A DNA stretch of 52,245 bases from Candidatus Methylomirabilota bacterium (GTDB lineage: Bacteria > Methylomirabilota > Methylomirabilia > Rokubacteriales > CSP1-6): the NCBI GenBank assembly GCA_035709005.1, contig DASTFB010000075.1, positions 1-52,245 on the forward strand. The letters run 5' to 3'. The translations under genes and the position numbers were made by a program. Shown here one piece after another: positions 1 to 52,245 of this stretch. A model generated the notes under the pieces. The model worked only from the letters and a program-made list of their open reading frames with translations. It made no database searches and was not told the origin of the DNA. Numbering within the stretch: the stretch's first letter is position 1; every line of letters begins with the position of its first letter.

Positions 1-2
1 GG

Positions 3-1046
3 GGCACCGCCCCTCAGCTCAATAAAGCATTCGCCCGGGGCGGTACCCCCGTCCCCGCTCGCCCCTCTGCGCCGCCTGGAAACGTCGCGAGGCCGGACCC
101 GGGCTTGCCGGTGGCGGCCACGCCGGCCACGCGGCGGCTGGCCCGCGAGCTCGGCGTCGACTTGCGCGCCGTACAGGGCAGTGGGCCGGGCGGGCGCGTC
201 ACCGACGACGACGTGCGGGCCGCCGCATCGACCGGGCCCCGCGTGACGGCGGCGCCCACGGCGGAAGCGGCCGAGCGCCCAACGGCGAAGCCCTTGACCA
301 CCGTTGGGGTCGAGCCGCCGCCGCTGCCCCGGTTCGAGCAGTGGGGGCCGGTCGAGCGCCAGCCCCTGTCGCACCTGCGGCGCACGATCGCCGAGCGGAT
401 GACGCTCTCGGCCACGGTGATCCCTCACGTCACGCACTTCGATCGCGCCGACATCACCGATCTCGACGCGCTCATCACCCGTAACGTCGAGGCCGCCCGC
501 GAGCGCGGGATCACGCTCACCCTCACGAGCTTCCTGCTCAAAGCGGCGGCCCTGGCCTTGGCCGAGCACCCCCGCTTCAACGCCAGCCTCGACCCGGCCG
601 CCGGCGAGCTCATCCTCAAGCGCTATTGCCACGTGGGCGTGGCGGTGGCCGCCGACCGCGGCCTCATCGTCCCCGTCATCCGCGACGTGGACCGCAAGCC
701 CGTGCTCGAGCTGGCCCGGGAGCTCGCGGCGCTGGCCCAGCGCGCGCGCGACGGAAAGGCGGCGCTCGACGAGCTGCGGGGCGGCACCTTCACCATCACC
801 AACATCGGAGCCCTGGGCGGGACTGGCGCCATTCCCATCATCAACTACCCGGAGGTCGCCATCCTCGGCGTGGCGCGGGCGCGCCGGGAGCCGGTGGTGC
901 GTGGTGAGGTCATCGTCCCCCGGCTCCTGCTGCCCCTCACCCTGACGTTCGATCACCGGGTGGCCGATGGCGCCGACGGCGCACGGTTCGCGAGCGCCAT
1001 CGTGCGCCGGCTCGAGAGCCCGGAACAGCTCCTGCTGGAATGGTGA
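3..1046 (+). CDS. 2-oxoacid dehydrogenase E2 (dihydrolipoamide acyltransferase), 5'-truncated by window edge
   Basis: Core acyltransferase of a pyruvate or branched-chain 2-oxoacid dehydrogenase complex: it moves the acyl group from lipoyl-lysine to CoA. The frame is open to the window edge, so the lipoyl domain(s) lie outside. What remains begins in a Pro/Ala-rich linker, continues with a peripheral subunit-binding domain (about nt 105-225, with GPGGRVTDDDV) and ends with the catalytic domain. The active-site motif DHRVADGADG starts at nt 951 and supplies the catalytic His and Asp. An in-frame TTG at 105 could be mistaken for a start, but it lies inside the linker and domain junction. E3 follows 25 bp downstream, and E1 is expected upstream of the window. 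The oxoacid substrate cannot be told from this part. Confidence 0.9.
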   Translation, partial: GTAPQLNKAFARGGTPVPARPSAPPGNVARPDPGLPVAATPATRRLARELGVDLRAVQGSGPGGRVTDDDVRAAASTGPRVTAAPTAEAAERPTAKPLTTVGVEPPPLPRFEQWGPVERQPLSHLRRTIAERMTLSATVIPHVTHFDRADITDLDALITRNVEAARERGITLTLTSFLLKAAALALAEHPRFNASLDPAAGELILKRYCHVGVAVAADRGLIVPVIRDVDRKPVLELARELAALAQRARDGKAALDELRGGTFTITNIGALGGTGAIPIINYPEVAILGVARARREPVVRGEVIVPRLLLPLTLTFDHRVADGADGARFASAIVRRLESPEQLLLEW

Positions 1047-1071
1047 CGGCCATGCGAGGTGAGCGCTCGCC

Positions 1072-2454
1072 ATGGTGATGGGCGATCTGGTTCGCGAGGT
1101 GGACGTCGCCGTTATCGGTGGTGGCCCGGGCGGGTATTCGGCGGCCTTCCGGTGCAGCGAGCTCGGCCTGGAGGCGGTGGTCGTCGACGCCGACAAGCGG
1201 CTGGGGGGCGTCTGCCTGTGGGAGGGCTGCATCCCGTCCAAAGCGCTGCTGCACGTGGCGGCCGTGCTGGCCGAGGCCGAACGGGCGAAAGAGTTCGGCG
1301 TGGATTTCGGCGAGCCGCGGCTGTCGCTGGATGCCCTGCGCAAGTGGAAGACCGAGCGGGTCGTGGGCAAACTGGCCCGCGGCCTGGCCGGCGTGGCGCG
1401 CAGCAAGAACGTCGAGGTGGTGGGCGGGACCGCCGTCTTCGAAGGCCCCCGAGAGCTTCGCGTCGAGGGCGACGAGCCGCAGAAGATCCGCTTCAAGCAT
1501 GCGGTGATCGCCACCGGCTCGTCGCCGAGCCGGCCGCCCGGGCTCGCCGCCGCCGGCGAGCGGGTGATGGACTCCACCGCGGCCCTCGAGGTCCCGGACG
1601 TGCCCGAACGGCTGCTGGTGATCGGCGGCGGCTACATCGGTCTGGAGCTCGGCCAGGTGTACGCGGCCCTGGGCAGCCGGGTGACGCTGGCGGAGCAGAC
1701 GCCCGGGCTTCTGCCCGGAGTCGACCGCGATCTCGTCCAGCCCCTGGCCCGTCGGTGCGAGCGGCTCTTCGCGGAGATCCGCCCGAGCACGGCGGTGGCG
1801 GAGCTCCGCGAGACGCCCGCGGCGGTGGAGGTGCGCCTGGCCGAGAGCACCGCGACGTTCGATCGCGTTCTCGTCGCCGTCGGCCGGCGGGCGCGGACCG
1901 ACGGGCTCGGCCTCGAGACGACCCGCGTGCGTCCCGACGCGCGCGGCGTGCTCGTCGTGGACGAGCGGGGGCGGACGAGCGATCCGCATCTGTGGGCGGT
2001 GGGCGACGTCACCGGCGAGCCGATGCTCGCCCACCGGGCGATGCGGCAAGGCAAGGTCGTGGCCGAAGCGATCGCCGGGCGCCCGGCGGCCTTCGACAAC
2101 ACCGCGATCCCCGCCGTGGTGTTCACGGACCCCGAGGTCGCGTGGTGCGGGCTCACGGAGACCGACGCCGAGCGGGCCGGCCGCGCGGTGAGGATCGCGA
2201 AGTTCCCGTGGGCCGCGTCGGGGCGCGCGGCGACGCTGGGGCGTGCCGACGGGCTGACCAAGCTGGTGGTCGATCCCGAGTCGGGCCGGGTGCTCGGGGT
2301 GGGCATCGTCGGTCCCGGAGCCGGCGAGCTGATCGCCGAGGGCGCGCTGGCGGTGGAAGCGGCGCTGACCGCCGAGGACCTCGCCGTCACGATCCACGCG
2401 CACCCCACGCTGTCCGAAAGCCTCATGGAAGCGTCGGAGACCCTGCTGCGCTGA
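1072..2454 (+). CDS. lpdA: Dihydrolipoamide dehydrogenase (E3)
   Basis: FAD-dependent E3 that reoxidises dihydrolipoamide with NAD+. The 460-residue length is normal for the family. The N-terminal FAD-binding GGGPGGYSAA motif is followed by the redox disulfide in GGVCLWEGCIPSK (Cys48 and Cys53); CLWEGC replaces the commoner CLNVGC. A second Rossmann motif (VIGGGYIGLELG) binds NAD, and the C-terminal HAHPTLSE carries the His-Glu dyad. The gene sits between E2 and a tetra-rhodanese gene, all on one strand with short gaps, so it is probably co-transcribed with both. ATG 1072 is taken as the start; ATG 1078 is a close alternative. Confidence 0.95.
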   Translation: MVMGDLVREVDVAVIGGGPGGYSAAFRCSELGLEAVVVDADKRLGGVCLWEGCIPSKALLHVAAVLAEAERAKEFGVDFGEPRLSLDALRKWKTERVVGKLARGLAGVARSKNVEVVGGTAVFEGPRELRVEGDEPQKIRFKHAVIATGSSPSRPPGLAAAGERVMDSTAALEVPDVPERLLVIGGGYIGLELGQVYAALGSRVTLAEQTPGLLPGVDRDLVQPLARRCERLFAEIRPSTAVAELRETPAAVEVRLAESTATFDRVLVAVGRRARTDGLGLETTRVRPDARGVLVVDERGRTSDPHLWAVGDVTGEPMLAHRAMRQGKVVAEAIAGRPAAFDNTAIPAVVFTDPEVAWCGLTETDAERAGRAVRIAKFPWAASGRAATLGRADGLTKLVVDPESGRVLGVGIVGPGAGELIAEGALAVEAALTAEDLAVTIHAHPTLSESLMEASETLLR

Positions 2455-2466
2455 GGAGGAATACCG

Positions 2467-4047
2467 GTGATGACGTCCACCGAGCTGGCTGCGCTGATGG
2501 AATCGCAGGTCCCCCACGCGGTGCTCGACATTCGCGAGCGCGGCGCCTACGAGCGGGGGCACATCTTCCGCGCCACGTCGTTGCCTCGCCGCCTGCTGGA
2601 GGTGCGGCTGTCCGCGCTCGTCCCCGCCCCGGGGACGCCGATCGCGGTCTATGACGACGACGGCCGGCTCGCCGACCTGGCCCGGGCGACCCTGGAGTCG
2701 ATGGGCTACGGAGACGTTCGGGTGCTGGCCGGCGGTCTCGCAGACTGGCAGGCTGCCGGGCGGCCGATCGTGCAGGGCGTGAACGTGCCCAGCAAGGTGT
2801 TCGGCGAGCAGGTGCTGCACACCCTCAAGACGCCGCAGGTCCTGCCGCGCGAGCTCGACGCGCGGATCCGCGCCGGAGCCGACCTCGTCATCGTCGACGC
2901 CCGCACGCCTGAGGAGTATGCCCGCGGGTGCGTGCCGGGGGCGATCAACGTGCCCGGCGGTGAGCTGGTGCTGCGCATCGGCGACCTGGCGCCCCGGCCG
3001 GACACGACGATCGTCGTGCACTGTGGCGGGCGGACGCGCTCGTACCTGGGCGCCGAGTCGTTGCGGCGCATGGGTTTGCCCAATCCCGTGGTGGCGCTGG
3101 AGAACGGCACGATGGGCTGGACCCTCGCCGGTCTCGAGCTCGAGCGCGGCGCCAGCCGCTGGGCCCCGCCCGTGTCCGAGCAAAGCCGCGCCGCGGCGAC
3201 GGCGGTGGCGAACCGGGTGGCTGCCGAGGACGGGATCCGCTTCATCGCGCCCGACGAGCTGGGAGGCCTGTGGGAGCGCCGGGCGCAGGAGAACGTCTAC
3301 CTGCTCGACGTCCGGACCTCGGAGGAGTACGCCGCCGGCCACATTCGCGGGGCCGTGTGGGCCCCGGGTGGTCAGGTCGTGCAGGCCACCGACGAATACG
3401 TCGCGGTCCGCGCCGCCACCATCGTGCTCGCCTGCGATGGGCTGGTGCGCTCCGTGCTCGCGGCATCGTGGCTCCGGCGCATGGGGTTCGGCCGGGTCAT
3501 GGCCCTGGCCGGCGGCATCGCAGCGTGGCAGCGAGCGGGCGGCGCCCTCGAGTCCGGCCATCCGCCATCGGTGCCGGCCGGTTGGGAGGCGGCGCACGCC
3601 GTCGCGCCCGCCGTCCAGCCAGGACGGCTCGATGCGAAAACCATCCTCAATGTCGATACCAGCGACGTCTACGCGCGCGAGCACGTGCCCGGGGCCGCCT
3701 GGCTCTGCCGCAGCCGGCTGGAGCTGCGCATCGGTGAGGCGTCACCCGATCGCCACGCGTCGCTGCTGGTGACGTGCGCGGACGGCGTGCAGTCGACCCT
3801 GGCCGTCGCGACGCTGTGCGGGCTCGGCTACACGGGGGCGCGGGTTCTCGAGGGCGGCACGCGCGCCTGGGCCGCCGCCGGCCTGGCCGTCGAGCGTGGA
3901 GCCACCCGGCTGCTCGACGAGCCGGACGACGTGGTGCTCAAAGCCTACGACCGTGGGCGGGAGGGGATGGAGGCCTACCTGCGCTGGGAGGAAGCTCTCG
4001 ACGCCGCCGGCCGCAGTCCCCACGCCCTGCTTCCTCGCCGGTCGTGA
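2467..4047 (+). CDS. Four-domain (tandem) rhodanese-like sulfurtransferase
   Basis: A 526-residue protein built from four rhodanese folds in a row (about residues 1-100, 120-230, 255-360 and 370-480), each ending in the typical GGxxAW or similar motif. Active-site loops: domain 1 reads YDDDGRLA with Asp63 where Cys belongs, so it should be inactive. Domains 2 (HCGGRTRS, Cys186), 3 (ACDGLVRS, Cys323) and 4 (TCADGVQS, Cys437) keep the cysteine. Such proteins pass persulfide sulfur between acceptors; the partner here is unknown. A strong GAGGAGG box lies 7-10 nt before GTG 2467/ATG 2470. The stop overlaps the start of the next sulfurtransferase gene. No signal peptide is visible, so it is probably cytoplasmic. 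Confidence 0.9.
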   Translation: MMTSTELAALMESQVPHAVLDIRERGAYERGHIFRATSLPRRLLEVRLSALVPAPGTPIAVYDDDGRLADLARATLESMGYGDVRVLAGGLADWQAAGRPIVQGVNVPSKVFGEQVLHTLKTPQVLPRELDARIRAGADLVIVDARTPEEYARGCVPGAINVPGGELVLRIGDLAPRPDTTIVVHCGGRTRSYLGAESLRRMGLPNPVVALENGTMGWTLAGLELERGASRWAPPVSEQSRAAATAVANRVAAEDGIRFIAPDELGGLWERRAQENVYLLDVRTSEEYAAGHIRGAVWAPGGQVVQATDEYVAVRAATIVLACDGLVRSVLAASWLRRMGFGRVMALAGGIAAWQRAGGALESGHPPSVPAGWEAAHAVAPAVQPGRLDAKTILNVDTSDVYAREHVPGAAWLCRSRLELRIGEASPDRHASLLVTCADGVQSTLAVATLCGLGYTGARVLEGGTRAWAAAGLAVERGATRLLDEPDDVVLKAYDRGREGMEAYLRWEEALDAAGRSPHALLPRRS

Positions 4048-4904
4048 AGACCGAGCCGGATCCGCTGGTCAGCAGCGGGTGGCTCGCCGAGCGTCTCGGG
4101 GACCCCGACCTCCGGGTGGTGGACGCCACGTGGTACCTGCCGCATCTGGGCCGTGATGCCCGTGCCGAGTATCTGGCGGGGCACCTTCCCGGCGCGGTGT
4201 TCTTCGATATCGACGAGATCAAGGATCCCGACAACCCGCTTCCTCACATGCTGCCGGCGGCCCGGGACTTCGCCCGGGCCGTGGGCGCCCTCGGGATCGG
4301 GGACGGCGATCACGTGATCGTCTACGGCGGCCGCTTCGGCATCGCCGCCGCGCGCGTGTGGTGGATGTTCCGGGTCTTCGGCCACGATCGCGTGGCCGTG
4401 CTCGACGGCGGACTGGCCCGATGGCAGGCCGAGCGGCGCCCGCTGGAGACCGGCCCGGTGTCGCTCGCGCCACGCCAGTTCACCGCGCGGCTCCGTCCCG
4501 AGCTGGTGCGTAGCCTCGCCGCCATGCGCAGCAATCTGGCATCCCGAGCCGAACAGGTGGTGGACGCGCGCTCGGCCGGCCGCTTCGCCGGCACCGAGCC
4601 CGAGTTCCGGCCGGGGCTGCGCGGCGGTCACATCCCGGGCAGTCGCAACCTTCCCTACGACCGGCTCTTCCGCGCGGATGACGGCACGCTGCTCGAGCCC
4701 GAGGCGCTGCGCCAGGCGTTCGCCGGTGCCGGCGTCGACATCGACAAGCCGGTGGTGACGACCTGCGGCTCCGGGGTGAGCGCGGCCGTCCTGGCGTTCG
4801 GTCTCTACCGGCTGGGCCGCCGCAACGTCGCCGTCTACGACGGATCCTGGACGGAGTGGGCCGGACGCGCCGACACCCCCGTCACGACCGGTCCTCCACG
4901 CTGA
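4044..4904 (+). CDS. sseA: 3-mercaptopyruvate sulfurtransferase / thiosulfate sulfurtransferase
   Basis: Two-domain rhodanese of 286 residues, the usual SseA length. The N-terminal domain is non-catalytic (the loop near VIVYGGRFG lacks Cys). The C-terminal domain carries the active-site loop TTCGSGVSA (Cys241); CGSG(V/T) loops are typical of mercaptopyruvate-type rather than thiosulfate-type enzymes. It would transfer sulfur from 3-mercaptopyruvate to a thiol or cyanide acceptor, releasing pyruvate, which the neighbouring 2-oxoacid dehydrogenase could use. GTG 4044 is chosen because it forms a GTGA overlap with the tetra-rhodanese stop; the open frame extends further upstream but runs inside that gene. 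Its 3' end overlaps the convergent Lin0512-like gene by 23 bp. Confidence 0.88.
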   Translation: MKTEPDPLVSSGWLAERLGDPDLRVVDATWYLPHLGRDARAEYLAGHLPGAVFFDIDEIKDPDNPLPHMLPAARDFARAVGALGIGDGDHVIVYGGRFGIAAARVWWMFRVFGHDRVAVLDGGLARWQAERRPLETGPVSLAPRQFTARLRPELVRSLAAMRSNLASRAEQVVDARSAGRFAGTEPEFRPGLRGGHIPGSRNLPYDRLFRADDGTLLEPEALRQAFAGAGVDIDKPVVTTCGSGVSAAVLAFGLYRLGRRNVAVYDGSWTEWAGRADTPVTTGPPR

Positions 4905-5214
4905 CCGTGATCGCGACACACGCGATCAGCGTGTCGCTCCCGGGCACGCGCAGGCCGCCCGGGACCGCCTGCACGGAGACCTCGCCGTGAGGCAGCTCCC
5001 GGCGCACCCGCTCGCGATCCAGCGCGGCCGGGTCGGGCACGCCGACGGTGACGTCCACGAGCATGCGGCCACCTCGCTCCCGGACGTCGCGGAAGAAGGG
5101 CAGGCTGGAGTGCCGGATCGCGTCCGAAACCGCCCGGCACGCCGCCGTCGTGGCGTCCGCGCCGTGGACATCCACGCCCATCCCGAACTCGAGCACCATC
5201 GGCTTCGCGCCCAC
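4882..5214 (-). CDS. Lin0512-family conserved protein
   Basis: A 110-residue protein resembling the small Lin0512 family of unknown function: an N-terminal MVLEFGMGVDVHG segment, a helix with AVSDAIRHSSLP, and a C-terminal half rich in strands (DTLIACVAITV). GTG 5212-5214 is preferred because AGGAGGAGG lies directly upstream at suitable distance; the longer upstream frame has no ribosome site. It is convergent with and overlaps the tail of sseA. The role is unknown, and no catalytic motif is assigned. Confidence 0.7.
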   Translation of the reverse strand: MGAKPMVLEFGMGVDVHGADATTAACRAVSDAIRHSSLPFFRDVRERGGRMLVDVTVGVPDPAALDRERVRRELPHGEVSVQAVPGGLRVPGSDTLIACVAITVSVEDRS

Positions 5215-5282
5215 GGGCCTCCTCCTGGCTAGTCGAGGAGCGACCCGGCTTGGCCGGAGCGCTCCGAGCGTTTGGGGGGTAC

Positions 5283-5304
5283 GGGGGGCCATTCGGGGCC
5301 CCCC
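5283..5304 (-). terminator. Terminator-like hairpin after the VOC gene
   Basis: Perfect inverted repeat GGGGGGCC / GGCCCCCC with a 6-nt loop, starting 7 bp past the stop of the minus-strand VOC gene. There is no long U tract, as is usual in GC-rich genomes. It probably ends the acyl-CoA synthetase / isomerase / VOC transcript. Confidence 0.55.
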
Positions 5305-5310
5305 ATGTTC

Positions 5311-5652
5311 TCAATCTACGTACAACTCGACGGTGTAGCCGTTCGGATCCTCGATGTAGACCGCGCTCCGGCCGCGGCGGCCGTTGATCGGGACCCCCGC
5401 GCGCTTGAGCCGCTCGCGCACCCGCTTCCAGCGCGCCGGCGTGAGGTGCAGGCCGAAGTGGTCGAAGCCGCCGGCCTTGGGGTCGAACGCTCGCCGGGTG
5501 GCCACGAAGTTCAGCAGGTCGCTGCTGCCGGGCGTGCGCAGGAAGATCATGCCCTCGTGCGCGAAGGCCTCCTCGAGGCCGAGCACTTCCGTGTAGAAAC
5601 GCTCGGTGCCGCGGAGGTCACGGGTCAGCAGGGCGAGGTGGCGCAGCCCCAC
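5311..5652 (-). CDS. VOC (glyoxalase/dioxygenase) family protein
   Basis: A 113-residue single vicinal-oxygen-chelate module. Likely metal ligands are His in LRHLALLT near the N-terminus, His in DHFGLHL in the middle, and Glu in TVELYVD at the C-terminus, the standard spacing for this fold. Members are lyases, isomerases or dioxygenases, and the reaction cannot be told from the sequence. It starts at GTG 5650-5652, 13 bp after the sugar-phosphate isomerase gene, so it is the last gene of a three-gene minus-strand unit that ends at a GC-rich hairpin. Confidence 0.82.
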   Translation of the reverse strand: MGLRHLALLTRDLRGTERFYTEVLGLEEAFAHEGMIFLRTPGSSDLLNFVATRRAFDPKAGGFDHFGLHLTPARWKRVRERLKRAGVPINGRRGRSAVYIEDPNGYTVELYVD

Positions 5653-5665
5653 GGCGGGCTCGGCG

Positions 5666-6466
5666 TCACGGCAGGACGCCGCGCGTGGCGTTCAGGGCCT
5701 CGCGCAGGACGTCGGCAGGGCTCCGGGACCAGGCGGCGGTGTTGGGCGCCTCGTAGCTGAAATAGCCCGTGTAGCCCTTGGCGACGAGCACACGGAAGAT
5801 CTCCTTGAACGGCACAACGCCATGGCCGGGGGGCAACCGATCGAGCACCTTGCCGGGCTCCAGGCCCGTGGCCGGCACGTCGCTGAACTGCACGTAGGCG
5901 ATCTCCTCACCGGCGACGTCGTCCAGGGCGGACAGGCGGCCGCCGCTACGCTGGAAGTGATAGGTGTCGAAGAGCAACCCGCAGCGCGGATGGCCGGCCC
6001 GGGCGATCAGCTCGCGCAGGCGCTCGAGCGTGTTCACCTGCTGGGCCTGGGAATTCGCCTCCAGGGCCAGGCGCAGACCGTGGCGGGCGGCGATGTCGGC
6101 CACCTCGCGAACGCTGGCCGCCGCCTCGCCGAGGGCGCCGGTGCCCCGGTCGACCGGGCTCATCACCGTCGGCGCTCCCAGGGCGACCGCGCGCTCGCAT
6201 TGCTCGACGAAAACCCGCAGCAGCCGCGCGCGCTCCTCGCCCCGGCTCCACATCCAGCCGAGCTCCACTCCCACGCAGGCCACGGGCAGACCGCTGGCCC
6301 GCACCAGCTCGATGACCGATTCGGCCGGCCGGCCGGCCTCGCCGGCCCGGGTGAAGTCCAGCCGGCGCAGCTCGACGGCGTTCCAGCCCGTCTCGCGGGC
6401 CACGCGCAGCGTCTCGGCCAGTGGGGTCGTGTCCAGCGTCCAGGTGTGCAGGGCCAGCCGGGCCAT
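5666..6466 (-). CDS. Sugar phosphate isomerase/epimerase (xylose isomerase-like TIM barrel)
   Basis: A 266-residue TIM barrel of the AP-endonuclease-2 / xylose-isomerase-like superfamily. Visible signatures are an N-terminal LALHTWTLDTTPL strand, WNAVELRRLD, the metal-site strand LALEANSQ, FDTYHFQRSGG, and YFSYEAPN near the C-terminus. These enzymes isomerise or epimerise sugars, inosose or hydroxy acids; the substrate is not predictable. The ATG shares its A with the TGA stop of the upstream acyl-CoA synthetase (TGATG), which points to translational coupling within one operon. Confidence 0.82.
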   Translation of the reverse strand: MARLALHTWTLDTTPLAETLRVARETGWNAVELRRLDFTRAGEAGRPAESVIELVRASGLPVACVGVELGWMWSRGEERARLLRVFVEQCERAVALGAPTVMSPVDRGTGALGEAAASVREVADIAARHGLRLALEANSQAQQVNTLERLRELIARAGHPRCGLLFDTYHFQRSGGRLSALDDVAGEEIAYVQFSDVPATGLEPGKVLDRLPPGHGVVPFKEIFRVLVAKGYTGYFSYEAPNTAAWSRSPADVLREALNATRGVLP

Positions 6467-8049
6467 CAGTTGATCCTCTTGTCGCGACCCTTCCACTCGC
6501 GGTCGCGGAGCACGAACTTCTGGACCTTCCCCGTGGAGGTTTTGGGCAGCTCGCCGAACTCCACCCCCGCCGGGGCCTTGAAGTGGGCGATGTGCTGCTT
6601 GCAGAAGTCGATGATCTCCGCCTCGCTGGCCTGGCGGCCGGGCTTGAGGGTGACGAAGGCCTTCGGACGTTCCCCCCACTTGGGATCGGGGATGGCGACG
6701 ACCGCGCACTCCATCACCGCCGGATGGCGGGCCACGCACTGTTCCACCTCGATGGTCGAGATGTTCTCGCCACCGGAGATGATGATGTCCTTCTTGCGGT
6801 CGCGAAGCTCGATGTAGCCGTCGGGGTGCCACACGGCGATGTCGCCGGAGTGGAACCAGCCGCCGCGGAACGCCTCGGCGGTGGCGTCGGGCTGCTCGAA
6901 GTACCCGGCCATCACGTTGTTGCCGCGCATGACCACCTCGCCCAGCGTCTCCCCGTCGCGCGACACGTCGTTCATCCTGTCGTCGACGACCCGGACCAGG
7001 TCGAAGACCGCGTACCCCTGGCCCTGGCGGGCGGCCAGCCGCGCCTGCTCCTCCGCCGGCAGGGCGTCCCACTCGGTGTGCCAGGTGCACACGGTGTGCG
7101 GCCCGTACGTCTCGGTCAGGCCGTAGACGTGCACGGGCCGCAGGTTGAGCTCTTTGAGCCGTGCGAGCAGCGTGGGCGAGGGCGGCGCGCCGGCCACCGT
7201 GACGGTGACGGGGCGCGCCAGCCGGTGGGCGCGGGGATCGTTCACGATGCCGATCTGCACCGTCGGGGCCCCGTTGTAGTGCGTGATCCCTTCGGCGTCG
7301 AGCAACTCCCAGACGCGGCCGGCATCGACGCGCCGCAGGCAGAAGTGGGTGCCGGCTACCGCCGTCACGCCCCACGTAAAGCACCAGCCGTTGCAGTGGA
7401 ACATCGGCAGCGTCCACAGGTACCGAGTGTCCCAGCTCATGCCGGTCTCGAGGATCTCGCCCACCGCGTTCATGTAGGCCCCGCGGTGCGTGTAGATGAC
7501 CCCCTTGGGCCGGCCCGTGGTGCCCGAGGTGTAGTTGATGGCGAGCATCTCGTCTTCGTTCTCCAGCCAGGACTCGACCGGGGCGGGGGAGCCCCCGGCC
7601 AGGAAGTCCTCGTAGGGATCACTGGCCGCGCCGGTGTCATCCACGCGGATCACCCGGACGCCGTCCAGATCGAGTGGCTGGAGCACCGGCTGCAGCTCGG
7701 CGTCGACGAACACGAACCGCGCGCCGGAATGCTTGAGGATGTAGTCGATCTCATCGCTGCTCAGCCGGATGTTGATCGCCACCAGCACGCCGCCCGCCGC
7801 GGGCACGCCGAAATGGGCCTCCAGCATGGCCGGAATGTTCGGGCAGAGAAAGGCCACCCGATCGTGCTTGCCCAGGCCCGCCCGCCGCAGGGCCGACGCC
7901 AGGCGGTGCACCCGGGCCTCGAGCTCCCGGTACGTGTACCGGCGCTCGCCGTGGACCACCGCGGGTTTGTCGGGGAAGACGTAGGCGCTGCGTGTGAGAA
8001 AGCTCACCGGCGTGAGCTCGGTGCGATCGACCCTGATCGGCTGCGCCAT
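6466..8049 (-). CDS. AMP-forming acyl-CoA synthetase (fatty-acyl-CoA ligase type)
   Basis: A 527-residue ANL-superfamily enzyme that activates a carboxylic acid to its CoA thioester with ATP. The P-loop-like motif YTSGTTGRPKG, the A5 region VYGLTETYGPHT, the adenine/ribose region WFHSGDIAVWHPDGY and the hinge RKKDIIISGGENIS are all present. The C-terminal catalytic Lys lies in TSTGKVQKFVLR. The length and NGAPTVQ / LPMFHCNGW pattern match medium- or long-chain fatty-acyl or dimethylsulfoniopropionate-demethylase-type ligases, and the exact acid is unclear. ATG 8047-8049 has GGAGGAGG just upstream. It heads an operon with the isomerase and VOC genes and is divergent from the secreted protein at 8139. 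Confidence 0.9.
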   Translation of the reverse strand: MAQPIRVDRTELTPVSFLTRSAYVFPDKPAVVHGERRYTYRELEARVHRLASALRRAGLGKHDRVAFLCPNIPAMLEAHFGVPAAGGVLVAINIRLSSDEIDYILKHSGARFVFVDAELQPVLQPLDLDGVRVIRVDDTGAASDPYEDFLAGGSPAPVESWLENEDEMLAINYTSGTTGRPKGVIYTHRGAYMNAVGEILETGMSWDTRYLWTLPMFHCNGWCFTWGVTAVAGTHFCLRRVDAGRVWELLDAEGITHYNGAPTVQIGIVNDPRAHRLARPVTVTVAGAPPSPTLLARLKELNLRPVHVYGLTETYGPHTVCTWHTEWDALPAEEQARLAARQGQGYAVFDLVRVVDDRMNDVSRDGETLGEVVMRGNNVMAGYFEQPDATAEAFRGGWFHSGDIAVWHPDGYIELRDRKKDIIISGGENISTIEVEQCVARHPAVMECAVVAIPDPKWGERPKAFVTLKPGRQASEAEIIDFCKQHIAHFKAPAGVEFGELPKTSTGKVQKFVLRDREWKGRDKRIN

Positions 8050-8138
8050 CCGCCTCCTCCGGAGCCCGTGATGCGGGATTGTAACTGGGAACGGCAAAGC
8101 TTGGCGAGCGGGGTACACTGAAAGCCTGGGAGGCACCT

Positions 8139-8528
8139 ATGCGAAGGATGACCGCCGCGGCTTCGCTCGTGCTCGCTGTGCTCGTCGCTGCGCCACTGGG
8201 CGCCGTCGAACGCCTGACACCGCTCGTCGTGGGCTGGGAGCAGTTCTTCAAGCTGGACTGGCAGGTGGCTGAACGCGGCCAGCAGCCGCTCGTGTGGGGT
8301 CACCTGCTCAACGACTGGGGCGATGCGGCTGGCCAAATCCAGCTCCTCGTGGAAGGCTTTGACAGCTCGGGCTCTCTGGTGGGGCAGAAGGTCGCCTGGC
8401 TGGGCACCACGCTGACGCCCGGCATGCGCGGCTACTTCGAGGTGCCGGTGCCCTGGAAGGCCCCCACCTACCGGGTGAGCGTCTTCGCGTTCGAATGGAT
8501 CCAGGCGGGCGGCGATCAGTTCCCCTGA
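8139..8528 (+). CDS. Small secreted protein, FxLYD-like, unknown function
   Basis: A 129-residue protein with a clear Sec signal peptide (RRM, then a hydrophobic run to about residue 22) and a mature part with a single beta-rich domain: WGHLLNDWGDAAGQIQLLVEG, then GYFEVPVPWKAPTYRVSVFAFEW. This layout resembles the FxLYD domains found in exported bacterial proteins, but the family link is only an impression. GGGAGG lies 6-8 nt before ATG 8139. A TACACT element at 8114-8119 could serve as a -10 box; I see no good -35. It probably acts in the periplasm or outside the cell. Confidence 0.72.
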   Translation: MRRMTAAASLVLAVLVAAPLGAVERLTPLVVGWEQFFKLDWQVAERGQQPLVWGHLLNDWGDAAGQIQLLVEGFDSSGSLVGQKVAWLGTTLTPGMRGYFEVPVPWKAPTYRVSVFAFEWIQAGGDQFP

Positions 8529-8583
8529 TGTCGTCCCGACCGGGCCAGCCGCGTACGGAAGGGCGGCGGGGAGCGCTGAGGCT

Positions 8584-9720
8584 GTGACCGTCCGGGTGAT
8601 GTCGGCCGACAGCCACATGGATCTGCTGTACCTGCCGCCCGACACGTTCACCTCGCGGATGGGCCGGGCGTGGGGCGCGCGCGTCCCGCAGGTCGCCGAG
8701 CGGGACGGCAAGCGGATGTGGGTGTCCGGCGACGACGTGCTGGCGCCCTACGCGACCTACGGGCCGGGCGTGACCGGCGGCCGGCGTGGTCGGGTGCTCG
8801 CCGAGGCCGGCTTCGCCTCCGGCAAGCAGACGCGGCCCTCCGATCCCGCCCAGCGCCGGGAAGACCAGGATCGTGACGGCGTCGAGGCCGAAGTGATCTA
8901 CGGGATCATCGGCATCTCGCGCGGGTTCTTCGGCAGCAAGGGCATCACCGATCCCGCTCTGCTGGCCGACGTCTACCGCGCCTACAACGAGTACATCGCG
9001 GAGTTCGGCCGCTCCATGCCCGGACGCTTCCATGGCCTGGGCTGCCTGCCCAACCACGACGGGGCCGGTGCGGCGGCCGAGGTGCGCCGGTGCGCTGCCC
9101 TCGGCTTGCGGGGAGGGGTGTTCGTGCCCTGGGGCTCGACGATGCCCGTGTGGCACGAGATGTGGGAGCCCATGTGGGCGGCGGCCGAGGAGACCGGGCT
9201 GGTGATCTCCTTCCACGTCTTCGAGGGCGGGGGCGCCACGGTCGGGTACGAGGTGAACGGCCTGCGACGCCCCGACGTCATCGGCGCATGGACGGTCGTG
9301 GCGCCGATGCAGATGGACGAGATCCTGGCCTCGGTCATCCTCTCCGGCGTGTGCCAGCGGCATCCCGGGCTTCGCCTGGTCCTCGGGGAGAGCGGCATCG
9401 GCTGGCTGCCCTACATGCTGGAGCGGCTGGACGACACCTACGAGGAACGGCTGGCCGACGACCTGAAGCTGCCCCTGCCGCCCAGCGCCTATTTCAAGCG
9501 GCAGATCTGGGCCACGTTCCAGAAGGACCTCCACGGGGTCCGCGCCATGGCCGCCATCGCTCCCGACAACGTGATGTGGGGCTCGGACTACCCGCACCGT
9601 GACGGGACCTGGCCGTTCTCCCGCAAGGCCATCGAGGAGCAGTTCCGCGACGTCCCGGAGAGCATCGCGCGCCGGATGCTTTGGGACAACGCTCGCCGCC
9701 TCTACCGCATCGAGAGCTGA
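8584..9720 (+). CDS. Amidohydrolase_2 family metal-dependent hydrolase/decarboxylase
   Basis: A 378-residue TIM-barrel enzyme of the amidohydrolase-2 family, which includes ACMSD-like and resorcylate decarboxylases. Motifs: an N-terminal SADSHMD in place of the usual DxH, the central VISFHVFEGG with a likely metal-binding His, LGESGIGWLPYMLERLD, and the C-terminal WGSDYPHRDGTWP with the catalytic Asp. It ends in WDNARRLY, the same ending as its distant paralogue at 21403. GTG 8584 is used as the start. The substrate is unknown; aromatic or cyclic acids are typical for this family. It converges with the DUF456 gene 4 bp downstream. Confidence 0.85.
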   Translation: MTVRVMSADSHMDLLYLPPDTFTSRMGRAWGARVPQVAERDGKRMWVSGDDVLAPYATYGPGVTGGRRGRVLAEAGFASGKQTRPSDPAQRREDQDRDGVEAEVIYGIIGISRGFFGSKGITDPALLADVYRAYNEYIAEFGRSMPGRFHGLGCLPNHDGAGAAAEVRRCAALGLRGGVFVPWGSTMPVWHEMWEPMWAAAEETGLVISFHVFEGGGATVGYEVNGLRRPDVIGAWTVVAPMQMDEILASVILSGVCQRHPGLRLVLGESGIGWLPYMLERLDDTYEERLADDLKLPLPPSAYFKRQIWATFQKDLHGVRAMAAIAPDNVMWGSDYPHRDGTWPFSRKAIEEQFRDVPESIARRMLWDNARRLYRIES

Positions 9721-9724
9721 CGCT

Positions 9725-10213
9725 CTAGGCGCGCCAGACCCACCAGAGGAACAGCCCGATCATCATCACGGCGATCGTGAAGTCGGCGACGATGCCGGCC
9801 AGGAGCCCGACCAGCGCCCCGAACCCGCTGCGCACGCCGTGCTCCAGGTCGGCCCCCCGGAGCAATTCGCCCACGACGGCGCCGACGACAGGACCGATCA
9901 GTAGCCCCACCGGCCCGAAGAACAGACCGACCACGGCGCCCACCAGGGCTCCCACGACCCCCCAGCGGCTGCCTCCGTAGCGCCGGGCCCCGATGGCCCC
10001 GACCACGAAATTGAGCAGGAAGGTGAGCAGCGCCAGAACGGCCAGCACGATCAGCCGGCCGATTCCGATCTCGGCGAAGTCGGTGGCGAAGCCCCAGATG
10101 ACGGCCCCGGCCAGGATGAAGAGCGGTCCCGGCAGCCACGGGACCACGGAGCCCACCAGCCCGACGAGGAACAGCACACCGACGACGAACCCGACGGCCG
10201 TCAGCATGTCCAT
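9725..10213 (-). CDS. DUF456-like small membrane protein
   Basis: A 162-residue, strongly hydrophobic protein with Gly/Val-rich transmembrane helices: an N-terminal helix through WLPGPLFILAGAVIWG, then GAIGARRYGGSRWGVVGALVGAVVGL and a C-terminal helix ending FLWWVWRA. The order and the glycine-rich GxxxG repeats match DUF456 proteins of the inner membrane, whose function is unknown. ATG 10211-10213 is chosen; ATG 10205-10207 is an alternative. It is divergent from leuC, and the leuC promoter lies about 45 bp upstream of its start. Confidence 0.8.
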   Translation of the reverse strand: MDMLTAVGFVVGVLFLVGLVGSVVPWLPGPLFILAGAVIWGFATDFAEIGIGRLIVLAVLALLTFLLNFVVGAIGARRYGGSRWGVVGALVGAVVGLFFGPVGLLIGPVVGAVVGELLRGADLEHGVRSGFGALVGLLAGIVADFTIAVMMIGLFLWWVWRA

Positions 10214-10259
10214 GCCCGTGTGTGGACCGGGGCGCCGGGCGATGTCAAGCCTGACCCCG

Positions 10260-10288
10260 TTGAAGCACCCGGCCGGGCGGAGTACGCT
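10260..10288 (+). promoter_or_regulatory. Sigma70-type promoter for leuC
   Basis: TTGAAG (10260-10265), a 17-bp spacer, then TACGCT (10283-10288). Transcription would begin near 10295, only a few bases before ATG 10299, giving an almost leaderless mRNA. This supports 10299 as the true leuC start and hence the frameshift call. Confidence 0.55.
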
Positions 10289-10298
10289 GCCGCCTGCG

Positions 10299-11694
10299 AT
10301 GTCGGGGATCACGATGTTCGAGAAAAATCTGGGTCCGTCATGTCGTCGCGGAAGGTCCCGGCGGCCACGTCCTGCTCTACGTCGATCGGCATCTCATCCA
10401 CGAGGGCGGGACGAAAGCGCTGACGCGGCTGGTCCTGGCCGGGCGGCGGGTGCGCCGGCCGGATCTCACGCTGGCCACCGCGGATCATTACGTGCTGACG
10501 TCGCCCGGGGCCTTCGCCGGCGATCCTGAGGTCAGCGCCATGGTGGAAACGCTCGCCCGGCACACGGCCGAGCAGGGCATTACCTATTTCGGGGTCGGCG
10601 ACGAGCGGCGGGGGATCGTGCACGTCGTGGGACCCGAGCAGGGGTGGACCCTGCCGGGTATCACGCTCGTGTGCGGAGACTCCCACACCTCGACGCACGG
10701 CGCCTTCGGGGCGCTGGCCTTCGGGATCGGCTCGACCGAGGTCGAGCACGTGCTGGCCACGCAGACGGTGTGGCAGCGCAGGCCCCGAGTCATGCGGGTC
10801 ACCGTCGACGGCCGACCGGGGTTCGGGGTGGGAGCCAAGGACGTCATCCTGGCGGTGATCGGCCGGATCGGGGCCGGCGGCGCCACCGGTCACGTCATCG
10901 AGTATGCGGGCACCGCCATTCGCGCGATGACGATGGACGAGCGGATGACCGTCTGCAACATGTCCATCGAGGCGGGGGCCCGTGCCGGGATGGTGGCGCC
11001 GGACGAGACGACCTTCGCCTATCTCGCGGGCCGCCCCTTCGCCCCGCGAGGCGAGAGCTGGACCCGCGCCGTCGCGGCCTGGCGCGGCCTGGCGACGGAC
11101 CCGGACGCGGCGTTCGACCGCGAGGTGAGGCTCGACGCCGGCGAGATCGCCCCGACCCTCACCTGGGGGACCAGCCCGCAGGATGCGCTGCCGATCACCG
11201 CGCACATCCCCGATCCCGGACACATCGAGGATCCGGCCCGCCGCCAGGCCGTGACGCGCGCCCTCGCGTACATGGGGCTCCGCCCGGGCCAGCCTCTGCA
11301 GGGGCTTGCCGTCGATCGGGTCTTCATCGGCTCCTGCACCAACAGCCGGCTGGACGATCTGCGGCTCGCCGCCCGCATCGTGCGAGGTCGCCGGGCCGTG
11401 GTGCGGGCCTGGGTGGTCCCGGGCTCGGGGCTCATCAAGCGCCAGGCCGAGGCCGAGGGGCTCGACCAGATCTTCCGAGACGCCGGCCTGGAGTGGCGAC
11501 AACCCGGGTGCTCCATGTGCGTCGGCATGAACGGCGAGGTGGCGCGCCAGGGAGATCGCGTGGCCTCCACCTCGAACCGCAACTTCGAGGGCCGCCAGGG
11601 CCAGGGCGCCCGCACGCACCTGATGTCGCCGGCCATGGCCGCGGCGGCGGCGGTGACGGGACGCTTGACCGACGTACGAACCCTGGGAGGCTGA
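10299..11694 (+). CDS. leuC: 3-isopropylmalate dehydratase large subunit, apparent frameshift near the start
   Basis: Aconitase-superfamily large subunit. [4Fe-4S] cysteines lie in [11 protein letters not shown] and GCSMCVGMN, and [19 protein letters not shown] is conserved. ATG 10299 encodes MSGITMFEK and then the frame breaks: after GAG the run of five A (10323-10327) needs to be four for the conserved continuation [20 protein letters not shown]. That continuation has no start codon of its own before GTG 10450, which would cost about 50 conserved residues. Corrected, the protein is 464 residues, normal for LeuC. The cause is a sequencing or assembly error, a real mutation, or slippage. With no leuA or leuB nearby, a paralogous dehydratase (for example dimethylmalate dehydratase) is possible. 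leuD follows immediately. Confidence 0.85.
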
Positions 11695-12309
11695 GTGGAG
11701 GCGTTCACCCGGCTCACCGCCGTCGCCGTCCCGTTCGACCTGCCGAACGTCGATACCGATCGCCTCGTTCCCGCCCGCTTTCTGCGCAAGCCGCGGGGGC
11801 CGGAGTGCGCGCGGTTCCTGTTCCACGACCTGAGATTCGACGCCGCCGGCGTCGAGCGGCCGGACTTCGTCTTGAACCAGCCTGCCTACCGCGGCGCCCG
11901 CATCCTCGTGGCGGCCGCGAACTTCGGCTGCGGCTCTTCTCGGGAGATGGCCGTGTGGGTGTTGGAGGCTTTTGGGATCCGCGCCGTCATCGCGCCGAGC
12001 CTGGGCGACATCTTCCACCAGAACTGCTTCAAGAACGGCCTGCTTCCCGTCATCCTGCCCGACGGCGTCGTGGCCGGCCTGCGGCGTCAGCTCCACGAGC
12101 GGCCGGGCGCCAGCCTCACCGTGGACCTGCCCGTCCAGACGGTGACCGCGCCCGATGGCAGCGTAGCCCGGTTCGAGATCGACGCCTTCCGCAAGGAGCT
12201 GCTGCTCGCCGGCCGGGACGAGCTGGAGCTCACCATTGCCTACGAGGGGCGGATCACGGCGTTCGAGGCGCGCCAGCGGGAGGCGATGCCGTGGCTGGCG
12301 GGCCGTTAG
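11695..12309 (+). CDS. leuD: 3-isopropylmalate dehydratase small subunit
   Basis: Swivelling small subunit, 204 residues, that forms the active site together with LeuC. The conserved NVDTDRLVPARFL and the NFGCGSSREMAVW motif (substrate-binding Ser/Arg loop) are intact, followed by IFHQNCFKNGLLP. GTG 11695 begins directly after the leuC stop, so the two are translationally coupled. The last 56 bp overlap the convergent secreted-protein gene. The small subunit alone does not separate isopropylmalate from related substrates. Confidence 0.9.
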   Translation: MEAFTRLTAVAVPFDLPNVDTDRLVPARFLRKPRGPECARFLFHDLRFDAAGVERPDFVLNQPAYRGARILVAAANFGCGSSREMAVWVLEAFGIRAVIAPSLGDIFHQNCFKNGLLPVILPDGVVAGLRRQLHERPGASLTVDLPVQTVTAPDGSVARFEIDAFRKELLLAGRDELELTIAYEGRITAFEARQREAMPWLAGR

Positions 12310-12883
12310 CGGCCCGCGTCTGCGGCAGCGCGGCGGGAACGTAGTCGAGCTGGAGCCCGGAGGCGACCAGGCGCTCCTGATCGTCCAGGGTGCCGAAGAC
12401 CCGGACCTCACGACCGGGCTGCAGGAGCGCTCGCACGGACACGCCGATCGCGGAGAGATCCACGGCCACCTGGCGGTCGTCGGTCGTGTTCAGAACCAGG
12501 CTGTTTCCCGACACCTCGAGCACCGTGCCCTCGGCCGAGGCGTCATCGGCGGATTGCTCGACACTGTCGTCGCCCGGCGAGGCCACGCGGGTGGCGACGA
12601 GGTGACCGGGATCGAAGCCCTCCTGGCCCCTGACCACCACGCGCTGGCCGGCCTGCAGGGGGGCGGGGACCTCGGTGGTGGTGGTGAGGAAGATCACGTG
12701 CCGGGTGCCGCGGTCGTCGTGCACGAGGATCCGCCGCTCGCCGCCCGTCGTGGCCTCGCCGGCCACGGCCTCGGGCCACACCAGCGTGCCCTCGACCGTT
12801 CGTTCCTCGCCGGGGCGCGCGGCGGCGCTGCCGAACGCCGCCGCGATGACCAGGGCCGCTGTCGCCGACCTCAGGAGTCTCAT
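12254..12883 (-). CDS. Exported protein with two OB-like (DUF5666-like) repeats
   Basis: A 209-residue protein with a signal peptide (RLLRSATAALVIAAAFGSAAA). The mature part has two short beta-barrel-like modules: one around TVEGTLVWPEAV to VVVRGQEGFDPGHL, the other around AEGTVLEVSGNSLVLNTTDD to EVRVFGTLDDQERLVASGLQ. This resembles the OB-fold repeats of exported DUF5666-type proteins; the function is unknown. The tail is Pro/Ala-rich and its coding sequence overlaps the end of leuD by 56 bp. ATG 12881-12883 is chosen with a GAGGA box 6 bp upstream; an upstream in-frame ATG would put extra charged residues before the signal peptide. Confidence 0.65.
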   Translation of the reverse strand: MRLLRSATAALVIAAAFGSAAARPGEERTVEGTLVWPEAVAGEATTGGERRILVHDDRGTRHVIFLTTTTEVPAPLQAGQRVVVRGQEGFDPGHLVATRVASPGDDSVEQSADDASAEGTVLEVSGNSLVLNTTDDRQVAVDLSAIGVSVRALLQPGREVRVFGTLDDQERLVASGLQLDYVPAALPQTRAANGPPATASPPAGAPRTP

Positions 12884-12978
12884 AGCGTCCTCGCGCAGGC
12901 CAGGGTGCATCCAGGATCGCGGAACGCCGGGCCGGCGTCAACGCCCCCGGGGGCTTGCGTGGGCCGGGGCCGGGCGGC

Positions 12979-13007
12979 TAGCCTTGACGTGCCGCCTATC
13001 GCGGCAC
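12979..13007 (+). promoter_or_regulatory. Candidate -10 box and dyad operator in the prpE leader
   Basis: TAGCCT (12979-12984) could be a -10 box, with TTGCGT 18 bp upstream as a weak -35. A perfect dyad GTGCCGC-ctatc-GCGGCAC (12989-13007) begins 4 bp after it, covering the expected transcription start and ending 5 bp before the AGGAGG ribosome site. The layout fits a repressor operator or a small 5' hairpin. The bound factor is unknown. Confidence 0.4.
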
Positions 13008-13023
13008 TTCAGGAGGAATCGGG

Positions 13024-14925
13024 ATGAGGAGCCTCTACGACGAGACGTACACGCGATCGCTGCGGGATCCCGAAGGCTTCTGGGCGGCGGCGGCCGAGGA
13101 CATCTACTGGGATCGGCGCTGGGACAAGGTCCTGGACGACTCCCGCGCGCCCTTCTCCCGGTGGTTCGTGGGCGGCATGCTCAACACCTGCTACAACGCG
13201 CTCGATCTGCACCTCGATCGCGGCCGGGGCAAACAGCGGGCGCTGATCTACGACAGCCCGGTCACGAGCACGGTGGTCGAGTTCACCTACCAGCAGCTGC
13301 GGGATGAGGTCGCGGTGATCGCCGGGGCGCTACGCCGGCAGGGGATCGGCAAGGGCGATCGGGTGATCATCTACATGCCGATGGTGCCCGAGGCGGTCAT
13401 GGCCATGCTGGCCTGCGCCCGCATCGGCGCCATCCACTCCGTCGTGTTCGGCGGCTTCGCCGCTCACGAGCTGGCCAAGCGCGTGGACGACGCCAAGCCC
13501 AAGCTCGTGCTCTCGGCCTCGTGCGGCATCGAGGTGAACCGCGTCATCCCGTACAAGCCCCTGCTCGACGGGGCCATCGAAGCAGCCCGCCACAAACCCG
13601 AGCGGTGCGTGATCCTCCAGCGGCCTCAGGAGCGGGCCCCGCTGATCCGCGGTCGCGACGTCGACTGGGGGGACTTCCTGGCCGGGGCCCCGCCCGCCGA
13701 GTGTGTGCCGGTGGCGGCCACCGACCCCCTCTACATTCTCTACACGTCGGGCACCACCGGTCAGCCCAAGGGCGTGGTCCGCGACAACGGCGGTCACGCG
13801 GTCGCGCTCAAGTGGTCGATGGCCAACATCTACGGCGTCGGCTCGGGCGAAGTGTACTGGGCGGCCTCGGACATCGGCTGGGTCGTCGGCCACTCGTACA
13901 TCGTCTACGCGCCCCTGCTCAAGGGTTGCACGACGATCCTCTACGAGGGCAAGCCCGTGGGCACGCCCGATCCCGGCGCCTTCTGGCGCGTCTGCTCCGA
14001 GCACGGGGTCAACGCGCTGTTCACGGCGCCGACGGCATTTCGCGCCATCAAGAAGGAGGATCCCCAGGGCGCTCACATGGTCAAGTACGATCTCTCCCGG
14101 TTCCGGACGCTGTTCCTGGCCGGCGAGCGGTGTGATCCCGACACGCTGCTGTGGGCTCGGGAGCACCTGGGCGTCCCGGTCATCGATCACTGGTGGCAGA
14201 CGGAGACGGGCTGGCCCATCGCCGCCAACTGCCTGGGGCTCGGGATGCTGCCGGTGAAGCCGGGCTCGCCGACCAAGCCCGTACCCGGGTACGACGTGCG
14301 GGTGCTCGGAGAGGACAACCGGGAGGTGTCGCCGGGACAGATCGGGTCCATCGCCATCCGCCTGCCGCTGCCGGCGGGATGCCTGCCCACGCTCTGGAAC
14401 AACGACGCCGGCTATCAGGCTTCGTACCTGACCAGGCATCCCGGCCACTACCTCACCGGTGACGCCGGCTACAAGGACGACGACGGATACATCTACATCA
14501 TGAGCCGCGTCGACGACATCATCAATGTCGCCGGGCACCGCCTGTCAACCGGCGGCATGGAGGAGGTCCTCGCCTCCCACCCGGACGTTGCCGAGTGCGC
14601 CGTGATCGGGGTGGCCGACGAGATCAAAGGCGAGGTCCCCGTCGGCTTCGTCGTGACCAAGGCCGGCGTGGAGCGTCCCGACGACGAGGTGATCAAGGAG
14701 CTGATCGAGCGCGTACGCGAGCGCATCGGCCCGGTGGCCGCGTTCAAGACGAGCCTCATCGTCAAGCGCCTGCCCAAGACCCGCTCGGGCAAGATTCTCC
14801 GGGGCACGATGAAGAGGATCGCCGAAGGCGCCGAGTACACCGTGCCGGCGACGATCGACGACCCCGCCATCCTGGGGGAGATCGCGGACGTCCTCAAGGA
14901 TGCCGGCTATCCCAAGGGAAACTGA
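13024..14925 (+). CDS. prpE: Propionyl-CoA synthetase (AMP-forming, acetyl-CoA synthetase family)
   Basis: A 633-residue ANL enzyme. The N-terminal cap (YTRSLRDPEGFW, then YNALDLHLDRGRG), YTSGTTGQPKGVVRDNGGHA, WWQTETGWPI and the C-terminal LPKTRSGKILR with the catalytic/acetylatable Lys all match the PrpE branch of the acetyl/propionyl-CoA synthetases. VVRDNGGHAVAL is especially PrpE-like. It activates propionate (or acetate) to the CoA ester in the cytoplasm. AGGAGG lies 9 bp before ATG 13024. A GTGCCGC dyad sits just upstream of the ribosome site. A lipoprotein gene follows 9 bp downstream and may share the transcript. Confidence 0.9.
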   Translation: MRSLYDETYTRSLRDPEGFWAAAAEDIYWDRRWDKVLDDSRAPFSRWFVGGMLNTCYNALDLHLDRGRGKQRALIYDSPVTSTVVEFTYQQLRDEVAVIAGALRRQGIGKGDRVIIYMPMVPEAVMAMLACARIGAIHSVVFGGFAAHELAKRVDDAKPKLVLSASCGIEVNRVIPYKPLLDGAIEAARHKPERCVILQRPQERAPLIRGRDVDWGDFLAGAPPAECVPVAATDPLYILYTSGTTGQPKGVVRDNGGHAVALKWSMANIYGVGSGEVYWAASDIGWVVGHSYIVYAPLLKGCTTILYEGKPVGTPDPGAFWRVCSEHGVNALFTAPTAFRAIKKEDPQGAHMVKYDLSRFRTLFLAGERCDPDTLLWAREHLGVPVIDHWWQTETGWPIAANCLGLGMLPVKPGSPTKPVPGYDVRVLGEDNREVSPGQIGSIAIRLPLPAGCLPTLWNNDAGYQASYLTRHPGHYLTGDAGYKDDDGYIYIMSRVDDIINVAGHRLSTGGMEEVLASHPDVAECAVIGVADEIKGEVPVGFVVTKAGVERPDDEVIKELIERVRERIGPVAAFKTSLIVKRLPKTRSGKILRGTMKRIAEGAEYTVPATIDDPAILGEIADVLKDAGYPKGN

Positions 14926-14934
14926 GGAGACCGT

Positions 14935-15309
14935 ATGCGCTGGCTCCCCGGCTTGCTCGGGCTCACCCTGCTCAGCGGGTGCACGGCCGCGTTCGACGTG
15001 GCGGGTGTCGAGTGGACCAGGTCGAACACCACGTATTCCCAGATCACGCTGGACCAGACCGAGTGCGCGCGGGCGGCATACGACGCGGGGGCCACGTCCG
15101 ACCTGCTGCTCGGAGGGCTTCTCGACGTCGTGCGGCTGGCCGCCGAGAACGGGGCCCAGGCTCAGGCGTATCGCGATTGCCTGACGTCGCGGGGGTACGA
15201 GCGCGTCGCCGAGGGCGATTCACAGGCGCGCCCGGTGGGGCGCGACGTCGGCCTCCGAGTCCCGCCCAACACGGTGGCACGGGCTCAGCCGCCGGCTGCT
15301 CAGCGGTAA
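14935..15309 (+). CDS. Small lipoprotein, unknown function
   Basis: A 124-residue predicted lipoprotein: the hydrophobic start RWLPGLLGLTLLSGC has a lipobox (LLSG-C) with Cys17 as the lipidation site. The mature part contains QTECARAAYDA and QAYRDCLTSRGYERV, two conserved-looking Cys that could form a disulfide. Such short CARAA...YRDCLxxRGY lipoproteins are common in proteobacteria-like genomes without a known role. GAGGAG precedes ATG 14935. It follows prpE by 9 bp and faces the convergent MFS gene. Confidence 0.72.
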   Translation: MRWLPGLLGLTLLSGCTAAFDVAGVEWTRSNTTYSQITLDQTECARAAYDAGATSDLLLGGLLDVVRLAAENGAQAQAYRDCLTSRGYERVAEGDSQARPVGRDVGLRVPPNTVARAQPPAAQR

Positions 15310-15330
15310 CGACGGTCAGGGGATCGGACT

Positions 15331-16551
15331 TCAGGCCGAGGTTCGGCGCGGCCGCAGCCGCCAGGCGGCCAGCAAGCCGCTGAGCGCCAGCAAGCCCGCC
15401 GCCCCGTTGACGAAGAACGCCGTGCTCACGCCCCAGCGCTCGGAGACGGCCCCGACCACGAGAGAGCCGACGGGGAAGGAGCCGCCGAACACGAGGACGT
15501 ACAGGCTCATCAGCCGGCCCCGCAGGTGATCGGGGGCCGCCGTCTGCAGCGCCGTGTTGCAGCCGGCCAGGGTCATGATGCCGGCGAAGCCGGTGGCGAA
15601 CAGCGCCAGCGCGGCCAGCCAGAACTCCCGCACCGTGGAGACGCTCAGGAGCGCGGCGCAGGCCAGGGCGGCCGTGGTGAAGAGCAGGGGAGGTGACGGC
15701 GCCTGGCGCACGGTCGCTCCCAGCGTGAGCGCGCCGGCCACCGCTCCCACGCCCACGGCGGCCATCAGGAAGCCGAATCCCTCGGCGCTCTCACCGAGCA
15801 CCGTGCGGGCGAGCAGCGGCACGAAGACACTGAAGTTGAAGACGCACAGGCTGACGACCAGCAGGATGGCGAGGATCAGGCGGATCTCCTGGGTGCGGAG
15901 GGCGTAGCGCACGCCTTCCAGGATCTCCTGCCGCATCGTGGTCCCGCCGGCCCGGACGGGCCGGCCTTCCGCGCGAGCGCGGGCCAGGGTGGCCAGCATC
16001 ACCAGGAAGGTCGTGCCGTTGATGAGGAAGGCGGGGACGATGCCGAAGCGCGCGATCAGCAGACCGCCGGCGGCGGGGCCAAGGACGCGGGCCGCGTTGA
16101 AGGTCGCGGAGTTCAGGGCCACGGCGTTGACGACGTCGCCCTTGCCGACCATCTCCACCACGTACGACTGCCGCGCGGGGTTGTCCAGGGTGTTGGCGCA
16201 GCCGGCGAGGGTAGCCAGCACCCCGACGTGCCAGTACTCCACGTAGCCGCTGGCCACCAGCGCCGCCAGCGTGAAGGCCTGCACGGCCAGGGCCGACTGG
16301 GTGAGCATGAGCAGACGCCGCTTGCGCAAACGGTCGGCGATGGCTCCGGCGACCACCGAGAAGACCAGCATCGGGCCGAATTGCAGGGTACCGATGAGCC
16401 CGAGCAGCAGCGGCGAATCGGTGAGCTGGAGCACGAGCCAGGCCTGGGCCACCGAGTGCATCCAGGTGCCGACCTGCGAGACGAACTGGGCCGTGCAGAA
16501 GCGCCGGAAGTCGGCATGGTTGAGCGCGCGGAGGCCGCTGGGGAAGAGCAT
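15331..16551 (-). CDS. MFS transporter, EntS/MFS_3-like exporter
   Basis: A 406-residue major facilitator with about 12 transmembrane helices. The N-terminus (LNHADFRRFCTAQFVSQVGTWM) and the loop AGAIADRLRKRRLLMLTQ are typical of the MFS_3 / enterobactin-exporter-like branch, as is NPARQSYVVEMV in the second cytoplasmic loop. It probably exports a small molecule by proton antiport; the substrate is unknown. Its ATG is only 24 bp from the start of the divergent TauE/SafE gene, so the two share a very compact regulatory region. Confidence 0.88.
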   Translation of the reverse strand: MLFPSGLRALNHADFRRFCTAQFVSQVGTWMHSVAQAWLVLQLTDSPLLLGLIGTLQFGPMLVFSVVAGAIADRLRKRRLLMLTQSALAVQAFTLAALVASGYVEYWHVGVLATLAGCANTLDNPARQSYVVEMVGKGDVVNAVALNSATFNAARVLGPAAGGLLIARFGIVPAFLINGTTFLVMLATLARARAEGRPVRAGGTTMRQEILEGVRYALRTQEIRLILAILLVVSLCVFNFSVFVPLLARTVLGESAEGFGFLMAAVGVGAVAGALTLGATVRQAPSPPLLFTTAALACAALLSVSTVREFWLAALALFATGFAGIMTLAGCNTALQTAAPDHLRGRLMSLYVLVFGGSFPVGSLVVGAVSERWGVSTAFFVNGAAGLLALSGLLAAWRLRPRRTSA

Positions 16552-16575
16552 GGATCGCCCGTAGAATAGCCCGGC

Positions 16576-17298
16576 GTGAGCCTGGCCTGGACTGCCGCCG
16601 CCCTCATCATCCTCGGCGCGAGCTTCGTCATGGGGCTGGCGGGGTTCGGGATCGCCCTCGTCTCGCTGGCCTTTCTCCCCTACTTCATGCCGCCGGCGGC
16701 CGCCGTCGTGCTGATCACGATCTACGCCTTCGCGTTCGCCGCCGGCGTCGTCATCCAGCTGCGGCGCGACGTCGTGCCCGGCGCCATCGCCATGCTGCTG
16801 GCCGGGACGCTGATCGGCATGCCCTTCGGCGTGTGGGCCCTGGCCGCGCTTCCGGCCCCGGCGCTGACCCGCCTGATCGGAATGATGCTGCTGATCGCCG
16901 TGGGCCTCGAGTGGTTCGGCCTCTACCCGCAGCGGCTGGCCGGGCGGGTGTGGGGATTCGGGGCCGGCGCGCTCGCGGGCGTCACCGGCGGGGCCGTCGG
17001 GACGCCGGGACCGCCGGTGATCCTCTACGCCGCGGCCCAGCGCTGGAGCCCCCGGACCACGAAAGCCAACATCCAGGCGTTTCTCGTCGTCAACCAGGGC
17101 GCGATTCTGCTCGGCTACTGGTGGGCCGGACTGCTCACCGCGGAGATCGGACGCCTCGTCGTCGTCTTCGCCATCCCCGCCCTCGTCGGCGTGCTGGGCG
17201 GCGTCGCGCTGTTCGGCCGCATCGATCCCATCGTGTTCCGTCGGGTCCTGTTCGTCGTGCTGTTCGCCTCGGGGCTCGTGATGCTCGTGCGCGGCTGA
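16576..17298 (+). CDS. TauE/SafE-family membrane permease
   Basis: A 240-residue membrane protein with about eight helices and the internal two-fold repeat of the TauE/SafE family: LGASFVMGLAGFGIALVSL in the first half and GFGAGALAGVTGGAVGTPGPP in the second. Members export or import sulfite, sulfoacetate or other small anions. A TAGAAT box (16562-16567) ends 8 bp before the GTG start, so the mRNA may be leaderless; no clear -35 is seen. It is divergent from the MFS gene. Confidence 0.82.
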   Translation: MSLAWTAAALIILGASFVMGLAGFGIALVSLAFLPYFMPPAAAVVLITIYAFAFAAGVVIQLRRDVVPGAIAMLLAGTLIGMPFGVWALAALPAPALTRLIGMMLLIAVGLEWFGLYPQRLAGRVWGFGAGALAGVTGGAVGTPGPPVILYAAAQRWSPRTTKANIQAFLVVNQGAILLGYWWAGLLTAEIGRLVVVFAIPALVGVLGGVALFGRIDPIVFRRVLFVVLFASGLVMLVRG

Positions 17299-17320
17299 GG
17301 GCCGAACGGGGAGAAGACGC

Positions 17321-17349
17321 TTGACAGTGCGGGGACCGGCCCCTCTAAT
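17321..17349 (+). promoter_or_regulatory. Consensus sigma70 promoter of the dctPQM operon
   Basis: TTGACA (17321-17326), a 17-bp spacer and TCTAAT (17344-17349), followed by GCCGGC. It is nearly the same arrangement as the iclR promoter at 20513. The predicted start lies near 17356, giving a leader of about 100 nt before dctP. Confidence 0.75.
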
Positions 17350-17376
17350 GCCGGCACCGCTACGGCCGCCCAGGGT

Positions 17377-17392
17377 GTTCCACCCGACGGAA
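17377..17392. promoter_or_regulatory. Candidate IclR-type operator in the dctP leader
   Basis: GTTCCACCCGACGGAA contains TTCC-N7-GGAA and agrees at most positions with GTTCCATTCAATGGAA at the iclR start (20575-20590). It lies 27 bp after the -10 box, where a bound regulator would block early transcription. Recognition by the IclR protein encoded at 20563 is inferred. Confidence 0.5.
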
Positions 17393-17463
17393 TGGCGGAG
17401 CGCGGCGCGACGTGCTGTGCGCGGGAGGTCTCCCTGCCGCAGCGAGAGGAGGACATCGGATGA
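17392..17463 (+). CDS. Possible 23-codon leader ORF overlapping the dctP start
   Basis: A short frame from ATG 17392 to TGA 17461-17463. Its stop overlaps the dctP ATG (ATGA), which would couple the two. It encodes a hydrophilic peptide with adjacent Cys residues (ATCCARE). The ribosome site before it is poor and the candidate operator ends on its start codon. It may be chance. Confidence 0.25.
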   Translation: MAERGATCCAREVSLPQREEDIG

Positions 17464-18593
17464 GAAAGTGGGGATTCGCGTTGACGGCGGCCGGATTCGG
17501 CCTCGCGCTGTTGCCGCTGGCGTGGGGGCTGTGGCCGGCCGCGCGAGTAGCCGACGCCCAGGCGCCGACGTTCCGGATGCGCATTCAAACCAGCGTCCCG
17601 TCGGCCGCCACTCAGTTCGAGGGGATGCAGAAGTTCGCCGAGCGTGTCCAGAAGATGTCGGCGGGGAGGCTGAAGATCGACGTCCTGCCCATCGGCGCCG
17701 TGGTGGGGTTGTCCGAGATTTTGGAGGCGGTGGACAAGAACGTGGTGGAGGCCGGCTTCGCGTGGACTCACGTGTGGTCGGGCAAGCACCCGGCCGCCGG
17801 CCTGTTCGGCTCGCCGCCGGCCGGCGCCGGGACCGGACTGGATCAGACTACGCATCTGTCCTGGCTGCTCTCCGGCGAAGGTGGGCCGCTCCTGCGCGAG
17901 GTCTACCGCGACGGCCTCAAGACGAACGTGGTGCCGTTCCCGGTGATGGCGGTGGGTCCCGAGGCCCTCGGCTGGTTCCGACAGCCGATCACCAGCCTGG
18001 AGGACTTCCGCAAGCTGCGGTTTCGCGTCCCGCCCGGCCTGCCTGGTGAGATCTATCTCGAGTCCGGCATCACGGCCGTGAGCCTGCCTGGTCCCGAGAT
18101 CCTTCCCGCCGCCCAGCGCGGCGTCATCGACGCCGCCGAGTGGGGCTTTCCGTCCGACGATCTGGCCTTCGGATTCCACCGGGTGTGGAAGAACTATTAC
18201 CTGCAGGGTCTGCACCAGGTCACCGTGGTGGCCGACCTCATCATCAACGGCGCCTTCTGGAAGAAGCTGCCACCGGACATCCAGGCCATGATCGAGACGG
18301 CAGCCATGGCGACGAACCTCGAGCACTACGCCATGCTGATCCACAAGAACGGCGTGGCCCTCAAGGAGCTCGTCGACAAGCACGGCGTCAAGCTCCAGGA
18401 GACCCCGCGCGAGTACTTCACGGAGTTCCCCAAGGCCACCAAGAGGGTCCTCGACAAGTACGCCGCCCGCGACCCGCTGTTCCGCAAGGTGCTGGAGTCC
18501 CAGCGGCGGTTCGCCCAGCTCGTCCTGCCGTACCGCATCAACGCCCACAAGGTCGACCTCTTCCTGGCCGAGGAGGCGCTCAAGAGCAAGTAG
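17460..18593 (+). CDS. dctP: TRAP transporter substrate-binding protein DctP
   Basis: Periplasmic high-affinity binding protein of 377 residues. A signal peptide covers about residues 1-34 and ends VADAQA. The mature part has the DctP pattern: FEGMQKFAERVQKMSAGRLKI, the conserved-Arg region KLRFRVPPGLPGEIYLESGITAVSLPG (Arg normally binds the substrate carboxylate) and AAQRGVIDAAEWGFPSDD. The ligand is therefore probably a carboxylate, possibly delivered as a calcium salt as in some relatives. GAGAGGAGG precedes ATG 17460; a longer frame starting at 17412 lacks a ribosome site. It is the first gene of dctPQM, separated from dctQ by a strong hairpin. Confidence 0.9.
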   Translation: MRKWGFALTAAGFGLALLPLAWGLWPAARVADAQAPTFRMRIQTSVPSAATQFEGMQKFAERVQKMSAGRLKIDVLPIGAVVGLSEILEAVDKNVVEAGFAWTHVWSGKHPAAGLFGSPPAGAGTGLDQTTHLSWLLSGEGGPLLREVYRDGLKTNVVPFPVMAVGPEALGWFRQPITSLEDFRKLRFRVPPGLPGEIYLESGITAVSLPGPEILPAAQRGVIDAAEWGFPSDDLAFGFHRVWKNYYLQGLHQVTVVADLIINGAFWKKLPPDIQAMIETAAMATNLEHYAMLIHKNGVALKELVDKHGVKLQETPREYFTEFPKATKRVLDKYAARDPLFRKVLESQRRFAQLVLPYRINAHKVDLFLAEEALKSK

Positions 18594-18600
18594 GCGCGAG

Positions 18601-18628
18601 CCGGGGGAGGCTGGTCGGCCTCCCCCGG
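18601..18628 (+). promoter_or_regulatory. Intercistronic hairpin between dctP and dctQ
   Basis: Perfect 11-bp stem CCGGGGGAGGC / GCCTCCCCCGG with a 6-nt loop, 7 bp after the dctP stop. In binding-protein-dependent transporters such hairpins stabilise the upstream mRNA or partly stop transcription, so the binding protein is made in excess over the permease. No U tract follows. Confidence 0.65.
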
Positions 18629-18664
18629 CGCATCCCGCTGCTCGGCGATTCGAGGAGGAGGGCG

Positions 18665-19180
18665 ATGGCAGGCCTGGAGCGGGCTATGCGGACGCTGGAC
18701 GCGATCAGCGTGTGGTCGGCCCGGCTCACAGGGTGGCTGATCCTGCCTCTGACGTTCATCCTGGTGTACGAAGTCGTCTCCCGGAAATTCTTCCACCGAC
18801 CCACCACCTGGGCCTCCGACATGAGCTACATGCTGTACGGCGCGCTCTTCATGCTGGGCGCGGCCTACGCGCTTCAGCGCGGCGCCCACATCCGCACCGA
18901 CTTCCTGTACCGTCTCTGGCCGGCCCGGGTCCAGGGCGTAATCGACGCCGTCCTCTACCTCGTGTTCTTCTTTCCCGGCATCGCGCTCTTCCTGTGGCTG
19001 GGCTGGGACTTCGCCTGGGCCTCGTGGCTGCAGGGAGAGCGAGCGATCACCAGCCCCTGGCGCGCGCCCATCTACCTGCTCAAGGCCGTCATCCCGGTGG
19101 CGGCGGCCCTGCTCTTCCTCCAGGGCGTCTCCGAGTTCCTCAAGAGCCTGTACGCGGCGTTCCGAGGCCGGTGGCCGTGA
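18665..19180 (+). CDS. dctQ: TRAP transporter small membrane subunit DctQ
   Basis: A 171-residue protein with four transmembrane helices, the DctQ layout. Helix 1 lies near WLILPLTFILVYEVVSRKFF, followed by WASDMSYMLYGALFMLGAAYAL and the conserved HIRTDFLY. It binds DctM in the Na+-driven importer. GAGGAGG precedes ATG 18665. The last codons overlap the dctM GTG start (GTGA). Confidence 0.88.
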   Translation: MAGLERAMRTLDAISVWSARLTGWLILPLTFILVYEVVSRKFFHRPTTWASDMSYMLYGALFMLGAAYALQRGAHIRTDFLYRLWPARVQGVIDAVLYLVFFFPGIALFLWLGWDFAWASWLQGERAITSPWRAPIYLLKAVIPVAAALLFLQGVSEFLKSLYAAFRGRWP

Positions 19181-20493
19181 GTCCGGAAAGCCTCGGCATC
19201 CTGCTGCTTCTGGCGCTTCTCGTCGCGATCTTCATCGGCTTCCCCATCGCGTTCACGCTGATCGTGCTGGCGCTGGTCTTCGGTTATATCGGCGTCGGCC
19301 TCCAGGTGTTTTCCCTCATGGTCTTCCAGTTCTTTTCGGTGATGCAGGAGAGCGTGCTGGCTGCCGTTCCCCTGTTCATCCTCATGGGGGTGCTCCTCGA
19401 GCAGGGCGGGCTGATGGACCGTCTGTTCCGAGCGTTCCAGCTGATGCTGGCTCCCGTACGAGGCTCGCTGTACCTGGCGGTGATGTTTACGGCGACCATC
19501 TTTGCTGCCGCCACCGGCATCGTCGGCGCGTCGGTCACCCTGCTCGGGCTCATGGCCAGCCCGGCCATGAAGCGGAGCGGCTACGACGTTCGGCTGTCGG
19601 CCGGCATTATCACCGCCGGGGGCACGCTCGGCATCCTGATCCCGCCCAGCGTCATGCTCGTGGTCATGGGCCCGGTCGTCGGGGTATCGGTCGTCGACCT
19701 GTTCGCGGCCGCCATCGTGCCCGGGCTGGTGCTCTCGAGCCTCTTCACCGCCTACGCGATGGTCCGCAGCTTCCTCAACCCTCGATTGGGCCCACCGCTG
19801 GCCACCGCCGAGCGGGCGACCTCGTACGGAGCGGTTGTCCGGGAGCTCGCCGTCGGCCTTGTGCCACCAGCAGTCCTGGTTGGAGCATCGCTGGGCAGCA
19901 TCCTCAGCGGTCTCGCGACACCGACCGAGGGCGCCGCCATGGGCGCTGCCGGCGCGCTCGTCCTGACCCTCGCCTACCGGCGGCTCAGCTGGCGCAAGCT
20001 GTTCGTGGCGGTGATGCAGACAGTGGAAGTTTCGGCCATGGTGTTGTTCCTGGCGGCGGCGTCGAACTTCTTCGGTGCCGTGTTCTCCAGATTGGGCACG
20101 CCGCAGATGATCACCGAGACAGTGGCCGCCCTCCAGCTGCCCCCGCTCGGAATACTGCTCATCATCATGGTCCTCATCTTCCTGCTGGCCTGGCCGCTGG
20201 AATGGGTGCCCATCGTGCTGATCATCGTGCCGATTCTGCTGCCGGTGCTGCGCGACCTCAAGATCGATCTCGTCTGGTTCTGCATGCTGGTGGCGGTGAA
20301 TCTCCAGACGGCCTGGCTCTCGCCTCCGGTGGCCCTGTCGGCCTATTTCCTGAAGGGCGTCGTCCCCGACTGGGACCTCAAGGACATCTACCTCGGCATG
20401 ATGCAGTTCATGGTCCTTCAGGTCGTCGGGCTGTTCCTCGTCCTCCTGTTCCCCCAGCTGGCCCTCTGGCTGCCGTCCGTCCTCTTCGACTGA
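19177..20493 (+). CDS. dctM: TRAP transporter large permease DctM
   Basis: A 438-residue transport subunit with about 12 helices in two repeated halves. Family hallmarks: PLFILMGVLLEQGGLMDRLF, MFTATIFAAATGIVGASVTLLG, ITAGGTLGILIPPSVMLVVMGPVVGVSV and ATPTEGAAMGAAGALVL, which form the Na+ sites and elevator hairpins. The start is GTG 19177, overlapping the dctQ stop; the frame extends upstream but runs inside dctQ. It is the last gene of the first TRAP operon, with iclR 70 bp downstream under its own promoter. Confidence 0.9.
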   Translation: MSPESLGILLLLALLVAIFIGFPIAFTLIVLALVFGYIGVGLQVFSLMVFQFFSVMQESVLAAVPLFILMGVLLEQGGLMDRLFRAFQLMLAPVRGSLYLAVMFTATIFAAATGIVGASVTLLGLMASPAMKRSGYDVRLSAGIITAGGTLGILIPPSVMLVVMGPVVGVSVVDLFAAAIVPGLVLSSLFTAYAMVRSFLNPRLGPPLATAERATSYGAVVRELAVGLVPPAVLVGASLGSILSGLATPTEGAAMGAAGALVLTLAYRRLSWRKLFVAVMQTVEVSAMVLFLAAASNFFGAVFSRLGTPQMITETVAALQLPPLGILLIIMVLIFLLAWPLEWVPIVLIIVPILLPVLRDLKIDLVWFCMLVAVNLQTAWLSPPVALSAYFLKGVVPDWDLKDIYLGMMQFMVLQVVGLFLVLLFPQLALWLPSVLFD

Positions 20494-20512
20494 ACGCTTC
20501 TGCAGATGCCCC

Positions 20513-20542
20513 TTGACAGCGACCGGGCAGCCGCTCCCTAAT
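20513..20542 (+). promoter_or_regulatory. Sigma70 promoter of iclR
   Basis: TTGACA (20513-20518), an 18-bp spacer, CCTAAT (20537-20542). With flanking CCTTGACAG and AATGCCG, it closely mirrors the dctP promoter. The start is expected near 20549, giving a leader of about 14 nt. Confidence 0.7.
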
Positions 20543-20562
20543 GCCGCCTGCCGGAGCACTCG

Positions 20563-21390
20563 ATGGAACAGGATGTTCCATTCAATGGAACGAAGCCGTC
20601 CCCGGTCCTCAAGGCCCTGACCATCCTGGCGCGTGTCGCCGGGTCCGGGGCCATGACCCTTTCGGAGCTGAGCTCGACCGCGGAGCTGCCCAAGCCCACG
20701 GCCCATCGTCTGGCCGGCCTGCTCGAGCAGGCCGGGATGCTGGCCAAGGACACGCTGACCCGGCGTTACGTCGTGGGCCCGGCCCTGCTGGAGCTGGGCT
20801 TCAACGCCCTGCGCAACTCACCCGCCCTGCGCAACCGCCGTCTGCTTCTGGAGCGGCTGTCCGAGAAGCTCGGCGAGACCGTCAATTTGGCCCTGCTCAG
20901 TGGGGACGAGGTGCTCTATCTGGATCGCGTGGAGGCGTCCTGGCCCCTTCGAATGGATTTCAAGCCGGGCAGCCGGGTGCCGATTCACGCCACCGCCAAC
21001 GGCAAGCTGCTCCTGGCCCATGCCGAGCCCGGCACCCGGGCACGGCTGCTCCGGAGGCTGCGCCTCACGCCGGTGACGGCCCGGACGATCACCGAACGGG
21101 CGTGCCTGGAGCGGCAACTGGCCGAGATCCGCCGGCAGGGCTACTCCGAGGACGACGAAGAGTTCCTGGCCGGTGTGTGCTGTCTGGCCGTCCCCGTGCG
21201 CGACGCCGGTGGCCGGGTGATCGCCGGCCTGGCCGTCTCGGCGCCGTCGGCGCGCTTCAACCTGGAACGGGCTCGTGCCCACCTCGATGATCTGGTGAGG
21301 ACCGCGGCCGACCTCGGCCGCGAGCTGGCCGGCGAGCGCGACGGCGCCGGCGGCACGAGCGATGTGCGCGCGAGGCCACGTGGCCGGTAA
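20563..21390 (+). CDS. IclR-family transcriptional regulator
   Basis: A 275-residue regulator. An N-terminal winged helix-turn-helix (about residues 10-70: PVLKALTILARVAGSGAMTLSELSS, then PKPTAHRLAGLLEQAGML) is followed by the IclR effector domain (LSEKLGETVNLALLSGDEVLYLDRV, PIHATANGKLLLAH, GVCCLAVPVRDAGG). It probably senses an organic acid and represses or activates nearby transport and catabolic genes. GGAG precedes ATG 20563. Its own first codons contain two overlapping palindromes built on TGTTCC/GGAACA, so autoregulation is likely. A matching dyad lies in the dctP leader. Confidence 0.92.
   Translation: MEQDVPFNGTKPSPVLKALTILARVAGSGAMTLSELSSTAELPKPTAHRLAGLLEQAGMLAKDTLTRRYVVGPALLELGFNALRNSPALRNRRLLLERLSEKLGETVNLALLSGDEVLYLDRVEASWPLRMDFKPGSRVPIHATANGKLLLAHAEPGTRARLLRRLRLTPVTARTITERACLERQLAEIRRQGYSEDDEEFLAGVCCLAVPVRDAGGRVIAGLAVSAPSARFNLERARAHLDDLVRTAADLGRELAGERDGAGGTSDVRARPRGR
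20564..20591. promoter_or_regulatory. Overlapping palindromic operators at the iclR start
   Basis: TGGAACA-gga-TGTTCCA (20564-20580) is a perfect 7-3-7 dyad. It overlaps GTTCCATT-c-AATGGAAC (20575-20591), a perfect 8-1-8 dyad. Both sit on the first ten codons of iclR, about 22-49 bp after the -10 box. The shared half-site resembles known IclR-family boxes. Confidence 0.65.
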
Positions 21391-21402
21391 GAGGAGCCAG
21401 AG

Positions 21403-22518
21403 ATGAAGAAGGGCTTCCGCATCATCGATTCCGACATGCACGTCATCGAGCCGCCCGAGATGTGGGAGAAGTACATCGACGGCGAGTTCAAGCACCGGGC
21501 TCCGCAGATGGTCGGCAACTATCTGATCGGCATGTACGGCCTCATGGAGGGCCGTATCCTGCCGACCATCGATACCCACCGCCAGCGCTGGAGGGGCATG
21601 TTCCGGCGCGTTGCTCCTCACTATCAGGCCGCGGCGGCGCGCGGCTTCGACCCGGCCTCCCAGCTCGAGGCGATGGATCGCGAGGGCCTCGACCGGGCGG
21701 TGCTCTTCCCCTCCTTCGGACTCTACGTCATGTGCTTCGATGGGCTGCCCGGACGCTTCGCCGCCGCCGTCGCCCGCGCCTACAACGACTGGCTCTACGA
21801 CTTCTGCCAGCGGGACCCCGACCGCCTGCGCGGCGCCGCCATGATCCCGCCCCAGGACATCACCGAAGCCCTCCAGGAGACGCGGCGGGCGGTGCGGGAG
21901 CTGGGCTTTTGCGCCGTCTTCCTGCACCCGAGCCCGGTCGACGGCCGCCAGTGGCACGATCGCTACTACGATCCGCTGTGGAGCGAGCTGGAGACGCTGG
22001 GCATCCCGGTGTGTTTCCACGAGGGGACCGGCACACCCATCCGGCAGCCGGGCGACCAGTTCGGCGACAACCGGCTGATGCGGCACGTCGCCTCCCACCC
22101 GATCGCCATGATGTTGACCAGCCTGTCCCTGATCGCCGGCGGCGTGCTGGAGGCCTTCCCGCGGCTGCGCGTGGGATTGCTCGAGTGCAACGTCGGCTGG
22201 GTACCCTTCTGGCTCGACCGCATGGACCACGACTTCGAGCGCCTGGCCGAGTGGGACGCCCCGGCCCTCACCATGAAGCCGAGCCAGTATTTTCTCCGCC
22301 ACTGCTATGTCGGCGCGGAAGCCGAAGCAGGAGTGCCCCACGTGGTGGCCCAGATCGGCGGCGACAACATCGTCTGGTCGACCGACTACCCGCACTGGGA
22401 CTCGGACTATCCCGAGGCGTCGGAGGAATTCCTGGCCCTGAGCGTCGACGAGGACACGAAGCGAAGGATCCTGTGGGACAACTGCGCGCGCCTGTACGGC
22501 CTGTCAGTGATGCAGTAG
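21403..22518 (+). CDS. Amidohydrolase_2 family metal-dependent hydrolase/decarboxylase
   Basis: A 371-residue TIM barrel. The N-terminal IIDSDMHVIEPPEMW (DxH metal motif), FCAVFLHPSPVDGRQ, IPVCFHEGTGTP (metal His), LLECNVGWVPFWLDRMD and the C-terminal STDYPHWDSDYPEAS (catalytic Asp) place it in the amidohydrolase-2 group, with decarboxylases and hydrolases of aromatic or cyclic acids. AGGAG precedes ATG 21403, 12 bp after the iclR stop. It lies between the regulator and a TAXI transporter, so its substrate may be the imported compound. A paralogue with the same ending (WDNxARLY) lies at 8584. Confidence 0.85.
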   Translation: MKKGFRIIDSDMHVIEPPEMWEKYIDGEFKHRAPQMVGNYLIGMYGLMEGRILPTIDTHRQRWRGMFRRVAPHYQAAAARGFDPASQLEAMDREGLDRAVLFPSFGLYVMCFDGLPGRFAAAVARAYNDWLYDFCQRDPDRLRGAAMIPPQDITEALQETRRAVRELGFCAVFLHPSPVDGRQWHDRYYDPLWSELETLGIPVCFHEGTGTPIRQPGDQFGDNRLMRHVASHPIAMMLTSLSLIAGGVLEAFPRLRVGLLECNVGWVPFWLDRMDHDFERLAEWDAPALTMKPSQYFLRHCYVGAEAEAGVPHVVAQIGGDNIVWSTDYPHWDSDYPEASEEFLALSVDEDTKRRILWDNCARLYGLSVMQ

Positions 22519-22546
22519 CAGACGCGAACCAAGGGGAGGATCGGCT

Positions 22547-23644
22547 ATGCAGAGTCGAACACGATCGCTCGCGACGACAGTGGTCGGCCTCGTGCTGATG
22601 ACGCTGCTCCTGGGTCTCACACTGGCCCCCGGGACGCCGGACGCGCAGCAGCGGAAACCGGTGACGGTCACCTCGTTGCGCTGCCCGATCGGGTGCGGCG
22701 TCACCGAGGGGGACACCATCCTCGGCAGCTTCTTCGCCAAGGAGCACCCGTGGCTCGTCTACCAATCGCAAGAGACACCCGGGTACATGTACAACATCCG
22801 GGAGATGGCCAAGAACAACAAGCGCTGGACGAACACCATCTTCGGCACCGAGGACACGGTGATCCAGCTCGGCTCGCACGGGGGACGCCCCGAGCTCAAG
22901 GAGTTCCTGCCCGACCCGATCAAGATCAAATGGAAGCTGCTTTTCGGCGAGGCCTGGTGGACGCAGGGGATGTGGTATGTGACGCTCGACCCGAAGCTCA
23001 AGACCATCGCCGACCTCAAGGGCAAGCGGCTCGGCCTCGGCCTCCGCACGCAGAGCGACTGGGGCATGGACGCTCGCGTCTTCCTGGACACCGCCTACGG
23101 CATCACGCCGGCCAACACGAACATCCAGCACCTGGGGCCGGTGGCCGCCGCCGAGGCCATGCTCGACGGCAAGGTCGACGCCGTGGTCATGGGCATGGGG
23201 ACCGATCCGTTCGGCAAGAACTGGCTGCTGGCCGCGCCCATGCGCCTGCTGGAGGCTTCGGGGCGGAAGCTCTATTACATCGGCATGGACAAGGACGCGC
23301 CCGAGAAGGTCAACGCCAGGTACGGGACGACCTACATGACGATCACCGTGCCGCCGGGGACGTTGCCCCAGCGCGCGGAGCCGCTGGTGGTCGGCGTGGA
23401 CCGCGGCTACCTCGCCTCGCACCCCGAGCTCCCCGAGGAGGTCGGCTACGAGATCGTCAAGACGGTGGCCAAGCTCTACCCGCGCATGACGACCCTCAAC
23501 GCGCTCTGGAAGGTGCAGAGCCCCGAGCTCATGGTGAACGGCCTCACCGAGGAGAATGCCCACCCGGGCGCCATGCGCGCTTACAAGGAGCTCGGCTGGT
23601 GGGAGCATCGCACCAAGTTCCCCGCCGTCACCTATCCGAAGTGA
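22547..23644 (+). CDS. TAXI-family TRAP transporter solute-binding protein
   Basis: A 365-residue exported binding protein. The signal peptide (TTVVGLVLMTLLLGLTLAPG) is followed by the TAXI fold: GDTILGSFFAKEHPWLVYQ, DLKGKRLGLGLRTQSDWGM, AAEAMLDGKVDAVVMGMG and the C-terminal HPGAMRAYKELGWWEH. TAXI proteins feed fused DctQM permeases. The ligand is unknown; glutamate or other organic acids are known for relatives. AAGGGGAGG precedes ATG 22547. The fused permease starts 34 bp downstream. Confidence 0.88.
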   Translation: MQSRTRSLATTVVGLVLMTLLLGLTLAPGTPDAQQRKPVTVTSLRCPIGCGVTEGDTILGSFFAKEHPWLVYQSQETPGYMYNIREMAKNNKRWTNTIFGTEDTVIQLGSHGGRPELKEFLPDPIKIKWKLLFGEAWWTQGMWYVTLDPKLKTIADLKGKRLGLGLRTQSDWGMDARVFLDTAYGITPANTNIQHLGPVAAAEAMLDGKVDAVVMGMGTDPFGKNWLLAAPMRLLEASGRKLYYIGMDKDAPEKVNARYGTTYMTITVPPGTLPQRAEPLVVGVDRGYLASHPELPEEVGYEIVKTVAKLYPRMTTLNALWKVQSPELMVNGLTEENAHPGAMRAYKELGWWEHRTKFPAVTYPK

Positions 23645-23678
23645 CACGGGGGTCGGGCCGAGCTCGGCGAGGCCGCAC

Positions 23679-25625
23679 GTGAAGGCCACGCGCCGCGCCG
23701 CCGACCGGTTGTTCGTCGTGGTGGTGGGCGTCCTGTCCGTCTACATGGCGGTCACGACTTTTGTCTTCGTCCAGCTGACGCCCCACCACTACGCCACGCT
23801 GGTCGCCGGCATCGTCGGGCTCGCGGGGCTCCTGGCCCTTCGCAACGTGCTGGCGGAGGGCCAGGTCAGGCGGGGCATCCGCTTCTGGGCTCGGCTGAGC
23901 GTGGCGGCGGTCGCGCTGCTCGGCACCCTGCTCTCTACCGGCTACGTCCGGATCAACGGGCTCCGGCTCCAGATCGATCAGCCGTTCCTCAACGACACCG
24001 ACGTGGTCATCGGAGCGATCTGGCTGGCCAGCCTCCTCCTCATCACCTGGTTCCACTGGGGCACCGTCCTCACCACCGTCATCGGCGTCGTCGTCCTCTA
24101 CTTCTTCTATGGCCACCTGCTACCCATCCCGGTTCTCCGCCACAACGGTTACGAGGTTTCGTTCGTGCTGTCCTATATGGGGATGAACACGACCGAAGGC
24201 GTCTTCGCCTACGTGAGCGATGGGGTCGAGAAGCTCTACTTCCTGGTGATCTTCAGCGCCGTCCTGATCGGCAGCGGCATGCTGGACCTGGTGACGGAGC
24301 TGGGCAAGACGGTCGGCCGCTACGTCCGCGGCGGCGCCGCCTTCCCCGCGATCATCGGCAGCACCATGGAAGGGATGGTGATGGGGGCCGCCGTGACGAA
24401 CGTCGTCATGAGCGGCAAGCTGACCATCCCCATGATGAAGCGCTACGGGTTCCGCCGGGAGTTCGCCGCCGCCGTCGAAGTGGCAGCCTCCACGGCGGGA
24501 CAGATCATCCCGCCGGTGATGGGGCTCGCGGCCTTCATCATGGCGGCGCTCCTCAATATCTCGTACGTCGCCGTGGCGCTCATCGCGGTGATCCCCTCGG
24601 CGCTCTACATGATCGGCATCGCGATCGGCGTCCTCATCCGCTCCGCCGCCGACGACTTGCCGTACCTGCGGGAGCCTTTCGACCGGGTCCTGGTAGCCCG
24701 CTTGCTGCCGACGTTCGTGGTTCCGCTGGTGATCGTCATCGTCCTCCTGCTCGCCTTCCACACCCCGGCCTACGCCGGGCTCTTCGGGATCGCGGCCGCG
24801 GTCGTCCTGTGCCTCTTCCAGGGCCGCTTCCGGCCATCACTTCGCGACTTCGGCGTTGCCCTCAAGGAGGGCGCGGAGATCGCCATCCAGCTCTCGGTGC
24901 TGATCCTGGCCATCGGTCCGCTGGCCCAGACGTTCACCACCACGAACCTGGCCGGCCGACTGTCGGCGGTGCTGGTCAACGTCGTCCCCGACAGCCAGGT
25001 CGTCATTCTGCTGGGCGCCATGGTGCTGGCCCTGCTCGTCGGCATGGGATTGCCCACGCCCGCAGCCTACGTCCTGGTGGCGCTCACGCTCGCGCACTTC
25101 CTCCAGCAGGCCGGCATCGAGATCGTGGCCGCTCACTTCTTCATCCAGTACTTCGCCGTCTTCTCCACGATCACGCCACCGGTCGGCGTCGCCTGCCTGG
25201 CCGGCGCCAAGATCGCCGGGGCGTCGTTCCCGAGGACGGCCATCGAGTCGCTCAAGCTCGTGGCGCCGACCTTCATCATCCCCTTCGCCTTCATCTATCA
25301 CCGGGAGCTGCTGGCCTTCCCGAAGCTCTCGCTGGCCATGCTGCCACCGATCGGCGCCGTCATTGCCGTGCAATGGGCCCTGGCCGTGGCCGGGCACGGA
25401 CACTTCGTGCACCATCTCTCGCGCCTCGAGCGCGGGGCGGCGGCGCTCCTCGCCGCGGTCGGGCTGGCCGTCCTCGTCCAGACCCATTTCGCCTACCTGT
25501 TGGGCTATGTGGGGCTGGCCGGGGTGACGGCGGTCTGGCTCGCGCTCTCCGGACGGCGGCACGCCGCGGCCGCGCAAGGCCGCCTGCTCCCGGCGCCGCT
25601 GAGGGGAGGGGATGGCCACGACTGA
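23679..25625 (+). CDS. TRAP transporter fused permease (4TM-12TM, DctQM fusion)
   Basis: A 648-residue membrane protein joining a small DctQ-like N-terminal part to a DctM part, as is normal for TAXI systems. Conserved TRAP segments: LYFLVIFSAVLIGSGML, GSTMEGMVMGAAVTNVVMSG, AASTAGQIIPPVMGLAAFIM, LVGMGLPTPAAYVLVAL and STITPPVGVACLAGAKIAG. It imports the solute delivered by the TAXI protein using an ion gradient. GTG 23679 is preferred, since the longer frame starts inside the preceding gene. A 12-bp palindrome GCCGAGCTCGGC lies in the short gap before it. Confidence 0.9.
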   Translation: MKATRRAADRLFVVVVGVLSVYMAVTTFVFVQLTPHHYATLVAGIVGLAGLLALRNVLAEGQVRRGIRFWARLSVAAVALLGTLLSTGYVRINGLRLQIDQPFLNDTDVVIGAIWLASLLLITWFHWGTVLTTVIGVVVLYFFYGHLLPIPVLRHNGYEVSFVLSYMGMNTTEGVFAYVSDGVEKLYFLVIFSAVLIGSGMLDLVTELGKTVGRYVRGGAAFPAIIGSTMEGMVMGAAVTNVVMSGKLTIPMMKRYGFRREFAAAVEVAASTAGQIIPPVMGLAAFIMAALLNISYVAVALIAVIPSALYMIGIAIGVLIRSAADDLPYLREPFDRVLVARLLPTFVVPLVIVIVLLLAFHTPAYAGLFGIAAAVVLCLFQGRFRPSLRDFGVALKEGAEIAIQLSVLILAIGPLAQTFTTTNLAGRLSAVLVNVVPDSQVVILLGAMVLALLVGMGLPTPAAYVLVALTLAHFLQQAGIEIVAAHFFIQYFAVFSTITPPVGVACLAGAKIAGASFPRTAIESLKLVAPTFIIPFAFIYHRELLAFPKLSLAMLPPIGAVIAVQWALAVAGHGHFVHHLSRLERGAAALLAAVGLAVLVQTHFAYLLGYVGLAGVTAVWLALSGRRHAAAAQGRLLPAPLRGGDGHD

Positions 25626-25634
25626 GGCGCGGCC

Positions 25635-26426
25635 ATGACCGTCTCGCCCGAGATCGCGCGCCGTTATCGGGCGCTGTTCGATCTGACGGACCTGGTGGCG
25701 GTGGTGACCGGTGGCGGTGGCGGACTAGGGAGCGCGATCGCCCGCGGTCTGGCCGCCTTCGGCGCCAGGCTGGTCATCGCCGATCTCGACGGGATGCTCG
25801 CCGCGAAGGTCGCGCAGCAGATCGTTGCCGCCGGCGGCGAGGCTCGCGCCACGACGGTGGATGTGACGCGGCCGGCTGCGGTCCGGGCCCTGGCCGACGA
25901 CATCGCGGGCGCCGAGGGGCGCGCGGACATCCTCGTCAATGCCGCCGGCGTCCTGGCTCTCGCGCCGGCCGAAGAGATGTCCCTGGAGACGTGGGGTCGG
26001 GTCCTCGACGTGAACCTGACCGGGATCTTCCTCACCACCCAGGCGATCGGCTCCCTGATGCTCCGGCGGGCACGGGGCAAGATCGTCAACCTGGCCTCCG
26101 TGTCGAGCGTGGTCGCCAATCCCGGCTATGCCGCATACGCTGCCAGCAAGGGTGGGGTCGCCCAGCTCACCCGCGTGCTCGGTGTGGAGTGGTGCCGGCG
26201 GGGCGTCAACGTGAACGCCATCGGGCCTGCGATCGTGGAGACCGAGCTGACCCGGGCATACTTAGGGGACGCGACGTGGCGGGCCTCGGCCCTGGGCAAG
26301 ATCCCGATGGGCCGCTTCGGCACAGCGGACGACCTCGTGGGGGCCGCCGTCTTCCTCGCCTCGTCGGCCTCGGACTTCATGGTGGGACAGACCATCTACG
26401 TGGACGGCGGCCGCACCCTCGGTTGA
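25635..26426 (+). CDS. Short-chain dehydrogenase/reductase (FabG-like)
   Basis: A 263-residue classical SDR. NAD(P) motif VVTGGGGGLGSAIA, structural NAAG motif (LVNAAGVL), catalytic Ser in LASVSSV and Tyr-Lys in YAAYAASKGG. The C-terminal VGQTIYVDGGRTLG is typical of FabG-like members. An acidic Asp after the second strand (IADLDG) suggests NAD rather than NADP. It probably oxidises a hydroxy intermediate of the pathway encoded around it. It lies 9 bp after the TRAP permease and 24 bp before the BCCP gene. Confidence 0.88.
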   Translation: MTVSPEIARRYRALFDLTDLVAVVTGGGGGLGSAIARGLAAFGARLVIADLDGMLAAKVAQQIVAAGGEARATTVDVTRPAAVRALADDIAGAEGRADILVNAAGVLALAPAEEMSLETWGRVLDVNLTGIFLTTQAIGSLMLRRARGKIVNLASVSSVVANPGYAAYAASKGGVAQLTRVLGVEWCRRGVNVNAIGPAIVETELTRAYLGDATWRASALGKIPMGRFGTADDLVGAAVFLASSASDFMVGQTIYVDGGRTLG

Positions 26427-26450
26427 CGGAGCGCGAACGGACTCGGCGAT

Positions 26451-26939
26451 ATGGACCTGAGCTACGACGATGTCCAGGAGATCTTGAAGATCATCGACGG
26501 CTCGGCGATCGAGGAGCTCCACCTGGAGATCGGAGATTTCAAGCTCGTCGTCCGCAAACGGGGCGGGGTGGCCGAGGCTACCGGAGTCCGCTCGGTTGGG
26601 GTGGCTCGGCCCACGCCCGCGCCGGCACAGCGGGCGGCCGCCTCCCGGGACACGGCCCCGGCCGCCGTCCCCGGGGCGGCTCGCTCTCAGGCCATCGGTG
26701 TGGAGGTCAAGGCGCCGATGGTGGGGACGTTCTACCGGGCGCCGGCTCCGGGGGCGCCCCCGTTCGTCGAGGTGGGCAGTGCGGTGGCCGAGGACGCGAC
26801 GGTGTGCATCATCGAGGTCATGAAGCTGATGAATTCCATCCGGGCGGGGTGCCGCGGTCGGGTGAGCGAGATCTGCGTGGAGGACGGGGCGTTGGTGGAG
26901 TTCGGTCAGACCTTGATGGTGATCGAGCCGCTGGCGTGA
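26451..26939 (+). CDS. accB: Biotin carboxyl carrier protein (AccB type)
   Basis: A 162-residue BCCP. The N-terminus (DVQEILKIIDGSAIEELHLEIGDFKL) is the AccB helix and strand, followed by an Ala/Pro-rich linker (about residues 45-80). The biotinyl domain has VKAPMVGTFYRAPAPGAPPFVEVG and the biotinylated Lys125 in EVMKLMN. It carries CO2 from biotin carboxylase to a carboxyltransferase. Unusually, the next genes are a biotin carboxylase and a PYC/OadA-type carboxyltransferase, not AccAD, so this BCCP probably serves a 2-oxoacid carboxylase. Confidence 0.9.
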   Translation: MDLSYDDVQEILKIIDGSAIEELHLEIGDFKLVVRKRGGVAEATGVRSVGVARPTPAPAQRAAASRDTAPAAVPGAARSQAIGVEVKAPMVGTFYRAPAPGAPPFVEVGSAVAEDATVCIIEVMKLMNSIRAGCRGRVSEICVEDGALVEFGQTLMVIEPLA

Positions 26940-26958
26940 CTGATCCCGGGGGGCGGCT

Positions 26959-28311
26959 GTGAAACGCGTTCTCGTCGCCAACCGGGGGGAGATCGCCGTC
27001 CGCGTCATCCACGCGTGCCGTAGCCTGGGCCTCGAGACGGTCGCCATCTATTCGGAAGCCGATCGCGACGCGCTTCACACGCGGCTGGCCGACCGCGCGG
27101 TCTGTGTCGGCCCGCCCCCGGCGGCGGCCAGCTACCTCAACGTTTCGGCGATCCTGGCCACGGCCCGGGGTACCGGGTGCGACACCGTGCACCCCGGATA
27201 CGGATTCCTGTCCGAGAATGCGGCCTTTGCCGCGGCCTGCCTGGAGCAAGGGCTGCGCTTCGTGGGCCCGTCCCCCGAGGCCATTCGTCTGATGGGGGAC
27301 AAGCTGGAGGCCCGGCGCCTGGCCGCGGGGCTCGGGGTCCCGGTCGTGCCTGGTTCCCCGGGCCCGGTGCGCTCCGTGGAGGATGCGGCCGCGATCGGTT
27401 ACCCGCTGCTGCTCAAGGCCTCGGCGGGCGGCGGCGGACGCGGCATGCGCGTCGTACGCACGGCGGCCGAGCTCGGTTCGGCCATTGAACGGGGCGCCGG
27501 GGAGGCCCGTGCCTCCTTCGGGGACGGCACGCTCTACGCCGAGCGCTATCTCGAGCGCGTGCGGCACGTCGAGGTCCAGGTTCTCGCCGACGCCCGCGGC
27601 GGTGTCGTTCATCTCGGTGAGCGCGACTGTTCCCTGCAGCGGCGTCATCAGAAGATCCTGGAGGAGGCGCCGTCGCCGGTGTTGAGCCCGCCACTGCGAC
27701 GGGAGCTCACCGAGGCGGCGCTGCGCCTGGTCCAGGCCGTCGCCTATCAGGGCGCCGGCACCGTCGAGTTCGTGTTCGATCCGGATGCCGGGCGCTTCTA
27801 CTTCATCGAGATGAACACACGGATCCAGGTCGAGCATCCGGTGACGGAGCTGATCACCGGGCTGGATCTGGTCGCGCTCCAGCTTCGCCTGGCCGCTGGC
27901 GAGGCGCTGCCCTTGGCCCAGGCCGACGTCCGGTTCGTGGGCCACGCCATCGAGTGCCGGATCAATGCGGAGCAACCCGACAAAGGCTTCCGGCCCAACC
28001 CGGGGACCGTGACTGCCTGGGTCCCGCCCCGGGGCGCCGGCGTGCGGGTCGATACGCACGTCGAACCCGGGACGGTCGTGCCGCCCTTCTACGATTCGCT
28101 GCTGGCTAAGGTGGTTGCGCATGGCGCTGATCGCCCCGCTGCGATCGCGCGGATGCGTGAGGCCCTGGTCGCCTTCCAGGTCGGTGGGGTGTCCACCACG
28201 ATCGGGTTCCACCGCCGCCTGGTCGACCATCCCGATTTCGTGGCTGCCCGCGTGCACACCCGCTGGGTCGAGGAGGAGCTGGCGCGGGCGACCGCGACCA
28301 GGGCGACGTGA
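26959..28311 (+). CDS. accC: Biotin carboxylase subunit
   Basis: A 450-residue ATP-grasp enzyme that carboxylates biotin on BCCP with bicarbonate and ATP. It has all three domains: N-terminal VLVANRGEIAVRVI, ATP-binding KASAGGGGRGMRVVR and ERDCSLQRRHQKILEEAPSP, catalytic EMNTRIQVEHPVTELITGLD, and GHAIECRINAEQP. The length equals AccC/PycA and there is no C-terminal biotin domain. GTG 26959 starts 19 bp after accB. The stop overlaps the GTG of the carboxyltransferase (GTGA), which ties the three subunits into one complex. Confidence 0.93.
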   Translation: MKRVLVANRGEIAVRVIHACRSLGLETVAIYSEADRDALHTRLADRAVCVGPPPAAASYLNVSAILATARGTGCDTVHPGYGFLSENAAFAAACLEQGLRFVGPSPEAIRLMGDKLEARRLAAGLGVPVVPGSPGPVRSVEDAAAIGYPLLLKASAGGGGRGMRVVRTAAELGSAIERGAGEARASFGDGTLYAERYLERVRHVEVQVLADARGGVVHLGERDCSLQRRHQKILEEAPSPVLSPPLRRELTEAALRLVQAVAYQGAGTVEFVFDPDAGRFYFIEMNTRIQVEHPVTELITGLDLVALQLRLAAGEALPLAQADVRFVGHAIECRINAEQPDKGFRPNPGTVTAWVPPRGAGVRVDTHVEPGTVVPPFYDSLLAKVVAHGADRPAAIARMREALVAFQVGGVSTTIGFHRRLVDHPDFVAARVHTRWVEEELARATATRAT

Positions 28312-29753
28312 AGACCGTCAGCTTCGTCGACACCACGCTCCGCGACGCCCACCAGTCCTTATGGTCGACGCGGATGACCACGGCGATGATGCTGCCCGTG
28401 GCGCCGATCCTCGATCGTCTGGGTTTCGAGGCCATCGACCTGGTGGGCGGCGCCGTGTTCGATGTCTGCGTCCGTTACCTTCGCGAGGATCCCTGGGAAC
28501 GCATGCGGATCATGAGCGGCGTCGTCACCCGCACCCCGCTCATCGTGATGACGCGAGGCCAGAGCCTGTTCACGTTCGAGCTCTTTCCCGACGACGTCGT
28601 CGCCCTGACGGCCCGTCGGATCGCCGCCAACGGCATTCGCTACGTCACGCCCTACGACGCGCTCAACGACATGCGCAACATGATCGTTCCGGTACGCGCC
28701 TCCAAGGCGGCCGGGCTCACCGTGGCGGGGGGCGTGGTCTACACCGTGAGCCCCGTCCATACGGACGCCTACTATGCCGGCAAGGCCCGGGAGCTCGTCA
28801 CCCTCGGCGTGGACGCGGTCTTCCTCAAGGACCCTAGCGGGCTGCTGAAGCCCGAGCGGGTCCGCACGCTCATCCCGGCCCTCCGCCAGGCCGTCGGTGC
28901 GACCAGGCTCCAGCTGCACACCCACTGCCTGACCGGCCTGGGGCCGCTCTGCGCGCTGGAGGCGATCACCCACGGCGTGGATACCGTGCACACCGCCACG
29001 TCGCCGCTGGCCCACGGCGCCTCGCAGCCGCCGACGGAGTGGCTGGCGCGGAACGCGCGCCGCATCGGCTTCGACGTGCGGCTCGACGCCGACGGTCTGG
29101 CTCCGGTGGCCGACTACCTCCGGTACGTGGCCGCCCGCGAGGGCAAACCTCTGGGACGCATCGCCGAGTACGATCCGTTCCACTACGAGCACCAGGTGCC
29201 TGGCGGCATGATCTCGAACCTCCACTCCCAGCTCCGGGACATCGGCCTCTCCCACCGCCTGGACGAGATCCTGGAGGAGGCCGCCCGTGTCCGCCAGGAG
29301 CTCGGCTACCCCATCGTCGTCAGCCCCTTCGCGCAGTTCGTCATCACGCAGGCGGTCCTGAACACGGTCCAGGGCGAGCGCTACGCCACCGTGCCCGACG
29401 AGGTGCGCAAGTACGCGCTGGGTAACTACGGCGCGCTGGCCGCGCCCATCGATCCCAACGTGCTGGACCGGATCACGCGCGGTGAGGCGCCGGTCACGGC
29501 GCGTCCCGGCGACCTGCTCCCACCGGCCGTCGAGCGGGTGCGCCGCGAGCGGGGGCCGTTCGCGTCGGACGACGATTTGCTGCTGGCGGCCTTCTACAAC
29601 CCGGAGCAGTACACCAGCCTCCTGGCGGCCCGCCCTATCCGGACCGAGTATCCGGTCGATCGCACGCCGCTCCTCACGCTCCTCAAGGAACTGGCGGCCC
29701 GGCCTGACGTGCGGGCCGTGAGCCTGATCAGGAGGCCGGCGTCCGTTGCCTGA
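28308..29753 (+). CDS. Carboxyltransferase subunit, pyruvate carboxylase B / OadA / transcarboxylase 5S type
   Basis: A 481-residue HMGL-like TIM barrel plus the PYC_OADA domain. Signatures: VDTTLRDAHQSLWSTRM (metal Asp), FLKDPSGLL (the Lys that is carbamylated in relatives), LHTHCLTGLG (metal HxH) and EYDPFHYEHQVPGGMISNL. It moves carboxyl between biotin and a 2-oxoacid, most likely pyruvate/oxaloacetate. Unlike OadA or PycB it has no C-terminal biotinyl domain, so it depends on the separate BCCP, as the transcarboxylase 5S subunit does. It overlaps accC by 4 bp and the next gene by 8 bp. Confidence 0.88.
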   Translation: MKTVSFVDTTLRDAHQSLWSTRMTTAMMLPVAPILDRLGFEAIDLVGGAVFDVCVRYLREDPWERMRIMSGVVTRTPLIVMTRGQSLFTFELFPDDVVALTARRIAANGIRYVTPYDALNDMRNMIVPVRASKAAGLTVAGGVVYTVSPVHTDAYYAGKARELVTLGVDAVFLKDPSGLLKPERVRTLIPALRQAVGATRLQLHTHCLTGLGPLCALEAITHGVDTVHTATSPLAHGASQPPTEWLARNARRIGFDVRLDADGLAPVADYLRYVAAREGKPLGRIAEYDPFHYEHQVPGGMISNLHSQLRDIGLSHRLDEILEEAARVRQELGYPIVVSPFAQFVITQAVLNTVQGERYATVPDEVRKYALGNYGALAAPIDPNVLDRITRGEAPVTARPGDLLPPAVERVRRERGPFASDDDLLLAAFYNPEQYTSLLAARPIRTEYPVDRTPLLTLLKELAARPDVRAVSLIRRPASVA

Positions 29754-31900
29754 CCCGGACGACCGTCTGGAGCGCTTTTTCCGACCGCGTGCGATCGCCA
29801 TCGTCGGGGCCACGGAGGACTTCACCCGGATCAACGGGCGCCCCCTGAAATTCCTGCTCGACAAGGGCTACGCGGGGCAGATCTATCCGGTGAATCCCAA
29901 GTACTCCACGTTGGCCGGGCTGGTTTGCTACCCGAGCGTGACGGCCATCCCCGGGCCGGTCGATCTCGCCATCGTCGCCGTCCCGGCCAAAGCCGTGGCG
30001 GCGTCGGTGCAGGAGTGCGTGGCCAAGGGCGTGCCGAGCGCCGTCGTGTTCAGCTCCGGCTTCGGCGAGATGGGCGAGGAGGGACGGCGGCTCGAGGCCG
30101 AAGTGGCCGAGGCGGCACGGCGGGGCGGGCTCCGGCTCTGCGGCCCCAACACGCTCGGCTTCATGAACACCTTCGACCGGGTGCTGGCCACGTTCAGCCA
30201 GGCCGGCGAAGGCGACACGCCGCCCGGTCCGGTGGCGTTCGTCACGCAGAGCGGGGCCTTCGGCACCGCCATCGTCGCGCTCGGACGCCAGCAGGGTGTG
30301 GCCTTCGGATACTTCGTCAACAGCGGCAACGAAGCGGACCTCGGCTTCGCCGAATTGCTCGCCTGGGTCCTGGAAGATCCCCGCGTGAAGGTCGTCGCCG
30401 GCTACATCGAAGGCCTCCGTGACGGACGGCGCCTGCTCGCCGTCGCCGATCGCGCCCTGGATCTCGGCAAGCCGCTCGTGATCACCAAAGTCGGCCGCTT
30501 TGGAGCCGGAGCCCGCGCCGCCTCGTCGCATACCGGCTCGCTCGCCGGCAGCGACCGCATCTACGCCGGCGTCTTCCGACAGAAAGGAATCCTCCGCGCG
30601 CCCCAGGAGCAGACTCTCCTCGACCTGGCCGCGGCGTTCTCCACCTGCCCACTGCCGGCTGGCCGCGGGCTGGGCATCGTGACCCAGTCCGGCGGCGCCG
30701 GCGTGCTCATGGCCGACCGCGCCGAGGAGCTCGGGCTGGCCGTTCCCGAGCTCGCCTCCGAGACCCAGGCCGCCCTGAGCAAGGTCGTGCCGGCGTTCGG
30801 CGCCGTGCGGAATCCGGTGGACATCACGGCCCAGTTCATCGCCGACCCCGGACTGCTGCGGGCCTCCCTGGACCTGGTGCTCGCGGACCCCGGGGTGCAC
30901 GCGGCGATTTTCTATCTCGGGCTCATGGCCCGGTTCGCCGACCAGGTGGTCGCTAACCTGCGCGAGGCGTACGCGCGGGCCAGCAAACCGCTGATCGTGG
31001 CCTGGGTCGCCGCGCCCGAGGCTGCCCGCGCGGCGCTCCGCGAGGCCGGGATCTGTATGCTGCCGAGCGCGACCCGAGCGGTGGACGCGGTGCACGGCCT
31101 CGTCGAGTTCGCCGAGCGTCGGCGGCGACGGCTCGGCGGCGCGCGCGCCGCCCACCAGCCGCCGTCGGCATCCGGGCGGGCCGCCCTGCAGCGCGCGCTG
31201 GCCGGCGCGCGAGCGGCCGGCGCGCGTGTGCTGGGCGCTCTGGAAGCGTTCGAGCTGCTCGCCGCCTACGGGGTGCCGGTGGCCCGGGCCCATCTGGTCA
31301 CGTCGGCGGACGGAGCGGCGCGCGCGCTCCAGGAGCTTGGTGGGCGCGTCGCGCTCAAAGTGGAGTCGGCGGACCTCGTCCACAAGACGGAGGCCGACGC
31401 GATCCGACTCGACGTGACGGACCCCGAGGCAGCCTGCCGGGCGTTCGACGAGGTCATGGCTAACGCTCGCCGGCATCGACCGGGCCGCTATCCGCGGGGT
31501 GCTGGTGCAGGAGATGGCCTCGGGCGGCATCGAAGTCGTGGTCGGCCTGCACCGCGATGCGCAGTTCGGCCCGGTCGTCATGGTCGGCCTGGGCGGTGTG
31601 CTGGTCGAAGCCCTGGACGATGTCGCCTTCAGAGCGGCGCCGCTCAGCCGGGAGGACGCCCGGGACATGCTCGAGAGCCTGCGCGGCAGGCGCGTGCTGG
31701 AGGGAGTACGGGGTCGGCCGCCTGCCGACGTGGAGGCTCTCATCGACGTCATCCTGGCCGTCTCCCGGCTCGGGGCCGATGCCGAGGGTCTCGTCGGCGA
31801 GCTGGATATCAACCCTCTGGTCGTGCAGCCGCGGGGGAGGGGTGCCGTGGCTGTGGACGCCCTCGTCGTCGTGAGCCCCGAGGCGCCCGCGCGGGCCTGA
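29746..31900 (+). CDS. ADP-forming acyl-CoA synthetase (alpha-beta fusion), apparent frameshift
   Basis: Acetate--CoA ligase (ADP-forming) family. The alpha part has a CoA-binding fold (AIAIVGATEDFTRINGRP), FVTQSGAFGTAI and the phospho-His region RAASSHTGSLAGSD. The beta ATP-grasp part (ELLAAYGVPVARAHLV, KVESADLVHKTEADAI) runs to DEVMANARRHRP, then the frame is lost at about 31480. The conserved continuation (IRGVLVQEMASGGIEVVVGLHRD) follows in the next frame to the stop at 31900. Removing one base of the GGG at 31480-31482 restores 717 residues, a normal length. Uncorrected, the frame runs on to 32061 with an unrelated tail. The cause is a sequencing error or a real lesion. TTG 29746 has AGGAGG upstream. 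Confidence 0.85.
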
Positions 31901-31957
31901 CGCGGGCTGTCGGCCGGCCGGCAGAATCTCCTGGGGCGGGCGCACTAGACGCGAAAC

Positions 31958-31979
31958 CCGGGCGGACGGCAACGCCCGG
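31958..31979 (+). terminator. Hairpin in the gap after the acyl-CoA synthetase
   Basis: CCGGGCG / CGCCCGG, a 7-bp perfect stem with an 8-nt loop, in the 164-bp gap 31901-32064. A second near-palindrome, CTGTCGGCCGGCCGGCAG, lies at about 31907-31924. They could end the long catabolic transcript or form the leader of the small gene at 32065. No U tract follows. Confidence 0.4.
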
Positions 31980-32064
31980 ACAATCCGCGACTTACAGCGT
32001 CGGTGCGACTCTTGCTCTTGCTTCCTGCCGGGGCGCGCGATGGCCCCGGAAGGAGCGATGAGCG

Positions 32065-32190
32065 ATGCTAGGCGATCTCGCCATCTGGCTGTCGGCCGCC
32101 GTGGGTGTCTCCGCGTCGGTGTATATCGTCGCCACCGCGACGGTGACCTTCGCGCGGTTTCTCAAGCGGCGTAGCCGCGCCCACGCCTGA
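32065..32190 (+). CDS. 41-residue single-pass small membrane protein
   Basis: A short gene with a good ribosome site (GGAAGGAG, about 10 bp before ATG 32065) and a stop 8 bp before the convergent thiolase stop. The product begins MLGDLAIW, has one hydrophobic helix (about residues 5-30: WLSAAVGVSASVYIVATATV) and a basic C-terminus (RFLKRRSRAHA), giving an N-out or hairpin-free topology with the positive end in the cytoplasm. I do not recognise a family. It could be a transporter accessory peptide or a stress-related microprotein. The clean signal-and-spacing pattern argues for a real gene. Confidence 0.55.
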   Translation: MLGDLAIWLSAAVGVSASVYIVATATVTFARFLKRRSRAHA

Positions 32191-32198
32191 CCTCACCG

Positions 32199-33386
32199 TC
32201 AGAGGCAGGCCTCGAACAGGCCCGCGGCCCCCTGACCGCCGCCCACGCACATCGTTACCACCCCGTAACGAGCGCGCCGGCGGAGCATCTCGTTGGCGAG
32301 GGTGCCAACCATCCGTGAGCCGGTCATGCCGAAGGGGTGGCCGATCGAGACGGAGCCGCCGTTGACGTTGAGCTTGTCGGGGTCGAGCCCCAACCGGTCG
32401 CGGCAGTAGACGACCTGCGAGGCGAACGCCTCGTTCAGCTCCCACACCCCGATGTCATCGATCTTGAGCCCGTGACGGCCGAGCAGCTTGGGCACCGCGA
32501 AGACCGGCCCGATGCCCATCTCGTCCGGCTGGCAGGCGGCGAGCGCGAAGCCCCGGAAGACGAGCTTGGGTCGGATGCCGAGGGCTTCGGCCCGCCGGCG
32601 CTCCATCAGGAGCGTGGCCGAGGCGCCGTCGGACAGTTGGGATGAATTGCCCGCGGTGACCGAGCCCTGGCCGCTCGCCTTGTCGAAGTGCGGTGGCAGG
32701 GCCAGGAGGCCCTCCAGCGTCGTATCCGGCCGGTTGCATTCGTCGCGGTCGACGTAGTGCTCCTCCTGGCCGACGATCTCACCGCTCTTCTTATCAGTGA
32801 TGCCGCGCGTCACCTGCATGGGCGCCAGCTCTTCTTTGAAGAACCCCTCCTGCTGGGCACGGGCCGTCCGCTGCTGAGAGAGCAGCGCGTACTCGTCCTG
32901 GGCGCGTCGGCTGATCCCGTAACGCTTGGCCACGACCTCCGCGGTGTCTCCCATGACCATGTACAGCCCGGGATAATGCTCCTTGACCCAGGGATTCGGA
33001 TTGTTGTCCCGCTGCATCATGGTGATCGATTCCACACCGCCCCCGATGGCGGCCTCGGCGCTTTCGTTGATGATGAGGTGCGCCGCCATGGCGATGGCCT
33101 GCAAGCCCGACGAGCAGAAGCGGTTGACCGTGGTGCCCGGCGTGGTCACCGGCAGGCCCGCGCGCAGCGCGGCCACGCGGGCGATATTGTGGCCCTGCGG
33201 GCCGTGGGGCTGCCCGCAGCCGAGGATGACGTCCTCGATGGCGCCCGGGTCCAGCTGGGGCGCTTTGCCGAGCACGTCGCGGATGACGTGCGCGGCTAGC
33301 TCATCGGGGCGCGTGAGGTTGAAGGAGCCGCGGAACGACTTGGCCAGGGGCGTGCGGGAGCTGGCGACGACGACGGCTTCTCGCAT
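32199..33386 (-). CDS. Thiolase (acetyl-CoA acetyltransferase / 3-ketoacyl-CoA thiolase)
   Basis: A 395-residue thiolase with all catalytic residues: the acyl-accepting Cys in VNRFCSSGLQAIAMAAH, His in GHPFGMTGSRMV, and the second Cys in TMCVGGGQGAAGLFE. NEAFA (ELNEAFASQV) is also present. It cleaves 3-ketoacyl-CoA with CoA or runs the reverse condensation. The sequence is closest in feel to FadA-type degradative thiolases. ATG 33384-33386 is chosen, 17 bp after the stop of the peptidase gene upstream on the same strand, so the two may be co-transcribed. Confidence 0.93.
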   Translation of the reverse strand: MREAVVVASSRTPLAKSFRGSFNLTRPDELAAHVIRDVLGKAPQLDPGAIEDVILGCGQPHGPQGHNIARVAALRAGLPVTTPGTTVNRFCSSGLQAIAMAAHLIINESAEAAIGGGVESITMMQRDNNPNPWVKEHYPGLYMVMGDTAEVVAKRYGISRRAQDEYALLSQQRTARAQQEGFFKEELAPMQVTRGITDKKSGEIVGQEEHYVDRDECNRPDTTLEGLLALPPHFDKASGQGSVTAGNSSQLSDGASATLLMERRRAEALGIRPKLVFRGFALAACQPDEMGIGPVFAVPKLLGRHGLKIDDIGVWELNEAFASQVVYCRDRLGLDPDKLNVNGGSVSIGHPFGMTGSRMVGTLANEMLRRRARYGVVTMCVGGGQGAAGLFEACL

Positions 33387-33403
33387 GGCGAGTCCTTTCC
33401 TGG

Positions 33404-34879
33404 TCAGGGACGCTTGACGTAACGGGGCGTCTCGGCCCACGTGCGCTCGATCTCGTCGACGGTCTTGGGCGTACCGGCGGTGAGGAGGTCGCAGCCCTCG
33501 GGGGTGACGAGCACGTCGTCCTCGATGCGGACGCCGATGCCGCGAAACTCCCGGGGCACGGGGTGGACCACCGTCTCGGCGCGGGCCCGCTCCTCCTCCT
33601 CCAGGCGCCTGGCAGCGGCAGTGCCCAGCCGATAACGGCGCTCCCACATCTCCTGCTCGCTGTACTCGCGCAGGAAAAACGTGGCGCTCTCCCGCTCGGG
33701 ATCGAAATAGAGCCCGGGCTCCACGGTGAGCACCATCCCCGGCTCGAGCCGCCGCGAGCGACCCTCCGCGCGATAGTCACCCACGTCGTGCACGTCCATG
33801 CCTAGCCAGTGGCCGGTGCCGTGCATGAAGAATTCCCGATAGTGGTGCATGGCCAGCGACTCTTCCACGCTGCGGGGCAGCAGCCCCAGCCCCACCAGGC
33901 CCTCGGTGAGCACCCGCCGGGCCGCGTCGTGGACTCCTTCCACGGTCTGGCCCGGCCGGGCAGCGGCGATCGCGGCGAGCTGGGCTTGCAGCACGAGCTC
34001 GTAGATCGTGCGCTGGCTCCCGGTGAACCGCCCCGACGCGGGAAAGGTGCGGGTGATGTCGGAGGCGTGATAGCCGTACTCGCAGCCGGCGTCGATGAGC
34101 ACCAGGTCGCCCTCGGCGAGGCGCCGCGTGTTCTCGTGATAGTGCAGGATGCAGGCGTTCGGGCCCGAGGCCACGATCGACGGATAGGCGTTGCGCGGCG
34201 AGCCGTGCGAGCGGAACACGAACTCCAGCGCGGCCTGCAGCTGATACTCGAACAGGCCGGGCGCGGCTACCCGCATTGCCTCGCTATGGGCCTCCCGGCT
34301 GATGGCGCAGGCCTGGCGTTGCCAGGCCAGCTCGGCCGGTGAACGCCGGAGCCGCATCTCGTGCAGGATGGGGCCGGGGTCCTCGATGCGGATCGGGGTG
34401 GGAAAACCGCGGGTCCGGGCCAGCCGCAGCTCGGAGACCAGTCGAGTGATCCGCGCGTCGTGGGCCGGGTTGCCGAGCCGGTAGTAGAGGACGGGTCGCT
34501 CCAGAGCCCACTCGCGGAGCTTCTCGTCGAGCTGGGCGATCGGGTAGGCCGTATCCGCCCCGTAGGTCGCGATGGCGCCCTCCACGCCGGCGCGGCGGCC
34601 GTTCCAGATCTCCATCTCGCGATCACGGGGGCGAACGAACAGGACGAAACGCTCCTTGCTGTGGCCGGGGTTCACCACGGCCACCGCATCGGGCTCGTCG
34701 AACCCCGTCAGGAAGAAGAAATCGGAGTACTGGCGGAACTCGTACGCGACGTCGCCGTTGCGCGGGGTTTCCTGAGCCCCTGGCAGGATGGCCAGGGCGT
34801 CGCCGATCGCGTCGGCGAAGCGCTGCCGCCGGTCGAGAAACTGGCCCAGATCGAAGGTCACGTGGCAATGGTACGCCAT
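33404..34879 (-). CDS. pepP: Xaa-Pro aminopeptidase (M24B metallopeptidase)
   Basis: A 491-residue aminopeptidase P. The N-terminal AMP_N domain (DVAYEFRQYSDFFFLTGFDEPDAVAVV) is followed by the pita-bread M24 domain with five metal ligands: two Asp in LIDAGCEYGYHASDITRTFP, His in HGTGHWLGMDVHDVG, Glu in LTVEPGLYF and Glu in RIEDDVLVT. It removes N-terminal residues before proline and needs Mn2+. The start is ATG 34877 or, more family-like, GTG 34859-34861 (VTFDLGQFLDRRQRF). It is divergent from nudC with only about 42 bp between starts. Confidence 0.92.
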   Translation of the reverse strand: MAYHCHVTFDLGQFLDRRQRFADAIGDALAILPGAQETPRNGDVAYEFRQYSDFFFLTGFDEPDAVAVVNPGHSKERFVLFVRPRDREMEIWNGRRAGVEGAIATYGADTAYPIAQLDEKLREWALERPVLYYRLGNPAHDARITRLVSELRLARTRGFPTPIRIEDPGPILHEMRLRRSPAELAWQRQACAISREAHSEAMRVAAPGLFEYQLQAALEFVFRSHGSPRNAYPSIVASGPNACILHYHENTRRLAEGDLVLIDAGCEYGYHASDITRTFPASGRFTGSQRTIYELVLQAQLAAIAAARPGQTVEGVHDAARRVLTEGLVGLGLLPRSVEESLAMHHYREFFMHGTGHWLGMDVHDVGDYRAEGRSRRLEPGMVLTVEPGLYFDPERESATFFLREYSEQEMWERRYRLGTAAARRLEEEERARAETVVHPVPREFRGIGVRIEDDVLVTPEGCDLLTAGTPKTVDEIERTWAETPRYVKRP

Positions 34880-34921
34880 CCGGCGTTTCCGCACATTCCT
34901 GATATCATCGCCCTGCCGCTC

Positions 34922-35797
34922 ATGGCGACCACGCCCGACACCGTATACCTGCCGTTCAACCGGGGCTGCCTGGGCGAGGCGTTCACGCCCGCCAAGCAGC
35001 ACGCCAAGCCGCCGGAGCGCCTCGGGCACTGGCTCATCGTCCAGGAGCAGGGGCTGGTAGTGTGCACCGACGCCCACGAGCTGTCGCTGCCGGCGGGCGA
35101 GTGCCCCCCCGACCTCGAGGGGCTGATCGGCGAGCCGTTCTGGCTCGGAACCTGGCGGGGTACTCCCTGCTGGGTCGGCGCTCTGCCGCGCGGAGCCGGC
35201 ATTCCGGCTGGTTTCCACCGCGAGACGCTGGTGCCCATGCAAGGCACCCGCTTGCCCGACGAGCTGCTGTCGCTCGGCGGCATGGCGATGCAGGCCCTGT
35301 GGTGGGAATCGACCAGTGGACACTGTCCACGGTGTGGCCAGCGGACCGAGCGGATCGCCAACGAGTGGGGCAAGCGCTGTCCCGCGTGCCGCTACGAGCA
35401 CTACCCGCACCTGCACCCCGCGGTGATCGTGCTCGTCCGGGACGGCGACCGCGTCCTCCTGGCCCGCAAAGCCATCTGGGCCCCCGGCCGCTACGCGCTC
35501 ATCGCCGGATTCGTCGACAACGGTGAGTCGCTGGAAGGGACGGTGTGCCGCGAGGTGCTCGAGGAGGTCGGCGTCGCCGTGGACAACATCCGCTACGTCG
35601 GCAGTCAGAACTGGCCATTTCCTAGCCAGCTCATGGTGGGATTCGTGGCCGACTATGCCGGAGGTGAGATCACCATCGACCCCGAGGAGCTGGAGGACGC
35701 GCGATGGTTCTCGCGCGACGCACTGCCCACGGGGCCTGCCCGTCACTCCATCGCCGGGTTCATCATCGAGCACTACGCCCGACGGCCGCGGCGATAG
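34922..35797 (+). CDS. nudC: NAD+/NADH pyrophosphatase (Nudix, NudC type)
   Basis: A 291-residue NudC. The zinc ribbon has CPRC and CPAC (around SGHCPRCGQRT and GKRCPACRYEHYPHLHP). The Nudix box is intact: GFVDNGESLEGTVCREVLEEVGV matches Gx5Ex7REUxEExGU. The NADH-pyrophosphatase signature downstream reads SQNWPFPSQLM, with Asn in place of the usual Pro of SQPWPFP. It hydrolyses NADH or removes NAD caps from RNA. A TATCAT box (34903-34908) lies 13 bp before ATG 34922, so the leader would be very short. Confidence 0.9.
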   Translation: MATTPDTVYLPFNRGCLGEAFTPAKQHAKPPERLGHWLIVQEQGLVVCTDAHELSLPAGECPPDLEGLIGEPFWLGTWRGTPCWVGALPRGAGIPAGFHRETLVPMQGTRLPDELLSLGGMAMQALWWESTSGHCPRCGQRTERIANEWGKRCPACRYEHYPHLHPAVIVLVRDGDRVLLARKAIWAPGRYALIAGFVDNGESLEGTVCREVLEEVGVAVDNIRYVGSQNWPFPSQLMVGFVADYAGGEITIDPEELEDARWFSRDALPTGPARHSIAGFIIEHYARRPRR

Positions 35798-35809
35798 GTA
35801 CGCGCGGCC

Positions 35810-36592
35810 TCAGGACATCATCCCGCCGTCGACGGTGTAGATGCCGCCATTGACGTAGGATGCCTCCGCGCTGCAGAGGAAGGCGACGAGAGCCGCGACC
35901 TCCTCCGGCTCCCCGTAACGACGCATCGGGATACCCGCCACGAACCGGCGGTGAGCCGCTTGCGGGTCCTTGGGGTCGAAGCCTTCATCCAGCAAGCCCG
36001 CCATGGGCGTGGAGATTGGGCCCGGGCACACGGCGTTCACGCGGACCCCGTGCCGCACGAGCTCGAGCGAGGCGGTGCGGGTGAGCCCGATGACGGCATG
36101 TTTGCTCGTCGTATAGGCGACGAGCCCCGGCGTCCCTCGCAACCCGGCGACGGAGGCGGTGTTGACGATGGCGCCGCCGCCCCGCCGGATGATGGCCGGC
36201 GCCACCAGCTTCAAGCCTAGCCACACGCTCTTGACATTCACGGCGAGCACCCGGTCGAACATGTCTTCCGGATACTCGAGCAGCGGTTTCACCGCCCCCA
36301 GGATGCCGGCGTTGTTGAAGAAGCAGTCGATCCCGCCGAAGCGCTCGGTGGCCTCGGCCACGTAGCGTTGGACGTCGGCGGACCGGGTCACGTCGGCTTC
36401 GACCGCGGCGGCCTCGCCGCCGGCCTGCTGGACGGCGGCGACGCAACCAGCGAGGTCGGCGCCGGGCAAGTCGACGACGACGACCCGCGCGCCCTCGGAG
36501 CCGAAGCGCACGGCGGCCGCCCGCCCGATGCCCCGGGCGCCGCCGGTCACCACGACGACCTTGTCACGAAAGCGCTGGCTCACGTCGGTCAA
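35810..36592 (-). CDS. Short-chain dehydrogenase/reductase
   Basis: A classical SDR of about 260 residues. Cofactor motif VVTGGARGIGRAAAV with Asp after the second strand (VVVDLPGAD), pointing to NAD; CFFNNAGIL; catalytic Ser in NTASVAG; Tyr/Lys in YTTSKHA; C-terminal VNGGIYTVDGGM. The substrate is unknown. The start is uncertain: TTG 36590-36592 has GAAGGCGAG at good distance, while GTG 36581-36583 is a close alternative. The open frame continues upstream without a ribosome site. It is divergent from the ThDP enzyme and may share its regulation. Confidence 0.85.
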   Translation of the reverse strand: MTDVSQRFRDKVVVVTGGARGIGRAAAVRFGSEGARVVVVDLPGADLAGCVAAVQQAGGEAAAVEADVTRSADVQRYVAEATERFGGIDCFFNNAGILGAVKPLLEYPEDMFDRVLAVNVKSVWLGLKLVAPAIIRRGGGAIVNTASVAGLRGTPGLVAYTTSKHAVIGLTRTASLELVRHGVRVNAVCPGPISTPMAGLLDEGFDPKDPQAAHRRFVAGIPMRRYGEPEEVAALVAFLCSAEASYVNGGIYTVDGGMMS

Positions 36593-36650
36593 CGACTCGC
36601 CTTCACTATCGATGGAAGCCGCGGGCCCGTCAACACCGTGCGCGGCCTTC

Positions 36651-36659
36651 TGGTATAGT
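36651..36659 (+). promoter_or_regulatory. Extended -10 promoter for the ThDP enzyme gene
   Basis: TGGTATAGT contains TG-N-TATAGT, an extended -10 element. No -35 hexamer is visible at the right distance, as is usual for extended -10 promoters. The predicted start lies near 36666, about 39 nt before ATG 36705. Confidence 0.5.
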
Positions 36660-36704
36660 GCGACGGCTGGCTCGAACGTGAACGATCTGACAACGAGGAA
36701 GGCC

Positions 36705-38438
36705 ATGCGCAAGACCATCACCGGCACCGGCGGGATGCTGCTGCTTCAGACGCTCAAGGACGCGGGCGTGGAATATCTCTTCACGAACCCGGGCTCGGCG
36801 GAGACCGGGATCTTCGCGGCGCTCGCCGAGGACGGTGATCAGCGGCTCGTCGTCGCCAAGCACGAAGGCCTGGTGGCGGCCATGGCCGACGGCTATCACC
36901 GGTTCAGCGGCAAGGTCGGGGTCGTCATCGCCCATGTCATGGGCGGCTCGTACCAGCTGGCCGGCCAGCTCTTCAACGCCCAGGTCGCCGGCTCGTCGCT
37001 GCTGGTCATCGCCGGCGACTGGGCCTCGGAGCTGCAGGACTACCGGGGCCTGGCGCCGTTTCCCGGCCTGAGCCAGGCCGAATCCATGCGGCCGTTGACC
37101 AAAGAGGCGCGCTGCGCCTTCCAGGTCGCCACGAACCCGGCCGCCATCCCCGTGGCCACGACCCGGGCCCTGCGCGAAGCCACGACGCCCCCGACCGGTC
37201 CGGTGTACCTGTCCATCAGCGCGGAGCTGCTGATTCGCGAGGGGCTGGAAGCCCAGATCGGCGAGGGGGCGAACTACACGATCGAGCGGCCGGGCCCGGC
37301 CCGCCGGCAGACGATCGAGGCGATCGCCCGGCGGCTCGGCGAGGCGCAGTGTCCCGTGTTGATGTTCGGCGACGATGTGTGGCGCGGCGGAGCCCAGGCC
37401 GAGGCTGTGGCCCTGGCCGAAGCGCTCGAGGCTCCGGTGTTCAACACCCGGCAGATCTTCGTGAACTTTCCCAGCCGCCATCCGCTCTTCTGCGGCATGT
37501 ATCCCGTCTCCCGGGAGTTCGAGAAGGTCACCGGGCTGAAGCCCGATCTGATCTTCCTCGTCGGGTGTCAGGGCGTCCACGGCGGGGTGGCCGAGCCCGT
37601 GGTGATGCAGATCGGCCCCAATCCGCTGCTCATGGGGCGTCACTATCCGCTCGACGTCGCCGTGCAGTGCGAGCTGCGCGACACGCTTCGCGAGCTGAAG
37701 GAGACGCTGACGCGGCTGCACCCGGCCGAGCGCGTCGCGACGTGGGCCCGCCAGCGGGCCAAGGTGCGCAGCTACGCCAGCCTGTTGATCAGCCGTGAGG
37801 AAGACCTCGTGCGCGAGCACGAGCACGACACGATGGTCCATCCCAGCGTTCTGGAAGCGCAGCTCGCCGAGCTGCTGCCCCGGACCTCCACCATGGTCCA
37901 GGAAAGCTCGACGGCGCGCACGACGCTGCTGCCCTTCGGCCACCAGGGCATGGCCTGGACGCGGAGCGGCGGCGGCTCTCTCGGATTCGGCGTGGGCGCC
38001 GCCATCGGCGCCAAGCTCGCAGTCGGTCGAGAGCGGCCCGTCGTGCTCCACCTGGGCGACGGAGCGCTCGGCTACAGTGCGGCGGGGTTCTGGACGATGG
38101 CCCGCTACAACACGGCGGTGCTGACCGTCGTCTCCAACAACGAGAGCTATCAGATCGTGCGCCACAACTGGGCGCGGGAGATGCCGGACAGCAAGATGGT
38201 CCGAGATGCCAGATATCCCGGCCTCTATCTGAGCGCCCCCGCGGTGGACTACGTGGGGCTGGCGCGCGCCCAGGGCGTGGACGGTGAATCCGTCACGACG
38301 CTCAAGGAGCTGGAGCCCGCGCTCCGTCGGGGCCTGGAACGGACGACCCGCGACAACCGGCCATACCTGATCGACGTCACGGTCGCCAGGGAGGGGGTGG
38401 GGGCCGAGTCGACCTGGTATCAGGACTGGCGGCTCTAG
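36705..38438 (+). CDS. Thiamine-diphosphate-dependent enzyme (acetolactate synthase / 2-oxoacid decarboxylase family)
   Basis: A 577-residue ThDP enzyme with three domains. The N-terminal pyrimidine-binding part has FTNPGSAETGIF and the catalytic Glu in VVAKHEGLVAAMADGY. The middle domain includes QCPVLMFGDDVWRGGAQAEA. The C-terminal PP domain carries the ThDP motif GDGALGYSAAGFWTMARYN through VVSNN. The NPGSAE motif is like benzoylformate or oxalyl-type decarboxylases as well as acetolactate synthases; no regulatory subunit gene is near, so biosynthetic IlvB is unlikely. GAGGAAGG precedes ATG 36705. Its TAG and the TAG of the convergent methyltransferase overlap in one CTAG. Confidence 0.85.
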   Translation: MRKTITGTGGMLLLQTLKDAGVEYLFTNPGSAETGIFAALAEDGDQRLVVAKHEGLVAAMADGYHRFSGKVGVVIAHVMGGSYQLAGQLFNAQVAGSSLLVIAGDWASELQDYRGLAPFPGLSQAESMRPLTKEARCAFQVATNPAAIPVATTRALREATTPPTGPVYLSISAELLIREGLEAQIGEGANYTIERPGPARRQTIEAIARRLGEAQCPVLMFGDDVWRGGAQAEAVALAEALEAPVFNTRQIFVNFPSRHPLFCGMYPVSREFEKVTGLKPDLIFLVGCQGVHGGVAEPVVMQIGPNPLLMGRHYPLDVAVQCELRDTLRELKETLTRLHPAERVATWARQRAKVRSYASLLISREEDLVREHEHDTMVHPSVLEAQLAELLPRTSTMVQESSTARTTLLPFGHQGMAWTRSGGGSLGFGVGAAIGAKLAVGRERPVVLHLGDGALGYSAAGFWTMARYNTAVLTVVSNNESYQIVRHNWAREMPDSKMVRDARYPGLYLSAPAVDYVGLARAQGVDGESVTTLKELEPALRRGLERTTRDNRPYLIDVTVAREGVGAESTWYQDWRL

Positions 38439-39025
38439 CCGTCATCGAGCTTCAGCGCGATCTCCTCGCCATTGCCGATGGGGACCGTCACGGCGAACAA
38501 CCGGGGGTGAGACTTCACGCGGCCCAGGAAAGCTTCAAGTTCCTGGGCGTGCGAGGTCACGTTGTCGGCAATGAGCAAGCCGCCCGGGCGCAACTTCGGC
38601 ACGACCAGCTCCAGGTAGTCGAGGTAGCTCGGCCGGTCCGCGTCGAGAAAGACGAGGTCGAGGGGTCCCGCGAGCCCTGGCAGGGTGTCCGCGGCGCGCC
38701 CCGCGATGACCTCCACGACGCTCTCCAGCCCGGCCCTGGCGAGATTGGTTCGGGCGAGGGCGATCTTGTCGGGGTTGAACTCGAGGGTGGTGACGCGGCC
38801 GCCAGTCGCGCGTGCGGCGTCGGCCAGCCAGATCGTGGAGAAGGCGTTGGACGTTCCCACCTCCAGAATGCGCCTGGCGCCCGTGGCCCGGACGAGGATC
38901 CACAGCAGACGGCCCGTGTCGCGGGTGATGTTCAGCATGCGCCGGGGCCGGGCGGTCTCCCGAGCGTCGTTGTCCTCGCCGAACCTGGCCAGCTCTTCCA
39001 GGAGCTGTCCGAGGGCATGGTCCAC
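38435..39025 (-). CDS. Class I SAM-dependent O-methyltransferase (CCoAMT-like)
   Basis: A 196-residue methyltransferase of the caffeoyl-CoA/catechol O-methyltransferase-like family. SAM motif ILEVGTSNAFSTIWLADA, acidic-loop motif VTTLEFNPDKIALARTN, metal-binding DLVFLDADRPSYLDYLELV, and GGLLIADNV. The aromatic or catechol substrate is a guess from the family. It lies 7 bp after the DinB-family gene on the same strand. The stop shares CTAG with the ThDP gene. Confidence 0.85.
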   Translation of the reverse strand: MDHALGQLLEELARFGEDNDARETARPRRMLNITRDTGRLLWILVRATGARRILEVGTSNAFSTIWLADAARATGGRVTTLEFNPDKIALARTNLARAGLESVVEVIAGRAADTLPGLAGPLDLVFLDADRPSYLDYLELVVPKLRPGGLLIADNVTSHAQELEAFLGRVKSHPRLFAVTVPIGNGEEIALKLDDG

Positions 39026-39032
39026 GGGCGCC

Positions 39033-39533
39033 TCAGCCGCGGCCTTCGCGCAGGAAGGCGAGCAGGTCGAGGTCCCCCGGCGATCGGCCGTACTCCGTCA
39101 GTGCCACCGCGGCTTCACCGCGGAATTGCGTGCCGTGGTTGGCGACGTGCGCGAGAAGGTGCCAGAGGACGTTTTGCTGGGGTACCCCTCTGGTCGTCTT
39201 GTACTGAACCGTCGCCGCGAGGGCAGCATCGCTGAGCGACGCCAGGTAGCCGCGCATCTTGCGCTCTTCTTCGGTCCAGCGACCCTGCAGGGCGTCGAGC
39301 GTCGGGAATTCGCTCTCGGCCGGCAGCGCCTGAGGCGAGACGCCCTCCTGGCACCGTAAGCGCCACACGACCTCGGTGCCCAAGATGTGTGCCAACGTGC
39401 CACGCACGCTGCCGTGACTCAGGCGGGCCGGGGCCGTCAGCTGCTCCGGCGTCACTCGGGCGGCGGCACTCAGCACTCGCGCGTTGGCCCAGTAGTTGTA
39501 GTCGTACAGCAGCCTGACGTCGTCCTTCGTCAT
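39033..39533 (-). CDS. DinB/YfiT-superfamily metalloprotein
   Basis: A 166-residue four-helix bundle. It starts with LLYDYNYWANARVLSAA, typical of DinB, and has candidate metal His residues in GTLAHILGTEVVWR and HLLAHVANHGTQFRGE, the usual three-His arrangement. Members are thiol- or metal-dependent transferases and hydrolases; the role here is unknown. It is upstream of the methyltransferase in the same direction. A second DinB-family gene lies in the cassette array at 47244. Confidence 0.88.
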   Translation of the reverse strand: MTKDDVRLLYDYNYWANARVLSAAARVTPEQLTAPARLSHGSVRGTLAHILGTEVVWRLRCQEGVSPQALPAESEFPTLDALQGRWTEEERKMRGYLASLSDAALAATVQYKTTRGVPQQNVLWHLLAHVANHGTQFRGEAAVALTEYGRSPGDLDLLAFLREGRG

Positions 39534-39653
39534 GCAGCGCCCTCGCCGGCCTCGAAACGGTCTCTTGCGCGACTGCCAGCCGAGAGTATATCGCCGTCCA
39601 GAGACGCCGAGAGGACAGCGCCGTGGCCGCGGGTCTCGTCGACCTCCTCGGAG

Positions 39654-39676
39654 GCGCCGGGGGGGCGCCCCGGCGC
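39654..39676 (-). terminator. GC-rich hairpin after the DUF2269 gene
   Basis: GCGCCGGGG / CCCCGGCGC, a perfect 9-bp stem with a 5-nt loop, 7 bp past the DUF2269 stop on the minus strand. It probably separates that gene from the DinB/methyltransferase pair. No U tract. Confidence 0.5.
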
Positions 39677-39683
39677 TAGCCGT

Positions 39684-40265
39684 TCACGGGTCGGGAGCCG
39701 CCCACGGATACAGACGTGGTATCACGATCGTCAGCGCGGTGGCGACCGCGATGGCCACGACCAGGCCGGCGACGAACAGGGTCCAGGTATTCGGCCTGAG
39801 GGTGCCGAGACTGACGATCACGAAGAGGATCGGCAGATCCAGGAAATGCGTGAACGTGGGGACGCCTTCGGAGCGCGCCTTCTGGAGCTGAGCCGTGAAC
39901 CCGCCGCCGCTTAGGGCTTGCTCAGTCAGCCGCCGGAGGCGCACGAAGTAGAGTCGGGTCACGGTGTTGCCCTCGATGAATTCGAACGCGAACAGGAAGA
40001 CCATCCCGGCCAGCCACGGCGTCTCGACGAAGCTCCAGCCGCCGAAAAACTCGACGATCAGCCACGTGCCCGAGACCAGCAGGAGAACCGCGCCGGGAAC
40101 GACGAGACCGTCGTAAAAGACCGCGATATTGCGCACGGCTTCCGAGAACCGGACCAGCTCGCGGCACTGGCGTGAGCGCATGTCGCTGACCCAGACGCCG
40201 ATCAGCCCGGCCCCGATCAGGACGACGCCGATGACGTGGAGCAGCTTCAATATGGCGTAAACCAT
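39684..40265 (-). CDS. DUF2269-like integral membrane protein
   Basis: A 193-residue protein with about four transmembrane helices. The N-terminal YAILKLLHVIGVVLIGAGLIGVW and the following RNIAVFYDGLVVPGAVLLLVSG match the DUF2269 pattern (a conserved LKxLHV...G start). The second half has AGMVFLFAFEFIEGNTVTRLYFVRL, then DLPILFVIVSLGTLRPNTW. The function is unknown; relatives resemble cytochrome- or haem-membrane helices. ATG 40263-40265 is chosen as the start; the longer frame upstream is out of character. Confidence 0.78.
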   Translation of the reverse strand: MVYAILKLLHVIGVVLIGAGLIGVWVSDMRSRQCRELVRFSEAVRNIAVFYDGLVVPGAVLLLVSGTWLIVEFFGGWSFVETPWLAGMVFLFAFEFIEGNTVTRLYFVRLRRLTEQALSGGGFTAQLQKARSEGVPTFTHFLDLPILFVIVSLGTLRPNTWTLFVAGLVVAIAVATALTIVIPRLYPWAAPDP

Positions 40266-40415
40266 CGTCCCACAGCCTTGCCGATCCGCTGGAATCGCCG
40301 GCGACGTCGTTCGCCTCCATCGCGGGCAGGCTCGGCAAGTATACGAGAATGGCTCTTCCACGGGACTCGAGGCGACGCTACCATGCGCCTGCACCCTACG
40401 TGACGGAGGGACTCC

Positions 40416-41072
40416 ATGGTTGTCACCCTGTTTCGTAGCCGCCTGAAGCCGGAAGCGAAAGAGGAATATGCGCGGTGGGCTGGTCGCATGGAGGAGCTTG
40501 TCAGGCAAGTGCCAGGTTACGTCTCCCACAAGGGATTCGTCGCCGAGGACGGTGAGCGAGTCACCATCGTGGAATTCGCCTCGGAAGAGGGGCAGCGGGC
40601 GTGGGCGACACACCCCGAACACGTGGAGGTGCAGAAGAAGGGGCGCCAGGACTTCTACGCCGAGTTCCGCGTGCAAGTGTGCACGGTGCAGCGGGAGATG
40701 GTGCACCCGGCGACCGGCGCCAGGGACATGGACGTCTTGCAGCGGCTCAACGAGAGCTACATCCGATCAGTACGCACGTCGGACGCGCGCTGGTTCGAGG
40801 AACACCTGGCCGAGGACTTCGTGAATAGCAATCCCGACGGCTCGTTGGTGGACCGCGCCGGGTTTCTGGCGCAAGTGACGCGACCGATGACTCTCTCGAA
40901 TTTCGGCGTAGAGGACGTGGCGATCCGAGTTCTCGGGGACACGGCGATCGTTCACGGCAAGACCGTGTACCGGAAGCTCGACGGCCAGCCCGCGGCCGGC
41001 CGCTACACCGACGTCTGGGCCCGCCGGAATGGCCGCTGGCTCTGCGTGGCCGCCCACGTGACCCGCGGCTGA
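40416..41072 (+). CDS. Fusion of an ABM-type monooxygenase domain and a SnoaL/DUF4440 (NTF2-like) domain
   Basis: A 218-residue two-domain protein. Residues 1-95 look like an antibiotic-biosynthesis-monooxygenase (ABM) ferredoxin-like domain: VVTLFRSRLKPEAKEEYARW, VPGYVSHKGFVAEDGERVTIVEFAS, AWATHPEHVEVQKKG. Residues 105-218 form an NTF2-like SnoaL/DUF4440 cone: LQRLNESYIRSVRTSDARWFEEHLAEDFV, then GDTAIVHGKTVYR and YTDVWARRNGRWLCVAAHVTR. Each domain occurs alone in many bacteria; the joined form is less usual. The reaction is unknown. GGAGGGA precedes ATG 40416. Confidence 0.78.
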   Translation: MVVTLFRSRLKPEAKEEYARWAGRMEELVRQVPGYVSHKGFVAEDGERVTIVEFASEEGQRAWATHPEHVEVQKKGRQDFYAEFRVQVCTVQREMVHPATGARDMDVLQRLNESYIRSVRTSDARWFEEHLAEDFVNSNPDGSLVDRAGFLAQVTRPMTLSNFGVEDVAIRVLGDTAIVHGKTVYRKLDGQPAAGRYTDVWARRNGRWLCVAAHVTRG

Positions 41073-41123
41073 GCGCGCACGTTCCTGTCGGGCTCGCGCA
41101 TTACTCCCGGCGTCAGCCGTGGC

Positions 41124-41711
41124 TCACCGGGCCGGGCGTGAACGGGTCAATCGCACGGCCAGCACGACGTGGCTGGCGATGATCAGCGGCACCAGGAAGG
41201 TCGGGAGCAGGCTCAGCGGCAATCGCAGGAGCTCGGCCATCGATTCGGGGTTCGCCGAGGCGAGCCGCGCCGCGGTCAGGACCACGAACAGGATGTCGGC
41301 CAACCCCACCAGGTTCCAGGCGATGTAGGCGAGGCGCCGACCCGCGCCGTACGGGGGACCCCACAACAATAATCCTGTCGCCAGGCTCGCCACGGCGATG
41401 TCTCCCCATCCACCCGGGACGGCAAACGCGTAGGGTAACCGGCTTTGTCCGTAGAGATAGAGGAAGTGGATCCCCACGAAGCGCGTCAGGTGCAACGCGA
41501 CCAGCCAGCGCTCGTCGACCTGCATCAACCATGCTCTGAGCCGTGCCGAGAACCATCCGACGGCGAGTACGGCCGCGGTCAGCCCGAACAGGATCAGCGG
41601 GGGGGCGGGCGGCCGCAACATGCCGACGACGCCGGCTGCGCCGAGAGCGATGGCGATGAGCAGCCAGGCAAGCAGAACCAGCACGACGGTGCGGGAGCTC
41701 ATGATCGTCAT
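41124..41711 (-). CDS. Conserved integral membrane protein, unknown function
   Basis: A 195-residue protein with about six transmembrane helices. The first is VVLVLLAWLLIAIALGAAGVV; later parts include the motif ALHLTRFVGIHFLYLYGQSRLPYAFAVPGGWGDI, conserved-looking across soil bacteria, and SLLPTFLVPLIIASHVVLAVRL at the end. I do not know its role. It starts 7 bp after the alpha/beta hydrolase stop on the same strand, so the two form a unit. Confidence 0.75.
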   Translation of the reverse strand: MTIMSSRTVVLVLLAWLLIAIALGAAGVVGMLRPPAPPLILFGLTAAVLAVGWFSARLRAWLMQVDERWLVALHLTRFVGIHFLYLYGQSRLPYAFAVPGGWGDIAVASLATGLLLWGPPYGAGRRLAYIAWNLVGLADILFVVLTAARLASANPESMAELLRLPLSLLPTFLVPLIIASHVVLAVRLTRSRPAR

Positions 41712-41718
41712 GCGCGGG

Positions 41719-42507
41719 TCAGCCGCGCTCGAGGAAACGACAGATCACCTCATTGACGACGTCGGGGTGGGTGAGCGGGCCCATGTGTCCGAGGTTCTCG
41801 AGCTCGATGACTTCGACTCGAGGCAGTGTCTTCGTCAGGAGCCGGGCGACGCCGCGAGACGAGGCAGGGGAGGGTTTTCCGATCATGTAGAGAACGGGCA
41901 CGGTGAGCGCGGCGAAGGCCTCCAGGGGTGTCGACTCCCCGAACAACGCGCTCTCCCACCCGTGCACATTGAGCATGGAGCTGGCGATCGAGCTCTGGCG
42001 CGACGCCGGCGTATCGGCCCACGTCCCCGGGCCCATCCAGTAATCGATGAAGTATTGGGCGGCAGTGGCCGTGTCGCCGGTCTCGAGCGCGGCCTTCGCT
42101 CCGGCCACGGCCGCCCGAATCCCGTCGGCCTCGTTGGGGGGAGGGGACTCCGCGTCGAGGAGCGCGAACAAGGTGGGCTCGTATAAAGCCAGCGCGCGGA
42201 CACGGCGCGGTTGGGCGAGCGCGACGATGAGCGCCACGGCGGCGCCATACGAGTGGCCGACCAGCGCGAAGGGCTCGCCGGCCCGGGCGAAGACGGGCTC
42301 GAGGAGGGCGGCTTCGTCGCGGAGGCGGATAGACCGGTCCGTCGGCCACGCGGGACTGTTGCCGGCGCCGTATGAATCCGGGGCGAGCACGTGGAACTTC
42401 GGGGCCAGGCGGTCCATCAGCGCGCGCCACTGACTCGACGTGCTCGCGTTCGCGTGCAGACAGACGACGCCCGGACCGGCCCCGGCTTCACGGAAGAAGG
42501 GAATCAC
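41719..42507 (-). CDS. Alpha/beta-fold hydrolase
   Basis: A 262-residue alpha/beta hydrolase. Oxyanion-hole region VVCLHANASTSSQW (HA rather than HG), nucleophile elbow LVGHSYGAAVAL (Ser), and catalytic His in ELENLGHMGPLTHP. The acid is expected after strand 6 at VLYMIGKPSPASS, where Asp is replaced by Lys-Pro, so it may come from another loop. The closing LTHPDVVNEVICRFL is typical of small esterases and haloperoxidase-like members. GTG 42505-42507 has AAGGA just upstream. Confidence 0.87.
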   Translation of the reverse strand: MIPFFREAGAGPGVVCLHANASTSSQWRALMDRLAPKFHVLAPDSYGAGNSPAWPTDRSIRLRDEAALLEPVFARAGEPFALVGHSYGAAVALIVALAQPRRVRALALYEPTLFALLDAESPPPNEADGIRAAVAGAKAALETGDTATAAQYFIDYWMGPGTWADTPASRQSSIASSMLNVHGWESALFGESTPLEAFAALTVPVLYMIGKPSPASSRGVARLLTKTLPRVEVIELENLGHMGPLTHPDVVNEVICRFLERG

Positions 42508-42567
42508 GAGTCCTTACCGTGCGTCATCGCCGCGGCTCGCTCACGTGTCTGCTGACGCGGGTGGAGC

Positions 42568-42933
42568 TCACACCGGGTCGCGGTGGACGGTGGCAGGGGC
42601 GAACGCGGGAAGGCACACGGCGATGTACTCCGCGCCGCCGGGTTCAGGACTGCTGTAGCGGAGCCACTCGCCCGGGCGTGCCACGACGGCCTGACCCTGC
42701 CGCACGTCGAGAACACCACCTTCGAATTCAACCCGTAGCAGACCTCGGAGGACAACGGTAATCTCTTCGAACTCGGGTCGTTGACCGGGCTCGCGCCAGC
42801 CCTCAGGGGATACCATGCGGGCAACGCTCACATTCACGTGCCCCGAGTTTACCCGACCGACATACTCTTCGATCGTCTTCGGCTTGTTGCCGGCGGCCTG
42901 AATCCGTGTGGGCTTGTCGATCAACCTGGGCAT
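42568..42933 (-). CDS. Cupin-domain protein
   Basis: A 121-residue single cupin. Beta-barrel motifs are visible: EFEEITVVLRGLLRVEFEGGVLDV corresponds to cupin motif 1 with its metal-ligand Glu (the His pair is reduced), and GQAVVARPGEWLRYSSPEPG to motif 2. The start MPRLIDKPTRIQAAGNKPK is typical of small cupins found near catabolic genes. The role is unknown. ATG 42931-42933 with GAGGTG upstream. It is 10 bp downstream of the ornithine-cyclodeaminase-family gene, in the same direction. Confidence 0.8.
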   Translation of the reverse strand: MPRLIDKPTRIQAAGNKPKTIEEYVGRVNSGHVNVSVARMVSPEGWREPGQRPEFEEITVVLRGLLRVEFEGGVLDVRQGQAVVARPGEWLRYSSPEPGGAEYIAVCLPAFAPATVHRDPV

Positions 42934-42943
42934 AGGCAGCACC

Positions 42944-43915
42944 TCATTCGCGATCGATCTGCGAGCCTTTGCCGGACTGGCGAGCACGTTGGTACGCCAG
43001 CGCGGCGACGGCAAGGTCCCCGAGCGCGAGTCCGCGAAAGACGAACGCCGTCTTCTCCTCGTCGGAGCGACGCCCGGCGACGTCGCCATTCACCAATCCC
43101 GTCAGATCACCCGCCACCAGCGCCGGGTCCACCAGCGGCTTGGGCATCTGCGCTTCCTGTTCCAGATCGTCGATGACGATCCGATCGAACGCGGACATGG
43201 TGTCGGGCAACCACGGCGCCGCCAGGTCCGTCACTGTGGCAAAGACACCTGGTCGCAACCAGCGGGCGTCCAGAAAGGGCACGAGTTGCGGCGAGAACGT
43301 CACCGAGCTGATGACCAGATCGGCGTCTCGCACGGTCTCACGGGCAGTTGCGCTGGCGACGGCCGAGAGCCCGAGCTTCTTCGCCGTCCGGCATAACGCG
43401 TCGCGATTCACCGTGCCACGCCCGAACGCACGGATCTCCTCGAGGGGAAACAGCGCCGAGAACGCCTGTAAATGGCTGTGGGCTTGGACCCCGCAGCCGA
43501 TGAAGGCCGCGACGGACGCGGCGGGTCTGGCCAGTCGCTTGGCCGCGACGGCGCTCAACCCCGCCGTGCGCACGGCGGTGATCCAGTTGCCGTCGATCAC
43601 GGCCACCGGAAGGCCTGTGTCACTGTCCAGAAGGGTGACCACAGCGTTGATGTCCGGCAGGCCGCGTTCTCGGTTGCGCGGATTGAGGATCAGTGACTTT
43701 ACGGCCAGAAACGGCGGATCGTCGGCCGCCGACAGCGTCGCCATCATGTATCGGCCGTCCGGCGGTTGAATCACGGCCTTCGGCGCGCTCCACACTCGTG
43801 CCCGGCTGCGCCCGCGTATCAGGTGCTCGATACTCTCGATCACCTCTCGGGTGGTGAGACCCAGGCTCTGAAGCGTCCTCTGCGTGAGATAGAGCAGGGG
43901 CGTACCCCTTTCCAT
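42944..43915 (-). CDS. Ornithine cyclodeaminase / mu-crystallin family dehydrogenase
   Basis: A 323-residue member of the OCD/mu-crystallin family. PDINAVVTLLDSDTGLPVAVIDGNWITAVRTAGLSAVAAKRLA is the family core, with Arg and Lys that hold the substrate. The NAD(P) motif is AAFIGCGVQAHSHLQAFSAL. DADLVISSVTFSP and FDRIVIDDLEQEAQ follow. Members deaminate ornithine or reduce imines and ketimines of amino acids, so the exact substrate is open. ATG 43913-43915 has GGAGG 8 bp upstream. The cupin gene follows 10 bp downstream. Confidence 0.88.
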   Translation of the reverse strand: MERGTPLLYLTQRTLQSLGLTTREVIESIEHLIRGRSRARVWSAPKAVIQPPDGRYMMATLSAADDPPFLAVKSLILNPRNRERGLPDINAVVTLLDSDTGLPVAVIDGNWITAVRTAGLSAVAAKRLARPAASVAAFIGCGVQAHSHLQAFSALFPLEEIRAFGRGTVNRDALCRTAKKLGLSAVASATARETVRDADLVISSVTFSPQLVPFLDARWLRPGVFATVTDLAAPWLPDTMSAFDRIVIDDLEQEAQMPKPLVDPALVAGDLTGLVNGDVAGRRSDEEKTAFVFRGLALGDLAVAALAYQRARQSGKGSQIDRE

Positions 43916-43996
43916 GTCCTGCGCCTCCGATCCATTACTGTAACGAAGCGAGCAATCGTGCAAGTGGCGCGGCGGGCGAGCCGCCGCGACGCACGC

Positions 43997-44146
43997 TCAA
44001 AGCTCCTCCAGGATGCGCTGGATCGACGCTTCGTCGACATGGACGCTCAGCAGCAGCTCTCTGACCGCCCTGCGATCGCGGGAGCGTTGGGCAGCGTCGA
44101 ACGCATCGAGCTTGTCGCCGGCGTGCAGGCGCTCGTTGACCGTCAT
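43997..44146 (-). CDS. 49-residue conserved small protein
   Basis: A short gene starting ATG (MTVNERLHAGDKLDAFDAA) and ending RILEEL. The sequence is hydrophilic and helical: a Arg/Asp-rich middle (AQRSRDRRAVRELLLSVHV) and a closing DEASIQRILEEL. It resembles the small MTVNERLxxAGLLDxFDAA-type proteins seen in many soil bacteria, whose function is unknown. Codon-position GC pattern looks coding in this frame only. The ribosome site is weak. It lies directly after the PPOX remnant. Confidence 0.55.
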   Translation of the reverse strand: MTVNERLHAGDKLDAFDAAQRSRDRRAVRELLLSVHVDEASIQRILEEL

Positions 44147-44186
44147 CCCGGACAGCGTCCACCGTGTGTACTCGGTCTTGAAGGCA

Positions 44187-44449
44187 TCTGGTCGCGACGT
44201 GCTGCGGCGCGATCCTGAAGATCACCCGGACGTCGCCTTGCCGATGGAACGGGTCGACGCCCAGATAGAGCCGCGCCAGGGCGTCGATGTTCTGGCGGCC
44301 CTTTGCCGTGTTGACCAGGATGTGCGTGCCATCGAAGCTGCACCACACGGGCTGGACCTGCGGCGTCCCATCGCCCATCAGCGTGGCCAGCGGCACCACG
44401 ATGGCACGGTCGAGGAGGTCGCGGTATTTGTCCGGTCAGGGCCTTTCAT
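44187..44449 (-). pseudogene. Remnant of a PPOX-class F420-dependent enzyme
   Basis: Pieces of a pyridoxamine-5'-phosphate-oxidase-like (PPOX class, F420-dependent) gene of normally about 130 residues. ATG 44447 starts in one frame, but the conserved DKYRDLLDRAIVVPLATL is in another, so a base is missing near 44432. TLMGDGTPQVQPVWCSFDG and ILVNTAKGRQN follow. The text then jumps to IDALARLYLGVDPF and VRVIFRIAPQHVAT, so the central segment of roughly 35-40 residues that carries cofactor contacts is deleted. An N-terminal frameshift plus an internal deletion indicate a dead gene. GTG 44399 opens a longer frame whose tail is unrelated. Confidence 0.7.
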
Positions 44450-44465
44450 GTCTTTAACCTTCGGA

Positions 44466-45089
44466 TCAGAATGTGACGATGTAGGCAATATCGGTGAGCG
44501 GACGAATCGTTGAGTCGCCTACGAGGCTCCGCAGGCGAGCTTCAGAAAAGTGCTCTGACCGAAAGCCCCCTTCTGTTTCGAGGTGGTCGCGGGTCTCCTG
44601 GGACACGACGTGACCCAGGCGCCGATACCATTCGCGACGAGCCGGCACTGACGCCTCCGAGTAGACGGACAGGAGCCGGGTGTGATGCTGCGGGGCCAGG
44701 CGCCGCATCTCCCTCAAGGCGCCGGTCTTGTCGCTCATAGTCCCCCACGTGTTGGTGAGGCACATCGCCAGGTCGAACGCGGCGGTCGTAGGAATGGCGG
44801 TCGCGTCGGCGGTGATGAAGTACAGGTGGCGACCGCTACGAGCGCGCTCGGCCTCGGCGATGTAGCTATGCTCGTAGTCCACGCCGACGCCGAGACGAAT
44901 GCGCTCCCCGAGTAGGTGCAGATGGCGTCCGGTCCCGCAGCCAAGATCGATGACGCGCGCCCCTTCGGCGACGACGCGGTCAAGGAGCTCCAGCTCGGCG
45001 CGCAAGAACGCCTGGATCTCGGGCGGCTGCGTAGCCGGATCCAGAGCGCGATTCAGTAAACCAGCCGCGTAGACGTCGTCGTTCGACAT
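44466..45089 (-). CDS. Class I SAM-dependent methyltransferase
   Basis: A 207-residue methyltransferase. SAM-binding motif I VIDLGCGTGRHLHLLGERI, motif II acidic residue at GVGVDYEHSY, then HLYFITADATAIP and FDLAMCLTNTWGTMSDKTGALREM. Substrate not predictable. ATG 45087-45089 is taken as the start; the open frame upstream encodes low-complexity sequence. It lies left of the last recognisable attC site, so it is probably chromosomal rather than part of the cassette array. Confidence 0.82.
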   Translation of the reverse strand: MSNDDVYAAGLLNRALDPATQPPEIQAFLRAELELLDRVVAEGARVIDLGCGTGRHLHLLGERIRLGVGVDYEHSYIAEAERARSGRHLYFITADATAIPTTAAFDLAMCLTNTWGTMSDKTGALREMRRLAPQHHTRLLSVYSEASVPARREWYRRLGHVVSQETRDHLETEGGFRSEHFSEARLRSLVGDSTIRPLTDIAYIVTF

Positions 45090-45626
45090 GCCGCCCGCTT
45101 CCGCCTGGTGACACGTGTGGCTCGAGCAAGAAGAGCGAGACCAAGCGCAAGCACAGACACTGGGACGATGAGCCAGTGCTTGCGGCCCTGCGCGAGATGG
45201 TGCATTCCGGCGGCGACACCGGCAGAGCCAGACGGAGGCAAGCAACAGGAGCGCGAGGCGAACGCGGAAGGCCCCGTAGCTCGAGATGGCGCTCCGGCTG
45301 ACCTGCGGCGGCCGGGTTCCGCGGATTGTGCCCGACCCAGCCGAGCGGGAACGTTACGTGCCTTCATAGCCGCGCCTGGCCCCACGGAGGCGTGCCGCGG
45401 ACGGTGCGCGACTAGCACCATCGACCCCGGGAACTCCAAGGTATCGCGGAGGTGCAGGTCTGCTCTGCTTGGGCATCATGGTCGGACTGGGTTGCGTCGA
45501 CGGGTCAGGAATACGACCGGAATGAGATAGGCATCGGCCGCCACCGCGAAAGCTATGGGCGCCGTAAAGCTGAGCCGGGAGAGCAATAGATCCCGAAGTC
45601 CTAGAATCAAGGCGCAGCTCCATGAA
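45090..45626. other. 537-bp stretch without a convincing gene
   Basis: Only broken pieces are seen, mostly on the minus strand. A hydrophobic fragment at about 45476-45620 (with ILGLRDLLLSRLSF and ADAYLIPVVFLTRR) looks like the tail of a lost membrane protein. Another, at 45053-45205 (50 codons, KHWLIVPVSVLALGLALLAR, basic C-terminus), overlaps the methyltransferase start. No attC, tRNA or terminator was found. The stretch is less GC-rich than the core. Confidence 0.4.
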
Positions 45627-46046
45627 TCAGAACCGATCGGTAACCAAGACTCGCCCCTTGGCGCCGACAGAAGTCTTTCCGTCCTGGCCTCGGATACGGC
45701 CGCGCAGCTCGACGATGTCGCCTTTGAGCTTCTCATTTGGCGTTACCTTCACTACCATCCATTCGAGATGAATGGTTTCATCTGCGTAAACTGGTCGGCG
45801 GAATCGAACCCAGAACTCGAGCCCCAACATTGCGCCTCGTGTCGAAAAGTGGGACGCGGTCAGGGCGAGTAACAGAGCGGTTGTATGGGGGCCACTGGCT
45901 GTCGGCCTTCCGAATCGGGTGGTGGCGGCAAAGGTAGGATCGTGATGCAGCGGGTTGTTATCACCGACGGCATTCGCAACGTCAACGACCATCGCCGGGG
46001 AGAGTGCAACTTCCGAGGAGAAACGTTCTCGCGGGTAGGCTCTCAT
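45627..46046 (-). CDS. MaoC-like (R)-hydratase domain protein
   Basis: A 139-residue hot-dog protein of the MaoC/(R)-specific enoyl-CoA hydratase family. The catalytic region is recognisable as DVANAVGDNNPLHHDPTFAATT (the Asp/His of the hydratase motif) followed by RFGRPTASGPHTTALLLAL. The second half has FWVRFRRPVYADETIHLEW and GKGRVLVTDRF-like strands. It would hydrate trans-enoyl-CoA or a similar acyl thioester. It lies just beyond the last attC, so it may be host DNA or a cassette that has lost its attC. Confidence 0.82.
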   Translation of the reverse strand: MRAYPRERFSSEVALSPAMVVDVANAVGDNNPLHHDPTFAATTRFGRPTASGPHTTALLLALTASHFSTRGAMLGLEFWVRFRRPVYADETIHLEWMVVKVTPNEKLKGDIVELRGRIRGQDGKTSVGAKGRVLVTDRF

Positions 46047-46474
46047 ACCTCGACCTCCATCGCGGTGATCGAGAGCGTCGGATCACGTCTCCCGTGCCTC
46101 AAGGGGCTCGGTGAAGAATAGCCGATCCCCGAATGCGGCCGCATGCGGTTGTCGTAGGGAGTGTAGCTGCCGGCGGCTTCGTGGGCTCGACATCGGAGGC
46201 GAGGCTAGAGGCGTGTGTAACGGCCTCCAACAACTCCGGGGCATCAAGGCGGCCGGAGACGCCGAGGTCAATCGACGGTCGAAGGGCGCGATCATCAGGT
46301 AGTTTCTCAATCGCCCTACGGCTCTCGATCCACAGCCCGGAGACGGTGGCGGCGCCTCGCTGTCTGGTAGTCGCCCCATCCTCTCCGCCCTTGCGGCGGG
46401 TACCTTGTGAGAGCCACGCAATCGGCGGCGTCTTCGGCCGTATTGACAAGCGGAAGCGCGATGCCCTCGGCGCC
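46047..46474. other. 428-bp stretch at the distal end of the cassette array
   Basis: No recognised gene. The longest minus-strand frame (46099-46449, 116 codons, with GLWIESRRAIEKLPDD and SIDLGVSGRLDAPELL) has no known relative that I can name and no good ribosome site. It could be an orphan cassette gene. Competing frames of similar length on both strands weaken the case. No second attC is visible on its left. Confidence 0.35.
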
Positions 46475-46535
46475 GTCTAACCTTCAGGCTGAGCGGGCCG
46501 GCGTCGAGCCGGACCGCTCCAGCCTGGTGTTAAAC
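46475..46535 (-). other. attC: attC site (61 bp), distal-most of the array
   Basis: Minus strand: R'' box GTTTAAC and R' box GTTAGAC fit RYYYAAC and GTTRRRY. Plus-strand arms CAGGCTGAGCGG and CCGCTCCAGCCTG pair with one extra (extrahelical) base. It begins 6 bp after the antitoxin stop. Confidence 0.82.
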
Positions 46536-46541
46536 CGCCTG

Positions 46542-46787
46542 TTAGGACCGCAGATCCTCCAGTCGGACACCGCGTCCACTCCGGAGCCCCTCGCGCGCCT
46601 CTCCTATGCGCCGCAAGAACTCGGGATGGTGCTCCAGTCGGTAGTCGAGCCAGTCGTCCTCGCTTTCGAAGCCAATCAAGACGCCAGCCGGTTTCCCATG
46701 CCGCGTGATGAGGATTTCTTCGGACTCCGCTAGGCGCAGGAATCGCGACAGATCGTCCTTGACTTCAGCCAGGGCCGCTTGGCGCAC
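46542..46787 (-). CDS. Phd/YefM-family antitoxin
   Basis: An 81-residue antitoxin. The N-terminus (RQAALAEVKDDLSRFLRLAE) and EEILITRHGKPAGVLIGFES are the Phd/YefM DNA-binding fold; the C-terminal part (EFLRRIGEAREGLRSGRGV) is the flexible toxin-neutralising tail. GTG 46785-46787 is used as the start, placing it inside the last 23 bp of the toxin gene. Its TAA is 6 bp from the attC. It would bind the toxin and repress the promoter at 47086-47113. The order is toxin first, which is the less common arrangement for this family. Confidence 0.85.
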   Translation of the reverse strand: MRQAALAEVKDDLSRFLRLAESEEILITRHGKPAGVLIGFESEDDWLDYRLEHHPEFLRRIGEAREGLRSGRGVRLEDLRS

Positions 46788-47076
46788 TGGGCGTCCCCTG
46801 CTCGGCGAGCCAGCGCGCCGCTTCGGCTTTCGTGACGATCGCGAGGACCTCGACAGCCTCCCGCGTGACGTCATAAGACACCCTCACTTCCCCAACCCGA
46901 AGACGATACCGCGGTTGACTCAAGCCACGAAGGCGCTTGATCCGGCTCTTGCTTACTCGGGTTGGCTGGTCCCGCAAGTGCCGTTCGAGGGCGTCCCGGA
47001 CTTCGGCCCGATGGTAAGCCTTGAGAGACCTGAAGGCCTTCGCCGCCTCAGGCGCCAAGACGACCTCGTGCCGCAT
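46765..47076 (-). CDS. RelE/ParE-family toxin
   Basis: A 103-residue toxin of the RelE/ParE superfamily, probably an mRNA interferase or gyrase inhibitor. The pattern is RHEVVLAPEAAKAFRSLKAYHRAEV, then IKRLRGLSQPRYRLRVGEVRVSYDV, with the basic RLRVGEVRV strand typical of RelE. The C-terminal tail (EQGTPSAPSGPG) is encoded over the antitoxin start. A TTGACC-N16-TATATT promoter directly upstream means this cassette need not rely on the integron promoter. Such pairs are known to stabilise cassette arrays. Confidence 0.88.
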   Translation of the reverse strand: MRHEVVLAPEAAKAFRSLKAYHRAEVRDALERHLRDQPTRVSKSRIKRLRGLSQPRYRLRVGEVRVSYDVTREAVEVLAIVTKAEAARWLAEQGTPSAPSGPG

Positions 47077-47085
47077 TCTAGCCAG

Positions 47086-47113
47086 AATATAGCCAGACTG
47101 GACTCCTGGTCAA
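47086..47113 (-). promoter_or_regulatory. Sigma70 promoter of the toxin-antitoxin cassette
   Basis: On the minus strand: TTGACC (47108-47113), 16-bp spacer, TATATT (47086-47091). Transcription should start near 47079, three bases before the toxin ATG, so the mRNA is almost leaderless. Confidence 0.65.
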
Positions 47114-47126
47114 TTCGGCCGTTGCG

Positions 47127-47214
47127 GTCTGACGGCTCGGCTGGGCGGTGGGCGCTTGCGCGGATGAAGCCGGCACGGGGGCTCATGCCCGCCCGCTCTA
47201 ACGGCCTGTTAGAC
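47127..47214 (-). other. attC: Degenerate attC-like site
   Basis: On the minus strand a perfect GTCTAAC box lies 29 bp past the DinB stop; the far end GTCAGAC differs at one position from GTTRRRY. GCCCGCCCGC and GGGCGGTGGGC arms pair imperfectly. Position and one good box fit an attC of 88 bp that has decayed. Confidence 0.4.
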
Positions 47215-47243
47215 CGTTCAGGGTTCACTCGGCGTATGCTCAT

Positions 47244-47789
47244 TCATGTTGAGGGACGGCTGGCGGCCTTGACGTCCTTCAACTGGCGCAGATGAACACG
47301 CATGTGATACTCGCAAAAGGTGATCCATTGAGCCGCGTTCATCTCGCCGATGAGCGGATGCACAGCGGTAATCGCACGAGGATCCACCGCTGCCAGCCGC
47401 TGCATGACTTTCCCGGTCAGCGCACGCTGCTTTGCCATGGCCTCACGTAGATCGGCGATTGGCTGGCCGTGAGTTGGCGCCGCTGGCTCTGGGACCCGCA
47501 CTATCCAACGATCATCCGGGCTCGGCTGTTGCCACGGGAAGGCGTGAACATCGGCAGGATACCGTGGCAATCGTCCCGCCTCCGCAGCATGCTTGATTGC
47601 CACGCTCACCATTTTGCCAGCGATGCCCTCGGCCAGTACGAGGTGGTGGAGAACTTCTCCGAGAGACCATTGGTCGGGCGCTGGTTTCCAGTCGGCTTGG
47701 CTCTGTGACAAACCTTCGACTTCAGCGAGAACCTGAGCGCGGCGATGCTCAAGACCGTCCGCGATCTCCTGGAGCGCATGAGGAAGCAT
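47244..47789 (-). CDS. DinB-superfamily protein (cassette gene)
   Basis: A 181-residue DinB four-helix bundle. WKPAPDQWSLGEVLHHLVLAE is the typical first His motif, and WITFCEYHMRVHLRQLKDVK carries the pair of C-terminal His. The chain between (VPEPAAPTHGQPIADLREAM) is the usual DinB_2 linker. The role is unknown; DinB-like proteins are common as integron cassettes and may act in detoxification of thiol-reactive compounds. It has its own attC about 29 bp past the stop and the arginase attC 15 bp before the start. Confidence 0.87.
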   Translation of the reverse strand: MLPHALQEIADGLEHRRAQVLAEVEGLSQSQADWKPAPDQWSLGEVLHHLVLAEGIAGKMVSVAIKHAAEAGRLPRYPADVHAFPWQQPSPDDRWIVRVPEPAAPTHGQPIADLREAMAKQRALTGKVMQRLAAVDPRAITAVHPLIGEMNAAQWITFCEYHMRVHLRQLKDVKAASRPST

Positions 47790-47804
47790 GTGTGCGGGTC
47801 CTCT

Positions 47805-47865
47805 GTCTAACGCCCGGCTTCAACGGCGGCGGCGAAGCCGCTGTCCGCTGTAGCCATTGTTGAGC
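47805..47865 (-). other. attC: attC site (61 bp)
   Basis: Minus strand: R'' GCTCAAC, R' GTTAGAC, both perfect fits. Arms GGCTACAGCGG and CCGTTGAAGCC pair with two mismatches, around a GC-rich central hairpin (GCGGCTTCGCCGC). Lies 45 bp after the arginase-family stop. Confidence 0.85.
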
Positions 47866-47910
47866 CGCGTCCAGTGCCCTGCCTACAGCAAGATTGCTTC
47901 GAGACATGCA

Positions 47911-48840
47911 TTAGCTGCACTGCCATCGGGGTGATGCGGCCAGAGCATCAGCCAAGGCCCGAGCAAAGGTCCGCAGAGTCGAGCCATCGATTTCCCCGTG
48001 GTCAGGGTTCAGCTCGCAAACGGTAAGCGCCGTCCAGTTCGGCGCGCGCAGCAAGGGGCGGAGCGACGCCATAAGCTGATCGAACCTGAGGCCTACGTTA
48101 CGGCGATTGTTCTCTGCTAGCGGCATATCGACGTAATCGAGCACGTCGACATCCAGGTGGACGAGCAACCGCTCGAACTGCCGCGCCCAGCCACCCACCA
48201 CGGCCTCCGCGGCTCTTGACGGGTCGGCGGCGACGTCCGCAAGCCGAACTTCGGCGACGCCGAGTTCGTCGATGACCTGCCGCTCGAACGGCTCGACGTT
48301 GTCGTTGGCGAAGAAAAGCACTTGCTCCGGGCGCAGCATCGGCACGCACGGACCCAGAGTGGCGAGCTCCGGCACAGTGCCTGTGACGCCCAGCATGTGC
48401 GCGACACCCATCCAGTCCAGGGCGCCGTCATGGGTGCTTTGGGGCGTGTTCAAGTCGGTATCGAGGTCGATGTAGACGACACCGATACTTTGCGTCTCTC
48501 GAAGCGCGCCGGCTACCGTGCCGAGTTCGACCGTGCAGTCACCCCCCATGACGAGCACTGCCGCGTCGGCAGCGAGGGCGGAAGCGACACGCTCCGCGGT
48601 GGCCTTGGCGACCGTCGCGGCTGCGTTCACATTCATGGCACGCGGGTTCACCTTGTCCGCACGCCAGCGGAAACCGGAAACGTCTCCATGATCGTCAACC
48701 GTGATGCCACGGGCGGTTAAAAACCCCAGCAAACCAGCAGCGCGGAGAGCAGTCGGGGCCTTCTCTTGGCCAGGCGCATATGCTCCTGCGCTACTTGGCG
48801 CGCCAATGATGGCCAGGCGCTTGAACATGGTTGACTCCAT
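47911..48840 (-). CDS. Arginase/agmatinase-family protein with altered metal site (cassette gene)
   Basis: A 309-residue ureohydrolase-fold protein. AIIGAPSSAGAYAPGQEKAPTALRA and the Mn-site strands are recognisable, but ligands differ: GGDHS reads GGDCT, DAHxD reads DLDTD, while the third motif (HLDVDVLDYVD) keeps its two Asp. Both Mn-binding His are therefore replaced (Cys and Asp). Relatives with GGDCT exist in actinobacteria and are simply called arginase family, so the substrate is unknown and may not be arginine. ATG 48838 is used; ATG 48826 (MFKRLAIIGAP) is nearly as good. It sits between two attC sites as a one-gene cassette. Confidence 0.85.
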   Translation of the reverse strand: MESTMFKRLAIIGAPSSAGAYAPGQEKAPTALRAAGLLGFLTARGITVDDHGDVSGFRWRADKVNPRAMNVNAAATVAKATAERVASALAADAAVLVMGGDCTVELGTVAGALRETQSIGVVYIDLDTDLNTPQSTHDGALDWMGVAHMLGVTGTVPELATLGPCVPMLRPEQVLFFANDNVEPFERQVIDELGVAEVRLADVAADPSRAAEAVVGGWARQFERLLVHLDVDVLDYVDMPLAENNRRNVGLRFDQLMASLRPLLRAPNWTALTVCELNPDHGEIDGSTLRTFARALADALAASPRWQCS

Positions 48841-48878
48841 GGGTTGTTTTCCTGCACAACGTTGAATCACCTCGAGCG

Positions 48879-48938
48879 GCCCAACGTTCAGCATCAGCCG
48901 CGGCGCAGAGCGCCGTCGGCTCCATGCTGTTGTTGGGC
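48879..48938 (-). other. attC: attC site (60 bp), best example
   Basis: GCCCAAC and GTTGGGC end boxes are perfect inverse repeats and fit both consensus boxes. Plus-strand arms CAGCATCAGCCG and CGGCTCCATGCTG pair with one extra base, then a GC-rich loop. Lies 40 bp after the SDR stop. Confidence 0.88.
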
Positions 48939-48978
48939 GGCACACGCGGTGATCGGGGCGGGAGCAATGTCGTGGACA

Positions 48979-49926
48979 CTAGCGATAGTCGCTCGGGTTG
49001 ACGTTCTGATCGCCGGCCTCGACTACCTCGCTATATCGCCATACGTTCGGACGTGAACCGTCAATGTCCGTAAAGCCGTACTCATCCGCCAGTTGCGCTG
49101 ACGTCACGGACTGCTGATTCCATCGCTCACGCCTGGGATCACTTGCGAGCGCTACTACAGCGCGCCCCACGTAGCGGGGCGACTCTGACACCGCGAATCC
49201 GGGCGGAGCAGCAGCGGTGCGCCAATTACCCTCAGTAACTTTGTAGTTCTCCAGCATCATCTCCGAGCGAAGCCATCCAGGTGTGATCGCCACTGCCGTC
49301 GCGTGGTGCGGCGCGAGTTCATGTCCCTCCGAGAACGCCAGGCGATTCACGGCGACCTTTGCCAGGTCGTAGAACACGGAGATCCGGTACCGCGACGCGT
49401 TGTAGTCCCACGCTCCATCGGTTACCTCGACGAGCAGGCCTCCAGGGCGGTCAGTCAAAAGGGGCAGGAGGTAGTGTGAGGTTATTAAGTGGGTATCGAT
49501 GGCGAGGCGAAGAATCCGGAGACCCTTGGGAAGATCATGCTGCCAGATGGGTTTGTTCCAGTCGGGTGGGCCACCCTTGAGCCGTTCTGCACCCCAGATG
49601 TCGTTCACCAAGATGTCGATGCGATCGTGCGTATCGCGGATCTGGTCAGCCAACCGCCCGACCTGGTTGGCGTCGAGATGGTCGACCACGAACGGAATAC
49701 CCTGACCGCCCAACGACGTCACGAGTTCAGCGGTTTCCTCGATCGTCTCGGGACGAGCGTAGTCGGACTGCAGTGAGCGATCGCGACTGCTGCGACCGGT
49801 ACAAATGACCGTGGCGCCGGCCTCCCCCAGAGCCGCCGCGATACCACGGCCAGCCCCTCGCGTCGCGCCAGCGACGATCGCGATGCGACCACGCAACGCG
49901 TTCGGATCGGGACACCAGTTCGTCAC
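48979..49926 (-). CDS. Short-chain dehydrogenase/reductase, DHRS1-like (cassette gene)
   Basis: A 315-residue SDR, longer than classical ones. Cofactor motif IVAGATRGAGRGIAAALGEAG, an Arg-rich second loop (CTGRSSRDRS) suggesting NADP, and LVNDIWGAERLKG in place of NNAG. The catalytic Tyr-Lys appears as YDLAKVAVNRLAF. The extra insert after SDR strand 3 and the NWNKPIW/ITPGWLRSEMML pattern resemble DHRS1-type proteins. Substrate unknown. It is a one-gene cassette, with its attC at 48879 and a truncated attC 54 bp before its start. Confidence 0.85.
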   Translation of the reverse strand: MTNWCPDPNALRGRIAIVAGATRGAGRGIAAALGEAGATVICTGRSSRDRSLQSDYARPETIEETAELVTSLGGQGIPFVVDHLDANQVGRLADQIRDTHDRIDILVNDIWGAERLKGGPPDWNKPIWQHDLPKGLRILRLAIDTHLITSHYLLPLLTDRPGGLLVEVTDGAWDYNASRYRISVFYDLAKVAVNRLAFSEGHELAPHHATAVAITPGWLRSEMMLENYKVTEGNWRTAAAPPGFAVSESPRYVGRAVVALASDPRRERWNQQSVTSAQLADEYGFTDIDGSRPNVWRYSEVVEAGDQNVNPSDYR

Positions 49927-49979
49927 GTCTGCTTTCCTATAACCTCTCGAACGTCGTCCGGCGCATCCGTCGTCGCGCC

Positions 49980-50026
49980 GCCCAACGCTCTGGATCAGGC
50001 GCGGCCGAAGGCCGTCGCCTGCATCC
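49980..50026 (-). other. attC: Truncated attC site at the IS110 junction
   Basis: GCCCAAC box, arm GGATCAGGCG, loop and complementary arm CGCCTGCATCC (with the extra base) match the left three quarters of the other attC sites. Then the sequence departs at 50027 into GGATGACTCTCATCC, a 6-3-6 palindrome. The second end box is missing; an IS110-family element starts here. Confidence 0.65.
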
Positions 50027-50909
50027 GGATGACTCTCATCCAGGCCTCCTCCTCACCACCCGACGGGGTACGGTGAGTGCGGCCAAGCAAAAACCCTCCC
50101 GCAGCGGGAGGGAGGAAGAGACAAGGATGAGGTTCTACACCACGTCGCACCGATACTACTGCGGGATCGACCTGCACGCGAGACGGATGTACATCTGCGT
50201 GCTGGACGGGGACGGCCAGATCCGCGTGCATCGCAACGGCCCCGCCACCCCCGAGCGCTTCCTCACCACGATCGCGCCGTACCGTGAGGACCTCGTGGTG
50301 GCGGTCGAATGCATCTTCAAGTGGTACTGGCTGGCCGATCTCTGCGCCCACGAGGGCCTCGCCTTTGTCCTCGGCCACGCCCTGTGCATGAAGGCCATCC
50401 ATGGCAGCAAGGCCAAGAACGACAAGATCGACGCCCATAAGATCGCCGTGCTCCTGCGCGGCGGCATGCTGCCCATGGCCTACGTGTATCCGCGGGAGAT
50501 GCGCGCCACCCGCGACCTCCTGCGCCGGCGCTGTCACTTCACCCGCAAGCGCGCCAAGCTCGAACTGCACCTGGCCCAGACGGCCAAGGTCCACGACGTG
50601 AACGCCTTCTACCGGCTCCGCTCGGTGCCGGGGATCGGCAAGATCCTGGCCCTGGTGCTGCTCTACGAGATCCACGACATCCGCCGCTTCCCGCGAGTGC
50701 AGGATTTCGTGTCGTACTGCCGGCTGGTGAAATGCGCCAAGCAGTCCGACGGCAAGCACTACGGGTACGTTGCGGACACGAAGATCGGCAACGCCCATCT
50801 GAAGTGGGCGTTCTCCGAGGCGGCCGTGCTCTCGTTGCGGAAGAACCCCGTCGCGCATCGAGGAGCACGGGAGAGCCGGCCGTCTAACTGGACCCCTGAG
50901 GGGGACTGA
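50027..50909 (+). mobile_element. Degenerate IS110-family element next to an attC
   Basis: From the attC break at 50027 the sequence holds a 100-bp leader with two palindromes (GGATGA-ctc-TCATCC at 50027; CCCTCCCGC-a-GCGGGAGGG at 50094) and then a damaged transposase. IS110 relatives of the IS1111-attC type are known to insert in attC sites. The right end cannot be placed; the coding part stops resembling a transposase near 50860. The leader may be a remnant of the bridge-RNA region, but it is short for one. Confidence 0.6.
50127..50909 (+). pseudogene. IS110-family DEDD transposase, internally deleted and 3'-truncated
   Basis: The N-terminal RuvC-like domain is intact and keeps the DEDD pattern: Asp in YCGIDLHARRMY, Glu in VVAVECIFKWYW, two Asp in KNDKIDAHKIA. 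The C-terminal Tnp_20 part has SVPGIGKILALVLLYEIHDI, FVSYCRLVKCAKQSDGKHYG and IGNAHLKWAFSEAA. Relatives have about 60-70 more residues where LELHLAQ joins TAKVHDVN, so that segment is deleted, and roughly 100 residues are lost after LSLRKNP; the end (SRPSNWTPEGD) is unrelated. It is probably inactive. GGGAGGGAGGAAG precedes ATG 50127. Confidence 0.8.
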
Positions 50910-50942
50910 GCCCGACGCAGCTGATGCTCGGCCTCGTTATGC
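50882..50942 (-). other. attC: Possible decayed attC at the IS right edge
   Basis: A 61-bp segment bounded on the minus strand by GCATAAC and GTTAGAC, the latter a perfect R' box. The arms are atypical: GAGGCCGA / TCGGGCTC pair only in the left half. It may be a fused half-site from the nitroreductase cassette. Confidence 0.3.
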
Positions 50943-51428
50943 GGCGTCGACCGCGCGCGAGCATCTGGGGGCGACGTCCCGGAGTCCCGTGCGTTGATTG
51001 GACTCCCGTGCTCGCTCGACACGCTGAATCGCACTAGGTCGGCCTCCGATGGCGCTGGGGGCTGCCCCTCTCCCGAGCTGCGTGCTAACTGGGACTGGCG
51101 GTCGGTTGGCCAGAGCCGTCGCGTTGAGTCAGCCGGCACGAGGGCACAGCTGGGTTTCTAGGCCGCGGAGACGTTGCTGCTCTCCGCGCTGGGGGCGAGG
51201 ACTGCATCATCGCCTCGGCTCGAGGCTCGATAAGTGTTTGGTGCAGACCACGCGGCCTGACGCCGCCGTCGAAATGATGTCAGCCACATCACGGGGCCGA
51301 TCGTCGTGCCTTCCTCAGCGGACGCCATCGTCCGCGACGGAAGCTCTTTGCCTCTTGACAACCGGAGGCCTGATAAGTGTTCGGCGGACGATCGCAGCAG
51401 AGTGACGACGCCTGCGCCGGGGCAGCCA
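50910..51428. other. 519-bp stretch between the IS remnant and the nitroreductase
   Basis: No convincing gene. It holds a 13-bp near-identical repeat, GATAAGTGTTTGG at 51229 and GATAAGTGTTCGG at 51372, each next to GTTYGG-type text that could be leftover attC ends. A GCCTCG-gct-CGAGGC palindrome lies at about 51211-51225. The stretch is probably IS or cassette debris. Confidence 0.4.
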
Positions 51429-52070
51429 TCACGCGCGCTGACCCCACGTGTCCCAAGACGTTCGCTCCCTTGCGGACACTCGCTTCGCTGGGTGCAGTGC
51501 TGCTCCTGCAAGGTACGCGACCGGCAAGAGAGCCACCTGCGTGATGTCGTCGGGGATGCCGAGCAGGGCCGCGGCCTCACGCGCGTACTTGAGGTGGGAC
51601 GTTGTCCATGCCGAGCCAAGGCCACGAGATCGGAGGGCGAGCATGAGTGACCACGTGGCCGGAAGAATTGACCCGTAGAAGGTTGGCGGTCCGCAGTCCG
51701 GCCCGAGCGCGGCGAAACCGTCGCGCCCCGCGATACAGGGAATTACATGGACGGGTACCTCGTGGAGATGGTCGGCAAGGTGCATCACCGACGACATGAA
51801 CGCCGGTGTCGTCTGTCGAACCTGCTCGACGCGACGCGGGGGATAGATTTCCGCCAAGCCGCGACGGTAAAGCTTCGCAAGTTCACCACGCTTTGTCGCG
51901 TCCGTGACAACCACGAAATGATAGCGGGCCGTGTCGCCTCCGGTAGGCGCCTGCACAGCAAGTTCCAGACAATGTTGAATCACGCTACGCTCGACCGGCC
52001 GAGCGAGGTCCAGGCGCCTCCGAACCGAGCGGGTCGTCGTGAGGAGCTCATCGACTACGGTGAGATCCAT
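51429..52070 (-). CDS. Nitroreductase-family FMN protein (cassette gene)
   Basis: A 213-residue nitroreductase. Start LTVVDELLTTTRSVRRRLDLARPV with the FMN-binding RSVRR, QAPTGGDTARYHFVVVTDA, then the C-terminal GLGSAWTTSHLKYAREAAALLGIPDDITQVALLPVAYLAG, all standard for FMN-dependent nitroreductases. It reduces nitro compounds, quinones or flavins with NAD(P)H. It lies inside the cassette array with an attC 31 bp before its start. Its own attC is not clear; the IS110 remnant lies downstream. Confidence 0.87.
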   Translation of the reverse strand: MDLTVVDELLTTTRSVRRRLDLARPVERSVIQHCLELAVQAPTGGDTARYHFVVVTDATKRGELAKLYRRGLAEIYPPRRVEQVRQTTPAFMSSVMHLADHLHEVPVHVIPCIAGRDGFAALGPDCGPPTFYGSILPATWSLMLALRSRGLGSAWTTSHLKYAREAAALLGIPDDITQVALLPVAYLAGAALHPAKRVSARERTSWDTWGQRA

Positions 52071-52100
52071 GGTCTCCCCTCGATCACGCTTGAATGTGCC

Positions 52101-52160
52101 GCCGAACGTTCAGGCTGAGCCGCCGGCGTCAAGCCGGCCGGCTCGAGCCTGTTGTTCGGC
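52101..52160 (-). other. attC: attC site (60 bp), right-most
   Basis: End boxes GCCGAAC and GTTCGGC are perfect inverse repeats, though the fourth base departs from the strict consensus. Arms CAGGCTGAGCCG and CGGCTCGAGCCTG pair with one extra base, around a CCGGC-rich loop. It belongs to a cassette whose gene lies beyond the window edge. Confidence 0.8.
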
Positions 52161-52245
52161 GTCGTGTTCATGGCTTTCGGCCCACGGCGAGAAGCGCAGG
52201 AGCTGGGATCTCAACTCCTCGGGGTGTCGCGTAGCTCTTGGCACC

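What the first reader, a model, noticed from the sequence alone, without database searches (positions are those of the whole stretch)
49980..50942. IS110 remnant starts exactly where an attC is interrupted
The attC at 49980 follows the others for 47 bp and then breaks at 50027. A short leader and a damaged IS110-family transposase follow. IS1111-attC type elements are known to target attC sites. The transposase has an internal deletion and a lost C-terminus, and a possible second half-site lies at 50882-50942.
Basis: partly seen in the sequence, partly recalled or inferred. Interest (0 to 1): 0.58.

Follow-up and report, generated by a model that had tools for sequence, protein, structure and literature searches.

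The report
Broken jumping gene inside integron attC
A decayed, probably RNA-guided insertion sequence sits at a precise spot inside a gene-cassette recombination site, and its relatives in bacteria of many phyla sit at the same spot, so it belongs to a family specialised on integrons that is only distantly related to the attC-targeting element known from clinical plasmids.

Summary
The other half of the attC is TGTTCGGC at 51378-51385; the proposed half-site at 50882-50942 lies inside the element. Joining the flanks at one TG gives a 58-nt site, the length of three uninterrupted attCs in relatives (48-49 of 58 identical). Against an intact relative, two deletions (174 bp in frame, 382 bp) break the transposase. 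Of 80 relatives, 52 could be tested at the right end: 47 have NGTT exactly there (1.6% expected). The 3' non-coding region holds a structured RNA with compensatory changes, and one segment covaries with the left flank just outside the core, as a bridge RNA/seekRNA guide should. ISPa21, an attC-targeting IS1111-group element, is only about 20-25% identical in transposase and inserts several bases away, so this looks like a separate attC-targeting lineage. The window's copy is a fossil whose guide fits its site poorly. New variant of a known kind.

The parts
49980..50031 (.). Left part of the interrupted attC: one R box (GCCCAAC, 49980-49986), the hairpin arms, and the core TG (50030-50031)
   Evidence: aligns to uninterrupted attCs in genomes of the same family
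50032..51377 (+). The IS110-family element, 1,346 bp, with two internal deletions
50041..50049 (+). Left subterminal inverted repeat CAGGCCTCC
51364..51372 (-). Right subterminal inverted repeat (GGAGGCCTG on +)
50127..50909 (+). Transposase remnant; homology to the intact protein ends at about 50861; lacks 58 internal codons and the C-terminus
50986..51300 (+). Conserved structured RNA region in the 3' non-coding part (candidate bridge RNA/seekRNA), with segment A at 50994, CTAACTGG at about 51085 and segment C at 51226
51378..51385 (.). Right part of the interrupted attC: TG core and TTCGGC (R box GTTCGGC, 51379-51385)
51429..52070 (-). Nitroreductase-family gene, the cassette whose attC is interrupted (inferred from gene direction)
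48979..49926 (-). Short-chain dehydrogenase gene, next cassette in the array
48879..48938 (.). Intact neighbouring attC
52101..52160 (.). Intact neighbouring attC

Best explanation
A dead copy of an RNA-guided IS110-family insertion sequence, from a lineage specialised on integron attC sites. Proposed mechanism: the 3' non-coding region is transcribed as a bridge RNA/seekRNA; segment A reads the few bases left of the core, segment C contains the element's own right end plus the core, and the DEDD transposase recombines a circular form with attC at the TG of (T)GTT, between the first G and TT of an R box. Shown here: the ends, attC sequence on both sides, empty sites of equal length, conserved RNA structure, and covariation of RNA and flank. 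Inferred: that the RNA is made and guides, the circular intermediate, and the orientation that puts the insertion in the R'' box of the nitroreductase cassette with the transposase opposite to the cassette gene. This copy later lost 174 and 382 bp and can no longer move by itself. The split attC probably cannot pair its R boxes, so the cassette is probably locked in place (not tested).
For: Ends and flanks. Uninterrupted attCs of equal length. 47 of 52 testable relatives have NGTT at the right end; 54 of 57 have [TG]GA[TC] at the left junction; left flanks fold stably (z below -2) in 25 of 54 loci against 10 of 134 controls. RNA: 93.9% of cells paired, covariation score 0.431 against 0.163 in shuffles, 0 of 500 as high. 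Guide: positions -4, -3, -2 match in 27, 29, 34 of 48 loci against 17.0, 12.8, 14.7 in shuffles. Integrase in the genome.
Against: In the window itself the left guide matches its site at only 4 of 10 positions, core included. No right-target guide could be shown. Loci are related, so matches are not independent. L038 and L051 are relatives without the attC-type ends. 5 of 52 right flanks lack NGTT, and about half of the left flanks show no clear hairpin by the z-score used. Nothing was tested at the bench.
Confidence: 0.82

Rival explanations
1. The element is simply a member of the published IS1111-attC group (ISPa21, ISKpn4, ISPst6, ISPa25).
For: Same target type, same end of attC, transposase opposite to the cassette gene, 3' NCR with RNA, subterminal inverted repeats.
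Against: ISPa21's transposase is about 20-25% identical (42 of 75 clade proteins even reach E 1, best 3e-6), its right end leaves AATT before GTT, and three clade RNA motifs are absent from its 3' region. In a quick tree it groups with IS4321, outside the other 73 rows, on long branches.
Confidence: 0.2
2. The transposase fragment is the gene of an ordinary cassette lying between two attCs.
For: An R-box-like GTCTAAC and GTTATGC flank 50889-50940 by eye.
Against: That stretch belongs to the 3' NCR of the intact element and aligns to it at 84%; the scan finds no attC there; the IS ends lie elsewhere.
Confidence: 0.03
3. The deleted copy is a non-autonomous element that an intact transposase elsewhere still moves.
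For: Both subterminal repeats, both TG cores and the main RNA segments are present.
Against: No other copy of the NCR and no close intact transposase in the same genome; the genome is about 95% complete and fragmented, so one may be missed.
Confidence: 0.12

Closest known systems
ISPa21 and the published attC-targeting IS1111-group elements (ISKpn4, ISPst6, ISPa25; PMC11187229, passages and section 9 read)
   Same: Insert at one end of attC; transposase opposite to the cassette gene; longer NCR downstream of tnp; subterminal inverted repeats; RNA from the NCR (shown in print for ISKpn4 and ISPst6, predicted for ISPa25)
   Different: Compared directly with ISPa21 only: transposase about 20-25% identical; ISPa21 leaves AATT before GTT where this clade leaves one base; no shared RNA motifs
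IS110-family bridge RNA elements (IS621 and others, PMC11208160, passages read)
   Same: DEDD plus Transposase_20 domains; non-coding RNA with segments that match target and element ends
   Different: RNA lies in the right end, as in IS1111; core TG here; no cell or test-tube proof
IS4321 (IS110-like element annotated on NZ_CP041734)
   Same: IS110-like transposase
   Different: Very distant transposase; its published target is the terminal repeats of Tn21-family transposons (title in the reference list)

Membership tests
IS110/IS1111 superfamily | DEDD N-terminal and Transposase_20 C-terminal domains | tested here: met
   Pfam PF01548 and PF02371 above cut-off
IS110/IS1111 superfamily, IS1111 type | Longer NCR downstream of tnp | tested here: met
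   Left end about 95 bp before the ATG, RNA-bearing NCR after tnp in window, L011 and relatives
IS110/IS1111 superfamily, IS1111 type | Subterminal inverted repeats (7-17 bp in PMC11208160; usually 11-13 in PMC11187229) | tested here: met
   9 bp in the window, 7-15 in relatives; short by the stricter range
IS110/IS1111 superfamily, IS1111 type | Terminal extensions of 7 and 3 bp beyond the repeats | tested here: inconclusive
   9 and 5 bp between the 9-bp repeats and TG; depends on where the repeat is taken to end
Published IS1111-attC group | Insertion into attC at a fixed point and orientation | tested here: met
   for attC; but the fixed point differs from ISPa21
Published IS1111-attC group | Transposase related to known members | tested here: not met
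   ISPa21 about 20-25% identical; outside the clade in the quick tree; other members not available
Bridge RNA/seekRNA element | Structured NCR RNA with a segment matching the target | tested here: met
   left side only; right-target guide inconclusive
Bridge RNA/seekRNA element | RNA made, bound by the transposase and needed for insertion | not testable with these tools
   needs bench work
Integron attC | Two R boxes around an imperfect hairpin, homologues in arrays, integrase in the genome | tested here: met
   the integrase lies on another contig, so linkage to this array is not shown

The most novel reading that the evidence does not exclude
A lineage of bridge-RNA-guided IS110-family elements, found in records assigned to about a dozen phyla and separate from the published IS1111-attC group, is specialised on integron attC sites and cuts inside the R box itself, at the position equivalent to the integrase crossover (G|TT). 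It would be a second, convergent invention of attC targeting, in which a short variable guide follows the attC type of each host's integron.
Probability: 0.6. Interest if true: 0.62.

Novelty: new variant of a known kind. Interest (0 to 1): 0.45.

Why it matters
attC sites share structure more than sequence, so how an RNA-guided transposase keeps finding them is an open and testable question. Dozens of natural element-target pairs with a variable guide give a ready data set for guide rules of IS1111-type bridge RNAs. Insertions that split attC should freeze cassettes, so the lineage may shape cassette arrays in many environmental bacteria. The window's own copy is only a fossil witness.

Tried and rejected
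Second half-site at 50882-50942: rejected, it lies in the IS 3' NCR. Break at 50027: corrected to 50031/50032. Rfam: no hit in the window at gathering thresholds. Viral contigs: no relative. Empty Grimontia site by pattern: none found. Right-target guide covariation: none convincing; the first test of the CTAACTGG segment used a register off by one and is not used. Link of the integrase contig C41 to this array: no attC found in its first 12 kb, left open. The careful tree was not finished; the quick tree is cited. Further copies of attC in the window by a looser scan below 44,000 look like chance and were not used.

Dropped rows: of 80 relatives, 23 failed the end criteria (short contigs, decayed or divergent ends), leaving 57; 5 more had under 8 nt of right flank, leaving 52 for the NGTT test. 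The hairpin test used 54 loci including the window. The guide test used 48 loci including the window. The RNA structure used 24 sequences that I chose.

Full report
What is there. The contig ends in a gene-cassette array with genes on the - strand. Intact attC-like sites were found at 46475-46535, 47805-47865, 48879-48938 and 52101-52160. Between a short-chain dehydrogenase gene (48979-49926) and a nitroreductase gene (51429-52070) a further attC is split. The genome holds an integron integrase on another contig (C41:366-1310, over the curated cut-off).

Ends of the element. DNA blocks 50028-50561, 50557-50861 and 50852-51386 align at 90, 88 and 84% to an intact relative in L011, titled Candidatus Rokubacteria. 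Left and right ends line up across relatives. In the window the IS is 50032-51377 with TG on both sides, at 50030-50031 and 51378-51379. Joining the flanks at one TG gives 58 nt. Three uninterrupted attCs from genomes of the same family (L118, L119, L120) are also 58 nt and 49, 48 and 48 of 58 identical; a fourth, L117, is 60 nt.

Decay. Against L011 the window lacks 174 bp in frame and 382 bp; the second deletion takes the C-terminus and the start of the 3' NCR. The aligned blocks overlap by 5 and 10 bp at the two points, which may be short homologies. No second copy of the NCR was found in the genome, and only distant IS110 transposases.

Relatives target attC. A scan of one genome per species gave 80 loci (295 encode a relative, the best 80 are kept). 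57 have recognisable ends and 52 of these could be tested on the right: 47 have NGTT at the end, against 1.56% of flank positions; 16 have strict GTTRRRY, against 0.08%. Of the five that fail, L069 has TGTGTGTT and L075 a repeated right end. At the left junction 54 of 57 show [TG]GA[TC], 2 do not and 1 lacks flank. Left flanks fold more stably than shuffles (z below -2) in 25 of 54 loci, against 10 of 134 control stretches. The records fall into 12 phylum-level groups; many are metagenome bins and may hold foreign contigs. In the host family 3 of 57 genomes, the window's included, have a close transposase.

RNA. The 3' NCR is conserved in blocks. An alignment of 24 chosen sequences gives nested stems with compensatory changes: 93.9% of cells paired against 80.0% in shuffles, covariation score 0.431 against 0.163 (0 of 500 as high), and 0.03-0.11 when slid. 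Segment A (TTGATT) matches the left flank locus by locus: at -4, -3 and -2 before the core 27, 29 and 34 of 48 loci match, against 17.0, 12.8 and 14.7 in shuffles (1, 0 and 0 of 2000 as high). L026, L045, L050 and L058 match over the last 7 positions, core included. Segment C repeats the variable base of the right end: 51 of 57 equal and 6 A against G; L050 carries ACAAC in both places. Shuffles do not remove kinship, so counts are not independent events. No right-target guide could be shown. In the window the left guide fits at 4 of 10 positions, against 8 of 10 for L011: a weak site, or later drift.

What it works like, and what it is. Siddiquee 2024 (PMC11187229; [quoted passage not shown] Durrant 2024 (PMC11208160; passages read) places bridge RNAs in the right end of IS1111 elements. 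The window element appears to work like these. As a test of kinship I read the ISPa21 region of a class 1 integron on NZ_CP041734. The name ISPa21 comes from PMC6739498 (passages); the record says IS110 family transposase. PMC11616780 (passages) calls ISPa21 an IS1111-group element and that group attC-targeting. Its transposase is about 20-25% identical to this clade; AATTGTTAGC follows its right end, where AATT is attC by the recalled canonical sequence; three clade RNA motifs are absent from its 3' region. In a quick tree it groups with IS4321, outside the other 73 rows, on very long branches. Of the founding papers, Tetu and Holmes 2008 is not held and Post and Hall 2009 was not looked up; both are known here only from reference lists and citing passages. 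Searches listed no paper that I could recognise as describing this lineage; most subscription papers are outside that library. A survey of Shewanella integrons found IS110 elements but none interrupting attC (PMC9229058, passages).

Orientation. Because the cassette genes run on the - strand, the box next to the nitroreductase stop is taken as R'' and the IS splits it; the transposase is opposite to the cassette gene, as ISPa21 is to smr. G|TT is the same relative position at which integrases cut the R' box (recalled, from no call). That the cassette is locked is inference.

Verdict. New variant of a known kind, interest 0.45.

Noticed in passing
window 46542-47076 (-): A Phd/YefM-type antitoxin gene (Pfam) overlaps a small downstream ORF (46765-47076) that looks like its toxin partner; both lie within the cassette array next to the attC at 46475-46535.
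   Followed up: no
G000:C41:366-1310 (-), L099: The integron integrase lies at a contig edge, and the array in the window runs off the other contig's end just after the attC at 52101-52160. If the two ends join, integrase and cassettes would point the same way, an unusual layout.
   Followed up: partly
L075 right end: The right end of this relative is repeated head to tail (GACGGGAATAAGGCTCATATG) before the GTTAGG box.
   Followed up: no
L052, L053, L054, L057 (Grimontia hollisae contigs): Near-identical transposase copies at ends of different contigs or in different attC-like sites of one genome, suggesting recent activity and good material for an experiment.
   Followed up: no
L055, L058, L065, L071 (Geobacter-type records): A sub-clade whose left junction reads GGAT in place of TGAT; in L058 and L071 the RNA segment A reads GGAT too, in L055 and L065 it does not.
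   Followed up: partly
L038 and L051: Transposases about half identical to the window's but without the attC-type ends: possible relatives with other targets.
   Followed up: partly
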